From IMG/VR virus record IMGVR_UViG_3300006484_000019, positions 1 through 42,724 of that record: 42,724 bases of DNA. One strand, given 5' to 3'. The notes beneath the pieces are model-generated. The model worked only from the letters and a program-made list of their open reading frames with translations, was not told the DNA's origin and searched no databases. The position numbers were made by a program, and so were the translations under genes. The DNA is from a virus. Below, piece by piece: positions 1 to 42,724 of this stretch (positions within the stretch are counted from its first letter, which is position 1; each line of letters begins with the position of its first letter).

Positions 1-126
1 CACCTAGGTTCTATATATTTTACAACTTTTTTAAAAGTATGACAATAGCAGTATAAGGTATAGAGTAACAGGCTAATGTCACTATTGTTCAATTGTAAAT
101 AATAAATATAATATGTAACTTATATA
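1..126. other. AT-rich non-coding left edge
   Basis: No gene is supported here. All three forward frames are closed by stops within the first 60 bases, and there is no convincing reverse-strand gene. A small inverted repeat (ACTTTT, two bases, AAAAGT) lies near base 27-40, but no T-tract terminator follows it. The stretch may be the end of an upstream intergenic region or the start of the leader for the gene at 174. Confidence 0.5.
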
Positions 127-140
127 TTTAAGTACTTAAA
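127..140. promoter_or_regulatory. 14-bp perfect palindrome upstream of first gene
   Basis: TTTAAGTACTTAAA reads identically on both strands and lies 33 bases before the start codon at 174. It sits in the only long non-coding stretch of the window, so it could be an operator or part of a promoter. No Bacteroidota-type TAnnTTTG -7 element is visible around it. The function is inferred only from the symmetry and position; AT-rich palindromes of this length do occur by chance. Confidence 0.3.
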
Positions 141-173
141 CAAAAAATAATAATACATGTATTAAAAGAAATT

Positions 174-1421
174 ATGAAGAAATTAGATCGACTTAGAAAG
201 AAAGGTGATAAGCTTGAAAAGAAAGTTCAATCAACAACCGGTAAAAAACAAGACAAGACTTTAAAAAAAGCTTTTAAAAATGAAGCTAAGAAAAAAGAAC
301 AATTAACAAAGCTTAATAAAAAATATAAGAAGAAAGCTGTTAAAGGTTTAAAAAAAGCAGATGGATCTCCTAAAAAAAGAGCTAAGTTAATAAATAAAAT
401 AGATAAGAATAATAACTTATCTAGTTTTAAAGGTAGAGCTGGTAATTTAAAGCCTAGAAAAAGTGAAGGATCAGAAGAAAAAGCTGATAAAAGAATGGAT
501 AAAGGATTTACTAAAGCTGCTAAAATTCAGTTGAAGTTAGAAAAAGTTGACAAAAAGACTAAATCACCTGCTAAAATGAAGGACATGAAAAAAGCTGGAA
601 AAAGAAAAGACAGGTATACAACTGATAGTGGTACTAAGGTTAAAGTTAAAATCAAAAGATATAAAACTAAATCAGGTAAAAAACAAGCTACAGTTAAAGT
701 GAAAACTAAAACAGCAAGTGGTCAAAAGAAAAAGAAAGTAATGAGCACTGGTGATCGTAAGTTTAGAGATGATGGAAGTATAAGAATGAATAACCCTCAA
801 GGATATTCTAGTAGAAAAAAAGCTAAAAAAGCATCTCCTGTTCAGATGACGGGTAAAGCTTATGATAACAAAGAAGCTTATAATAAGAATTTATCAGCAT
901 CGGCTAGATTACATTATTTAGAAAACGAAAGGGCTGATGATAAATCTCCTATGAACATGTATGGTAAGAAATCACCTCTTGAAAAAGAACTAGTTGGTAA
1001 GCAAAATAATTTACCAGCTGAATTAAAAGCTAAAATAGAGGCTTCTCCTGCTAAAATGTACGGTAAAAAAGATTCTCCTATGAATATGTCAAGAGACTTA
1101 TCTTACGGTGGACCGGTAATTGATCAAGAACCTAAAGCTTTGTCACACATGGGAGCAAGTAAGGTGTTAAAACACATGAGAGGTGGTAGTCATTCACCAT
1201 TAAACATGAACGGAAAACCTAAAGAAAAAGCTATGAAAAGCGATACGGTGAGAGGTTTTAGCAATTACAACACTGGAGACTATGTTAGTGAAGATGATTT
1301 TGAGGCTAAATTTAAAAACAAAGGTAATAATCCTAAAAATTACCCACAACTTAGCGTTCAAGATTATTCTAGAGTTAAAGAAGATAAAAAAGGTAAATAC
1401 GTAGTTAAAAGAAACGACTAA
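174..1421 (+). CDS. Lysine-rich protein with repeated SPxxM motifs, probable virion-associated
   Basis: 415 aa, function unknown. The first 64 residues hold about 25 lysines in a charged, coiled-coil-like stretch, and the whole protein is strongly basic. Five or six copies of a short motif follow: SPAKM at residue 131, SPVQM at 221, SPMNMYGKKSPL at 258-269, SPAKMYGKKDSPMNM at 291-305 and SPLNM at 341. There is no signal peptide or membrane segment. Related SPMN/SPLN/SPFN motifs occur in the proteins at 6180 and 8809, so these share something beyond composition. The start ATG follows an A-rich leader. It lies directly upstream of two fibre-like genes. A nucleic-acid-binding or internal virion role is plausible from the charge, but this is inference. 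Confidence 0.8.
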   Translation: MKKLDRLRKKGDKLEKKVQSTTGKKQDKTLKKAFKNEAKKKEQLTKLNKKYKKKAVKGLKKADGSPKKRAKLINKIDKNNNLSSFKGRAGNLKPRKSEGSEEKADKRMDKGFTKAAKIQLKLEKVDKKTKSPAKMKDMKKAGKRKDRYTTDSGTKVKVKIKRYKTKSGKKQATVKVKTKTASGQKKKKVMSTGDRKFRDDGSIRMNNPQGYSSRKKAKKASPVQMTGKAYDNKEAYNKNLSASARLHYLENERADDKSPMNMYGKKSPLEKELVGKQNNLPAELKAKIEASPAKMYGKKDSPMNMSRDLSYGGPVIDQEPKALSHMGASKVLKHMRGGSHSPLNMNGKPKEKAMKSDTVRGFSNYNTGDYVSEDDFEAKFKNKGNNPKNYPQLSVQDYSRVKEDKKGKYVVKRND

Positions 1422-1432
1422 ATTAAATAAAA

Positions 1433-2455
1433 ATGGCAATAATATATTCATATCCAAGCGAGGGTGTAATAACAGGCGCAGAAGAACTGTTAGTAACAGT
1501 GCCTGGCGATTCTTTTGCTGTTAGAACCATTAAATTACAACAAGTTGCAAATTTAAAAGCGTCTACACCTGGCGGTAATGTCGATAGAATACTATTTAAT
1601 GACAGCATAGGATTAACACCAACCCAAACAGCGGGTAGTGCTGATCCTTCTGTTGGCATTGGTACTATAGTAGTAGGTGGAACTGTATCAGGAGTTGGCG
1701 GTGGAACTGGAAAAGACACAACTGATCTTGCCGCTGCTAACGTAGGTGATATATTAAAGGTTAACGCTTCAAAAACAGGCTATGATTTTGGCACTGCGTC
1801 AGGCGGTGGAAGTACTTATACAATATCTACAAAACAAAATGCATCGACGTCTACAAGCGTAGACTTAGACTTAACAGATAGTAGTTCTACGGTGCAAACA
1901 ATAACTTTAATACCTAGCGGTAGCACATCTTTAACCGCTAACAATGCTGCTGGAACTATAACTATAAATTCTTCAGGCAGCGGTGGTAGCTCTTATCAAG
2001 CTGGTAATGGTATTGAATTTAACACCGCAACAGTTCCTGATACAATAAGCGCTGATTTAGGAGTGGGATTAGGTTTTGATGCTAGTAACCAAATAGCTGT
2101 ATCGCTAACTACTGCTCTTATGGGTGGAACTACTGCTGGCCAAAACGGTTTAGTATTAACTTCTAATAGTAGTTCTTCTACAGGAGCTAATTGGGCAGCT
2201 CCTAGTATTTACAACGGAAGTTCACTTAACGCTGGTGGTGTTTTAGTTGGTGTTGGAGGTGGTTCTAGCGCAAATGACTCTAACTCTAGTAAAGTTACAA
2301 ATGGTATAGTAATGCCAAATTTAGGAAATTCTGAAATTAGCTCACCAACAGCAGGAGAGATGATATTTGACGTTGATGAAGTTGGAAATGGTTGTTCAGG
2401 TATTTTAATTTATGATGGAAATAATTGGGTATGTTTAAAATCACAAGCAATTTAA
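1433..2455 (+). CDS. Fibre-like structural protein, paralogue 1
   Basis: 340 aa, rich in Gly, Ser, Thr, Ala and Asn, typical of beta-rich trimeric phage fibres. It starts MAIIYSYP, identical to the start of the next gene, and the first 17 bases of the two genes match. Residues 10-45 look like the N-terminal anchor module seen in phage fibres (a hydrophobic strand, then a basic patch and a further strand). The middle carries a STYTIS-type repeat module shared with the next gene. The C-terminus (TAGEMIFDVDE, then WVCL) resembles the closing 'gamIryn...W' end of fibre proteins. Likely part of the tail fibre or spike. The partner or receptor is unknown. Confidence 0.75.
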   Translation: MAIIYSYPSEGVITGAEELLVTVPGDSFAVRTIKLQQVANLKASTPGGNVDRILFNDSIGLTPTQTAGSADPSVGIGTIVVGGTVSGVGGGTGKDTTDLAAANVGDILKVNASKTGYDFGTASGGGSTYTISTKQNASTSTSVDLDLTDSSSTVQTITLIPSGSTSLTANNAAGTITINSSGSGGSSYQAGNGIEFNTATVPDTISADLGVGLGFDASNQIAVSLTTALMGGTTAGQNGLVLTSNSSSSTGANWAAPSIYNGSSLNAGGVLVGVGGGSSANDSNSSKVTNGIVMPNLGNSEISSPTAGEMIFDVDEVGNGCSGILIYDGNNWVCLKSQAI

Positions 2456-2471
2456 TTTAAAAAAAAACAAA

Positions 2472-3557
2472 ATGGCAATAATATATTCTTACCCAGTAAC
2501 AGAAGCTAGCATGTCAGACGTTATGGTTGTTTCAGATGTTTCGGCTAATGGTAAGCCGACTAAATCTATATCAGTAAGTGGTATAAAAACAGTTATAGAC
2601 GTTGTGGATAAAATAACAGATATAAACGGGCAAAACGGACAAACTGGAGACATAAAGCTAAGTGGCAGTAATACAATAGATATAGACTTTAATGCGGGAG
2701 CAAATTCGATAACTTTCGATACTATAGCAGTACCAACAATTAATGGTCCAGAATCAAATTTTTTACCGTTGTGGAGTAACACTTCTGGAGTTTTATCATC
2801 GTCTCTTGTCAAACAAGACATAAACGCACCAAGTGTTATTATAACTCAGAATGCTTACTTACAAGTAGATGCACTTTATTCTAACAAGATTCACGATTCA
2901 AATGGCGAATTTGGAAGCGCTAACCAACTGTTGTCAGCTAGTGCAAGCGGTGGACAAGTAGAGTGGATCACACCAACTCCTGGCGACACATATACTATAC
3001 AAGCAGGATCTAAAATCGATGACTCTGTGCCTTTAAACTTAGATGCATCGACTGGGACAGACTCCTCGGTGAAATTAACAGGAGGAACAGGGATTACGCT
3101 AACCGCAACTAGCTCAGCCGAAATAACTATAACTTCTACATCTTCTTTAATAGCTGGTAGTGGTGTTCAAATAGGATCAGGAACTATTCAAACAGATAAC
3201 TTAGCTAACGGTGGTATAATATATTCAGGCGCATCTAATGAATTAGCTGTAGATGTAGGTGCAAGTTCAATTACAGGAGTTTTGGATGTTAATAAGGGCG
3301 GAAGTGGTAATGCTAGTCTAGCAAGGTACAGTGTTTTTATGCAAGACGATAGTCAAACATCTAGTGCTTTTAAATCTTCAACAGATTCTACTAATGGTAT
3401 AGTTATACCTGGAGGAACTTTAAGCCAAAGGCCAGCCGCAGATTCAGAAACTTTAGGTATGATTAGATACAACTCTTCGTCAAAAAACTTTCAAGGAGTA
3501 ATACTTGGAGAAGACACACATACCTGGGTGGATATAACTCCTGCAGTAGAACCATAA
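2472..3557 (+). CDS. Fibre-like structural protein, paralogue 2
   Basis: 361 aa, paralogous to the gene at 1433. It has the same MAIIYSYP start, a comparable anchor region, a DTYTIQ module where the neighbour has STYTIS, and a C-terminus with RPAADSETLGMIRYNSSS followed by a tryptophan. That end is common in phage fibre proteins. It lies 16 bases after its paralogue, so the pair probably arose by tandem duplication followed by divergence of the distal part. A role in host attachment or as a fibre adaptor is inferred; no receptor-binding fold can be recognised by eye. Confidence 0.75.
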   Translation: MAIIYSYPVTEASMSDVMVVSDVSANGKPTKSISVSGIKTVIDVVDKITDINGQNGQTGDIKLSGSNTIDIDFNAGANSITFDTIAVPTINGPESNFLPLWSNTSGVLSSSLVKQDINAPSVIITQNAYLQVDALYSNKIHDSNGEFGSANQLLSASASGGQVEWITPTPGDTYTIQAGSKIDDSVPLNLDASTGTDSSVKLTGGTGITLTATSSAEITITSTSSLIAGSGVQIGSGTIQTDNLANGGIIYSGASNELAVDVGASSITGVLDVNKGGSGNASLARYSVFMQDDSQTSSAFKSSTDSTNGIVIPGGTLSQRPAADSETLGMIRYNSSSKNFQGVILGEDTHTWVDITPAVEP

Positions 3558-3571
3558 ATAGAATTAACCGA

Positions 3572-3587
3572 ATTATCAAGTGATAAT
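3572..3587. promoter_or_regulatory. Inverted repeat ATTATCA-N2-TGATAAT
   Basis: A 7-bp perfect inverted repeat with a two-base spacer lies in the 65-base gap between the fibre genes and the gene cluster that contains groEL and groES. It is short enough to be a dimeric repressor site, and a winged-helix-like protein is encoded in the cluster itself. It has no T-run, so it is a poor terminator. A 15-base identical sequence also occurs inside a coding region at 10367-10381, which weakens a unique-operator reading. Confidence 0.3.
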
Positions 3588-3622
3588 ATAAATAACCAAC
3601 GTTTAACTTAAAACCAAATACA

Positions 3623-3916
3623 ATGACGTTTTTATATACCCGCACTAATACGTGGTCTAGTGCACCACAACCAACAGAAGATACCATAAAAGTATGGAAA
3701 CACATTTCACAGAAAAAAAACTGGAGAATAGTTCAATTACCTAATGGATTCTTACAGACCGAATATAGAGATATCGATGATCCTGAAATATGGATTGATG
3801 TTACCAGAAGAGAAACTATAGGTGGAGCAGAGCAAGCAATAGATAGTTCTATTGAACATTATGCTAAAAAGCTAGAGTTTACCAATGGACCGAAAGTAAT
3901 TAAAACCTTCGAGTAA
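3623..3916 (+). CDS. Conserved-looking hypothetical protein before groEL
   Basis: 97 aa, soluble, not recognised. It has five tryptophans and a central segment (WRIVQLPNGFLQTEYRD, then EIWIDVTRRET) suggestive of a small mixed alpha/beta domain, ending in a helix that includes EQAIDSSIEHYAKKLEF. No signal peptide, membrane segment or metal site is seen. It ends 34 bases before groEL and follows an intergenic inverted repeat, so it may be the first gene of the chaperonin transcript. No function can be assigned. Confidence 0.7.
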   Translation: MTFLYTRTNTWSSAPQPTEDTIKVWKHISQKKNWRIVQLPNGFLQTEYRDIDDPEIWIDVTRRETIGGAEQAIDSSIEHYAKKLEFTNGPKVIKTFE

Positions 3917-3950
3917 TATTCAAAAAACAAATTATATTTAATTTAATAAA

Positions 3951-5489
3951 ATGAGTGATACAATTGTAAAGCATTTAAACTTCGGTGAAGATGCTAGAAA
4001 TAAAATATTCAATGGAATAAATAAATTAACACAAGCCGTTAGCTCCACTCTTGGAGCTAGTGGTAAGTGTGTGATAATGGAAGACAACAGTGGAAATCCT
4101 ATAATAACAAAAGATGGTGTTACTGTTGCTAATTCTATAGTTCTACTAGATCCCGTTGAAAACATGGGAGCTAAATTAATAAAAGAAGCGGCTAGAAAAA
4201 CAGTTAAAGAAGCAGGAGACGGAACAACAACAGCTACTGTAATAGCACATGCTATATTAATGGAAGCTAATAAAAGCAGGGATATAACCTCTAGGGAACT
4301 AAAAGAAGGAATAAATACGGCTGTAGAAAAAGTAGTGCAATATCTTGAAAAAATCTCAACACCAGTTGTTGAAGATAAAATTAAACAAGTAGCTACAATT
4401 TCAGCCAATAATGATAATGATTTAGGACTATTAATAAGTGAGGCTTTTAAAAGTGTAGATAATACGGGGGTTGTATTAATGGAAACACACGAAAGTCCAA
4501 TAACGGAAGTAGAAAGAATAGAGGGTGTTCAATATGAACAAGGTTGTGTTTTAGATCATTTCATTACAAACAAAGAAGATAAAACTTGTGAGCTGCACAA
4601 ACCATTAATTTTAATATTAGATAGTAAAATAGATAATATAAGAAAAATACAAAACGTATTAGAGTATATTATTTCTGAAAAAAAATCTTTATTAATAATA
4701 GGAGAATTAGATCCTCAAGTTACAAGCGCTTTAGCAATGAATAAAGTTAAAGGCAATATAAAGGTAAACGTAATAAATTCTCCAGTTTACGGTATTAATA
4801 GAAAAGAAATGCTTGAAGACTTATCCTTAATAACAGGAGCTACTGTTGTAAATGAAGACTTAGGCGATGATATGGATTTGATAGATTTAAGCCTATTGGG
4901 TTCTTGCAAAAAAACAATAAGTAGTATTTCAGAAACTTTAATACAGGTAGATGAAATGCCAAACGAAGTTAATGATTTAATTAATTTTTTAAGAAAAAAA
5001 ATAATTAAAGAAAAAAACTCTTTGGTTAAAGAAAAGATTGAAAGAAGAATTGCTAGGTTATTAGCTAAAGTTGCAGTAATAAAAGTTGGAGCAAATTCTG
5101 AAATAGAACTTAAAGAAAAAAAAGATAGAGTAGAAGATGCTATTTGTGCTACAAAAGCCGCAATAAAAGAAGGTATAGTGCCAGGGGGTGGCATAGCGTT
5201 GCTTAACGCTGCAACTAATATTAATGCTGACAACTCGTCAGAAGAAATATTGTTTAACGCTATTAAATCACCATATAATACTATATTGAATAACGCTGGT
5301 ATTACTGATTATACCAACTCTAATGTTGAAGGTGAAGGATTAAATGTGGTTACAGGTAAAACGGTAAGTATGGTAAAGTCCGGAATAATAGATCCTTTAC
5401 TAGTAACTAAAAGTGCTCTTAAAAATGCGGCTTCAGTAGCATCTACTATATTATCAACTGATTGTGTAATTAATAACTTAAGAGCATGA
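3951..5489 (+). CDS. groEL: Phage-encoded chaperonin GroEL (Cpn60)
   Basis: 512 aa against about 548 for E. coli GroEL. The ATP-binding signature GDGTTTATV is at residues 89-97, with the catalytic Asp equivalent to D87 at 90. ATISANND at 148-155 and RVEDA at 393-397 (Asp396 matches D398) are present, as are PGGG at 411-414 and SGIIDP near 477. All three domains are therefore represented and the ATPase looks intact. The C-terminus stops at VINNLRA, so the flexible Gly-Gly-Met tail is missing. In the apical domain, positions matching the substrate-binding Y199, Y203 and L234 read Cys, His and Gln, while F204 and L237 are kept. GroEL family proteins fold client proteins in an ATP-driven ring. 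It overlaps groES by ATGA. Family assignment is very secure; the phage-specific client is inferred. Confidence 0.97.
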   Translation: MSDTIVKHLNFGEDARNKIFNGINKLTQAVSSTLGASGKCVIMEDNSGNPIITKDGVTVANSIVLLDPVENMGAKLIKEAARKTVKEAGDGTTTATVIAHAILMEANKSRDITSRELKEGINTAVEKVVQYLEKISTPVVEDKIKQVATISANNDNDLGLLISEAFKSVDNTGVVLMETHESPITEVERIEGVQYEQGCVLDHFITNKEDKTCELHKPLILILDSKIDNIRKIQNVLEYIISEKKSLLIIGELDPQVTSALAMNKVKGNIKVNVINSPVYGINRKEMLEDLSLITGATVVNEDLGDDMDLIDLSLLGSCKKTISSISETLIQVDEMPNEVNDLINFLRKKIIKEKNSLVKEKIERRIARLLAKVAVIKVGANSEIELKEKKDRVEDAICATKAAIKEGIVPGGGIALLNAATNINADNSSEEILFNAIKSPYNTILNNAGITDYTNSNVEGEGLNVVTGKTVSMVKSGIIDPLLVTKSALKNAASVASTILSTDCVINNLRA

Positions 5490-5746
5490 AAGCAGTAGGT
5501 AAATATATAGTAATAAAAGAAACAAAAAACAAAACCACTGAAACAAAAGGTGGTTTAATATTGTCTGATAAATCTAGAGAAGATATAAGATATAAAAAAG
5601 CTGAAGTTTTAATAAAAGGAGAAGAAGTTAATTTTATTAAAAATAAAGATATTATATTTTACGATAGGCATGCTGGTTTTTCTGTTGACATAGACGGAGA
5701 TTCTTTTAAAATAATAAAAGAGCAAGATGTTGTTATAGTTTTATGA
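5486..5746 (+). CDS. groES: Phage-encoded co-chaperonin GroES (Cpn10)
   Basis: 86 aa, slightly shorter than E. coli GroES (97 aa). The N-terminal strand KAVGKYIVIKE is followed by the mobile-loop region at about residues 14-31, with the GroEL-contacting hydrophobic tripeptide in GGLIL (22-26). The second half (KDIIFYDRHAG, then FKIIKEQDVVIVL) matches the GroES barrel strands and C-terminus. The start overlaps the groEL stop (ATGA), and its own stop overlaps the next start in the same way, so translation is probably coupled. The order groEL then groES is the reverse of the usual bacterial operon. It is expected to cap the phage GroEL ring, and could also work with host GroEL. Confidence 0.9.
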   Translation: MKAVGKYIVIKETKNKTTETKGGLILSDKSREDIRYKKAEVLIKGEEVNFIKNKDIIFYDRHAGFSVDIDGDSFKIIKEQDVVIVL

Positions 5747-6180
5747 GAATAACTTCTAAAGAGATAAGAGAGTTAAATATATTAAAGCATTACAGGGTAA
5801 TAAGAAAATGGGCTTGTAAAAACAATAATATAACCGATGCTGACTTAGAGTTGTTGATATACTTAGATAGTATCGGTATGTTTAGTAAGCAAGATTTTAA
5901 ACAGGGCTCTTATTATTACAGCTGGGACAACAGAAGATGGAACAGACTGTTAAAAGAAAACTGGATAATTGTTTGGAGAAAAAGAAATCATACAACTCAA
6001 AAATACCATTTATATAAAGCTTCTTTTAAATGCAAACAACTCATTGCTAAAATATATAGAATAATGATGGGTGAGGATGAAATACCTTTGTCACCAATTT
6101 CAAACAAAATAATGAAAGGTGGTTGTTATTCTGATAAAGTATTAAAAAAAGCAATAATTAATTTTAAAAAAGACAAGTAA
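5743..6180 (+). CDS. Putative winged-helix DNA-binding protein
   Basis: 145 aa. Residues 33-45 (DLELLIYLDSIGM) look like the first helix of a MarR-type winged helix. The segment at 62-105 (WNRLLKENWIIVWRKRNHT, then KYHLYKASFKCKQLI) resembles a recognition helix, a basic beta-hairpin wing and the following dimer helix. This is a pattern match by eye, not a secure family call. The gene starts inside the groES stop (ATGA) and overlaps the following gene by TAATG, so it is translated with the chaperonins and the virion-like protein. A role as a late regulator, or as a DNA-binding virion or packaging factor, is possible. The alternative is a conserved phage protein with no regulatory role. Confidence 0.6.
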   Translation: MRITSKEIRELNILKHYRVIRKWACKNNNITDADLELLIYLDSIGMFSKQDFKQGSYYYSWDNRRWNRLLKENWIIVWRKRNHTTQKYHLYKASFKCKQLIAKIYRIMMGEDEIPLSPISNKIMKGGCYSDKVLKKAIINFKKDK

Positions 6181-7556
6181 TGGCAGAAAATGATTACGAA
6201 AGCCCTAAAAAAATAAAGTCAAGAACTCAAGATGTATTCGCTAACTTAAATACCAGGGTTAATATATTACCAGATGGTAGTCAGCAGCAAATAACCTCTA
6301 ACAACAATATACAGCCAAATACTTCACAGCAAGATCCAACTGGATCAATACCTGGAAATATACCTTCAAACATTAATGACTTAGATGGAACTGTCACAAA
6401 TAAAGGTGGTGGTATTAAACCTATGAATACTAGAAAGCCTATTAACGTGGGTAATTCTTTTGAACAAGACTTTGGCAAAAATCCTATTGATCAGTTTAGG
6501 CAAGCCAAAAAAGAAAGAAAAGCAATGAAGTCGGGTGCTAAAGAAAAGTTTAATGAGAAAAAAGACAATATAAGAAGATCAAGACAAGATGGTCCTGAAA
6601 AACTAACAATTAATAAGCCAGGTGCAGTAAATAAAACTAACTCACGTGATTATTTTGATAACAAAGGTGCACCAGATGGCGGATGGTTCCCGAAAAAAGA
6701 AAGTAATATTCCAACTTTTAGCTTTACAAAAGAAAAAGGAATTTCACAAAAACAAGCTAATTTAGAAACAAAAAAAGCAAGAAAACAATATCGTAAAGAA
6801 AAATCACCTATGAATTATTTAAATCCAAACACTACAGGCGTTCAGGGCAATGCGGATGGCATGCAAGATCCTATGCAAACTCCAGCTCAGCCAAACAGAG
6901 CGGGAAGACCTGTTAATTCCAATGTACTTATAAATGATCCTAACAATTACCAGGATCCGTCTAAAGTGCCAGCTTCACAATCTCAAAATGAGCAAATGTT
7001 CTCTAATATAGCAAGCTCTATGGGGCAACCTAATCCTCCATCAGACCCGATGAATCCTAATATGGATGCTATGGGTGGAGCTGAGAAATCACCATTTAAT
7101 AATATGCATATAGATCCACCTAAAAAACAAAAATCAGGGGAAAAATATAGGCCAGCAAAATCTGCATACCCACTAGCTCAGTCTATAAGTCTTGATAAAA
7201 AAGATACTGTTAGTTACGAAATGAGACCTGGCAAAACTACTATGGAAAATATTGGAACTAAAGCCGATGGAACTCCTAATATGGTTCCTAGCACAACCTA
7301 CAATAAAAATAGAATTTCTAATAAAGATTATGCTAATAGGATGGGTGATAGAGTAGATAGAGCTAAAACTCCATTAAAAAAAAACTGGATAAAGGGAGCT
7401 ATTAAAAAACCAGGTCAACTTAGAAAAGATTTAGGTGTTGCAGAAGGAGAGAAAATACCAAAAAGTAAATTAAATGCCGCTGCTGATGGAGAGTACGGTA
7501 AAAAAACACAACAAAGAGCTAATTTAGCTAAAACTTTAAGTAAATTTAAAAAATAA
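6180..7556 (+). CDS. Low-complexity virion-like protein with SPMN/SPFN motifs and basic C-terminal module
   Basis: 458 aa, mostly disordered by composition: rich in Asn, Pro, Gln, Lys and Met, with no membrane segment. Motifs KSPMNY (208-213) and KSPFNNM (303-309) echo those of the proteins at 174 and 8809. The last 57 residues from about 402 (NWIKGAIKKPGQLRKDLG, then KIPKSKL and RANLAKTLSKF) form a compact basic module. It resembles C-terminal modules I associate with other large-virus structural proteins (KPG-L-LG-IP-RA-LA-TL pattern). The start overlaps the preceding stop as TAATG. Likely a virion or assembly protein; function unknown. Confidence 0.75.
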   Translation: MAENDYESPKKIKSRTQDVFANLNTRVNILPDGSQQQITSNNNIQPNTSQQDPTGSIPGNIPSNINDLDGTVTNKGGGIKPMNTRKPINVGNSFEQDFGKNPIDQFRQAKKERKAMKSGAKEKFNEKKDNIRRSRQDGPEKLTINKPGAVNKTNSRDYFDNKGAPDGGWFPKKESNIPTFSFTKEKGISQKQANLETKKARKQYRKEKSPMNYLNPNTTGVQGNADGMQDPMQTPAQPNRAGRPVNSNVLINDPNNYQDPSKVPASQSQNEQMFSNIASSMGQPNPPSDPMNPNMDAMGGAEKSPFNNMHIDPPKKQKSGEKYRPAKSAYPLAQSISLDKKDTVSYEMRPGKTTMENIGTKADGTPNMVPSTTYNKNRISNKDYANRMGDRVDRAKTPLKKNWIKGAIKKPGQLRKDLGVAEGEKIPKSKLNAAADGEYGKKTQQRANLAKTLSKFKK

Positions 7557-7561
7557 AAATT

Positions 7562-7732
7562 ATGCCAAGTTACGGAGAAACACAAAAACCTGCAGGAGTA
7601 AAATTAGAATGTGGATGTGGTCATTTAGGAACTAGAGTTATGAAATCAAATAACGCTATGATAACGCCAACGTTAAGAAGAATAGATAACATACCTTATA
7701 AAGGAAACGCAGTGTTAAACGCAAATAGATAA
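7562..7732 (+). CDS. Small protein with CGCGH motif
   Basis: 56 aa, too short for most gene callers. ATG at 7562 follows an A-rich leader 3 bases after the preceding stop, and its TAA overlaps the next ATG (TAATG), which supports a real coupled gene. Residues 17-21 read CGCGH, and the rest is basic and soluble (TPTLRRIDNIPYKGNAV). The CxC-H cluster could bind a metal or act as a redox thiol pair, but only one cluster is present. A second short protein at 8640 also carries CGC. No function is assigned. Confidence 0.65.
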   Translation: MPSYGETQKPAGVKLECGCGHLGTRVMKSNNAMITPTLRRIDNIPYKGNAVLNANR

Positions 7733-7887
7733 TGGATATGGAAGATTTGAAGTTGTATTTATTAAATGCATCTTCATTTGCTTTAGCCACATTAAACTGG
7801 GTGGAGCCAATGTTAGAGATTTTATTGTTAACTTTAACCATAGGGTACACTGTACACAAGTGGTTACTATTACATAAGAAAAAATGA
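7732..7887 (+). CDS. Small membrane protein, holin-like candidate
   Basis: 51 aa. One clear hydrophobic segment spans about residues 24-46 (PMLEILLLTLTIGYTVHKW), followed by a basic end LLLHKKK; a weaker amphipathic stretch precedes it. The gene overlaps its neighbours at both ends (TAATG upstream, ATGA with the amidase downstream). A tiny membrane protein immediately before an endolysin is the classical place for a holin or antiholin. The coupling and size support this, but one membrane segment is not diagnostic, and a second holin candidate lies at 10243. Confidence 0.6.
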   Translation: MDMEDLKLYLLNASSFALATLNWVEPMLEILLLTLTIGYTVHKWLLLHKKK

Positions 7888-8297
7888 GATTAGTAAAAGA
7901 AATTATAATACATTGCTCTGCTACTAGAGAAGGACAAGATATACCAGTTGAAACAATTAAAGACTGGCATATAAATTCTAGGGGTTGGAGCGACATTGGC
8001 TATCATTTCTACATCGAGTTAGATGGAACTATTAAAAAAGGTAGAGATATAGACCGAATCGGAGCTCATTGCAAATCACATAATAGAAATAGCATAGGAT
8101 TATGTTATTGCGGAGGCGTTGAAGCAGATGGTAAGACTCCGAAGGATACTAGAACACAAAAACAGAAAGATAGTCTCTTACATGTGCTTAAAACACTTAA
8201 AGCAATGTACCCAGAGGCAGTTATTTATTCACACAACGAGTTTGCTAACAAGGCATGCCCGTCATTTGATGCAACAGGAGAGTATGAAAATATCTGA
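7884..8297 (+). CDS. N-acetylmuramoyl-L-alanine amidase, T7 lysozyme type (endolysin)
   Basis: 137 aa, close to the 151 of T7 lysozyme. Zinc ligands are readable: His10 (IIIHCSAT), His117 (YSHNEFA) and Cys125 (KACPSFD). The catalytic partners Tyr40 (GYHFYIELDG) and Lys123 match T7 Tyr46 and Lys128. Amidase_2 enzymes cut the bond between muramic acid and L-alanine in peptidoglycan. It has no signal peptide, so it needs a holin to reach the wall. It starts in the stop of the small membrane protein and overlaps the spanin-like gene by 14 bases, forming a compact lysis cassette. T7 lysozyme also inhibits T7 RNA polymerase, but nothing here shows that second role. Confidence 0.93.
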   Translation: MRLVKEIIIHCSATREGQDIPVETIKDWHINSRGWSDIGYHFYIELDGTIKKGRDIDRIGAHCKSHNRNSIGLCYCGGVEADGKTPKDTRTQKQKDSLLHVLKTLKAMYPEAVIYSHNEFANKACPSFDATGEYENI

Positions 8298-8640
8298 AAA
8301 CACAGAATTCAAAATTGATATAAAAACAGTAATAGGTATAATAATGTTAACAACAACTTTAGTTGGTATGTACTATACATTACAAGAAGATATTGATTTA
8401 GCTAAAAGAATGCCACCTACAGAGGTTAAGAGATTAGAGTATGACTTAAAAGAGAAATGGAATCATGCTAATATAGAAGATCTAAAAGAAAGAGTTGATA
8501 TGATGGAGCAAATGAATGATATATTATCTGAAGAAATTAAAGTGCTTTCTACACTTGTAAAAGATGGCACAAAGACCGACGGTAAACTAGATGAATTAGC
8601 TAAACAAGTTTTAGCGCTAAAATCAAAAAAACGTAAATAA
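8284..8640 (+). CDS. Membrane-anchored coiled-coil protein, i-spanin-like candidate
   Basis: 118 aa from ATG at 8284. I chose this start because upstream in-frame codons lie wholly inside the amidase gene in another frame and look like shadow sequence. A single N-terminal membrane segment covers about residues 13-32 (IKTVIGIIMLTTTLVGMYYT). It is followed by a long charged helix (about 45-110: EVKRLEYDLKEKW, LKERVDMMEQMNDILSEEIK) with heptad-like spacing. One membrane anchor plus a periplasmic coiled coil next to an endolysin is the usual i-spanin layout. No lipoprotein partner (o-spanin) was seen nearby. A holin-associated or virion membrane role is the alternative. Confidence 0.65.
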   Translation: MKISENTEFKIDIKTVIGIIMLTTTLVGMYYTLQEDIDLAKRMPPTEVKRLEYDLKEKWNHANIEDLKERVDMMEQMNDILSEEIKVLSTLVKDGTKTDGKLDELAKQVLALKSKKRK

Positions 8641-8816
8641 TGAGTTTTAATTTTAATATAAAATCTAAAGGTCTTGGAGATAGTATCCATAATTTTACAA
8701 CTTCAACTGGAATAAAAGCTGTTGTTGATAAAGTTAGTGAAGTTACAGGCAAGGACTGTGGCTGTGCGGGTAGACGAGAAAAATTAAATAAAAAATTTCC
8801 TTATAAAAATGTATAA
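8640..8816 (+). CDS. Small protein with C-terminal CGC motif
   Basis: 58 aa. Its ATG overlaps the preceding stop (TAATG) and its end overlaps the next gene by 8 bases. An N-terminal half that may form an amphipathic helix (GLGDSIHNFTTSTGIKAVVD) leads to KDCGCAGRREKLN at 38-50 and ends KKFPYKNV. Short proteins ending in this kind of CGC, arginine, LN, FPY pattern recur, as I recall, in marine phages, but I know of no function. The CGC could be a metal or redox site. Genetic coupling to lysis and metallopeptidase genes suggests a late role. Confidence 0.65.
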   Translation: MSFNFNIKSKGLGDSIHNFTTSTGIKAVVDKVSEVTGKDCGCAGRREKLNKKFPYKNV

Positions 8817-10227
8817 ACAAAAAAGAAATCCTTTTAATTCTCCGATTGTTAAAGTCGATATGGAAGATGGTGTTTTAGGTAAAGCCAATAAAGATGGTAC
8901 TATACATATAAATAAAGACGTTGTTGATCCAAAGCAAATTAAAGACATAGTTAAACATGAGTCTGTGCATATTGATCAAATGCAAAGAGGTGATTTAGAT
9001 TATAATGACAATAAAGTTATTTGGAAAGGAAAAGAATATTCCAGAGCCAAAATGAACGAGGGAGCTAAAAACTTACCATGGGAAAAAGAAGCTTATAAAA
9101 AAGCAGGTGATAGTCCATTGAATAAAACAGACTATGGTAAAAAACCAAAATCGAAAAAAAATAAAAATAAAAGCTTTTCTAAAAGAAAATATACAAAAGG
9201 ACCTAATTTAATAGATAAAATAAAAAATATAACTCCTACAAAATCTAAAAAAACAACAAGCAAAAAACCATCGTCAACTCTTCCATCAAATAAACCAGAA
9301 TTAGAAAAGCAAGAAACTCAAGTGCCAAAGATACAAGCTACAGTAAATAAAAATGCTTCAAAAGCAAGCACTGTACTTCCAACAGCTACAGTAACTCCGC
9401 CGCCAAGACGTAGCATGTCATCTTCTGATTTTACTTATGATAATACTACGGGCAAAAGAACTTACAATGTTGCTAGTACTGGTAATATAATATCGGGACA
9501 ACTTAGGGGTGGCAATGTGCAAACAGAAAATTATTTAAATAATAATAAAACAAGAAATATTCAAGGCCAAACTAATTTATCGCAAGTTGGTGATGCACTA
9601 TGGAAACAATATGAAAAAGACTATGGTCCTAATGTAGGTGGTTATAAAAATATTTTTGATTTTAAAAGAGATTTAAATAAAGACGTAGCTAATTACCAAG
9701 AACAAAGAGATGTTGCTGCTACTTCTTATGATTATTTTAATGACTTAGCACAAGTGCCAGGTAATCCTAATATGAGACAGTTCACTACTGATTCAGGATC
9801 GCAATACCAAGTTCAATGGCAAAGCCAAGACGATAAAAACCCTGTAGCAGGCTATCAATACTCTCAAGTAGACCCTACAACTGGAGAATTTTCTAAGTTT
9901 TTTAATCCTAGCGATGCTCAATTTAGTAGTAAAAGTAGGTCAGAAATAACAAACACTAGAAACAGGATGTTTGAAGATCAATGGAAAAATAGTCAGGAGA
10001 ATAATGATTTTAATAATAAATGGGGTGGCTCTAGAAATAGTACTCCTTCATCAGAAGGAACTGGTATAGGTTATGATCCAAATATGGAAAGCTGGTATGG
10101 TAAAGGCAGTAACGCAATGAATAATTTTCGTGGTCGTTTTTATCAAAACGATGCTCCAACAGATGGTTCAAGTACATTTAGGGTGGGCAACAAGGCTTAT
10201 AGATCTAACTCAGATAGGGTTGGTTAA
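8809..10227 (+). CDS. HExxH zinc-metallopeptidase-like protein with long disordered C-terminal region
   Basis: 472 aa. Residues 1-100 form a small domain with HESVH at 50-54 (His50, Glu51, His54: the zinc-binding HExxH signature) and a likely third ligand in PWEKEAY (Glu92 or Glu94). This layout fits a minimal gluzincin-type peptidase. Right after the domain comes DSPLNKTDYG (101-110), the same SPLN motif found in the proteins at 174 and 6180, and NPFNSP occurs at residues 7-12. Residues 110-472 are Lys-rich, then Asn/Ser/Gln/Thr-rich and probably disordered, with Tyr- and Trp-containing segments. It may be a virion-associated protease acting on maturation or on the cell envelope. Catalysis is inferred from the motif only. 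Confidence 0.75.
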   Translation: MYKQKRNPFNSPIVKVDMEDGVLGKANKDGTIHINKDVVDPKQIKDIVKHESVHIDQMQRGDLDYNDNKVIWKGKEYSRAKMNEGAKNLPWEKEAYKKAGDSPLNKTDYGKKPKSKKNKNKSFSKRKYTKGPNLIDKIKNITPTKSKKTTSKKPSSTLPSNKPELEKQETQVPKIQATVNKNASKASTVLPTATVTPPPRRSMSSSDFTYDNTTGKRTYNVASTGNIISGQLRGGNVQTENYLNNNKTRNIQGQTNLSQVGDALWKQYEKDYGPNVGGYKNIFDFKRDLNKDVANYQEQRDVAATSYDYFNDLAQVPGNPNMRQFTTDSGSQYQVQWQSQDDKNPVAGYQYSQVDPTTGEFSKFFNPSDAQFSSKSRSEITNTRNRMFEDQWKNSQENNDFNNKWGGSRNSTPSSEGTGIGYDPNMESWYGKGSNAMNNFRGRFYQNDAPTDGSSTFRVGNKAYRSNSDRVG

Positions 10228-10242
10228 TTTATTTAATGTATT

Positions 10243-10689
10243 ATGAAAAAAAAATTTAACGAAACTAAAATAGGGGCTTTTTTAGCCAACAAAGCGCCTA
10301 AGGTACTGCAGGCTTTAGGAGACGTTCTACCCAACCAAGGAACGCTTGGAGTAGTAAAAAATCTTATATCAAGTGATAATAAGATTAAAGCCGCTGATAA
10401 AGAAATGGCAATGAAGTTAATAGAACAAGATGTGGCTGAAATGAAAGAAGTTTCTAGCAGGTGGAAAAGCGATATGAAAAGCGATTCTTGGCTTTCTAAA
10501 AATACAAGGCCGCTAGCTCTTATATTTTTAACAGCTTCTGCAGTATTTATGATGGCTGTAGATTCTTTTCACTTACAATTTGATGTTGATGAAGCTTGGA
10601 TAGAGCTTTTAAAAACATTATTAATAACAGTTTACGTAGCATACTTCGGTAGTCGTGGTGCTGAAAAAATAACAAAAATAAATAAATAA
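10243..10689 (+). CDS. Holin-like protein, GTA 3TM-holin type
   Basis: 148 aa. The soluble N-terminal helical region (residues 1-85, including the charged KAADKEMAMKLIEQDVAEM) is followed by SWLSKNTRPLALIFLTASAV and a second hydrophobic segment LLKTLLITVYVAYFGSRGAEK. Membrane segments are about 91-107 and 119-136. An N-terminal helical region, a TRP turn, two or three membrane helices and a GxRGxEK end are typical of the 'holin of 3TMs, gene-transfer release' family. It follows the lysis region, 16 bases after the metallopeptidase-like gene. Likely permeabilises the inner membrane for the amidase. Confidence 0.75.
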   Translation: MKKKFNETKIGAFLANKAPKVLQALGDVLPNQGTLGVVKNLISSDNKIKAADKEMAMKLIEQDVAEMKEVSSRWKSDMKSDSWLSKNTRPLALIFLTASAVFMMAVDSFHLQFDVDEAWIELLKTLLITVYVAYFGSRGAEKITKINK

Positions 10690-10690
10690 A

Positions 10691-11245
10691 ATGAACGGAT
10701 TAAACGGAAATGAAGCGGCTCAACCAAGAGTATTTGCTCACGATGCTGTACCATTAAATATGTCAGTTAGTACTGGATCTACTTTTGGTTTTGCTAAAAA
10801 ATTAGAAATAAGCAGTGACAACGCTACTGGTTACACTTTAAATGAAGTAGTTCAAGACTCATCACTAAAAGTAAAAATACAAATAATTAGTTTAAAACCA
10901 AGTGGTAAAATTGGAGCTATTAGAATAGTAAATCCAGGCACTGGGTGTCAGGTTGGTTCGGTAATATCTTTTACTCCATCTTCTGGAACTGGAACTACAA
11001 GTATTATTGTAAGAGAACTAGGTTTACCTGGTACAGACCAAAGAGGAGCTTGTCTTTTTGTGGGAGGCGCTGGAACTACTGGTACTATATGTGTAAAAAT
11101 GGAAAGCGGTGATGTGGTAACTTTTAAAGGTGTAACAGCTGGAAGCTTTTTGCCTATATTAGCAGTTGATGTTCTTAGAACTGCAACGGACGCTACTGGA
11201 ACTGCTACTGCAACAGACGTTACAGACGTAATAGCACTATATTAA
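10691..11245 (+). CDS. Small structural protein, tail or decoration-like
   Basis: 184 aa, beta-rich, low in charge, with many Gly, Ser, Thr and Val residues. The end (GDVVTFKGVTAGSFLPILAV, then VLRTATDATGT and VTDVIALY) is typical of phage decoration or tail structural proteins with a final strand. The middle (GAIRIVNPGTGCQVGSVISF) resembles a surface beta domain. It begins 2 bases after the holin-like gene and precedes fibre genes. Virion location is inferred; the precise role (head decoration or tail fibre accessory) cannot be told. Confidence 0.65.
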   Translation: MNGLNGNEAAQPRVFAHDAVPLNMSVSTGSTFGFAKKLEISSDNATGYTLNEVVQDSSLKVKIQIISLKPSGKIGAIRIVNPGTGCQVGSVISFTPSSGTGTTSIIVRELGLPGTDQRGACLFVGGAGTTGTICVKMESGDVVTFKGVTAGSFLPILAVDVLRTATDATGTATATDVTDVIALY

Positions 11246-11248
11246 TAT

Positions 11249-11425
11249 ATGAAAATGGGTATGGGGTTTCCACTCCCCGACATATCTAATTTACCTGGAC
11301 CTTCAAGGCCTGGTGGCGACACGCCAACGGATCCAACGGCGCCAACTAATTTTATAGAGCTTCAGTTGACTGCTTTTTTAGCTCAACTAGAAAATAGCTC
11401 TTTCGTTATAGGTTTAGAAAATTAA
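11249..11425 (+). CDS. Mini-protein with PD-LPG-SRPGG N-terminal module
   Basis: 58 aa, ATG at 11249, stop at 11425, in the short space between two larger structural genes. Its N-terminus (MKMGMGFPLPDISNLPGPSR) matches that of the 187-aa protein at 14896 (MKISLGMPIPDLGSLPGSRP): both have P-D-x2-x-LPG-x-x-R-PGG. After a proline/threonine linker (TPTDPTAPT) it ends in a short helix. It looks like a fibre-attachment module without a receptor-binding domain. It could be a real mini-protein or the remnant of a longer gene that lost its distal domain. Confidence 0.6.
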   Translation: MKMGMGFPLPDISNLPGPSRPGGDTPTDPTAPTNFIELQLTAFLAQLENSSFVIGLEN

Positions 11426-11430
11426 ATAAT

Positions 11431-14400
11431 ATGGCTAATGCAAAAATAAGTGATAACAGTATATTTGTTCCAAAAACAAATATAACAGATGTAGTAGGGT
11501 TAGCTGGTTATGACAATAGCGGTAATGTTAAAATATCTGGAACTCAATTAAAAGCTAGTGTGTTATCTGGTGCCATACAAACTATAGCAGCAACATCTCC
11601 TTTAGAAAGAACTACAGGGAATGACACAGTATTATCTATACTCGAAGTTAGTACAACTCAAGATGGTTATTTAAGCTCTAGTAATTTTACAGCGTTTAGC
11701 GATGCTGACGGAACTGTTAAGTCTGTTGGTGGAACTGGTACAGTCAGTGGTATAACTCTTTCTGGAACTGTCACAACCAGTGGTAGTCTAACGCTAGGTG
11801 GAACTTTAACTATACCGTCTGTAGATATTATAAGTTTTTTAGGCTATACACCATATAATAATACAAATCCATCTAACTTTACTTCTAACACTGGAACTGT
11901 AACTAACTTAGTTTTTAGTTCTCCATTAACTGGTGGAACCATAGTTAATTCAGGTACAGTAGGAATTACCGCGGCTAGCACCAATAGTGATGGTTATTTA
12001 ACTCAAAGCGATTGGAATACTTTTGATAGTAAAACAAGTTCTACTGGAACTGTAACTTCTGTTAGCGGTACAGGTACAGTAAGTGGCATAACTTTAAGTG
12101 GCACGGTTGATACTTCAGGAAGCTTGACTCTTGGAGGAACGCTATCTTTAACAAGTTCAGATGTAACAACTGGCTTAGGATTCACGCCTTATAATAATAC
12201 AAACCCCTCTGGTTTTACAAGCAACACTGGTACGGTAACTCAAGTAACAACAACTGCACCTTTATCAGGTTCAGTAACTTCAACTGGATCATTAAGTATA
12301 ACAAAAGCAGATACTAATACAGATGGATATTTAACGTCTACAGATTGGACTACTTTTAATAATAAAACTAGTTTTGCAGAACCTGGTATTTTTTCTGGCG
12401 GTGGAACACCAACTTTAGCGACAAATGTAACTGGCGCTGAAATAAGAACACTTATAGGCGCTGGAACTGGTGATGGAGACGTCACAGCGGACAGTACTAC
12501 TGCTTTTACCAATAAATCTGGTGCAATTTCTCAATGGACTAATGACGCAAACTATACTAATAATGTTGGAACCGTTACAGCTAACAATACTATAACTTTC
12601 ACCAATAAATCAGGTGATATAAGTCAATGGAATAATGACGCTGGTTATATTACAAGTGCTGGTGATAATACTTTTGTTACTGGAGCTGCTCTTTCTGGCG
12701 GAACACTTACTTTAACTAGAAATGATAGTGGAACAGTAACAGCTTCAGGATTCTTGCAAATAGGTGCAACCTCAAGTGATGCTTTAGCTGGCAATACCAC
12801 TACGATAACCACTCAACAGGCAGGAGAAATAACCACCAACACTGCTAAAACTGGTATTACAACAGCACAAGCAACTGCAATATCAGATAACACATTAAAA
12901 ACATCATTCCCTGGATTTGGTACAGTTTCTGGAAAAGCTTTAGAAGGTGATACAGTAATACCTACGGTTAATGATGGCACACTTACTATATCATTAAACG
13001 GCACAGATACAACTTTTTCTGCAAATCAATCTGGAGATTCAAGTGTGTCTATAACCACAGGCGATAGCGACAACTTCTACGTTACTGGGGCTTCTTATAC
13101 AGCTGGCACTTTAACACTTACTAGAAATGGTAGTTTAGCTAACGTTACAGCCAGTGGATTCTTACAAGTAGGTACAACCTCAAGTGATGCTTTGGCGGGG
13201 AATACAGTAACAATAACTGGTACCCAAGCAGGTGAAATATCAGCTAATACAGCAAAAACGTCATTTCCTGGATTTGGCACAACTAGTACTACGGCTTTAA
13301 AAGGCGATACAGTTATTCCACCAGCTGCTCCAGTTGACAGTGTTAATGGTGAAACAGGTGTTGTGGTTTTAACCACTAGTGATATAACTGAAGGTACTAA
13401 TTTATATTATACAGAAGCAAGAGTTACTGCCAACACAGCTGTTGCAGCCAACACAGCGAAGGAAGGTATAACTAATAGCCAAGCAAATCAAATAAGTGCT
13501 AATACATTAAAAGTTTCTGATACGGGTGTTCCTGCTTTATTAAATGAATCGGGAGATGTAGAGTTAGGTGTAGGTATTACTGCAGCCGAAGTTAGAGTAG
13601 CGATAGGCGCTGGAACATCTAACTTAGCTATTGGATCTTCAGCATCTGATGCTTTAGCAGGTAATACTACAATACCTACAAACACTAACCAATTAACTAA
13701 TGGATCTGGATTTTTAACTTCACTTTCAGGAGCAGTACTTACAACTGGAAATCAAACAGTAGCTGGTACTAAAACTTTTAGCAGCGACTTAATAGCTAGC
13801 AGCGATATTGGCATTGGCACTGCTAGTCCAATATCTCAGCTACACATAAGAAAAACTACTTCGCTAGGGCCAATAATACAATTAGAAAACGCGTACAATG
13901 GTTCAGGCGCTGACACTCTTATTAGATTTGGTGATAGTACTGAAAATTATTCTTATTCTGTAGGATCTGACGACTCAGCTAATTCATTTAGAATATCATA
14001 CAATGGAACATCTTACAACGGCGCTGTTCCAGGAACAAATGATTTTTTAATTTTTAGTACATCTGGAAATGCAGAAATACCTAATGGTGATTTAAAAGTA
14101 ACTTTAGGGTCTATAGCTGTAGGTAGTATAAGTAATTCTGCTACAGACGGCAGAATAGATGCTTCAAACGATGTTGTAGCTTTCTCTACTTCTGATATTA
14201 GATTAAAGGATAATATCAAAACTATTGACAACGCTTTAGATAAAGTAAAAAGTATACAAGGTATAGAATTTGACTGGATAGAGAAAGAAAAGGTTCATGG
14301 CAATAGTGGACACGATATAGGTGTTATAGCTCAAGAAATAGAAAAAGTATTACCAGACGTTGTCACTACTAGAGATAGCGGTTATAAAGCTGTTAAGTAC

Positions 14401-14475
14401 GAAAAAATTGTACCATTACTAATAGAAGCTATAAAAGAATTGTCAAATCAAGTTAACGAATTAAAAAATAAATAA
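11431..14475 (+). CDS. Large tail fibre protein with C-terminal S74 intramolecular chaperone/autocleavage domain
   Basis: 1014 aa. The N-terminal anchor (NSIFVPKTNITDVVGLAGYD, then NVKISGTQLKASV) is of the same type as in the genes at 1433 and 2472. Residues about 90-700 are Gly/Thr/Ser-rich repeats, including a 64-residue unit in two copies and shorter SDALAGN units. From about residue 790 a distal head-like region begins. The end (residues 921 onward, SDIRLKDNIKT, IGVIAQEIEKVLPDVV, YEKIVPLLIEAIKEL) is a clear peptidase S74 domain. This domain assembles the trimer and then cuts itself off using a Ser-Lys dyad, here probably Ser921 and Lys926. It is expected to be the main receptor-binding fibre. 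Overlaps the next gene as TAATG. Confidence 0.92.
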   Translation: MANAKISDNSIFVPKTNITDVVGLAGYDNSGNVKISGTQLKASVLSGAIQTIAATSPLERTTGNDTVLSILEVSTTQDGYLSSSNFTAFSDADGTVKSVGGTGTVSGITLSGTVTTSGSLTLGGTLTIPSVDIISFLGYTPYNNTNPSNFTSNTGTVTNLVFSSPLTGGTIVNSGTVGITAASTNSDGYLTQSDWNTFDSKTSSTGTVTSVSGTGTVSGITLSGTVDTSGSLTLGGTLSLTSSDVTTGLGFTPYNNTNPSGFTSNTGTVTQVTTTAPLSGSVTSTGSLSITKADTNTDGYLTSTDWTTFNNKTSFAEPGIFSGGGTPTLATNVTGAEIRTLIGAGTGDGDVTADSTTAFTNKSGAISQWTNDANYTNNVGTVTANNTITFTNKSGDISQWNNDAGYITSAGDNTFVTGAALSGGTLTLTRNDSGTVTASGFLQIGATSSDALAGNTTTITTQQAGEITTNTAKTGITTAQATAISDNTLKTSFPGFGTVSGKALEGDTVIPTVNDGTLTISLNGTDTTFSANQSGDSSVSITTGDSDNFYVTGASYTAGTLTLTRNGSLANVTASGFLQVGTTSSDALAGNTVTITGTQAGEISANTAKTSFPGFGTTSTTALKGDTVIPPAAPVDSVNGETGVVVLTTSDITEGTNLYYTEARVTANTAVAANTAKEGITNSQANQISANTLKVSDTGVPALLNESGDVELGVGITAAEVRVAIGAGTSNLAIGSSASDALAGNTTIPTNTNQLTNGSGFLTSLSGAVLTTGNQTVAGTKTFSSDLIASSDIGIGTASPISQLHIRKTTSLGPIIQLENAYNGSGADTLIRFGDSTENYSYSVGSDDSANSFRISYNGTSYNGAVPGTNDFLIFSTSGNAEIPNGDLKVTLGSIAVGSISNSATDGRIDASNDVVAFSTSDIRLKDNIKTIDNALDKVKSIQGIEFDWIEKEKVHGNSGHDIGVIAQEIEKVLPDVVTTRDSGYKAVKYEKIVPLLIEAIKELSNQVNELKNK
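11710..12237 (+). repeat. Two 192-bp (64-codon) in-frame repeats in the fibre gene
   Basis: Copies lie at 11710-11901 and 12046-12237. Both encode GTV-SV-GTGTVSGITLSG, a TSGSLTLGGTL segment, a variable strand and YNNTNPS-FTSNTGTV. The two copies have the same length and near-identical protein sequence but many silent base differences. The duplication is therefore old or kept by selection for the fold. Further downstream, SGFLQ-G-TSSDALAGN units recur near 12745 and 13150, with a shorter one at about 13630. Repeats of this kind lengthen or shorten fibre shafts by recombination. Confidence 0.85.
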
Positions 14476-14870
14476 TGGCTCTACCAACGTCAGGTCCGTT
14501 ATCTATGAGTGCTATAGCTACAGAATTTAGCCAAGCAAGCTCTAATATGTCTTTGTATACTTTTGGCTCTACATTACCAACACCTACAGTGACTAGTAAT
14601 ATAGAACTAGCTAATGACTTTTATGGTCAGTCTGCTAGTAGTTGCACTTCTTTTTCTGGTAGTGAGCAGTCAAAAGAAGCTTGTGAACTAGATCCAGAAA
14701 TCACTTACTACCATAACGGTTCTGGTACTTACCCAGTGGTTAATGATAATGTTTTTACCGATAGTAGTTGTGGTGAGGCTCTTTCAGAAGGATCTTATAA
14801 AATGGCTAATGACAATATAATGGTAATTGAAGGCGAGAGTGGTGAGGTAACATCTACTTTCTCATGCTAG
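14475..14870 (+). CDS. Fibre-associated protein: LPTSGPLSMS N-terminal module plus cysteine-bounded domain
   Basis: 131 aa. The first 20 residues (ALPTSGPLSMSAIATEFSQ) are an N-terminal module I know from many phage structural proteins, probably an attachment peptide. Residues about 58-131 form a domain between Cys70 and Cys131: YYHNGSGTYPVVNDNVFTD, EGSYKM and GEVTSTFSC. Two more copies of it occur in the next protein. Extra cysteines are at 57 and 99. It is the smallest member of the adhesin-like set and overlaps the large fibre gene as TAATG. A tail-tip or fibre-cap function in host recognition is inferred. Confidence 0.7.
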   Translation: MALPTSGPLSMSAIATEFSQASSNMSLYTFGSTLPTPTVTSNIELANDFYGQSASSCTSFSGSEQSKEACELDPEITYYHNGSGTYPVVNDNVFTDSSCGEALSEGSYKMANDNIMVIEGESGEVTSTFSC

Positions 14871-14895
14871 TAAAAAAATTAAAATAAAAAATAAT

Positions 14896-15459
14896 ATGAA
14901 AATAAGTTTAGGCATGCCGATACCAGATTTAGGAAGCTTACCTGGGTCTAGACCTGGGGGAGGAGGAAACACGCTTTTTGGTTTCTATACATCATCTGCA
15001 GCACAGCCAGGTGGTACTGATGCCTGCACTCAAGCTACAGGAACTACTAGGTATAAAAGCACTTCATCTTCTACACCTGTAGCCGTTGGAAATGTTATTT
15101 TTAGAGAACAAGCAGGAGAGAGTTACCCAAGTGTTGGTCACTACAGAGATCCTTTAGCTGGTTTTTATAAGGTAGGTGACGATGGATTAGTGGAATCAAT
15201 TGGTGCTTGTTTAACTATTGAAAGTTTTGATAGTACTACAGAGGCTCAGTCAAGTGCTGAAAGTATATGCGAAGCTAGTGTAGAGGGTAAAATGTATAAG
15301 TTAGGATCATCAGCAATTGATGATGGTGATATTGTATATAAAGATAGTAATGGCTCAGAATTAGCTGATGAAGGTTTTTACAAAACTGAAATCAGCGGCG
15401 TTCCCCATTACTATCGAATTAACGGAAGTGGCGAAGTGATTGATGTTGTTGGATGTTAA
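14896..15459 (+). CDS. Fibre-associated protein with two cysteine-bounded repeats
   Basis: 187 aa. The N-terminal module (LGMPIPDLGSLPGSRPGGGG, residues 5-24) is shared with the 58-aa protein at 11249. Two copies of a roughly 75-residue domain follow, one at about 28-105 (Cys44 to Cys105) and one at about 108-187 (Cys125 to Cys187). Each has a Tyr near the start, a GN/GD-hydrophobic strand, a G-x-Y turn and a G-x-V-x4-C end. The domain matches the one in the preceding protein. The cysteine placement suggests one disulfide per domain, fitting exposure outside the cell. Likely a modular adhesin on the tail; the ligand is unknown. Confidence 0.7.
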   Translation: MKISLGMPIPDLGSLPGSRPGGGGNTLFGFYTSSAAQPGGTDACTQATGTTRYKSTSSSTPVAVGNVIFREQAGESYPSVGHYRDPLAGFYKVGDDGLVESIGACLTIESFDSTTEAQSSAESICEASVEGKMYKLGSSAIDDGDIVYKDSNGSELADEGFYKTEISGVPHYYRINGSGEVIDVVGC

Positions 15460-15473
15460 AAAAGTAAATTAAC

Positions 15474-15493
15474 AAGTAATAGTATAAGTAATA
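15474..15493. repeat. Short direct repeat AAGTAATA x2
   Basis: AAGTAATA occurs at 15474-15481 and again at 15486-15493, a 12-base period, in the 61-base gap between the adhesin-like genes and the packaging-linked genes. It is a possible activator or promoter element for the downstream run of genes that leads to terminase. The region is AT-rich and the unit short, so chance is a real alternative. Confidence 0.25.
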
Positions 15494-15520
15494 AGCAAAA
15501 AAACAATTAAATAAAATAAA

Positions 15521-15766
15521 ATGGATAAAAAAATAACAAAAGAAGAGTTAGATTCTATAATAGAAAATAGAAATAAAATAAACGAATTAATGCAACAAAT
15601 AGGAGTTCTAGAAGCTAATAAGCACGCTGCATTACACGAGGTTGCTGAAGTCAATAAGATAATAAACGATCAAAAGTCAATTTTAGAAGCTAAATACGGC
15701 TCAATAAATATAGATGTTGAAACAGGTAATTATACTGAAATAGAAACAGAAGTTAAAGAAGATTAA
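15521..15766 (+). CDS. Small coiled-coil protein
   Basis: 81 aa, highly charged, helical over residues 5-58 (EELDSIIENRNKINELMQQI, then AEVNKIINDQKSILEAKYG) with heptad-like spacing, followed by a short strand NIDVETGNYTEIE. No membrane segment. Short phage proteins with a helical hairpin followed by a YG-I-TG end recur before packaging genes; their role is unknown to me. It ends 2 bases before the next start, so they are co-translated. It could be an assembly chaperone or oligomerisation factor, but that is only a guess from shape. Confidence 0.7.
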   Translation: MDKKITKEELDSIIENRNKINELMQQIGVLEANKHAALHEVAEVNKIINDQKSILEAKYGSINIDVETGNYTEIETEVKED

Positions 15767-15768
15767 CA

Positions 15769-15993
15769 ATGTCTACTATTAGAAAAATTAGTATTGGTTC
15801 TGATTATAAAAATGATGCTATGCACTACTCCGTAGGCCAAGAGGTTTACGGAGGTCATATCATATGTAATATACTTAGTGATGATGATCAAAAAGAATAT
15901 TCTATTTACATTAAAAAATCAAACGAAATATTACCTTGGAAAAAATTTAACAGCAATATGGCTGTTGCTGTAGAGTATGATTTAAATTATTAA
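15769..15993 (+). CDS. Small conserved-type phage protein of unknown function
   Basis: 74 aa, beta-rich, soluble. Visible landmarks are ISIGSDYKNDAMHYSVGQEV near the start, a repeated Ile-Tyr pattern (EYSIYIKK), WKKF and a final VEYDLNY. I recall similar short proteins with this pattern in marine podoviruses, without a known role. It ends on the start of the next gene (TAATG overlap) and follows the coiled-coil gene closely, so it belongs to the run leading to terminase. No motif allows a functional call. Confidence 0.7.
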   Translation: MSTIRKISIGSDYKNDAMHYSVGQEVYGGHIICNILSDDDQKEYSIYIKKSNEILPWKKFNSNMAVAVEYDLNY

Positions 15994-16586
15994 TGAAAAG
16001 TCTATATGATTTTATTGTATCTCCATTAGAAGGTAGATATAATAATACTAAAAAAATCGGTGGAAAAACTTTAATAATAAATACAAAAATAGAAACTTTT
16101 AAAAATGTAAGTAAAGAGGCTGTAGTAATAGAAGTTCCAGCTGCTTACAGAACTAAGATTAAAAAAGGAGATAAAGTTTTTGTACATCATAATATTTTTA
16201 GAAGATTTTATGATATTAAAGGTAAAGAAAAAAACAGTAGATCATATTTTAAAGATAATATGTATTTTTGTGATCCTATGCAGATATACATGTATAATAA
16301 TAAATCTCATTTAAATTATTGCTTTGTCAGTCCAATTAAGAATATTGACAAATTAAGCAACAATAAAGAGCAAACCCAACTTGGTATATTAAAATATACT
16401 AATAACACCTTAGAAGCGCTAGGAATAACCCCTGGTACACTCGTTACCTTCACTCCAGACTCTGAGTTTGAGTTTGTAGTGAATGGTGAACGACTTTATT
16501 GTATGAAATCAAATAATATAGCTCTAACCCATGAATATAAAGGAAACGAAAAAGAAAATAATCCAAGCTGGGCAAAAAGCAGTTGA
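15993..16586 (+). CDS. Unknown protein, possible GroES-like barrel
   Basis: 197 aa, soluble. Two halves are visible. Residues 20-75 run from a first strand (KTLIINTKIETFKNV) to IKKGDKVFVHHNIFRRFYDI, which resembles the 'GD-V-V' turn of a Cpn10-like barrel. The second half (LGILKYTNNTLEALGITPG, then LVTFTPDSEFEFVVNGERLY) repeats a similar strand-turn pattern and ends NNPSW. The strict GroES mobile loop is not evident, so a chaperone role is speculative. It lies in the terminase-proximal gene run. Alternatives: an adaptor or virion protein with a small beta-barrel. Confidence 0.55.
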   Translation: MKSLYDFIVSPLEGRYNNTKKIGGKTLIINTKIETFKNVSKEAVVIEVPAAYRTKIKKGDKVFVHHNIFRRFYDIKGKEKNSRSYFKDNMYFCDPMQIYMYNNKSHLNYCFVSPIKNIDKLSNNKEQTQLGILKYTNNTLEALGITPGTLVTFTPDSEFEFVVNGERLYCMKSNNIALTHEYKGNEKENNPSWAKSS

Positions 16587-16806
16587 AGAATTAATTAAAG
16601 TAGCACAAGAAAAGATCGTTGACTCAGGAGATGATATCTCAGCTGACAGACTTAAAAATGCTGCTGCAACAAAAAAATTAGCCATATTTGATGCGTTTGA
16701 AATTCTAACTCGCATACAAGATGAAGAGGATATTTTAAATGAAAAACCAAAAGAAATTAAAGATCAAAAATCTTTTAAAGGTTTTGCAGAGGGGAGAAGC
16801 AAATGA
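16531..16806 (+). CDS. Probable terminase small subunit
   Basis: 91 aa, helical and charged, with no recognisable helix-turn-helix by eye. Position is the main evidence: it ends on the start of the terminase large subunit (overlap 16803-16806), the usual place of the small subunit. The amphipathic helices (KAVEELIKVAQEKIVD, then ADRLKNAAATKKLAIFDAFEIL) fit an oligomerising small protein. Its ATG lies 56 bases inside the preceding gene, an unusually long overlap. No later in-frame ATG exists, so the overlap is probably genuine. Small terminase subunits recognise packaging sites and regulate the motor. Alternative: a different small packaging-linked protein. Confidence 0.55.
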   Translation: MNIKETKKKIIQAGQKAVEELIKVAQEKIVDSGDDISADRLKNAAATKKLAIFDAFEILTRIQDEEDILNEKPKEIKDQKSFKGFAEGRSK

Positions 16807-19076
16807 GCAAATCATTTTTAGATATTCCTTTTGAGTTAGAAGAAAATAAACATGGATATAATCAAACTCTTTATAAAAATATTTTAGACGTTGTTAATCC
16901 TAAAATATTAAAGAAACAAAATCGTTTGAAAAAATGGGAGTATGGTTATAACTCTGATTATGATTTTATAGTAATAAGTAAAACTGGACAAATTGGACAA
17001 ATCATTGAAATACAGAATCTCAGGATTGCTTTACCAGCAACAAATGAACCGTTTAAACGAAGCAAAGAAAAAAAGGAACAATACTGGGTTAAAGCCGAAT
17101 ATCCAAAAGAGCTGAGTAGAATTAAAACAAGATTTGATTGGCAAGAATATCCTGTTGATTTTAAAGAAAAGTGGTTTGATTATATAGATGAAGAATTTAG
17201 AAAAAGAGACGAAGGCTATTGGTTTTATAATAAAGGAGTTGCTACTTATATTACTGGTACTCATTACATGTACTTGCAATGGTCAAAGATTGATATTGGA
17301 GCACCAGATTACAGAGAAGCAAATAGATTATTCTATATATTTTGGGAAGCATGCAAGGCAGATAACAGATGTTACGGGATGTGCTATCTTAAAAACAGAA
17401 GGTCTGGATTTTCATTTATGTCCTCAGCAGAGCTTGTTAATCAAGCGACGATATCCAGTGATGCCAGATTCGGTATATTATCTAAATCTGGATCAGATGC
17501 TAAAAAAATGTTTACAGATAAAGTTGTACCAATATCCGTTAACTATCCGTTTTTCTTCAAACCGATCCAAGACGGTATGGATCGTCCTAAGACAGAACTG
17601 GCGTATAGGGTTCCGGCTTCAAAACTTACTAGAAGAAAGCTTGAGAGTAATGAGCAATTAGAAGATCTTGACGGGCTTGATACAACTATTGATTGGAAAA
17701 ACACAGGCGACAACTCTTACGATGGTGAGAAATTAAAAATATTAGCACACGACGAAAGTGGAAAATGGGAAAGACCAGACAACATATTAAACAATTGGCG
17801 AGTTACAAAAACAACATTAAGACTAGGAAGAAAAATAGTAGGCAAGTGTATGATGGGCTCAACTTCAAACGCATTAGATAAAGGTGGAAGTAATTTCAAA
17901 AAATTATACAACAATTCAGACGTTAAAGAAAGAAATAAAAACGGACAAACTTCTAGCGGGCTCTATGCTTTGTTCATACCTATGGAATGGAACTACGAAG
18001 GATACATGGATACTTACGGATTACCTGTCTTCATTACACCAGAAGATAAAGTCAAAGGAGCAGATGGTATTCCTATTACAATTGGAGTTATCGAGCACTG
18101 GGAAAACGAAGTCGAAGGCTTAAAAGAAGATCAAGACAGCTTAAATGAATTTTATCGTCAATTTCCAAGAACTGAAAAACATGCATTTAGAGACGAGACT
18201 AAATCTAGTTTATTTAATTTAACTAAAATTTATGAACAAATAGATTACAATGAAGACGTTGACAATGACAAGAAAATAGTACGTGGTAATTTCCAGTGGG
18301 AAAACGGAGTAAAAGATACTAGGGTATTACTAACGCCTAATAAAAACGGAAGATTTAATATATCTTGGATACCAAATGCTCAAATACAAAATAATGTAAT
18401 ATTAAAAAATGGAAACAAATATCCAGGCAACGAACATATTGGAGCTTTTGGTTGTGATTCTTATGATATTAGCGGTACTGTTGATGGTCGCGGTAGTAAA
18501 GGATCGCTACATGGATTAACAAAGTTTTCTATGGAGCAAGCACCTGCTCATCATTTTTTTTTAGAATACATATCTAGACCTCAAACAGCTGAGATATTTT
18601 TTGAAGATGTTTTAATGGCTTTAGTTTTTTATGGTATGCCACTTCTTTGTGAAAATAATAAACCTAGATTATTATACTACTTAAAGCGTAGAGGTTACAG
18701 AGGTTTTTCAATTAATCGTCCTGATAAAATTTGGAACAAACTTTCTGTAACTGAGAAAGAAATAGGTGGAATACCTAATTCAAGTGAAGATATTAAGCAA
18801 GCGCATGCTGCTGCTATAGAGGCTTACATAGAAAACTATGTTGGCAGAGTGGACGAAGAATATGGTGATGTTTATCATCAAAAAACACTAGAGGATTGGT
18901 CGCAATTTGATATAAATAACAGAACAAAGCACGATGCTTCTATTAGTTCTGGTTTAGCTATAATGGCCTGTAACAAAAATAAATACCGGCCCGTGTCAGT
19001 TAGATCTACAAAAAATATTAATTTAGGAATTAAACAATTTGATAATAAAGGATCCTTTTCACAAATAATAAAATAA
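16803..19076 (+). CDS. terL: Terminase large subunit
   Basis: 757 aa, within the range of large terminases. A deviant Walker A, KNRRSGFS, is at residues 197-204, very like the KSARVGYS of lambda gpA where the first lysine binds ATP. Walker B with catalytic acid is KILAHDES (Asp317, Glu318). A coupling-type GSTSN is at 352-356. The C-terminal nuclease begins with IGAFGCDSYDISG, Asp552 being the likely first metal ligand; a later acidic site is probable in KHDASIS near 720. The N-terminal 190 residues form an additional domain rich in Trp and Tyr. Terminases cut concatemeric DNA and pump it through the portal, encoded immediately downstream. The two genes abut with no gap. Confidence 0.93.
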   Translation: MSKSFLDIPFELEENKHGYNQTLYKNILDVVNPKILKKQNRLKKWEYGYNSDYDFIVISKTGQIGQIIEIQNLRIALPATNEPFKRSKEKKEQYWVKAEYPKELSRIKTRFDWQEYPVDFKEKWFDYIDEEFRKRDEGYWFYNKGVATYITGTHYMYLQWSKIDIGAPDYREANRLFYIFWEACKADNRCYGMCYLKNRRSGFSFMSSAELVNQATISSDARFGILSKSGSDAKKMFTDKVVPISVNYPFFFKPIQDGMDRPKTELAYRVPASKLTRRKLESNEQLEDLDGLDTTIDWKNTGDNSYDGEKLKILAHDESGKWERPDNILNNWRVTKTTLRLGRKIVGKCMMGSTSNALDKGGSNFKKLYNNSDVKERNKNGQTSSGLYALFIPMEWNYEGYMDTYGLPVFITPEDKVKGADGIPITIGVIEHWENEVEGLKEDQDSLNEFYRQFPRTEKHAFRDETKSSLFNLTKIYEQIDYNEDVDNDKKIVRGNFQWENGVKDTRVLLTPNKNGRFNISWIPNAQIQNNVILKNGNKYPGNEHIGAFGCDSYDISGTVDGRGSKGSLHGLTKFSMEQAPAHHFFLEYISRPQTAEIFFEDVLMALVFYGMPLLCENNKPRLLYYLKRRGYRGFSINRPDKIWNKLSVTEKEIGGIPNSSEDIKQAHAAAIEAYIENYVGRVDEEYGDVYHQKTLEDWSQFDINNRTKHDASISSGLAIMACNKNKYRPVSVRSTKNINLGIKQFDNKGSFSQIIK

Positions 19077-21518
19077 ATGCAAATAAGTACTCAAAACGGT
19101 AGTTCTTTTCCTGATCAGGTTGTGCCTGATAGAGTCAAAGAAAGTTTAGATTACGGTAAACAAGTCGGAAGAGCTATTGAAGCTGACTGGTTTAGCGGCA
19201 CTAGATCTGGTGTTCAAAATAGATATAATTATAATTTTAATAATTTTAGAAATTTAAGGTTATATGCTAGAGCAGAGCAACCAGTACAAAAATATAAAGA
19301 TGAGTTAGCTATAAATGGTGATTTGTCTTATCTAAACCTAGATTGGAAACCTATACCTATTATACCTAAGTTTGTAGATATAGTTGTAAATGGCATGTCA
19401 GACAGGCAGTACGATATAAAAGCATTTGCTCAAGATCCAAGTTCTCAAAAAAAGAGAACTGACTATGCTGAAGCAATACTTAGAGATATGGAAGCTAACT
19501 CTTATATTTCTAATGTGAAAGAAGCTACAGGCATTGATCTTTATTCAAACGAAAACCCAGAAGATCTACCTCAAAACGAAGAAGAGTTAAATCTTCACAT
19601 GCAATTAGATTACAAACAATCTATTGAGATAGCTGAGGAAGAAGCCATAAACAATGTATTAGCCAGAAATAAATATGACTTAACTAGAAAAAGGTTTAAC
19701 GAAGATTTAACCATACTAGGTATTGGTGCTGTAAAAACTTCTTGGAATAGATCTGAAGGTATAACTATAGATTACGTTGATCCAGCTTATTTAGTTTATT
19801 CATATACAGAAGATCCAAACTTTCAAGATTTATGGTATGTAGGTGAAGTTAAAGCAATATCATTGTCTGATTTAAAGAAACAATTTCCAAATTTAACACC
19901 TGAAGAATTAGAGACTATATCAAAATATCCTGGCAATAGTAATATGGTTTACAACTGGAACGGTAGGAATGACGGCAATATGATATATGTATTGTATTAC
20001 GAATATAAAACTTTTTCAGATCAAGTTTTTAAAATAAAACAAACACCTACAGGTTTAGAAAAAGCTTTAGAAAAGCCTGACACTTTTAATCCTCCACCTA
20101 ACGACAACTTTGAAAGAGTTAGTAGATCAATAGAGGTTTTGTATAGTGGTGCAAAAATACTAGGTCATGATATGATATTAGAATGGAAAATGGCGGAAAA
20201 TATGACAAGGCCAAAATCTAATCTAGTTAAAGTTAATATGAATTATAGCATAGTAGCTCCTAAAATTTATAAAGGACGTATAGAATCTTTAGTTTCTCGT
20301 ATAACTGGGTTTGCTGATATGATTCAATTAACTCACTTGAAGCTACAACAAGTTATGTCTAGAATAGTGCCAGATGGTGTATTTATGGATGTAGATGGGT
20401 TAGCAGAAGTAGACTTGGGTAATGGAACCACTTATAACCCTCAGGAAGCTTTAAATATGTATTTCCAAACTGGTAGTATAGTAGGTAGATCAATGACTCA
20501 AGATGGCGACTTAAACCATGGTAAAGTTCCAATACAAGAGTTATCTAGCTCTAGTGGTCAATCTAAAATAGCATCACTAATACAAACTTATCAGTATTAT
20601 TTACAAATGATAAGAGATGTTACCGGACTAAACGAAGCTAGAGACGCTAGCACACCTAATGAAAACGCTTTAGTTGGCTTACAAAAACTAGCTGCAGCTA
20701 ACTCAAACGTTGCCACAAAGCACATACTTCAATCAGCGTTATATTTAACAGTTAAAACATGTGAGAATATAGTATGCAGAATAAATGACTCTTTAGAGTT
20801 TGATCTAACAGCAGATGCTTTGAGATCTTCAATAAGCTCATACAATGTTGGAACTTTACAAGACTTAAAAGATTTACATTTGTATGATTTTGGTGTATAC
20901 CTGTCATTAGTTCCTGATGAAGCTGAAAAAGCAATGTTAGAACAAAATATTCAAATGGCTTTACAGCAACAGAGTATAACTTTAGAAGATGCTATAGACG
21001 TTAGAGAAATACATAACTTAAAACTAGCTAATCAACTATTAAAAGTTAGAAGAAAGAAAAAGGCTGAGCAAGATCAAATGCAGCAACAAGCTATGGTTCA
21101 AATGCAAGCTACAGCAAACGCTGAATCTGCAGAAAGAGCCTCTGCAGCTGAAATGCAAAAACAACAAGCTTTAGCCGAAACAACACTTCAGATAGAACAA
21201 GGCAAATCGCAGTTTGAAATACAAAGAATGTTAAAAGAGAGTGAAATTAAACAGCAGTTAGCAGATGTTCAGTTTCAATATGACATGCAGTTAGCTCAAT
21301 TACGCGCTAACACCGAGGTCACTAAAGAAACAATGAGAGGTGATAGAGATAAACAAAAAGAACAAGAAATAGAAAATAGAAAAGATACAAGAGCTAAAAT
21401 AGTTGGTTCTCAACAATCAGCTATGATTACACAAAGAGAAAATAATGACATGCCAATAGACTTTGAAGCCGATAGTAACAATACTATGGATTTAATGGGT
21501 TCTATGATGGGATCATAG
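19077..21518 (+). CDS. Portal protein
   Basis: 813 aa, placed directly after terminase, as is usual. Residues 1-650 show the mixed helical pattern of large podovirus portals. Landmarks are WKPIPIIPKFVDIVVNGMSD near 90, YDLTRKRFNEDLTILGIGAV near 200-220, IDYVDPAYLVYSYTEDP near 235-250 and a region rich in GLNEARDAS around 518-526. From about 655 to 780 the protein is a long Gln/Ala/Glu-rich coiled coil (QDQMQQQAMVQMQA, then ESEIKQQLADVQFQYDM). This matches the extended barrel of P22-type portals. The dodecameric portal forms the DNA channel and connects the head to the tail. Confidence 0.9.
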   Translation: MQISTQNGSSFPDQVVPDRVKESLDYGKQVGRAIEADWFSGTRSGVQNRYNYNFNNFRNLRLYARAEQPVQKYKDELAINGDLSYLNLDWKPIPIIPKFVDIVVNGMSDRQYDIKAFAQDPSSQKKRTDYAEAILRDMEANSYISNVKEATGIDLYSNENPEDLPQNEEELNLHMQLDYKQSIEIAEEEAINNVLARNKYDLTRKRFNEDLTILGIGAVKTSWNRSEGITIDYVDPAYLVYSYTEDPNFQDLWYVGEVKAISLSDLKKQFPNLTPEELETISKYPGNSNMVYNWNGRNDGNMIYVLYYEYKTFSDQVFKIKQTPTGLEKALEKPDTFNPPPNDNFERVSRSIEVLYSGAKILGHDMILEWKMAENMTRPKSNLVKVNMNYSIVAPKIYKGRIESLVSRITGFADMIQLTHLKLQQVMSRIVPDGVFMDVDGLAEVDLGNGTTYNPQEALNMYFQTGSIVGRSMTQDGDLNHGKVPIQELSSSSGQSKIASLIQTYQYYLQMIRDVTGLNEARDASTPNENALVGLQKLAAANSNVATKHILQSALYLTVKTCENIVCRINDSLEFDLTADALRSSISSYNVGTLQDLKDLHLYDFGVYLSLVPDEAEKAMLEQNIQMALQQQSITLEDAIDVREIHNLKLANQLLKVRRKKKAEQDQMQQQAMVQMQATANAESAERASAAEMQKQQALAETTLQIEQGKSQFEIQRMLKESEIKQQLADVQFQYDMQLAQLRANTEVTKETMRGDRDKQKEQEIENRKDTRAKIVGSQQSAMITQRENNDMPIDFEADSNNTMDLMGSMMGS

Positions 21519-21533
21519 TCGTTAATTATTAAT

Positions 21534-21550
21534 TATTATATTATATTATG
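21534..21550 (+). promoter_or_regulatory. AT-only leader shared with gene at 24675
   Basis: The 17 bases TATTATATTATATTATG, ending in the ATG at 21548, are identical to the bases ending in the ATG at 24675. Both are preceded by TTAATTATTA-like sequence. This may be a start-site enhancer for A/T-rich leaders in a host that does not use Shine-Dalgarno pairing, or the downstream part of a late promoter. Simple AT repetition can also arise independently. Confidence 0.35.
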
Positions 21551-22729
21551 TCACAAAAAGAAAAACCAGTAGTTGACCCTACAGTTGAGGGTCTTAAAGT
21601 AAAGAAAAAACCAGGTAGGCCTAGAAAACTAGTAGAAAAAACTAATATTACAAAATTAGATTTAACTAAAAAAGAAGAACCTAAAAAAGAAGAAGATGCC
21701 GTTCAAGTCAGAGAAACAAAAGAAGTACCTATGGGCGAATCACCCAAAGATAGCCAAGAAATGGACAAAGATATACGGGTCGAGTCCAGTAAAGATGATA
21801 TTAAAGAAGAAGAAATAAAATCTCCTATAAGTCAAATTGAAAAAACAGAAAAATCTGTTGAAGAAGAAATTAAAAAACCAATAATAGAAGATGTTAAAGT
21901 AAATCTACCTGAAAATGTAGAAAAGTTAGTTAGTTTCATGAAAGAAACTGGTGGAAACTTAGAAGACTATGTAAGGTTAAGTAGAGACTACTCTACAATA
22001 AGTGACGACGCTTTATTATCAGAATATTATAAAAGTACTAAGCCTCATTTAGAAAAAGACGAAATAGACTTTATCTTAGAAGATAAATTTTATTTTGACG
22101 ATGAGGTTGAAAGCGAGAGAGAAGTTAAGAAAAAACGTCTAGCTCGTAAAGAAGAAATTGCAAAAGCCAAAAACTTTTTAGAGGAAACGAAAAAGAAGTA
22201 TTACGACGAGATCAAGTTGAGACCGGGCGTTACTCAAGAACAACAAAAAGCAATGGATTTTTTCAATAGATACAGTGAAGAACAAAATAAAGCACAGAAA
22301 GTTAGTAAAGAGTTCCAAGAAAAAACATCTAATTATTTTAATAAAAATGAGTTTAAAGGTTTTGAATTTGATTTAGGTGATAAGAGGTTTAGATATGGAA
22401 TTAGCGATGTAGAAAAAACGTCAAAAGATCAGTCAAGTATTAATAATTTTTTTCAAAAGTTTTTGAAAGAAGACGGTACAGTAGACAGTTTAGATGATTA
22501 CCACAAAGCCCTTTACATAGCTAGCAATCCTGACAATGTTGCAAAACATTTCTATGATCAAGGAGTAGCTGATGCTACTAAGAGCATAATTTCTAAGTCT
22601 AAAAATATAAATACAGATCCAAGATCTAGCGATCCAGGTGATGTTTTTATAAATGGCTTAAAAGTTAGAGCAATATCAGGAGCTGACAGTTCTAAACTAA
22701 AAATAAAAAGTAAATTTAACAAAACATAA
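21548..22729 (+). CDS. Scaffold-like acidic/basic protein with AT-hook-like N-terminus
   Basis: 393 aa between portal and major capsid genes, the normal position of a scaffold. It is very rich in Lys and Glu and mostly helical, with a disordered first 130 residues and long charged helices from 140 to 260 (EVESEREVKKKRLARKEEIA, FLEETKKKYYDEIKLRPGV). No membrane segment or protease motif is seen. KKKPGRPRKL (residues 19-28) is an AT-hook-like minor-groove-binding motif, unusual for a scaffold. The C-terminal part (VRAISGADSSKLKIKSKFNK) is basic, as in scaffolds that bind capsid protein. Scaffold role inferred from place and composition. Confidence 0.6.
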   Translation: MSQKEKPVVDPTVEGLKVKKKPGRPRKLVEKTNITKLDLTKKEEPKKEEDAVQVRETKEVPMGESPKDSQEMDKDIRVESSKDDIKEEEIKSPISQIEKTEKSVEEEIKKPIIEDVKVNLPENVEKLVSFMKETGGNLEDYVRLSRDYSTISDDALLSEYYKSTKPHLEKDEIDFILEDKFYFDDEVESEREVKKKRLARKEEIAKAKNFLEETKKKYYDEIKLRPGVTQEQQKAMDFFNRYSEEQNKAQKVSKEFQEKTSNYFNKNEFKGFEFDLGDKRFRYGISDVEKTSKDQSSINNFFQKFLKEDGTVDSLDDYHKALYIASNPDNVAKHFYDQGVADATKSIISKSKNINTDPRSSDPGDVFINGLKVRAISGADSSKLKIKSKFNKT

Positions 22730-22740
22730 AAAAAAACAAT

Positions 22741-24234
22741 ATGAGTTTTAATAATACAGGATCATTCCCGGCTCAAATTGTACCTTCACAAAAGAAATTA
22801 GCTTTAGAAACTAATTACTTAGATTTTACAGGTACAACTACTGGTAATGATAATAACTTTGCTCAACAATACCTACCGGAATTGTATGAAGCAGAGGTTG
22901 AAAGATACGGAAACAGGACTTTGTCTGGTTTCTTGAGAATGGTAGGCGCTGAAATGCCTATGACATCTGATCAAGTTGTTTGGTCTGAGCAAAATAGATT
23001 ACACATTGCTTATGATGATGCTACTGCTTCAGGCGGTGCTGGTGCTCAAAAAGTAAAAGTAAACAACATTGGTACTGGAGTTGGTAAAACAGATTCTTTA
23101 AATGTTGCTATTAGAACAGGTCAAACTATTTTAGTTTCTGATAAAGCTACTGGGTTAATAACTCAAAAGGCTTTAGTAACTAAATCACCATTTGACGCTG
23201 GTTCAACTCTAACGGATGAAATAGAAGTTGTAACTTATGATAAGACTACTTGGTCTACTGGGTTATCAAGTGCTGCTGTTAAGATCTTTGTATATGGATC
23301 TGACTTTGGTAAAGGTACACAGTCTATGGTAGGTGCTATTCAGCCAAACTTTACACAATTTAGTAACAATCCTATTATTCTTAAAGATCACTTTGAGATT
23401 AATGGTTCTGATACTGCGCAAATTGGTTGGGTTGAAGTCGCTACTGAAGATGGAACATCTGGTTACTTATGGTACTTGAAATCTGAGTCTGAAACAAGAT
23501 TAAGATTTGATGACTATTTAGAAATGATGATGGTTGAGTCAGAAAAATCAGGTCACAAGTTTAACTATGAGGGTACTACTGTAACTTCTGGTATTGAAGT
23601 TTCTGGTTCTGAAGGTTTATTTGCCGCTATAGAAGATAGAGGTAATGTATACTCTGGTTTTGCTGGAGCTGCTTCTCCTGGAGCTGGTGCTTTAGGTGAT
23701 TTTGATGCTATACTACAACAATTAGACAAGCAAGGTGCTATTGAAGAGAACATGTTATTTTTATCAAGATCTACGGCTCTTGATTTTGATGATATGATTG
23801 CTGCTCAAGCTGGTGGTGGATTTGGTTCTACTGCTTCTGCTTCTTATGGTCTTTTTGATAACGAGCAAGAAATGGCTTTAAACTTTGGTTTTTCAGGTTT
23901 TAGAAGAGGTTCTTATGACTTCTACAAAACTGATTGGAAATACTTAAACGATGCTACTACTAGAGGAATGTCTAACGCTATTGATGGTGTTATGATTCCA
24001 GCTGGTACTACAACTGTTTATGACCAATCAATGGGATCAAACATTAGACGTCCTTTCTTACATGTACGTTATAGAGCTTCTGAAACTGAAGATAGAAGAT
24101 ATAAGTCTTGGATCACTGGATCTGTAGGTGGAGCTTATACTTCAGGATTAGATGCTATGGAAGTGCACTTTCTATCTGAAAGATGTTTAGTTACACAAGC
24201 TGCTAATAACTTCGTGTTATTCAAAGGAGCTTAA
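22741..24234 (+). CDS. Major capsid protein
   Basis: 497 aa, placed after portal and the scaffold-like gene. N-terminal residues (FPAQIVPSQKKLALETNYLD) are followed by an E-loop-like and spine-helix-like pattern (QQYLPELYEAEVERYGNRTL, SGFLRMVGAEMPM). Later segments are GSDTAQIGWVEVATEDGTSG and a C-terminal region RPFLHVRYRASETEDRRYKS. Codon use differs from its neighbours: Ile is mostly ATT rather than ATA, with many GGT, GCT and GTT codons, as expected for the most abundant phage protein. The HK97 fold is inferred from family context; no match was computed. Surface loops rich in Gly/Ala suggest exposed insertions. Confidence 0.85.
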   Translation: MSFNNTGSFPAQIVPSQKKLALETNYLDFTGTTTGNDNNFAQQYLPELYEAEVERYGNRTLSGFLRMVGAEMPMTSDQVVWSEQNRLHIAYDDATASGGAGAQKVKVNNIGTGVGKTDSLNVAIRTGQTILVSDKATGLITQKALVTKSPFDAGSTLTDEIEVVTYDKTTWSTGLSSAAVKIFVYGSDFGKGTQSMVGAIQPNFTQFSNNPIILKDHFEINGSDTAQIGWVEVATEDGTSGYLWYLKSESETRLRFDDYLEMMMVESEKSGHKFNYEGTTVTSGIEVSGSEGLFAAIEDRGNVYSGFAGAASPGAGALGDFDAILQQLDKQGAIEENMLFLSRSTALDFDDMIAAQAGGGFGSTASASYGLFDNEQEMALNFGFSGFRRGSYDFYKTDWKYLNDATTRGMSNAIDGVMIPAGTTTVYDQSMGSNIRRPFLHVRYRASETEDRRYKSWITGSVGGAYTSGLDAMEVHFLSERCLVTQAANNFVLFKGA

Positions 24235-24264
24235 TTATTTATTAACATTTAAAATATAGAAATT

Positions 24265-24609
24265 ATGGCATACATAAAACTAATGAAAAAAGATGGAGAT
24301 TTTGATCTTCTGCCTGCTGATAACATAGTCCACGTAAGTGCACCAAGTGGCACTAATGCTGATATTGCTGTTACTTACGGTGTCACTGTTGTTGGTGCTG
24401 CATCAGAAACGTTTTTAATAGCTATTATAGCTGGAGGAGACAAAGATGGTACAGACGCAGCTTTAACACCCGCTTCAAGAAACGGTATTAACGCCGCTAT
24501 TGTAAAAGCAATTACTGAACCAAAAGGAAGCACTGCTGTTGCAGCTGTTGACTTAGGTGAAGGTTTGTTTTGCAAATCAGTTACTATAGGTGATGAAGAG
24601 CCTACATAA
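24265..24609 (+). CDS. Small virion protein downstream of major capsid
   Basis: 114 aa, low in charge, with strand-like segments (GDFDLLPADNIVHVSAP, then TFLIAIIAGGD) and an Ala/Thr-rich C-terminal half. It begins 30 bases after the capsid gene and ends 15 bases before a strong terminator, so it shares the capsid transcript. A small protein in this position is often a capsid decoration or cementing protein, but no fold can be recognised. It lacks a signal peptide and obvious catalytic motifs. Confidence 0.6.
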   Translation: MAYIKLMKKDGDFDLLPADNIVHVSAPSGTNADIAVTYGVTVVGAASETFLIAIIAGGDKDGTDAALTPASRNGINAAIVKAITEPKGSTAVAAVDLGEGLFCKSVTIGDEEPT

Positions 24610-24624
24610 GGATTAAACAATAAT

Positions 24625-24652
24625 AAGATCCCGCTTAGGCGGGGTCTTTTTT
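24625..24652 (+). terminator. Rho-independent terminator after the capsid genes
   Basis: A 10-bp stem (AAGATCCCGC with GCGGGGTCTT, one G-T wobble) and a TTAG loop are followed by six T. It is one of only two GC-rich hairpins seen in the window and ends the capsid plus small-protein unit. The next start codon (24675) is 22 bases away, so the leader of that gene is almost entirely between terminator and ATG. Confidence 0.9.
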
Positions 24653-24660
24653 AATTATTA

Positions 24661-24677
24661 TATTATATTATATTATG
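24661..24677 (+). promoter_or_regulatory. AT-only leader shared with gene at 21548
   Basis: The second exact copy of TATTATATTATATTATG, running into the ATG at 24675. It starts 9 bases after the T-run of the terminator, leaving little room for a conventional promoter. It therefore more likely affects ribosome loading, or the gene depends on transcripts that read through the hairpin. Confidence 0.35.
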
Positions 24678-25472
24678 GAAACAAAACAAAAGAAAAAGCC
24701 TGTAGCAAAAGTTGCAGCAACTCCTGAAATAAAAAAAGATGTTTGGGAATATAAAGATAGAACTTATATCTTAAAAAATAATTATGAACCATTAACTTAT
24801 ACAATACCAATAAAGCATTCAATTAAATATCCTTTACTTTGGTTTGATAAAGAAAAAGGTCATAATAGAGAATTAAGATACGCCACAAATCAAAGCAGTA
24901 TATTCGTAGATGAACAAAAAGGTCCTGCTACTTTAAAACACGTTATTTTTGAAAAAGGTGTTTTAATAGTTAAAAAGACTAATGTTGTTTTACAAAAGTT
25001 TTTAAATGCCCACCCTCAAAACGACTTAATGTTTTATGAATACAAGCCGCAAGTTGAGGCTACTAATGAAGTAGAGTGGATAGAAATGGAAATACAAGCT
25101 TTAAATCTGGCTAAAGAATTAGAAATAGATCATTTAGAAGCTATAATGAGAGTAGAAAATGGTTCTAAGGTTTCAACGATGAGTAGTAATGAATTAAAAA
25201 GAGATGCTTTACTTTTTGCTAGATCAAATCCTCAAGTTTTTGTTGAGTTAGCTACTGATGAAAATGTGCAGCTTAGAAATTTAGGTATTATAGCAGTTGA
25301 ACAAGATATATTAAAATTATCAGGAGACAATAGAACTTTTAGTTGGGGTAAGACTAATAGAAAGCTATTTACAGTTCCTTTTGATGAACACCCTTATTCA
25401 GCTTTAGCCGCTTGGTTTAAAACTGATGAAGGTTTAGAAGTTTTTAGATCAGTAGAGAAAAATCTAAAATAA
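24675..25472 (+). CDS. Virion protein, function unknown (between two terminators)
   Basis: 265 aa. A basic, low-complexity N-terminus (METKQKKKPVAKVAA) precedes a globular region. Segments include YILKNNYEPLTYTIPIKHS, PATLKHVIFEKGVLIVKKTN and a helical C-terminal half with ELKRDALLFARSNPQVFVEL. No signal peptide, metal site or membrane segment is seen. The gene lies alone between two strong terminators, so its expression level is probably set separately from the capsid genes and the tail genes. A place in the head or at the head-tail junction is inferred from position alone. Confidence 0.65.
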   Translation: METKQKKKPVAKVAATPEIKKDVWEYKDRTYILKNNYEPLTYTIPIKHSIKYPLLWFDKEKGHNRELRYATNQSSIFVDEQKGPATLKHVIFEKGVLIVKKTNVVLQKFLNAHPQNDLMFYEYKPQVEATNEVEWIEMEIQALNLAKELEIDHLEAIMRVENGSKVSTMSSNELKRDALLFARSNPQVFVELATDENVQLRNLGIIAVEQDILKLSGDNRTFSWGKTNRKLFTVPFDEHPYSALAAWFKTDEGLEVFRSVEKNLK

Positions 25473-25486
25473 CAAGTGATTATAAT

Positions 25487-25514
25487 AAAGGTGGTTAACG
25501 CCACCTTTTTTTTT
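25487..25514 (+). terminator. Rho-independent terminator immediately before the tail genes
   Basis: An 8-bp stem (AAAGGTGG with CCACCTTT, extendable by a wobble pair) and a short TTAACG loop are followed by a run of nine T. The next gene starts at 25526, only 11 bases after the T-run. There is no room for a separate promoter after the terminator, so downstream expression must come from read-through or from a promoter inside the preceding gene. Confidence 0.9.
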
Positions 25515-25525
25515 AAAAATATACA

Positions 25526-26245
25526 ATGGCAATATCAATAAATCAAGTTTATCAAACTGTTCTGTACGTTTTAAACAAAGAACAAAGAGGGTATATACCC
25601 CCTGCAGAGTTTAATACTCTAGCAGAGCAAGCTCAATTAACTATATTTGAGAAATACTTTGAAGATCTTAATCAAGCTCTTAGAATGGCTCCAAACGATA
25701 GTGAGTATGCGAATAGAGTTAAAACTAATCAAGAAAAAATTGACGTATTTGAGGAAGAAAAAATAATGCCATCTTTAAATAAACTTTCAGACCTAAGCCC
25801 TGCTTTACACAGGCTAGGCACTATAGAATATAACCAACTAGGTAGTCTGCCAGTTGAGTTAGCACAAATGACAACTCATGATTTAAACTTAGCCAAAAGG
25901 TCTAAGTTGACATCTCCAAGTAAAACTTTTCCTGCTTTTTCAATAAGAGCAAATGTTGTATATCCAGTGCCTTCTGACATTTTAAATACTGAATTAACAG
26001 TTTACTACGTAAGAAAACCTAATGCACCAGTTTGGAATTATTCTTTAGGTAGTATAGGTAATTACGTTTTTAACCCCACAACCGCTACAACAAATCCTAG
26101 TGTTGATTTTGAAATATCTGACATAGATCAAGTAGAGTTAATAAATACTATATTAATTTATTGTGGAGTTATAATAAGAGACAATCAAATAACTCAAACA
26201 GCTATGGGATTAGTTGCACAAGAAAATCAAAATGAAAAATCTTAA
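25526..26245 (+). CDS. Probable head-tail connector (ring) protein
   Basis: 239 aa. The N-terminal part (NQVYQTVLYVLNKEQRGYIP, PAEFNTLAEQAQLTIFEKYF) is helical, and the C-terminal half is beta-rich (VVYPVPSDILNTELTVYYVR). A helical start followed by YI.P.EFN.L..QAQL..FE.YFED resembles connector or adaptor proteins I know from Bacteroidota podoviruses, including crAss-like ones. It starts 11 bases after a terminator and 3 bases before the next gene, and the next gene looks like a further ring protein. The family call is from remembered patterns; the exact ring position is not known. Confidence 0.65.
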   Translation: MAISINQVYQTVLYVLNKEQRGYIPPAEFNTLAEQAQLTIFEKYFEDLNQALRMAPNDSEYANRVKTNQEKIDVFEEEKIMPSLNKLSDLSPALHRLGTIEYNQLGSLPVELAQMTTHDLNLAKRSKLTSPSKTFPAFSIRANVVYPVPSDILNTELTVYYVRKPNAPVWNYSLGSIGNYVFNPTTATTNPSVDFEISDIDQVELINTILIYCGVIIRDNQITQTAMGLVAQENQNEKS

Positions 26246-26248
26246 AAA

Positions 26249-27385
26249 ATGGGACTAATAACTGAAACTAATGCTCAATACTACGCTGGACAACAAGAGT
26301 TTTTGCAAACGATTAGCACTAACACTGATTTTCAATGCACTTTTGATACAAATCTAATCGCAAGTGTTAGTAATGTTTCAAATCCTAATTTTTCTGTATA
26401 CTTAGACGGTGTTTTAAAAACTCAAACAACTGACTATGTATTAAAACCTCTTAATATAATTAGATTTGTTAGCGCTCCATCTGTAGACTCATTAATTAGA
26501 GTAGAGCTAAATAATCAAGCTAGATTTGATAATAATGGGGAGTATGAGTACATAAAAATCAAAGATGTTGTTGACAACTTTATGACAGCATATGTTGGAG
26601 ATGGAAAATATATAACTAATGTTAAAAGAAAAGATGTAGTTTTTCACGCTAAGAGAGGTTTACAAGAGTTTTCATATGATACATTAAGAAGTTTAAAGTC
26701 TCAAGAACTATCAATACCTAATAGTTTAAATATAATAATACCACAAGACTATGTTAATTATACTAGGTTAGCCTGGGTTGATGAAAATGGTGTACAAAGA
26801 ACTATATTTCCAGCAAACACGTTGACAATGAATCCTATTGATCCTTTAATTCAAGACACTGAAGGAGAGCCAATACAAGATAATTTTGAATCAAATATAG
26901 AAGCTGCTCAAGGTTTAATAGAAGAACGTTGGAACAGTTTTAATAAAAGAGACTTAACAGGAGACAGAAGAGGTGAAGAATCTAATGTTTACAACTGGGC
27001 TTGGTGGAAAACAGCTTATGGCCAAAGATATGGTATGGATCCTGCTGTGTCACAAAGTAATGGTTGGTTTACTATAGATGATAGAAGAGGTATGTTTAGT
27101 TTTAGTAGTGATTTAGTAGGTAAAGTAATAACTTTAGAATATATTTCTGATGGCTTAGCATATGATGCTGATACTAAAATACCTAAGATGATAGAAGAAG
27201 CTATGTATATGCACATAGTATATAGCATACTTTCTAGCAGAATGAACGTTCCTGAATATGTTGTACAAAGATTTAAAAAAGATAGAAGAGCTCAACTTAG
27301 AAATGCTAAAATAAGATTAAGTAATTTAAAATTAGATACACTTATACAAACTATGAGAGGTAAATCTAAATGGTTAAAACATTAA
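26249..27385 (+). CDS. Probable tail-tube/adaptor protein (P22 gp4 or T7 gp11 role)
   Basis: 378 aa. It has an N-terminal beta domain (FDTNLIASVSN, FSVYLDGVLKTQTTDYVLK, a fibronectin-like pattern). A conserved-looking middle follows (YIKIKDVVDNFMTAYVGDGK, VVFHAKRGLQEFSYDTLRSL) and then IPQDYVNYTRLAWVDENGVQ. The C-terminal helical part (ARLRNAK-like, QLRNAKIRLSNLKLDTLIQT) is basic. The FHAKRGLQEFSYDTLR and PQDYVNY patterns resemble tail-tube/ring proteins of short-tailed Bacteroidota phages. It lies between the connector and the long tail protein, consistent with building the neck. Role inferred, not proven. Confidence 0.65.
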   Translation: MGLITETNAQYYAGQQEFLQTISTNTDFQCTFDTNLIASVSNVSNPNFSVYLDGVLKTQTTDYVLKPLNIIRFVSAPSVDSLIRVELNNQARFDNNGEYEYIKIKDVVDNFMTAYVGDGKYITNVKRKDVVFHAKRGLQEFSYDTLRSLKSQELSIPNSLNIIIPQDYVNYTRLAWVDENGVQRTIFPANTLTMNPIDPLIQDTEGEPIQDNFESNIEAAQGLIEERWNSFNKRDLTGDRRGEESNVYNWAWWKTAYGQRYGMDPAVSQSNGWFTIDDRRGMFSFSSDLVGKVITLEYISDGLAYDADTKIPKMIEEAMYMHIVYSILSSRMNVPEYVVQRFKKDRRAQLRNAKIRLSNLKLDTLIQTMRGKSKWLKH

Positions 27386-27388
27386 TAC

Positions 27389-30300
27389 ATGGCACAAACT
27401 AAACATACATTTGTAGAGTCTAAAATGAATAAAGACCTAGATGATAGATTATTATCTGGAGGACAGTATAGAAACGCTATTAATGTAGCTGTTAGTAAGT
27501 CTGAGGATTCTGATGTTGGTGCTTTAGAAAATGTTTTAGGCAACGATTTAATAAGTTCGTTGTTTCCATCAAACGAATCAATACCACCAAACTTACAAGT
27601 TATAGGAGGTCATGTTAGTAACGAGAAAAATAGTATTTATTTATTTTTAACAAATTACTGTGATAACTCTGTAAATGGTTTAAGTAATCCAGCTACTAGT
27701 GGATCTACGTGCTTAATTGTTGAATATAATGTTTTAACTAATTTATCTAATTTTTTAATACAAGGAAATTTTTTAAACTTTTCAACTACACACCCAGTTT
27801 TAGGTATTAATGTAATAGAAAACCTACTGTTTTGGACAGACAATAGAAATCAACCTAGAAAAATTAATATTGAAACAGCTAAACAATACTTTATATCTTC
27901 TCCATACTATACTAATGAAGATCAAATATCTATTGCTAAATATGCACCTGTATTTGCACCAAGTATTTTAGACACAACAGAAGTGCAAAATATTTTTTGG
28001 CAAAATCACGCGTGGAATCCATGGGGTAACACTGGTACACAACCTTATGATAATATTGCTGCTACTATTGTTTTTTATGACGACAGAGGTACTGGTTCAC
28101 CATCACCACAGGCGTTTCCAGGTATTAGTAAATTAAAAAAATATGATAAATTTGCTTTTAAAGGCTCAAACAAGGTATATAACGTAGCTGAAGTAAATTA
28201 TACAGGAGTACAAGGAATTATTGTATATCCTCAACTCAGTAATCAGAGTCTTGTTACCGCCACTGATATAGAAATATTTACTCAAACAGCTATAGATGCA
28301 ACCTCAGAGTACTTACCTTCAACAGTTAGAATATCTATTAAAAGACAAGTAAATTCTGCCATTACTTATTCTGCAGGAACTGCAATAAATTTAACCTCTA
28401 GTGGCAATAATTTAGTTCAATGGGAAAGTCCTAGAGTTCCTTGGCAAGTAATGGGTAGTGATAATACTTTTACAGGTTGCGGTGTATTTTCATCTTTAAT
28501 TGATGAAACTAAAACAGATAGCAGTGGAAACAGATTAAATGGTATAAAATTCACGCCAAATGGATCTAATTTTGCTCCTACCCAAATAACATTACAACAA
28601 GATATAACTATTTCTGGAAATGACGAGGCTTTTTTAGATTTAAGTTTGCCAAATCCAAATTACAAAAGTCAATTTGCTGGAGACAGGGAGAATTTAAAAG
28701 AAAAATTTGTAAGATTTGCTTATAGATTTAAATATGACGATAACGAGTACTCTTTAACATCTCCATTTACACAACCTGTGTTTATTCCTAATCAAGATGG
28801 TTACATGTTGAATACTAGTCAATCTTTTAATTCTGGACTAGATGATAGGGTTATTAATCAACAAGATCAAGCGGGTACTGAAACTGTTTTAAATTGGTTT
28901 GAAAATAAAGTAAACCAAATAGGTTTAAATATACCTATGGAGTACAATGTAAATGAAATGTTTACAAATCTTAAAGTAATAGAATTACAAATATTATATA
29001 AAGAATCTAATGAGGGAAGATTGCAGGTAGTAGATGATGTTGATTTTACTTTAAATAATTTACTTGTTTTAAATAATAATACTAAAAAATTCACTTATCA
29101 ATATCAGTCTGGAAAGCCTTTTAAAAGTTTGCCACCTGAGGTAATAACTAGAACTTCTGATAAAGTACCAATAAAAGCACTAGCTCAAGAGTCTGCTGGC
29201 AATAGAATTATATATGGTAATTTTATAGACAAACACACTTCTCCTTTAACTTTAGATTATCTGGTTAGTACAGGTGAAAAATTAGGAGCTAATGACAACG
29301 GAACTATAGATAGTTTTGTACAATATCCAAATCACACCTTAAAACAAAATAGAACCTACCAAGTTGGTGTTATTTTACAAGATAGATATGGTAGGCAAAC
29401 AGATGTAATACTAGCAGAACCTTTATCAGGTCCCAGAGTAGAAATACCAGCTGGTTCTGGTAATTTTTATGGAGATTCTACTGTATATCATGCTTATAAG
29501 AGTAGTTCATTTTCAGGATCTCAAAGTATGGTAGAGTGGCCTGGAGATAGTTTAAAAGTTTTATTTAGAAATTTAATACCAACAGAACTAAATAACAGAC
29601 CTGGATACCCTGGCCTATATGCCGCTGATACAAATCCATTAGGTTTTTATTCTTACAAAATTGTTGTAAAACAAAAACAACAAGAATATTATAACGTTTA
29701 TTTACCTAGTTTACTGTATGGAGTTCCAATTGGAGGTAGCGTAAGTATAGGATGGAGTTCTTTAAATTCACAAGACCAAATAGTTCAATGTAACGAACCA
29801 TCTGGACCTAGCAATACTGTCTTTACAAATCAAACCAGTTTAACTGGATTACAAACTACTACTGGATTAAAGCCTGGAATGAAATTTGTTCTTAAATCTA
29901 ATTCTTTTACAAATACTACTAGTAACAGCGATTGTTGTCCACCTAGTAACCCAAATAACCCTTGTCCTAACGCTTGTGGAGTTGTAGGTGGTGCTACATG
30001 TGCTACGTATACAATAACTGGAATACCAGACGATAGCACTATAACTTTTTCTCCTGCAGCAGTCGCAATTTATTCACCATATTGTCAACATACTCCTGGT
30101 TCTGTATGTTGTGATAAAACACCAGGAACTGGCGCTACACCAGCTGATAACTGTGGAACAACGGATTCATCAACAGCGACAGTACCAAGTCAAGGTGTTA
30201 AAAATAGTCAACCAACTCCAGACTTGGTTTTTACACAAGATGGAACTACGGTTATATTAAATCCAAAGACTGTTAATTCTCCAAGTGAAATGACAACTAC

Positions 30301-32389
30301 TCTTTTGACTGACAACATTAACAAGATGCCTGCAGATTTAAATGAAGTTAGGCCTAATCAAGAACAGTTTTCAACTTCTGACGATGTTTATTTTGCTAGA
30401 GTTGCAATGAATCAAGCGGATAAATTTGTTATAGTAGGTGGTATAAATAATACTCCTTTAACAGGTACTTCTTTAGTTTATTCTTCTCAAGTGAACACTA
30501 GCATAAAATCAGATGTTGTTAAAATTTTAGCAGGTTATCAAGATTTATTTCCATCAACAGACAGGGCCTCTGGTCTTTATAAAGTTTCAACAAATCCTTT
30601 TACATCTATAATGAGTAATACTTTCCAAATAGGATCTGTTAGTGACGAGCCACAAACATTTACTTGTTTTGAAACGGAACCTGTAGTATCTGAATTAGAT
30701 ATATTCTGGGAAACTAGTAGTTCTGGTATTATAAGTGAATTAAATAATAGTGTAATAGGGTTAGATCCTAGTGGCACTGGAACAAGTAACGATGTAATAG
30801 GTATTAGCGGTAGTAATGATTTTGTTCAACTTGAAAGTTTAACGCCATCACCCTCTTCACCGGTTAACGTAGGTACAGTTAGTGCAATAATTGGTAGTGG
30901 TGCAATAGTTAGTAGTAATATAACTTTAATATCCGTTAGAGATGGAAACAATGTTAATTTAGACAGCTTTTATGATATAATTGCCGATCCGTCTGGCGGA
31001 AATGAATATATATTAAGAGCAACGGATGGATGTGTTTTTTTAGAAAACTCAACAACTAACGCTTCTAATCAAAGAATATTTACTTTTCAAGTACAAGACA
31101 CTCAAACTGGAAACGTTTCAAACCTTTTAACAAACATATATAGTTATACAACTTCTATAGGCAATGCAGTTCCTAGTTTTGCAGGTTTTGGAAATGATAA
31201 CAATGGTTGGCCTAATAATCCAGTAGGTATTATAAATCTTACAGATTATCTAGTTAATCAATATAGTATAGTTCCTTCTGTTTCTGTTATTGGAGCTTTC
31301 TCACCTTCTTTTAATAGCCAAGGGCAGACACAGGCAAAGGCAGACTCTAGAATATACTTTAAAAATGGATCTGGAGCTGATTTTTTTAGTTTAGGCATTT
31401 CTGATAATGAATTTTCAGAAGTAATAATAGAAATGCAAGTTTCCAGAACAGATTCGTCGCAGGGTGGTGGTGCAACATTCACGGCAATGCAGTCTCAAAA
31501 CGTTCCTGTAAACGGCTTTATTGCTACATCTAATGGAACTACTATTAATAATGGTGTTATATCTACTAATGCTCCAGTAGTTAGCACAGGTGTAGGAGCA
31601 AGTGGTAATTTGTTAACCAATTCTGCTGTATCATTAGCACAGAATACTGGCAGCACCACTCAGAGTGGTACACGGGCAGGGTCGTTAAAAGGTTATGGTG
31701 GTACTACATCAATTTCTACAGCTACTATAGAAGTTTTTGATGGATTTTATCTTACACAAGCCGGTACTTCTGATTCTATATACACGCCGGCTAGTTATTC
31801 AATACCAGATAATGTGCCTGCGTATATTGTTGGTTGGTATGGTGGTTATTATGTTAGTGAAAACCCAAGTATTAGAGATAATGCTGGCAATTTACTCACA
31901 GATACTACAACTGGGCAGCCTTACGTAGAAAATGGTGGTGTAGCTGCGGCTCAAGACTTTAACTTAAATTGGTTAAAAGAAAGATACATTAGGTTTATAA
32001 TAAAAGATGCTAATGGTTCACAATTGGGTATGACACAAACAATTGGAACAAACGTTATAGGGCAAGATGGTATTAAAGTTGAATTTAATATAGTAGGCAC
32101 ACCATTAAATGGAGTAATTAGATCTTATGGGCTTTCGGTGGTAGGTGGTGTTCAACAGTCTTGTGGTACTGCTTCGGTTGGAGCTGGTTTTAGCGCAGCT
32201 GGTGGGACCAATAGTAATACAGCGGCTAACTCTACAGATGAAGGACAAGCTACTGGAAATAATCAAACTGGTACTGCTACCGTTCCGGCTCAGGGTAACA
32301 ATCCTTACGTAATGGGTGGACAAGCCGGTGGTGGGCCTGGTCCAGGACAAGTTGGAGCTTTAGGGCTAAATGTAAACGACAATAATTAA
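27389..32389 (+). CDS. Large tail protein, P22 gp10-like N-terminal region and Cys-rich insertion
   Basis: 1666 aa. The start (HTFVESKMNKDLDDRLLSGG, QYRNAINVAVSKSEDSDVGA) has the Lys-Met-Asn-Lys-Asp and YRNAIN pattern of tail-hub/closure proteins of short-tailed phages. The body is beta-rich and low in charge. Around residues 849-925 a cysteine-rich stretch (DCCPPSNPNNPCPNACG, YCQHTPGSVCCDKT) has nine cysteines. The C-terminus (about 1600-1666) is Gly/Asn/Ser-rich (GGQAGGGPGPGQVGALG). Such a long protein probably forms the bulk of the short tail or hub. It starts 4 bases after the preceding gene and is followed by two related-looking tail genes. Confidence 0.75.
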   Translation: MAQTKHTFVESKMNKDLDDRLLSGGQYRNAINVAVSKSEDSDVGALENVLGNDLISSLFPSNESIPPNLQVIGGHVSNEKNSIYLFLTNYCDNSVNGLSNPATSGSTCLIVEYNVLTNLSNFLIQGNFLNFSTTHPVLGINVIENLLFWTDNRNQPRKINIETAKQYFISSPYYTNEDQISIAKYAPVFAPSILDTTEVQNIFWQNHAWNPWGNTGTQPYDNIAATIVFYDDRGTGSPSPQAFPGISKLKKYDKFAFKGSNKVYNVAEVNYTGVQGIIVYPQLSNQSLVTATDIEIFTQTAIDATSEYLPSTVRISIKRQVNSAITYSAGTAINLTSSGNNLVQWESPRVPWQVMGSDNTFTGCGVFSSLIDETKTDSSGNRLNGIKFTPNGSNFAPTQITLQQDITISGNDEAFLDLSLPNPNYKSQFAGDRENLKEKFVRFAYRFKYDDNEYSLTSPFTQPVFIPNQDGYMLNTSQSFNSGLDDRVINQQDQAGTETVLNWFENKVNQIGLNIPMEYNVNEMFTNLKVIELQILYKESNEGRLQVVDDVDFTLNNLLVLNNNTKKFTYQYQSGKPFKSLPPEVITRTSDKVPIKALAQESAGNRIIYGNFIDKHTSPLTLDYLVSTGEKLGANDNGTIDSFVQYPNHTLKQNRTYQVGVILQDRYGRQTDVILAEPLSGPRVEIPAGSGNFYGDSTVYHAYKSSSFSGSQSMVEWPGDSLKVLFRNLIPTELNNRPGYPGLYAADTNPLGFYSYKIVVKQKQQEYYNVYLPSLLYGVPIGGSVSIGWSSLNSQDQIVQCNEPSGPSNTVFTNQTSLTGLQTTTGLKPGMKFVLKSNSFTNTTSNSDCCPPSNPNNPCPNACGVVGGATCATYTITGIPDDSTITFSPAAVAIYSPYCQHTPGSVCCDKTPGTGATPADNCGTTDSSTATVPSQGVKNSQPTPDLVFTQDGTTVILNPKTVNSPSEMTTTLLTDNINKMPADLNEVRPNQEQFSTSDDVYFARVAMNQADKFVIVGGINNTPLTGTSLVYSSQVNTSIKSDVVKILAGYQDLFPSTDRASGLYKVSTNPFTSIMSNTFQIGSVSDEPQTFTCFETEPVVSELDIFWETSSSGIISELNNSVIGLDPSGTGTSNDVIGISGSNDFVQLESLTPSPSSPVNVGTVSAIIGSGAIVSSNITLISVRDGNNVNLDSFYDIIADPSGGNEYILRATDGCVFLENSTTNASNQRIFTFQVQDTQTGNVSNLLTNIYSYTTSIGNAVPSFAGFGNDNNGWPNNPVGIINLTDYLVNQYSIVPSVSVIGAFSPSFNSQGQTQAKADSRIYFKNGSGADFFSLGISDNEFSEVIIEMQVSRTDSSQGGGATFTAMQSQNVPVNGFIATSNGTTINNGVISTNAPVVSTGVGASGNLLTNSAVSLAQNTGSTTQSGTRAGSLKGYGGTTSISTATIEVFDGFYLTQAGTSDSIYTPASYSIPDNVPAYIVGWYGGYYVSENPSIRDNAGNLLTDTTTGQPYVENGGVAAAQDFNLNWLKERYIRFIIKDANGSQLGMTQTIGTNVIGQDGIKVEFNIVGTPLNGVIRSYGLSVVGGVQQSCGTASVGAGFSAAGGTNSNTAANSTDEGQATGNNQTGTATVPAQGNNPYVMGGQAGGGPGPGQVGALGLNVNDNN

Positions 32390-32401
32390 AAAAATAAAAA
32401 T

Positions 32402-33076
32402 ATGGCTTTAAATGCTGATGGAGGAGGTGGTATTACTATAGTAACATATCCAGGAAGTGGAGATAAATATAGTGAGACTTCGACAACTAAATTTTCAAGA
32501 ATAAAAGTTTTAACTTATAATAATATAATAGGAAGTCCTCCTAGTCCTAGCAATTGGGTGCCGTCAGGTAGAACTGATATTGTTGCTCCTACAAATAATG
32601 ACTCTATTACTATTGCCGGCAGCGGTTCTGCAGCAACCGACGATATTAACCCTGCAACTTTTAATAGTACTAAAGGGTGGAATAATAGGCGTCAAACAAT
32701 AAATTATTTAAATTCTACAAGTTTTCCTAATCTTTTAGGTAATAATTCTAGATATAAAATCGAGACAAACATATATTGGCAGGGTTCAGAAGCAGGATCC
32801 TGTGACGGTATGTCTGGTAATTTACCAGCACTCGGAACTGGCGCAACTTTATCGAGTTTCAATGGAGCTGTTGCGGCGTCTGCCGCAAGTCCTTCAGCTA
32901 TGCAAAACCCATGTACTTCTACGCCTGATGTATATTGTACTTATGACATATGGCTTATACACGTGCAAGTAATAACTGATCAGCCAACTGCTGTTTCATG
33001 TCCAATTATGTTAACTATATTCGACGACATTACTGGAAAAGTTTTAAACACTCAAGGGAGGTTCGGTTTTACTTGA
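32402..33076 (+). CDS. Unknown tail-region protein
   Basis: 224 aa, not recognised. Rich in Gly, Ser, Thr and Asn, with a beta-rich pattern. It has six cysteines, including GSCDG at about 137-141, MQNPCTSTPDVYCTYD near 175-190 and AVSCPIM. No signal peptide or membrane segment. It lies between two large tail proteins and starts 13 bases after the first, in an A-rich leader. A surface or spike component is plausible because of the cysteine content. Function unknown. Confidence 0.6.
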   Translation: MALNADGGGGITIVTYPGSGDKYSETSTTKFSRIKVLTYNNIIGSPPSPSNWVPSGRTDIVAPTNNDSITIAGSGSAATDDINPATFNSTKGWNNRRQTINYLNSTSFPNLLGNNSRYKIETNIYWQGSEAGSCDGMSGNLPALGTGATLSSFNGAVAASAASPSAMQNPCTSTPDVYCTYDIWLIHVQVITDQPTAVSCPIMLTIFDDITGKVLNTQGRFGFT

Positions 33077-33105
33077 ATTTAATAACATTTTAAAAAATAA
33101 ATCTT

Positions 33106-34986
33106 ATGGCAGCTATTATAGAATTAAACTACTTTAACTCCTACTGGATAAAACGTGTAGCTACTGGTGATCTTTGTAGAGATATAATAGCCGCTAATTC
33201 TTCTGGAGTAGATACAACATACACTGTAACAAACAATAAACCTACTTTTACTTGGCCTGGCCCAATAAATGATGGAGATGCAGAAGTGCAACCTGCTTTT
33301 CCTACAGATTCACTTTGTACTGATTTACAGACCGGATCTCCTTCTTTTATGAATCAAAATTATTATTTAGAAGAAAGCAGAATAAGAGGTGGTTATAATA
33401 ACACATCAACAGACTTAGGCGTAAAAGCTTACTTAAATGAAAAAAATCCATTACAAAAATCAAGAACAAATGCTTTAATATATTCTGGTCTTTTAAATAG
33501 TAATACTAATTTCAATGCTACTAACTCTTTTCCTATTGGTGACTCTATAACAAAAGCAGTTAACCCAGAAAATGGTAGTATTCAAAAGCTTTATGCAGAA
33601 GACACTAATTTAATAGTTTTTCAAGAAGACAAAGTTAGTAGAGCTTTAATAGACAAAGATGCTATATATTCAGCAGAAGGAGGAGGTTCTATTACTTCAT
33701 CTAACTTAGTCATTGGTCAAATAGTTCCTTATGTTGGGGATTATGGCATATCAAACAATCCTGAAAGTTTTGCTGTTTATGGTTATAGAAAATATTTTAC
33801 AGATGTAAACAGGAACGCTGTTATGAGATTATCAAGAGATGGTTTAACTGAAATTTCTAACTACGGTATGGTTGATTATTTTAGAGATTCTTTAAACACC
33901 TTTAAGTTAAATTCCAATTCAAAAGTTACTTCTATAGCAGTTACTAACACGTCTATCAAGGAGGACAATACTACTCTAGTTTTAAATAACATAAACACTC
34001 TTAACTTAATAGACGTAGGTAGTATTATAACAATAGATGCAGGTGGTGGTAACGTCACTAGTGCTGGCTTTGTTGTGTCTATAGCAGTTAATAAAGCTGG
34101 TTACGGTACTACAGTTCCTAACATTAATCAAATGGTTGTTAAAAGTAATATTAATTTACCTACTTTACAGTTAGGTGATACTATAAGCTTTGTATCTCAA
34201 ACTAAGCCTAGGATACTGGGTGGTTGGGACATATATACTAAACAATATCATTTATCACTTCAAACAGGAGACTCTTATTGGAGTACACAAAACCAAAATA
34301 CATTTAACACTTTAGCTTTTGATGAGTCAGTTTTGGGCTGGACTAGTTTCTTTTCCTATAATCCTTCTTTTATGTCTAGTTTAAAAAATTCTTTTTATTC
34401 TACAAATCAAGGTTCTTTATACAAGCATAATGTAGACACAGGCTTTAATAGAGAAAGGTTTTACGGAATAAGAACACCTGCTGAAGTAACTTTTGTATTC
34501 AATCCACAACCTGATTTAAGTAAAAACTTCTTAACAATGAGTTATGAAGGTACCAATGGGTGGCAATGTACTTCTATGGTTTCAGAAGCACAAACTCCAA
34601 CAGCTGGTTATTCTGATGGATATGATTTTTCTAATTTTAATTCTTATGTAGATACTATATCTCCAATAAGAAGTTATATTGAAGGTGCTTATGATTCTAC
34701 ACCTGTTGGAAATGGTGGTCCTTTTTATGGAGTAAATATTCTTACTTTACCTATACACAGAGCTGGTTTTGATTTAAAAGAAAACTATTATGTAGCTTCT
34801 ATTAAAAGCAACTCACCAACTAGACCTAAAGAAATACAATTTTTAGGTGTAAACACAAATGAACAAGCCGCCGGCATTAAAGCTAATTTTGCTACTGTAA
34901 CTTTCAGAACAGATGATTCAACTCAAGTGGGTGGTATGAAAGAACTTTTCGCAGTATCAACAACTTTTTCAAGATCAGGCTTTTAA
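33106..34986 (+). CDS. Tail structural protein
   Basis: 626 aa, beta-rich. Conserved-looking stretches are LIVFQEDKVSRALIDKDAIY, VIGQIVPYVGDYGISNNPES, YRKYFTDVNRNAVMRLSRDG and the final WDIYTKQYHLSL. The RALIDKDAIY, YVGDYGISNNPESF and DVNRNAV patterns are ones I recall from large tail proteins of short-tailed Bacteroidota phages. There this region can be part of one very long protein together with a domain like that at 27389. Here it is a separate gene, 29 bases after the preceding one. Likely part of the tail hub. No enzymatic motif was seen. Confidence 0.7.
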   Translation: MAAIIELNYFNSYWIKRVATGDLCRDIIAANSSGVDTTYTVTNNKPTFTWPGPINDGDAEVQPAFPTDSLCTDLQTGSPSFMNQNYYLEESRIRGGYNNTSTDLGVKAYLNEKNPLQKSRTNALIYSGLLNSNTNFNATNSFPIGDSITKAVNPENGSIQKLYAEDTNLIVFQEDKVSRALIDKDAIYSAEGGGSITSSNLVIGQIVPYVGDYGISNNPESFAVYGYRKYFTDVNRNAVMRLSRDGLTEISNYGMVDYFRDSLNTFKLNSNSKVTSIAVTNTSIKEDNTTLVLNNINTLNLIDVGSIITIDAGGGNVTSAGFVVSIAVNKAGYGTTVPNINQMVVKSNINLPTLQLGDTISFVSQTKPRILGGWDIYTKQYHLSLQTGDSYWSTQNQNTFNTLAFDESVLGWTSFFSYNPSFMSSLKNSFYSTNQGSLYKHNVDTGFNRERFYGIRTPAEVTFVFNPQPDLSKNFLTMSYEGTNGWQCTSMVSEAQTPTAGYSDGYDFSNFNSYVDTISPIRSYIEGAYDSTPVGNGGPFYGVNILTLPIHRAGFDLKENYYVASIKSNSPTRPKEIQFLGVNTNEQAAGIKANFATVTFRTDDSTQVGGMKELFAVSTTFSRSGF

Positions 34987-35002
34987 ATACACTTAATTAT
35001 GT

Positions 35003-35015
35003 GTGATTATAATAA
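35003..35015 (+). promoter_or_regulatory. GTGATTATAATAA intergenic motif
   Basis: This 13-base sequence occurs identically at 25476-25488, in the space just before the second terminator, and here between the tail genes and the internal virion genes. It could be a phage promoter element. Both sites are intergenic and followed within about 40-50 bases by a start codon. AT-rich motifs of this length can match by chance. Confidence 0.25.
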
Positions 35016-35054
35016 TACAGCGAGTAAACAAATTAAAAAAATAAAACAAAAATT

Positions 35055-35789
35055 ATGGCAGTAGGAATGTTAATAGCTGGAGCTATAGGGATGGGAGCTT
35101 CTGCTTGGAAAAACAAACAAGCTAAAGATGAAGCAGAAAGACAAAGAAATCAAGCTGGTGCAGACGCCGCTAGATGGGAAGGTGAATTAAATAGGTTAAA
35201 AGAAAATAGACCTACTTTAACCAATCCTTATAAGAACATGACTAATTCTTTTGCTAATATGAAAAACCCATATGCTAAGCTTAGTAACCAGTATGCTAAT
35301 TTAGGAGTGGCTACTCAAGCTGCAGAATTTCAAGCTGAACAAACTGATATTGCTTTAGCTAGTACTTTAGACACCTTAGCCATGTCTGGTATGGGTGGTG
35401 GTGGTGCTACAGCTTTAGCGCAAGCAGCTTTGCAAAGTAAAAGAGGTATATCTGCTTCTATACAACAACAAGAAGCTCAAAACCAAAAGTTGTCAGCTCA
35501 AGGAGCAATGGATGTTCAAGAGAAAAAAGCCATGGGCCAAATGAAAGTTGATGAAATGATCGCTTCTGGCGAAGAAAAGGTAATGTTAATGCAAGGCCAG
35601 GGTAAATCTGAAATAATGCAAATAAGAGAAGCTAGAAGTTCTCAAGATATTAATAATGCTTCTGGCATGCAAATGAATTATCTACAAATGCAATCTGACG
35701 CCGCAGCTGGCATGATGCAAGCGGATATAGCACAGTCAAACATGTTTTCTAGTTTAGGTGGGCAGTTTTTAAAAGCCGGACTAGGGTAA
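35055..35789 (+). CDS. Internal virion (ejection) protein, small
   Basis: 244 aa. A hydrophobic Gly/Ala N-terminus (VGMLIAGAIGMGASAW, residues 2-17) with small-residue spacing is followed by a charged helix. A repetitive stretch at about 61-85 (NPYKNMTNSFANMKNPYAKL, then SNQYANLG) comes next, then Ala/Gln/Met-rich helices (SMLD-free, TALAQAALQSKRGISASIQQ). The combination of a glycine-zipper-like N-terminus and Ala/Gln-rich helices is typical of T7 gp14-like or P22 gp7-like ejected proteins. These form a channel across the cell envelope. Neighbours are two longer proteins of the same type, as in T7. The call is by composition and context. Confidence 0.7.
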   Translation: MAVGMLIAGAIGMGASAWKNKQAKDEAERQRNQAGADAARWEGELNRLKENRPTLTNPYKNMTNSFANMKNPYAKLSNQYANLGVATQAAEFQAEQTDIALASTLDTLAMSGMGGGGATALAQAALQSKRGISASIQQQEAQNQKLSAQGAMDVQEKKAMGQMKVDEMIASGEEKVMLMQGQGKSEIMQIREARSSQDINNASGMQMNYLQMQSDAAAGMMQADIAQSNMFSSLGGQFLKAGLG

Positions 35790-35806
35790 TTATAATAACA
35801 AATAAA

Positions 35807-37435
35807 ATGAGCTACGAAAATCCACAAAGAATAGTTAATAGAGCATGGGATATTTTTGCCAGGCAGACACAACAGCGTAATAATCAAATATCAAGTGACT
35901 TAAGTGCTGCTCTTAAAAAAGTAGCTATTAATAAAGAAAGAAATAAAAGATCTTTAGAAGCTTTAGAACAGGATAAACTAAATTATGCTAGCAAGTTAGA
36001 TAGTATAGACACCTCACAGTCCGGAGCTATGTTTGATGACAATCTAAGAATGTTTTTTGACAGCCAAATAGATAAATATTTTAATGTTAAAAATGCAATG
36101 AGAAAAGGTGATGTTGATAAAAGAGAGGGCAATAGAATTTTAACGTCTATGAATAGGCAAGTAGAAAAATTTAAAACATTTATTCCAGATATAATAAATA
36201 TATCTAATCAAGTTTATGATCAAGCAAACACATCAGGACAACAAGGTGGTATATCAGCAGGTACAACACCGCCTGAAGTTATAGATATTTTTGGCTCTAT
36301 TGCTAAAGGCGAAAATGTATACACAGTAGAAGATCCTAAAACTGGTAATATATGGCTAATGAAGATGCCTGCTAAAGTAGAAGAAAAATTCATGGCTGAT
36401 GGAACTATTGATGATTACGAAATGAGAGCTTCTCTTAATGATCAATTAAGCGGTGGTGAGGGGTCATTGGTAAATTTAGATGAAGTTATGAAATTAGGAC
36501 CTAAAAATATGGTTCAATACACTACTAACTTAGATAAGTTTTCTACTCCACTTACTAACGAAGTTATTGGAAATGATATCAATAATGGTTATTACCAAAA
36601 AAGTGAATCAATAACACTTTCAGATGATGGTGAAAGTTCTAAGACTGAAACAAGTATTTTTGTTAAGCCTTCTGATGCTAAAAAAATGAGGGAAGATATC
36701 ATAAAATTAAACGGATTTAGCACTATGTTAAATGACACTCAATCTATGAAAAGTGTTTGGGTTGATTTAATGCCTGATAGTGTAGCTAAAGGAAATTGGA
36801 CTAACACTCCTGAACAAAGAGATATAGCTAGAAATTGGATGGTTGACGATGCTGTCGCTAAGCTATTGTTAAGACAAGGGTTAATTCAAGGTCACGAAGT
36901 TGATGGTAAAGAAGTTCCTTTACTTGAAGATGGTACAGGAGATTTATTAGACAGATTAATTTATATTAAAGAAGGAGAAACTAAGGTTATAGACATTGAA
37001 AATACAAAATTAAATGAATTAACTAAACAAGAAAGTGTTAGCATACAAAGTTTAATGCCTAAAATTGAAACTGGTTATAATAAATTGTTAAAAGATTTTA
37101 AAACTGATCAAGATAGTAATAACTACGTTGGTGATGATCTAAAGGCTAGATTTTCAGAGCAAGTAGCAAATGCCTTAAACACTACAGTAGGTGGCGGTGG
37201 TATCGAAAGTAATACTTATTCTATAGATCCAGAAGATCCAGGTATTATTAAGTCTGGTAAAAAAGAGTATAAATTGTTTGCAGAAGATGGTACAAATGTA
37301 AGAGAAGATGTAATACTACAATTACTAGGTATTAGATCTGGTTTAGGAGCTAAAACAGCTGCTAAAGTTTATAAAAACTATTCAAAGTTTAGCACTGGTA
37401 AAAAAGAAATTACAGATATAAATCTTTTACCATAA
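35807..37435 (+). CDS. Internal virion protein, middle
   Basis: 542 aa, helical and charged, no membrane segment. The N-terminal 150 residues form a long coiled-coil-like region (NQISSDLSAALKKVAINKER, RSLEALEQDKLNYASKL). Later parts are mixed, with a YTVEDPKTGNIWLMKMP segment that could be a small beta domain. The gene sits between the small ejection-like protein and the giant protein, matching the gp14-gp15-gp16 gene order of T7-like ejectosomes. No enzymatic motif is visible. Function as a periplasmic channel or scaffold for DNA ejection is inferred from order and composition. Confidence 0.65.
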   Translation: MSYENPQRIVNRAWDIFARQTQQRNNQISSDLSAALKKVAINKERNKRSLEALEQDKLNYASKLDSIDTSQSGAMFDDNLRMFFDSQIDKYFNVKNAMRKGDVDKREGNRILTSMNRQVEKFKTFIPDIINISNQVYDQANTSGQQGGISAGTTPPEVIDIFGSIAKGENVYTVEDPKTGNIWLMKMPAKVEEKFMADGTIDDYEMRASLNDQLSGGEGSLVNLDEVMKLGPKNMVQYTTNLDKFSTPLTNEVIGNDINNGYYQKSESITLSDDGESSKTETSIFVKPSDAKKMREDIIKLNGFSTMLNDTQSMKSVWVDLMPDSVAKGNWTNTPEQRDIARNWMVDDAVAKLLLRQGLIQGHEVDGKEVPLLEDGTGDLLDRLIYIKEGETKVIDIENTKLNELTKQESVSIQSLMPKIETGYNKLLKDFKTDQDSNNYVGDDLKARFSEQVANALNTTVGGGGIESNTYSIDPEDPGIIKSGKKEYKLFAEDGTNVREDVILQLLGIRSGLGAKTAAKVYKNYSKFSTGKKEITDINLLP

Positions 37436-37446
37436 CGAAATAATAT

Positions 37447-40400
37447 ATGAATAAATATACTTATCAAGGTAGCTCCGTACAGGAAGATTTATTACAAGAA
37501 AAAGCAACTAGTTTAGGTTTAACTCTAGATCAATATTTAGCAGATCAAGGTAGTGAAATAGAAGTTTCTACTGATTTAAGCGAAATAGAAGAAGATTCAG
37601 AGCCTATTATAGATACTGAAGAAGTTATAGAAAAGAGTAATAAAGAGAAAAGACTTGACAAAGGTATTAAAAAAATAGATAAAAAAATAAATAAAGTAAC
37701 TAATGCTCAAATAAGTTTAGATGATATAAAAGATCAAAAATTAAATGAAGTTGGTGAAATAAAAAATGCAGATAAAACTTTATCTAATCTTTCAGACACT
37801 AAATTAAACAAAATTAGAGTTGCAAAAGAAAAGAGAGAATTAGAAAAGCAGTCTAGATTACTTGAAAAAACTAGTATAAACCCTGATGATGTTTCAAACG
37901 AAGGAAAGTATGTAGTTAAAACTCATTTAGGTGAAGATGGTAAAGAACACAAGTCTTATTATCCAAAAGACACTTGGGAAAAATACTTTACACCAGGTAA
38001 TGATTTGTATAATAAAAATGATATAGTAAAGCAAGCTATTAAATTAACTAATTCTAGCTCTCCTTCTTTAGAAGATTATTTAGAAGCATTAAACAAGAGT
38101 AGTAACAAAGCTGGATCTAGCGTTACTTATTCTTACTTAAAAGCAGGTAAAGATGAAGGAGTGTTAGACACTTTTGAAGTCGTGGCTGATGGAAGAAATG
38201 ATGCTATAAATGAAATGGGTTTTAGTAATTATTTTGATGAACTATTTAAAAAGAATAATTCATGGTTAGCTAAAAATGAAAATATTGTAGAAAAAGAATT
38301 ACAACAAGTTTTACCTCAACAGTTTGATGGCTCATTGTTTAATGTAGAACAAACCACTGATGATATAACTGTTAATGAGGTTTTAATAACTGATTCTAGA
38401 GGCAACGAGTTTGTGTTAAAAGTTGGTAAAGATCAAGAGCTATTTGGAGGTGATGGTTACCCTCAGTACGAAAGCTTTAAAAATTTTATATCAAGTGCTG
38501 TACAACCTCAAGATGAAAATAAAGCTAAAATAGATGATGTAACACTTTTAAAAGACTGGAGAAAAAGAACAGCTGGATTAAGGTTGTTTTTAAACAACTT
38601 AGAAAATACACCTGTAGATAAAGGTGGAATAGGTTTTGACAAAAGACAGTCTAATTACTTAGCCGTTATAGAAAACGCTTCATATACAGAGCTTTTTGGT
38701 TATGATCCTACTGTAGAACAAGAAGAATCTAATCCTTTATCTGATGCTGAAAATCCATTAATAAATTATCAGGGTGGAGAAGTGGATCTAGGCTCGGAGA
38801 CTACTAATGCAACTAGTGGTTTAGATCAAAGTTTAATACAAGGTGGTGTTATAATACCAGAAGATGAAGAATTTGGAAATAGTGAGCAAATAGATAGTAA
38901 TTTAAAAGTATTATCAAATACAGAGAAAAGTTTAAAAGCTTCTTATGAAAGACAAGGCCTAGAACTTACTGATGAAATTATTTTTTCTACAGCTAAACTA
39001 GCTATAATAAATAAACAAAAAGAAAGATACTACAAGGCTAATGCTGAGAAGTGGATAGAAGAGCCTAGAGGACTTGAAAAAGAAAAACTAAGACAAGGAT
39101 CTATAATAGGAGCTGTTGCCTTAGAAGACGCTGAAAATCAATTATTATTAGATGCCGCTACTTTTGAAAAAAACTTAGCAGAAGCTGAATACAATAAAGA
39201 TTTTTTAAGTTACACAGTAGATGTTAACAATAGAGCAGTTGCTGGTTTTTTATATGGTGATGATGATCAAAAAATTAACGAGGACCTAAGTATAGATATG
39301 ACCGGTAATATGCAGTCTTATTCTATAGCAAGAGATGATTTAGGTTTTACTACGGAAGATGGTTACATAAAGAAACTTGTTGATGGTGAAATTAAAATAC
39401 AGTTTATACCTCAAGGAACTCAAATATCTGAAACGTATGAAGATGGTCAACCAGTAGAAAGTATACCTACCTGGATGGTTACTAAGTTTAATCAAAACAT
39501 CGTAAAGTTACAAGAGAGCGGGAAAAACGTAAGTATAGCTTATAAAAACTATAGTGATGAGCTTTTAGAAATACCTACATTTAATCAAAAAATGGAAGTT
39601 TGGTTAAATAACTATAATGACACTCAAGAATTTTTTGTAAAACTAGGTATTGGCGGTTTAAAAACAGCTAAAAACATAGTTTACACAGCTGGGTCATTAG
39701 CTTCATATGTAAATCCTATGTATTGGTCTATGTATGGATTAACTGGAAGAGATCCTATGCAGGGTGTTATGGATGCTAACGCTACTATAACTAAATGGCT
39801 AGATGATGAATTAAATGAATATAATTTTGATCAAGTCTCTTTTGAGGATATATTTGCTCCTGGAACATCTGGCTGGAAAAAATTAGAAAACTTTGGTGCT
39901 TGGATGATGGGTATGACAGCGGAAACATTACCTATAGTAGCTGCTATGATATTTAGCGGTGGAAGTGCTTCTTATGGTCAAATAATATCTTCTAGTGTTG
40001 CTGGACTTAGCTCTATGGGTGGAAAGCTTAGTGAGATGGATGTTAATAATTTTATGGTTCAAAACGAAATTGACGAAATAAGATCAAGAAAAGACTTAAC
40101 TCAAGAAGAAAAAGAAAAAGAATTAATAGGCTTACAAGAGAGAAAAATAAATAAAGGAGTTTATATAGCTAAAGGCACAGCTTATGGCCTTATTGAAGGT
40201 AGTTTAGCGTATGTAACTACTGCTGGTCAAATATCTAATGCTTATTCAGTATTTAGAGGTGATAAGGCAATACTAGGTGAACTAAATACTAGTATAGGTA
40301 TGTTTCTAAAGAAGAAAGGTCCTGAGTGGCTTAAAGCTGCTAACACTGAAGGTTTAGGTGAGGTTGGAGTTACTTTTGGAACTAACCTAGTAGATGGAAG

Positions 40401-42724
40401 AAATCCTTTAGAAGGCATTGTTGAGTCTTATGTAGGTGGTTTTGCTTTGGGAGGTGTTTTTGAAGGAATCCCTATATCTCATGCAATTATGACTAGCAAT
40501 TTTGCTACAAATGCAGAAATACAATCTATTAATGATACACAAGGTGAAATAATATCTTTATCTAAAAGAAAAGATGCCTTAATTAAAAAATTAAAAATAC
40601 TAGATTTAATTCCCAATGTCAATATGGCTGATGGTTTAAATAAGATTAAAAACAAAGTTGAACTAACTAAAGCTATAAATGATATTGATCAACAAATAAC
40701 TGATCAAGCTGGTTTGTTAGAAACTAAACAAATTGAAGTTCAAGACAGATTACAAGACGAGGGTATAGGAAAATCAGCTGGTATAATACATGCTGAAAAC
40801 GTTAAAAAGCTTTCTGATTTACGAAATGAAGCTTCACAGTTAGTTTTAGACAATCCTACTATGGATAAAACAACAAATAAAAAGCTTACTGAATTAAATA
40901 AAAGATATAAAAATATTCAAAATATTACTAATAAACTAAAAAGTAAATCTTTATTTGGCCACAAGTGGTTAGCTATGAAGGGTAAAGCTTTTTGGAATAC
41001 TAACACAAGAAATGAAGTAAACCGCATAGAGGCTCAGGCTATTGAAAATATAGTTAAAGAAAAAGGACCTATGGTTGACGGACCTACAGCTAGAGAAATA
41101 CAAGCTGAGTCAATGAAAATTTTAGATGGCAGAGATTACGACGCTAATGTTAGCAAAGCTAAGTCTATGGCGGAAGAAGGTGGTTGGCAGTATTTTAACT
41201 TTGATAATAATAAAGACGCAGCTGATCAATTGCCAGATTTAATAGCTAGAAATTTACAAAATTTAGAAGCTGAAGGCGTAGATGTTGACTCTGAGATAAA
41301 CGATGGAGAAGGTCAAACATATAGAGAATATATAGAACAACAAATAACAGAAGCTTTAGATGGTGTTAAAGATGGCACAAGCAATGGCTTTTACGATCCG
41401 ATAACTAACACTCAATACACTTTTAGAGAAAACGCAATAAATAATCAAAAACCAGGAGTTCCTTTACACGAAACTGGACATGCCGCTTCTCAAGAATTAA
41501 TTAGAAATAATCCTAGTGCTTTTGACGAAGCTGGTCAATTGATTGTTGATTTTATGGAATCAAAATATAATGACATTTTTATCAGAATGCAGGTAGAAGG
41601 TACAAACAAACTCCGTAGCTCTGATGGAAGTTGGGATTTTGAAGAGGTTTTTGCTTCTTATATAGAAGAAATAGCTGCTGGTAATATTGATCCTAAAGCA
41701 GATAAAGCTTTTACAGCATTTTTTGCTAAAACATTTAACGATGGATTACTTGAAGCTAGTAATGGTAGTTATGAAATTGAATTTAAAGGGGTTAATGATA
41801 TAACTCAATATTTGCTAGGATTAGGTAAAGATATAGTCAATGGTAAAATAAACCAAAGAAAAATAGATAAAGCTAGAGAAACAAAAGTTATAAATATAAA
41901 TCAAACTCCTACTACAGGCTCTAAAATTGCAGCTTCTAAAAGCGTTAAAAAAAGCTCTTCAAAAACAGTTAAAGCAGATTTAATAGCTGAAAATAAATCT
42001 TTATTAAAAAACAGACCTAAAAATTTTAAAGAAAAAATTGCAGACAATGTTAGAAAAATAAAAGACTTAGCTAGTGGCAGCGGTAGTGCGCCTAGTTCTC
42101 GAATGGATGGAGATAATGAACCTACTAGTGTTAAAGCTAAAAAAGCTAAAGAATCTATAAATAGTAAGTTTGATGAAAATAAAAAAGGCTGGAAACAAAA
42201 TAGAAAAGAAAATCCAGCTGCAGATAAATTATTTGGCCTCATACAGCCTGACTTAGACGGTATGATAAAAAATAAAGCAGAAAACTTTTTTACTCAAGAT
42301 GGTAATGTAGTTGATTTAACTAAAAACTTAGATTTAAGAGAATTGCAACAGTCAGTAAAAACACTTTTGCTTGCTGACATTAGAGGTTTTGATCCTACTA
42401 ATACAAGTTTATATGGATATATAAATGGAAGATTAAAGAATAGAATTGGAGATGTTTTAAAAAGTGGTGAAGTATTTAATGATTTAAGCACTAAAGATAT
42501 AGATAATTTAGGATCTTCTGAAACAGCAGAAATTAACAAAACTAAAACTACAGTCGAGACTGTTCCAGATGTAAACTTAAGAGAATCATTAAATATAGAT
42601 AGAGGTTCGCCTTTAGGTGAGTTTGTGTTAGATAATGTTAAAAAAGTATTGAGTACTAAAATGCCTGAGTTTAAGTATGTAAGAAAAAACAAAGGAGGCA
42701 AAAGAACTGATGTTACTTTAGAAC
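37447..42724 (+). CDS. Giant virion protein with zincin motif (runs off the window)
   Basis: Open from ATG 37447 to the window edge with no stop: at least 1759 residues. Residues 1-250 are charged and helical. Hydrophobic Gly/Ala-rich segments lie near 735-760 (LGIGGLKTAKNIVYTAGSLA), 819-859 (WMMGMTAETLPIVAAMIFSG) and 995-1015 (YVGGFALGGVFEGIPISHAI). A zinc-protease motif LHETGHAA is at 1340-1347 (His1341, Glu1342, His1345), with a likely third ligand in WDFEEVFASYIEEIA (Glu1399 or Glu1400). Near the edge, FDPTNTSLYGYINGRLKNRI starts at 1648. Size, hydrophobic segments and position after two ejection-like genes fit a T7 gp16-like ejected protein. Giant virion proteins with peptidase-like domains also occur in crAss-like phages. 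Function inferred. Confidence 0.85.
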   Translation, partial: MNKYTYQGSSVQEDLLQEKATSLGLTLDQYLADQGSEIEVSTDLSEIEEDSEPIIDTEEVIEKSNKEKRLDKGIKKIDKKINKVTNAQISLDDIKDQKLNEVGEIKNADKTLSNLSDTKLNKIRVAKEKRELEKQSRLLEKTSINPDDVSNEGKYVVKTHLGEDGKEHKSYYPKDTWEKYFTPGNDLYNKNDIVKQAIKLTNSSSPSLEDYLEALNKSSNKAGSSVTYSYLKAGKDEGVLDTFEVVADGRNDAINEMGFSNYFDELFKKNNSWLAKNENIVEKELQQVLPQQFDGSLFNVEQTTDDITVNEVLITDSRGNEFVLKVGKDQELFGGDGYPQYESFKNFISSAVQPQDENKAKIDDVTLLKDWRKRTAGLRLFLNNLENTPVDKGGIGFDKRQSNYLAVIENASYTELFGYDPTVEQEESNPLSDAENPLINYQGGEVDLGSETTNATSGLDQSLIQGGVIIPEDEEFGNSEQIDSNLKVLSNTEKSLKASYERQGLELTDEIIFSTAKLAIINKQKERYYKANAEKWIEEPRGLEKEKLRQGSIIGAVALEDAENQLLLDAATFEKNLAEAEYNKDFLSYTVDVNNRAVAGFLYGDDDQKINEDLSIDMTGNMQSYSIARDDLGFTTEDGYIKKLVDGEIKIQFIPQGTQISETYEDGQPVESIPTWMVTKFNQNIVKLQESGKNVSIAYKNYSDELLEIPTFNQKMEVWLNNYNDTQEFFVKLGIGGLKTAKNIVYTAGSLASYVNPMYWSMYGLTGRDPMQGVMDANATITKWLDDELNEYNFDQVSFEDIFAPGTSGWKKLENFGAWMMGMTAETLPIVAAMIFSGGSASYGQIISSSVAGLSSMGGKLSEMDVNNFMVQNEIDEIRSRKDLTQEEKEKELIGLQERKINKGVYIAKGTAYGLIEGSLAYVTTAGQISNAYSVFRGDKAILGELNTSIGMFLKKKGPEWLKAANTEGLGEVGVTFGTNLVDGRNPLEGIVESYVGGFALGGVFEGIPISHAIMTSNFATNAEIQSINDTQGEIISLSKRKDALIKKLKILDLIPNVNMADGLNKIKNKVELTKAINDIDQQITDQAGLLETKQIEVQDRLQDEGIGKSAGIIHAENVKKLSDLRNEASQLVLDNPTMDKTTNKKLTELNKRYKNIQNITNKLKSKSLFGHKWLAMKGKAFWNTNTRNEVNRIEAQAIENIVKEKGPMVDGPTAREIQAESMKILDGRDYDANVSKAKSMAEEGGWQYFNFDNNKDAADQLPDLIARNLQNLEAEGVDVDSEINDGEGQTYREYIEQQITEALDGVKDGTSNGFYDPITNTQYTFRENAINNQKPGVPLHETGHAASQELIRNNPSAFDEAGQLIVDFMESKYNDIFIRMQVEGTNKLRSSDGSWDFEEVFASYIEEIAAGNIDPKADKAFTAFFAKTFNDGLLEASNGSYEIEFKGVNDITQYLLGLGKDIVNGKINQRKIDKARETKVININQTPTTGSKIAASKSVKKSSSKTVKADLIAENKSLLKNRPKNFKEKIADNVRKIKDLASGSGSAPSSRMDGDNEPTSVKAKKAKESINSKFDENKKGWKQNRKENPAADKLFGLIQPDLDGMIKNKAENFFTQDGNVVDLTKNLDLRELQQSVKTLLLADIRGFDPTNTSLYGYINGRLKNRIGDVLKSGEVFNDLSTKDIDNLGSSETAEINKTKTTVETVPDVNLRESLNIDRGSPLGEFVLDNVKKVLSTKMPEFKYVRKNKGGKRTDVTLE

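What the first reader, a model, noticed from the sequence alone, without database searches (positions are those of the whole stretch)
3951..5746. Complete GroEL-GroES pair in a phage, in reversed order, with a changed client-binding face
Seen: an intact ATPase chaperonin (GDGTTT, RVEDA, PGGG) and a GroES with a GGLIL mobile loop overlap by ATGA, with groEL first. The Gly-Gly-Met tail is absent, and positions equivalent to GroEL Y199, Y203 and L234 read Cys, His and Gln. Known: most phages use host GroEL, sometimes with only a GroES replacement such as T4 gp31; some giant and marine phages carry a GroEL. Inference: this pair is adapted to a narrow phage client such as the capsid or fibre proteins encoded around it.
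Basis: partly seen in the sequence, partly recalled or inferred. Interest (0 to 1): 0.75.

Follow-up and report, generated by a model that had tools for sequence, protein, structure and literature searches.

The report
Phage chaperonin with plastid-style double lid
This virus of marine Flavobacteria-like bacteria carries its own protein-folding chamber (GroEL) and lid (GroES), which is known for this phage group, but it also carries a second, two-in-one lid protein of a kind described so far only in plastids (chloroplasts and the apicoplast), always placed beside its DNA-packaging gene.

Summary
groEL (3951-5489) and groES (5486-5746) are intact, overlap by ATGA, and have the stated residues. 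As reported it is not new: 284 phage records match this GroEL, and Nishimura et al. 2017 described GroEL in this very group (phi38:1-like Bacteroidetes phages). The groEL-first order is shared by nearly all close relatives. Y199C is private to the window and its near twin, but Y203H/E, L234Q and V264M are fixed in the clade. A narrow phage client is neither shown nor excluded.

ORF 15993-16586, directly upstream of the large terminase, is a tandem double-GroES protein. AlphaFold pLDDT is 86; the best PDB fold match is plastid Cpn20. The C half is a Cpn10 domain by profile, the N half by fold. The family is large, lies next to TerL in 216 of 217 loci, and in 21 of 21 long or complete genomes co-occurs with a single-domain GroES (20 of 21 also with GroEL).

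I propose a three-part folding machine for virion assembly, whose lid may mix single and double subunits as in chloroplasts. Tandem fold: well supported. Co-chaperonin activity: likely. Mixed lid: speculative.

The parts
3951..5489 (+). groEL: group I chaperonin, 512 aa, ATPase residues intact, no GGM tail, altered client/GroES-binding face
   Evidence: Pfam PF00118 194 bits, phrog_5725 E=9e-135, TIGR02348 458 bits (below its equivalog cut-off of 582); residue alignment
5486..5746 (+). groES: single-domain co-chaperonin, 86 aa, mobile loop TETKGGLIL; start overlaps groEL stop (ATGA)
   Evidence: Pfam PF00166 35.4 bits; alignment A2
15993..16586 (+). T: tandem double-Cpn10 (Cpn20-like) protein, 197 aa; N domain with mobile-loop-like segment, C domain with shortened loop
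   Evidence: phrog_13932 'co-chaperonin GroES' E=4e-23; AF2 pLDDT 85.8; Foldseek best PDB hit 7ekq_R Cpn20 E=1.6e-4; C-domain HHalign to GroES 97%, E=1e-10; N-domain model alone hits only Cpn10/GroES in the top 23
15993..16310 (+). T, N-terminal Cpn10-fold domain (residues 1-106)
   Evidence: AF2 of the domain alone pLDDT 88.2, Foldseek top hits GroES/Cpn10, best E=5e-3, prob 1.00; weak in-register profile match to GroES
16302..16541 (+). T, C-terminal Cpn10 domain (residues ~104-183)
   Evidence: HHalign; Pfam Cpn10 over cut-off for this half in phi38:1 and Calle_3 (24.1 vs 21.1 bits); 19 of 46 family members hit Cpn10 at E<=0.1
16531..16806 (+). small 91-aa ORF between T and TerL (possible small terminase, unproven)
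   Evidence: ORF list and position; inference
16803..19076 (+). terminase large subunit; T lies directly upstream of TerL in 216 of 217 family loci
   Evidence: phrog_6681 E=2e-164; adjacency count
22741..24234 (+). virion structural protein, probable major capsid protein: the most plausible client
   Evidence: phrog_13704 E=5e-87; client role is inference

Best explanation
The phage encodes a three-component chaperonin system used to fold its own late proteins (most plausibly the capsid protein and other virion proteins). GroEL is an ATP-driven group I chaperonin that has drifted far from the host's. A single-domain GroES is encoded directly behind it with an overlapping start. A tandem Cpn10 protein, made from the packaging/morphogenesis block, acts as a second co-chaperonin. 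The lids dock through their mobile loops (GroES GGLIL; N domain of the tandem protein G-x-x-LI-x-N) onto apical helices H and I, whose surface is retuned (Y203H/E, L234Q, V264M). Shown: gene integrity, ATPase residues, GroES loop, predicted tandem Cpn10 fold, synteny and co-occurrence. Inferred: expression, ring assembly, co-chaperonin activity of the tandem protein, and the clients.
For: GroEL/GroES families and catalytic residues. Tandem fold of 15993-16586: AF2, Foldseek to plastid Cpn20 over ~200 columns, each half tested separately (C half by profile; N half by fold and weak in-register profile match). In Callevirus-like relatives the C half keeps a recognisable GroES loop (IGSIIVPNSG), which ties the family to true co-chaperonins. 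In 21 genomes that are isolates or contigs over 56 kb and carry the tandem gene, all 21 carry a single GroES and 20 carry GroEL. The exception is a circular 72.8-kb genome that keeps both co-chaperonins without GroEL, as expected if they can cap a host chaperonin. The tandem gene adjoins TerL in 216/217 loci.
Against: The window's tandem protein by itself does not reach Pfam Cpn10 significance and has no sequence match to solved Cpn10s. Its C domain has lost most of the mobile loop. Its invariant position beside the packaging gene is also compatible with a structural or packaging role. One long fragment carries the tandem gene with no GroEL in the expected place (G018). No expression data or biochemistry exist.
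Confidence: 0.6

Rival explanations
1. Mixed lid: three tandem subunits (6 barrels) plus one single GroES (1 barrel) make one seven-barrel cap, as Cpn10/Cpn20 hetero-oligomers do in chloroplasts.
For: Single and tandem genes co-occur in all 21 long genomes, even where GroEL is missing. Chloroplast Cpn10 and Cpn20 form functional hetero-oligomers. Three N-domain loops plus one GroES loop would give four loops, and a paper cited in PMC4242682 puts the minimum of functional GroES subunits at four of seven.
Against: The two genes lie in separate blocks about 10 kb apart, on opposite strands in elemo. No contact or oligomer evidence. Each could act alone on different clients or at different times.
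Confidence: 0.3
2. The tandem protein is not a lid but a packaging or head-completion protein that reuses the GroES fold.
For: It is always directly upstream of TerL (216/217), has lost the C-domain loop in most lineages, and is present in contigs where GroEL was not found.
Against: Callevirus-type members keep GroES-like loops in both halves; it co-occurs with single GroES and GroEL; phi38:1 gp089 carries no 'structural protein' label, unlike several of its neighbours.
Confidence: 0.25
3. GroEL and GroES are passengers that raise general folding capacity for the infected cell and have no special phage client.
For: ATPase core fully kept, so general folding is possible. Other phages, such as Vibrio phages, carry host-like GroEL.
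Against: Clade-fixed changes on the client/lid face and a long separate branch suggest specialisation, though not necessarily of client.
Confidence: 0.2
4. One reading: narrow client face for capsid or fibre proteins.
For: Y203H/E, L234Q and V264M are clade-fixed.
Against: The same residues bind GroES; position 199 stays mostly hydrophobic; F204, L237 and N265 are kept. Sequence cannot separate client from lid adaptation.
Confidence: 0.3

Closest known systems
Elemovirus / Callevirus (Flavobacterium phage elemo, Cellulophaga phi38:1, Calle) and related marine Bacteroidetes phages ('group 2' of Nishimura 2017)
   Same: Same TerL-portal-structural gene block; all carry GroEL, single GroES and the ~180-200 aa 'cpn10' gene before TerL; GroEL in this group already reported
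   Different: GroEL only about 38-40% identical to the window; Callevirus has groES before groEL; tandem nature not noted in the annotations seen
Chloroplast/apicoplast Cpn20 (two Cpn10 domains head to tail) with Cpn10
   Same: Two Cpn10 folds in one chain (best fold match) alongside a single-domain partner
   Different: No detectable sequence relation by phmmer; C-domain loop lost in window type; no evidence of plastid ancestry
E. coli GroEL-GroES
   Same: Full domain architecture, ATP site, GroES mobile loop
   Different: Gene order reversed; no GGM tail; apical face and inter-ring residues (R452, E461, S463, V464) not conserved
T4 gp31 and phage EL chaperonin gp146
   Same: Phage-encoded chaperonin parts
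   Different: gp31 is a lid only (own knowledge); the phage EL chaperonin does not interact with E. coli GroES and seems to work without encapsulation (PMC7185714); here both lid types and GroEL are present

Membership tests
Group I chaperonin (GroEL/Cpn60) | Full-length Cpn60 architecture | tested here: met
   PF00118 positions 1-487 of 490; phrog_5725
Group I chaperonin (GroEL/Cpn60) | NCBI GroEL equivalog cut-off (TIGR02348, 582 bits) | tested here: not met
   457.7 bits; the broader subfamily models NF009487 and NF000592 are passed
Group I chaperonin (GroEL/Cpn60) | ATP-site residues D52, D87, T89-91, D398, GGG414-416, D495 | tested here: met
   kept in the window and 43/43 clade members
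Group I chaperonin (GroEL/Cpn60) | Seven-fold ring(s) and ATP-driven folding | not testable with these tools
   inter-ring contact residues are not conserved; single or double ring is open
GroES/Cpn10 | Cpn10 domain above Pfam cut-off and mobile loop | tested here: met
   35.4 vs 21.1 bits; TETKGGLIL
GroES/Cpn10 | Heptameric lid that binds GroEL | not testable with these tools
   needs purified protein
Tandem Cpn10 (Cpn20 type), for 15993-16586 | Two Cpn10-fold domains in one chain | tested here: met
   AF2 plus Foldseek for whole and N half; profile for C half
Tandem Cpn10 (Cpn20 type), for 15993-16586 | Mobile loop in both domains | tested here: not met
   N loop present but atypical, C loop shortened in the window type; present in Callevirus-like relatives
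Tandem Cpn10 (Cpn20 type), for 15993-16586 | Common descent with plastid Cpn20 | tested here: inconclusive
   No sequence match to any solved Cpn20; fold similarity only. It may work like Cpn20 without being one
Tandem Cpn10 (Cpn20 type), for 15993-16586 | Co-chaperonin activity | not testable with these tools
   needs purified protein

The most novel reading that the evidence does not exclude
A phage independently evolved the chloroplast solution to lid symmetry: a heptameric GroEL cap built from tandem double-Cpn10 subunits plus one single GroES. In most lineages the C-domain loops were dropped, so that only the minimum of about four mobile loops engages a retuned phage GroEL.
Probability: 0.25. 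Interest if true: 0.8.

Novelty: new variant of a known kind. Interest (0 to 1): 0.55.

Why it matters
A review describes tandem double-Cpn10 co-chaperonins as chloroplast-specific, and how even-numbered barrels cap a seven-fold ring is a discussed puzzle. A large phage family (521 and 540 confirmed relatives in two database scans, possibly overlapping), seated beside the packaging motor and accompanied by single GroES and usually GroEL, gives a second natural experiment on that question. The isolated phages (elemo, phi38:1, Calle) make it directly testable. It also shows that a gene often annotated simply as cpn10 or GroES in these phages has a fused architecture.

Tried and rejected
First genome-contig scan with the window GroEL alone found nothing; repeated with alignment A3. 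Sequence search of the tandem protein against PDB: no relevant hit. Direct N-half versus C-half profile comparison: no signal, so internal duplication is supported by fold only. N-half versus GroES by HHalign: weak (26%); HMMER weak but in register and better than reversed controls. Recent host acquisition of GroEL: not supported, since no cellular sequence exceeds 42% and there is no nesting in the tree; ancient origin from Flavobacteriaceae not rejected (p-AU 0.066). Deep phage relationships (elemo, ctfjg026, Calle, crAss) are unreliable because of long branches. Marine et al. 2017 (virioplankton chaperonins) is not held and could not be read.

Full report
1. What is in the window. The window is a 42.7-kb linear virus record with a canonical tailed-phage block: TerL, portal, virion structural proteins, and an S74-chaperone tail fibre.

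2. The GroEL. It covers the whole Cpn60 model and keeps the ATP-site residues checked (D52, D87, T89-91, D398, GGG414-416, D495) in the window and in all 43 distinct members of its clade examined. It lacks the GGM tail, as does every clade tail printed. On the face that binds clients and GroES, three changes are clade-fixed relative to 79 cellular GroELs: Y203 to H (31) or E (12), L234 to Q (43/43), and V264 to M (43/43). F204, L237 and N265 are kept (F204 in 42 of 43). Inter-ring contact residues (R452, E461, S463, V464) are not kept, so single-ring behaviour is possible but untested. Because helices H and I bind both client and lid (for the lid), the sequence cannot say which partner drove the changes.

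3. Origin. The best cellular GroEL is 42% identical. In trees the clade is monophyletic with full support and on a long branch. A tree placing it with Flavobacteriaceae is not rejected (p-AU 0.066), so an ancient host origin stays open, but it is not a recent host operon.

4. Gene order and prior knowledge. The groEL-then-groES order with overlapping start/stop is found in every complete clade locus, and groEL-first also in elemo, ctfjg026 and Panino; Callevirus, immuto and DAC20 have groES first. Nishimura et al. 2017 (PMC5332604) already reported GroEL homologues in 36 environmental genomes of the phi38:1 group, and isolates carry the pair. The finding as worded is therefore known biology in a new sequence.

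5. The missed gene. ORF 15993-16586 hits phrog_13932 'co-chaperonin GroES' over the N half of that 200-position profile, while the window's canonical GroES hits the C half of the same profile. It has 521 confirmed relatives in one viral scan and 540 in another with a freshwater member as query (the two sets may overlap). AlphaFold with a 46-sequence alignment gives pLDDT 85.8 and pTM 0.79. The best PDB fold match is Chlamydomonas Cpn20 (7ekq_R, E=1.6e-4, 205 columns; named Cpn20); the other leading matches are Cpn10/GroES chains. Tested by halves: the C half matches GroES profiles at 97% / 1e-10 and passes the Pfam Cpn10 cut-off in phi38:1 and Calle_3. The N half, modelled alone (pLDDT 88.2), has Cpn10/GroES chains as its first 23 PDB matches, followed mainly by alcohol dehydrogenases, which share the GroES-like fold (individual E-values are modest, best 5e-3), and a weak but in-register profile match in which elemo-type N domains read SGLVLN/NGLILN at the mobile loop. 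So the tandem fold is well supported; for the N half it rests mainly on structure prediction.

6. Loops. Window-type tandem proteins keep a loop-like segment in the N domain and have a shortened loop in the C domain. In Callevirus-like L248/L249 the C domain still reads IGSIIVPNSG/IGSIIVQNSG, a clear GroES-like loop.

7. Co-occurrence. Among 21 genomes that carry the tandem gene and are isolates or contigs over 56 kb (phi38:1, Calle_3, elemo, ctfjg026, Panino; G006, G010, G011, G012, G053, G055, G057, G059-G064, G067, G068, G071), all 21 have a single-domain GroES and 20 have GroEL. The exception, G071, is a circular 72,780-bp genome (32-bp end overlap) with no GroEL by two searches and a local profile scan; it retains both lids. 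G018 has 12.5 kb upstream of the tandem gene without GroEL or GroES, but is a fragment. The tandem gene lies directly upstream of TerL in 216 of 217 loci.

8. Mechanism. Best supported: a three-component chaperonin system for late phage proteins. The chloroplast precedent (PMC5780408; PMC4242682) shows that tandem and single Cpn10 proteins form functional hetero-oligomers. The text of PMC4242682 cites earlier work that four of seven functional GroES subunits suffice to bind GroEL. That arithmetic is suggestive, not evidence. A packaging or structural role for the tandem protein remains the main rival.

9. Novelty. In the held literature I found no report of a tandem co-chaperonin in a phage; one key paper (Marine 2017) was not available. 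Existing annotations call the gene 'cpn10', 'co-chaperonin GroES' or hypothetical. I rate this a new variant of a known kind.

Noticed in passing
174-1421, 6180-7556, 8809-10227: Three separate ORFs share a short motif SP[LMFA]N (in 174-1421 as SPMNMYGK-like repeats); 6 SP[LMFA]N matches in all window proteins against 0.6 expected on shuffling. Possibly a docking or interaction motif.
   Followed up: partly
8809-10227 and 37447-42723: HExxH motifs typical of zinc metallopeptidases (HESVH; HETGH), the second inside a giant virion-type protein running off the contig end.
   Followed up: no
1433-2455 and 2472-3557: Two adjacent ORFs begin with the same MAIIYSYP sequence: likely paralogous fibre-like proteins.
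   Followed up: no
G071 (loci L364-L367; IMGVR_UViG_3300045119_000200): Complete circular Callevirus-like genome without GroEL but with single GroES and a tandem co-chaperonin that has loops in both halves; a natural test of capping host GroEL.
   Followed up: partly
L003, L004, L005, L006, L008, L097 (tandem-gene C-termini): Several relatives carry a roughly 30-residue Cys/Gly-rich C-terminal extension (for example CRYGGGCICGPTQERGC) after the Cpn10 domain.
   Followed up: no
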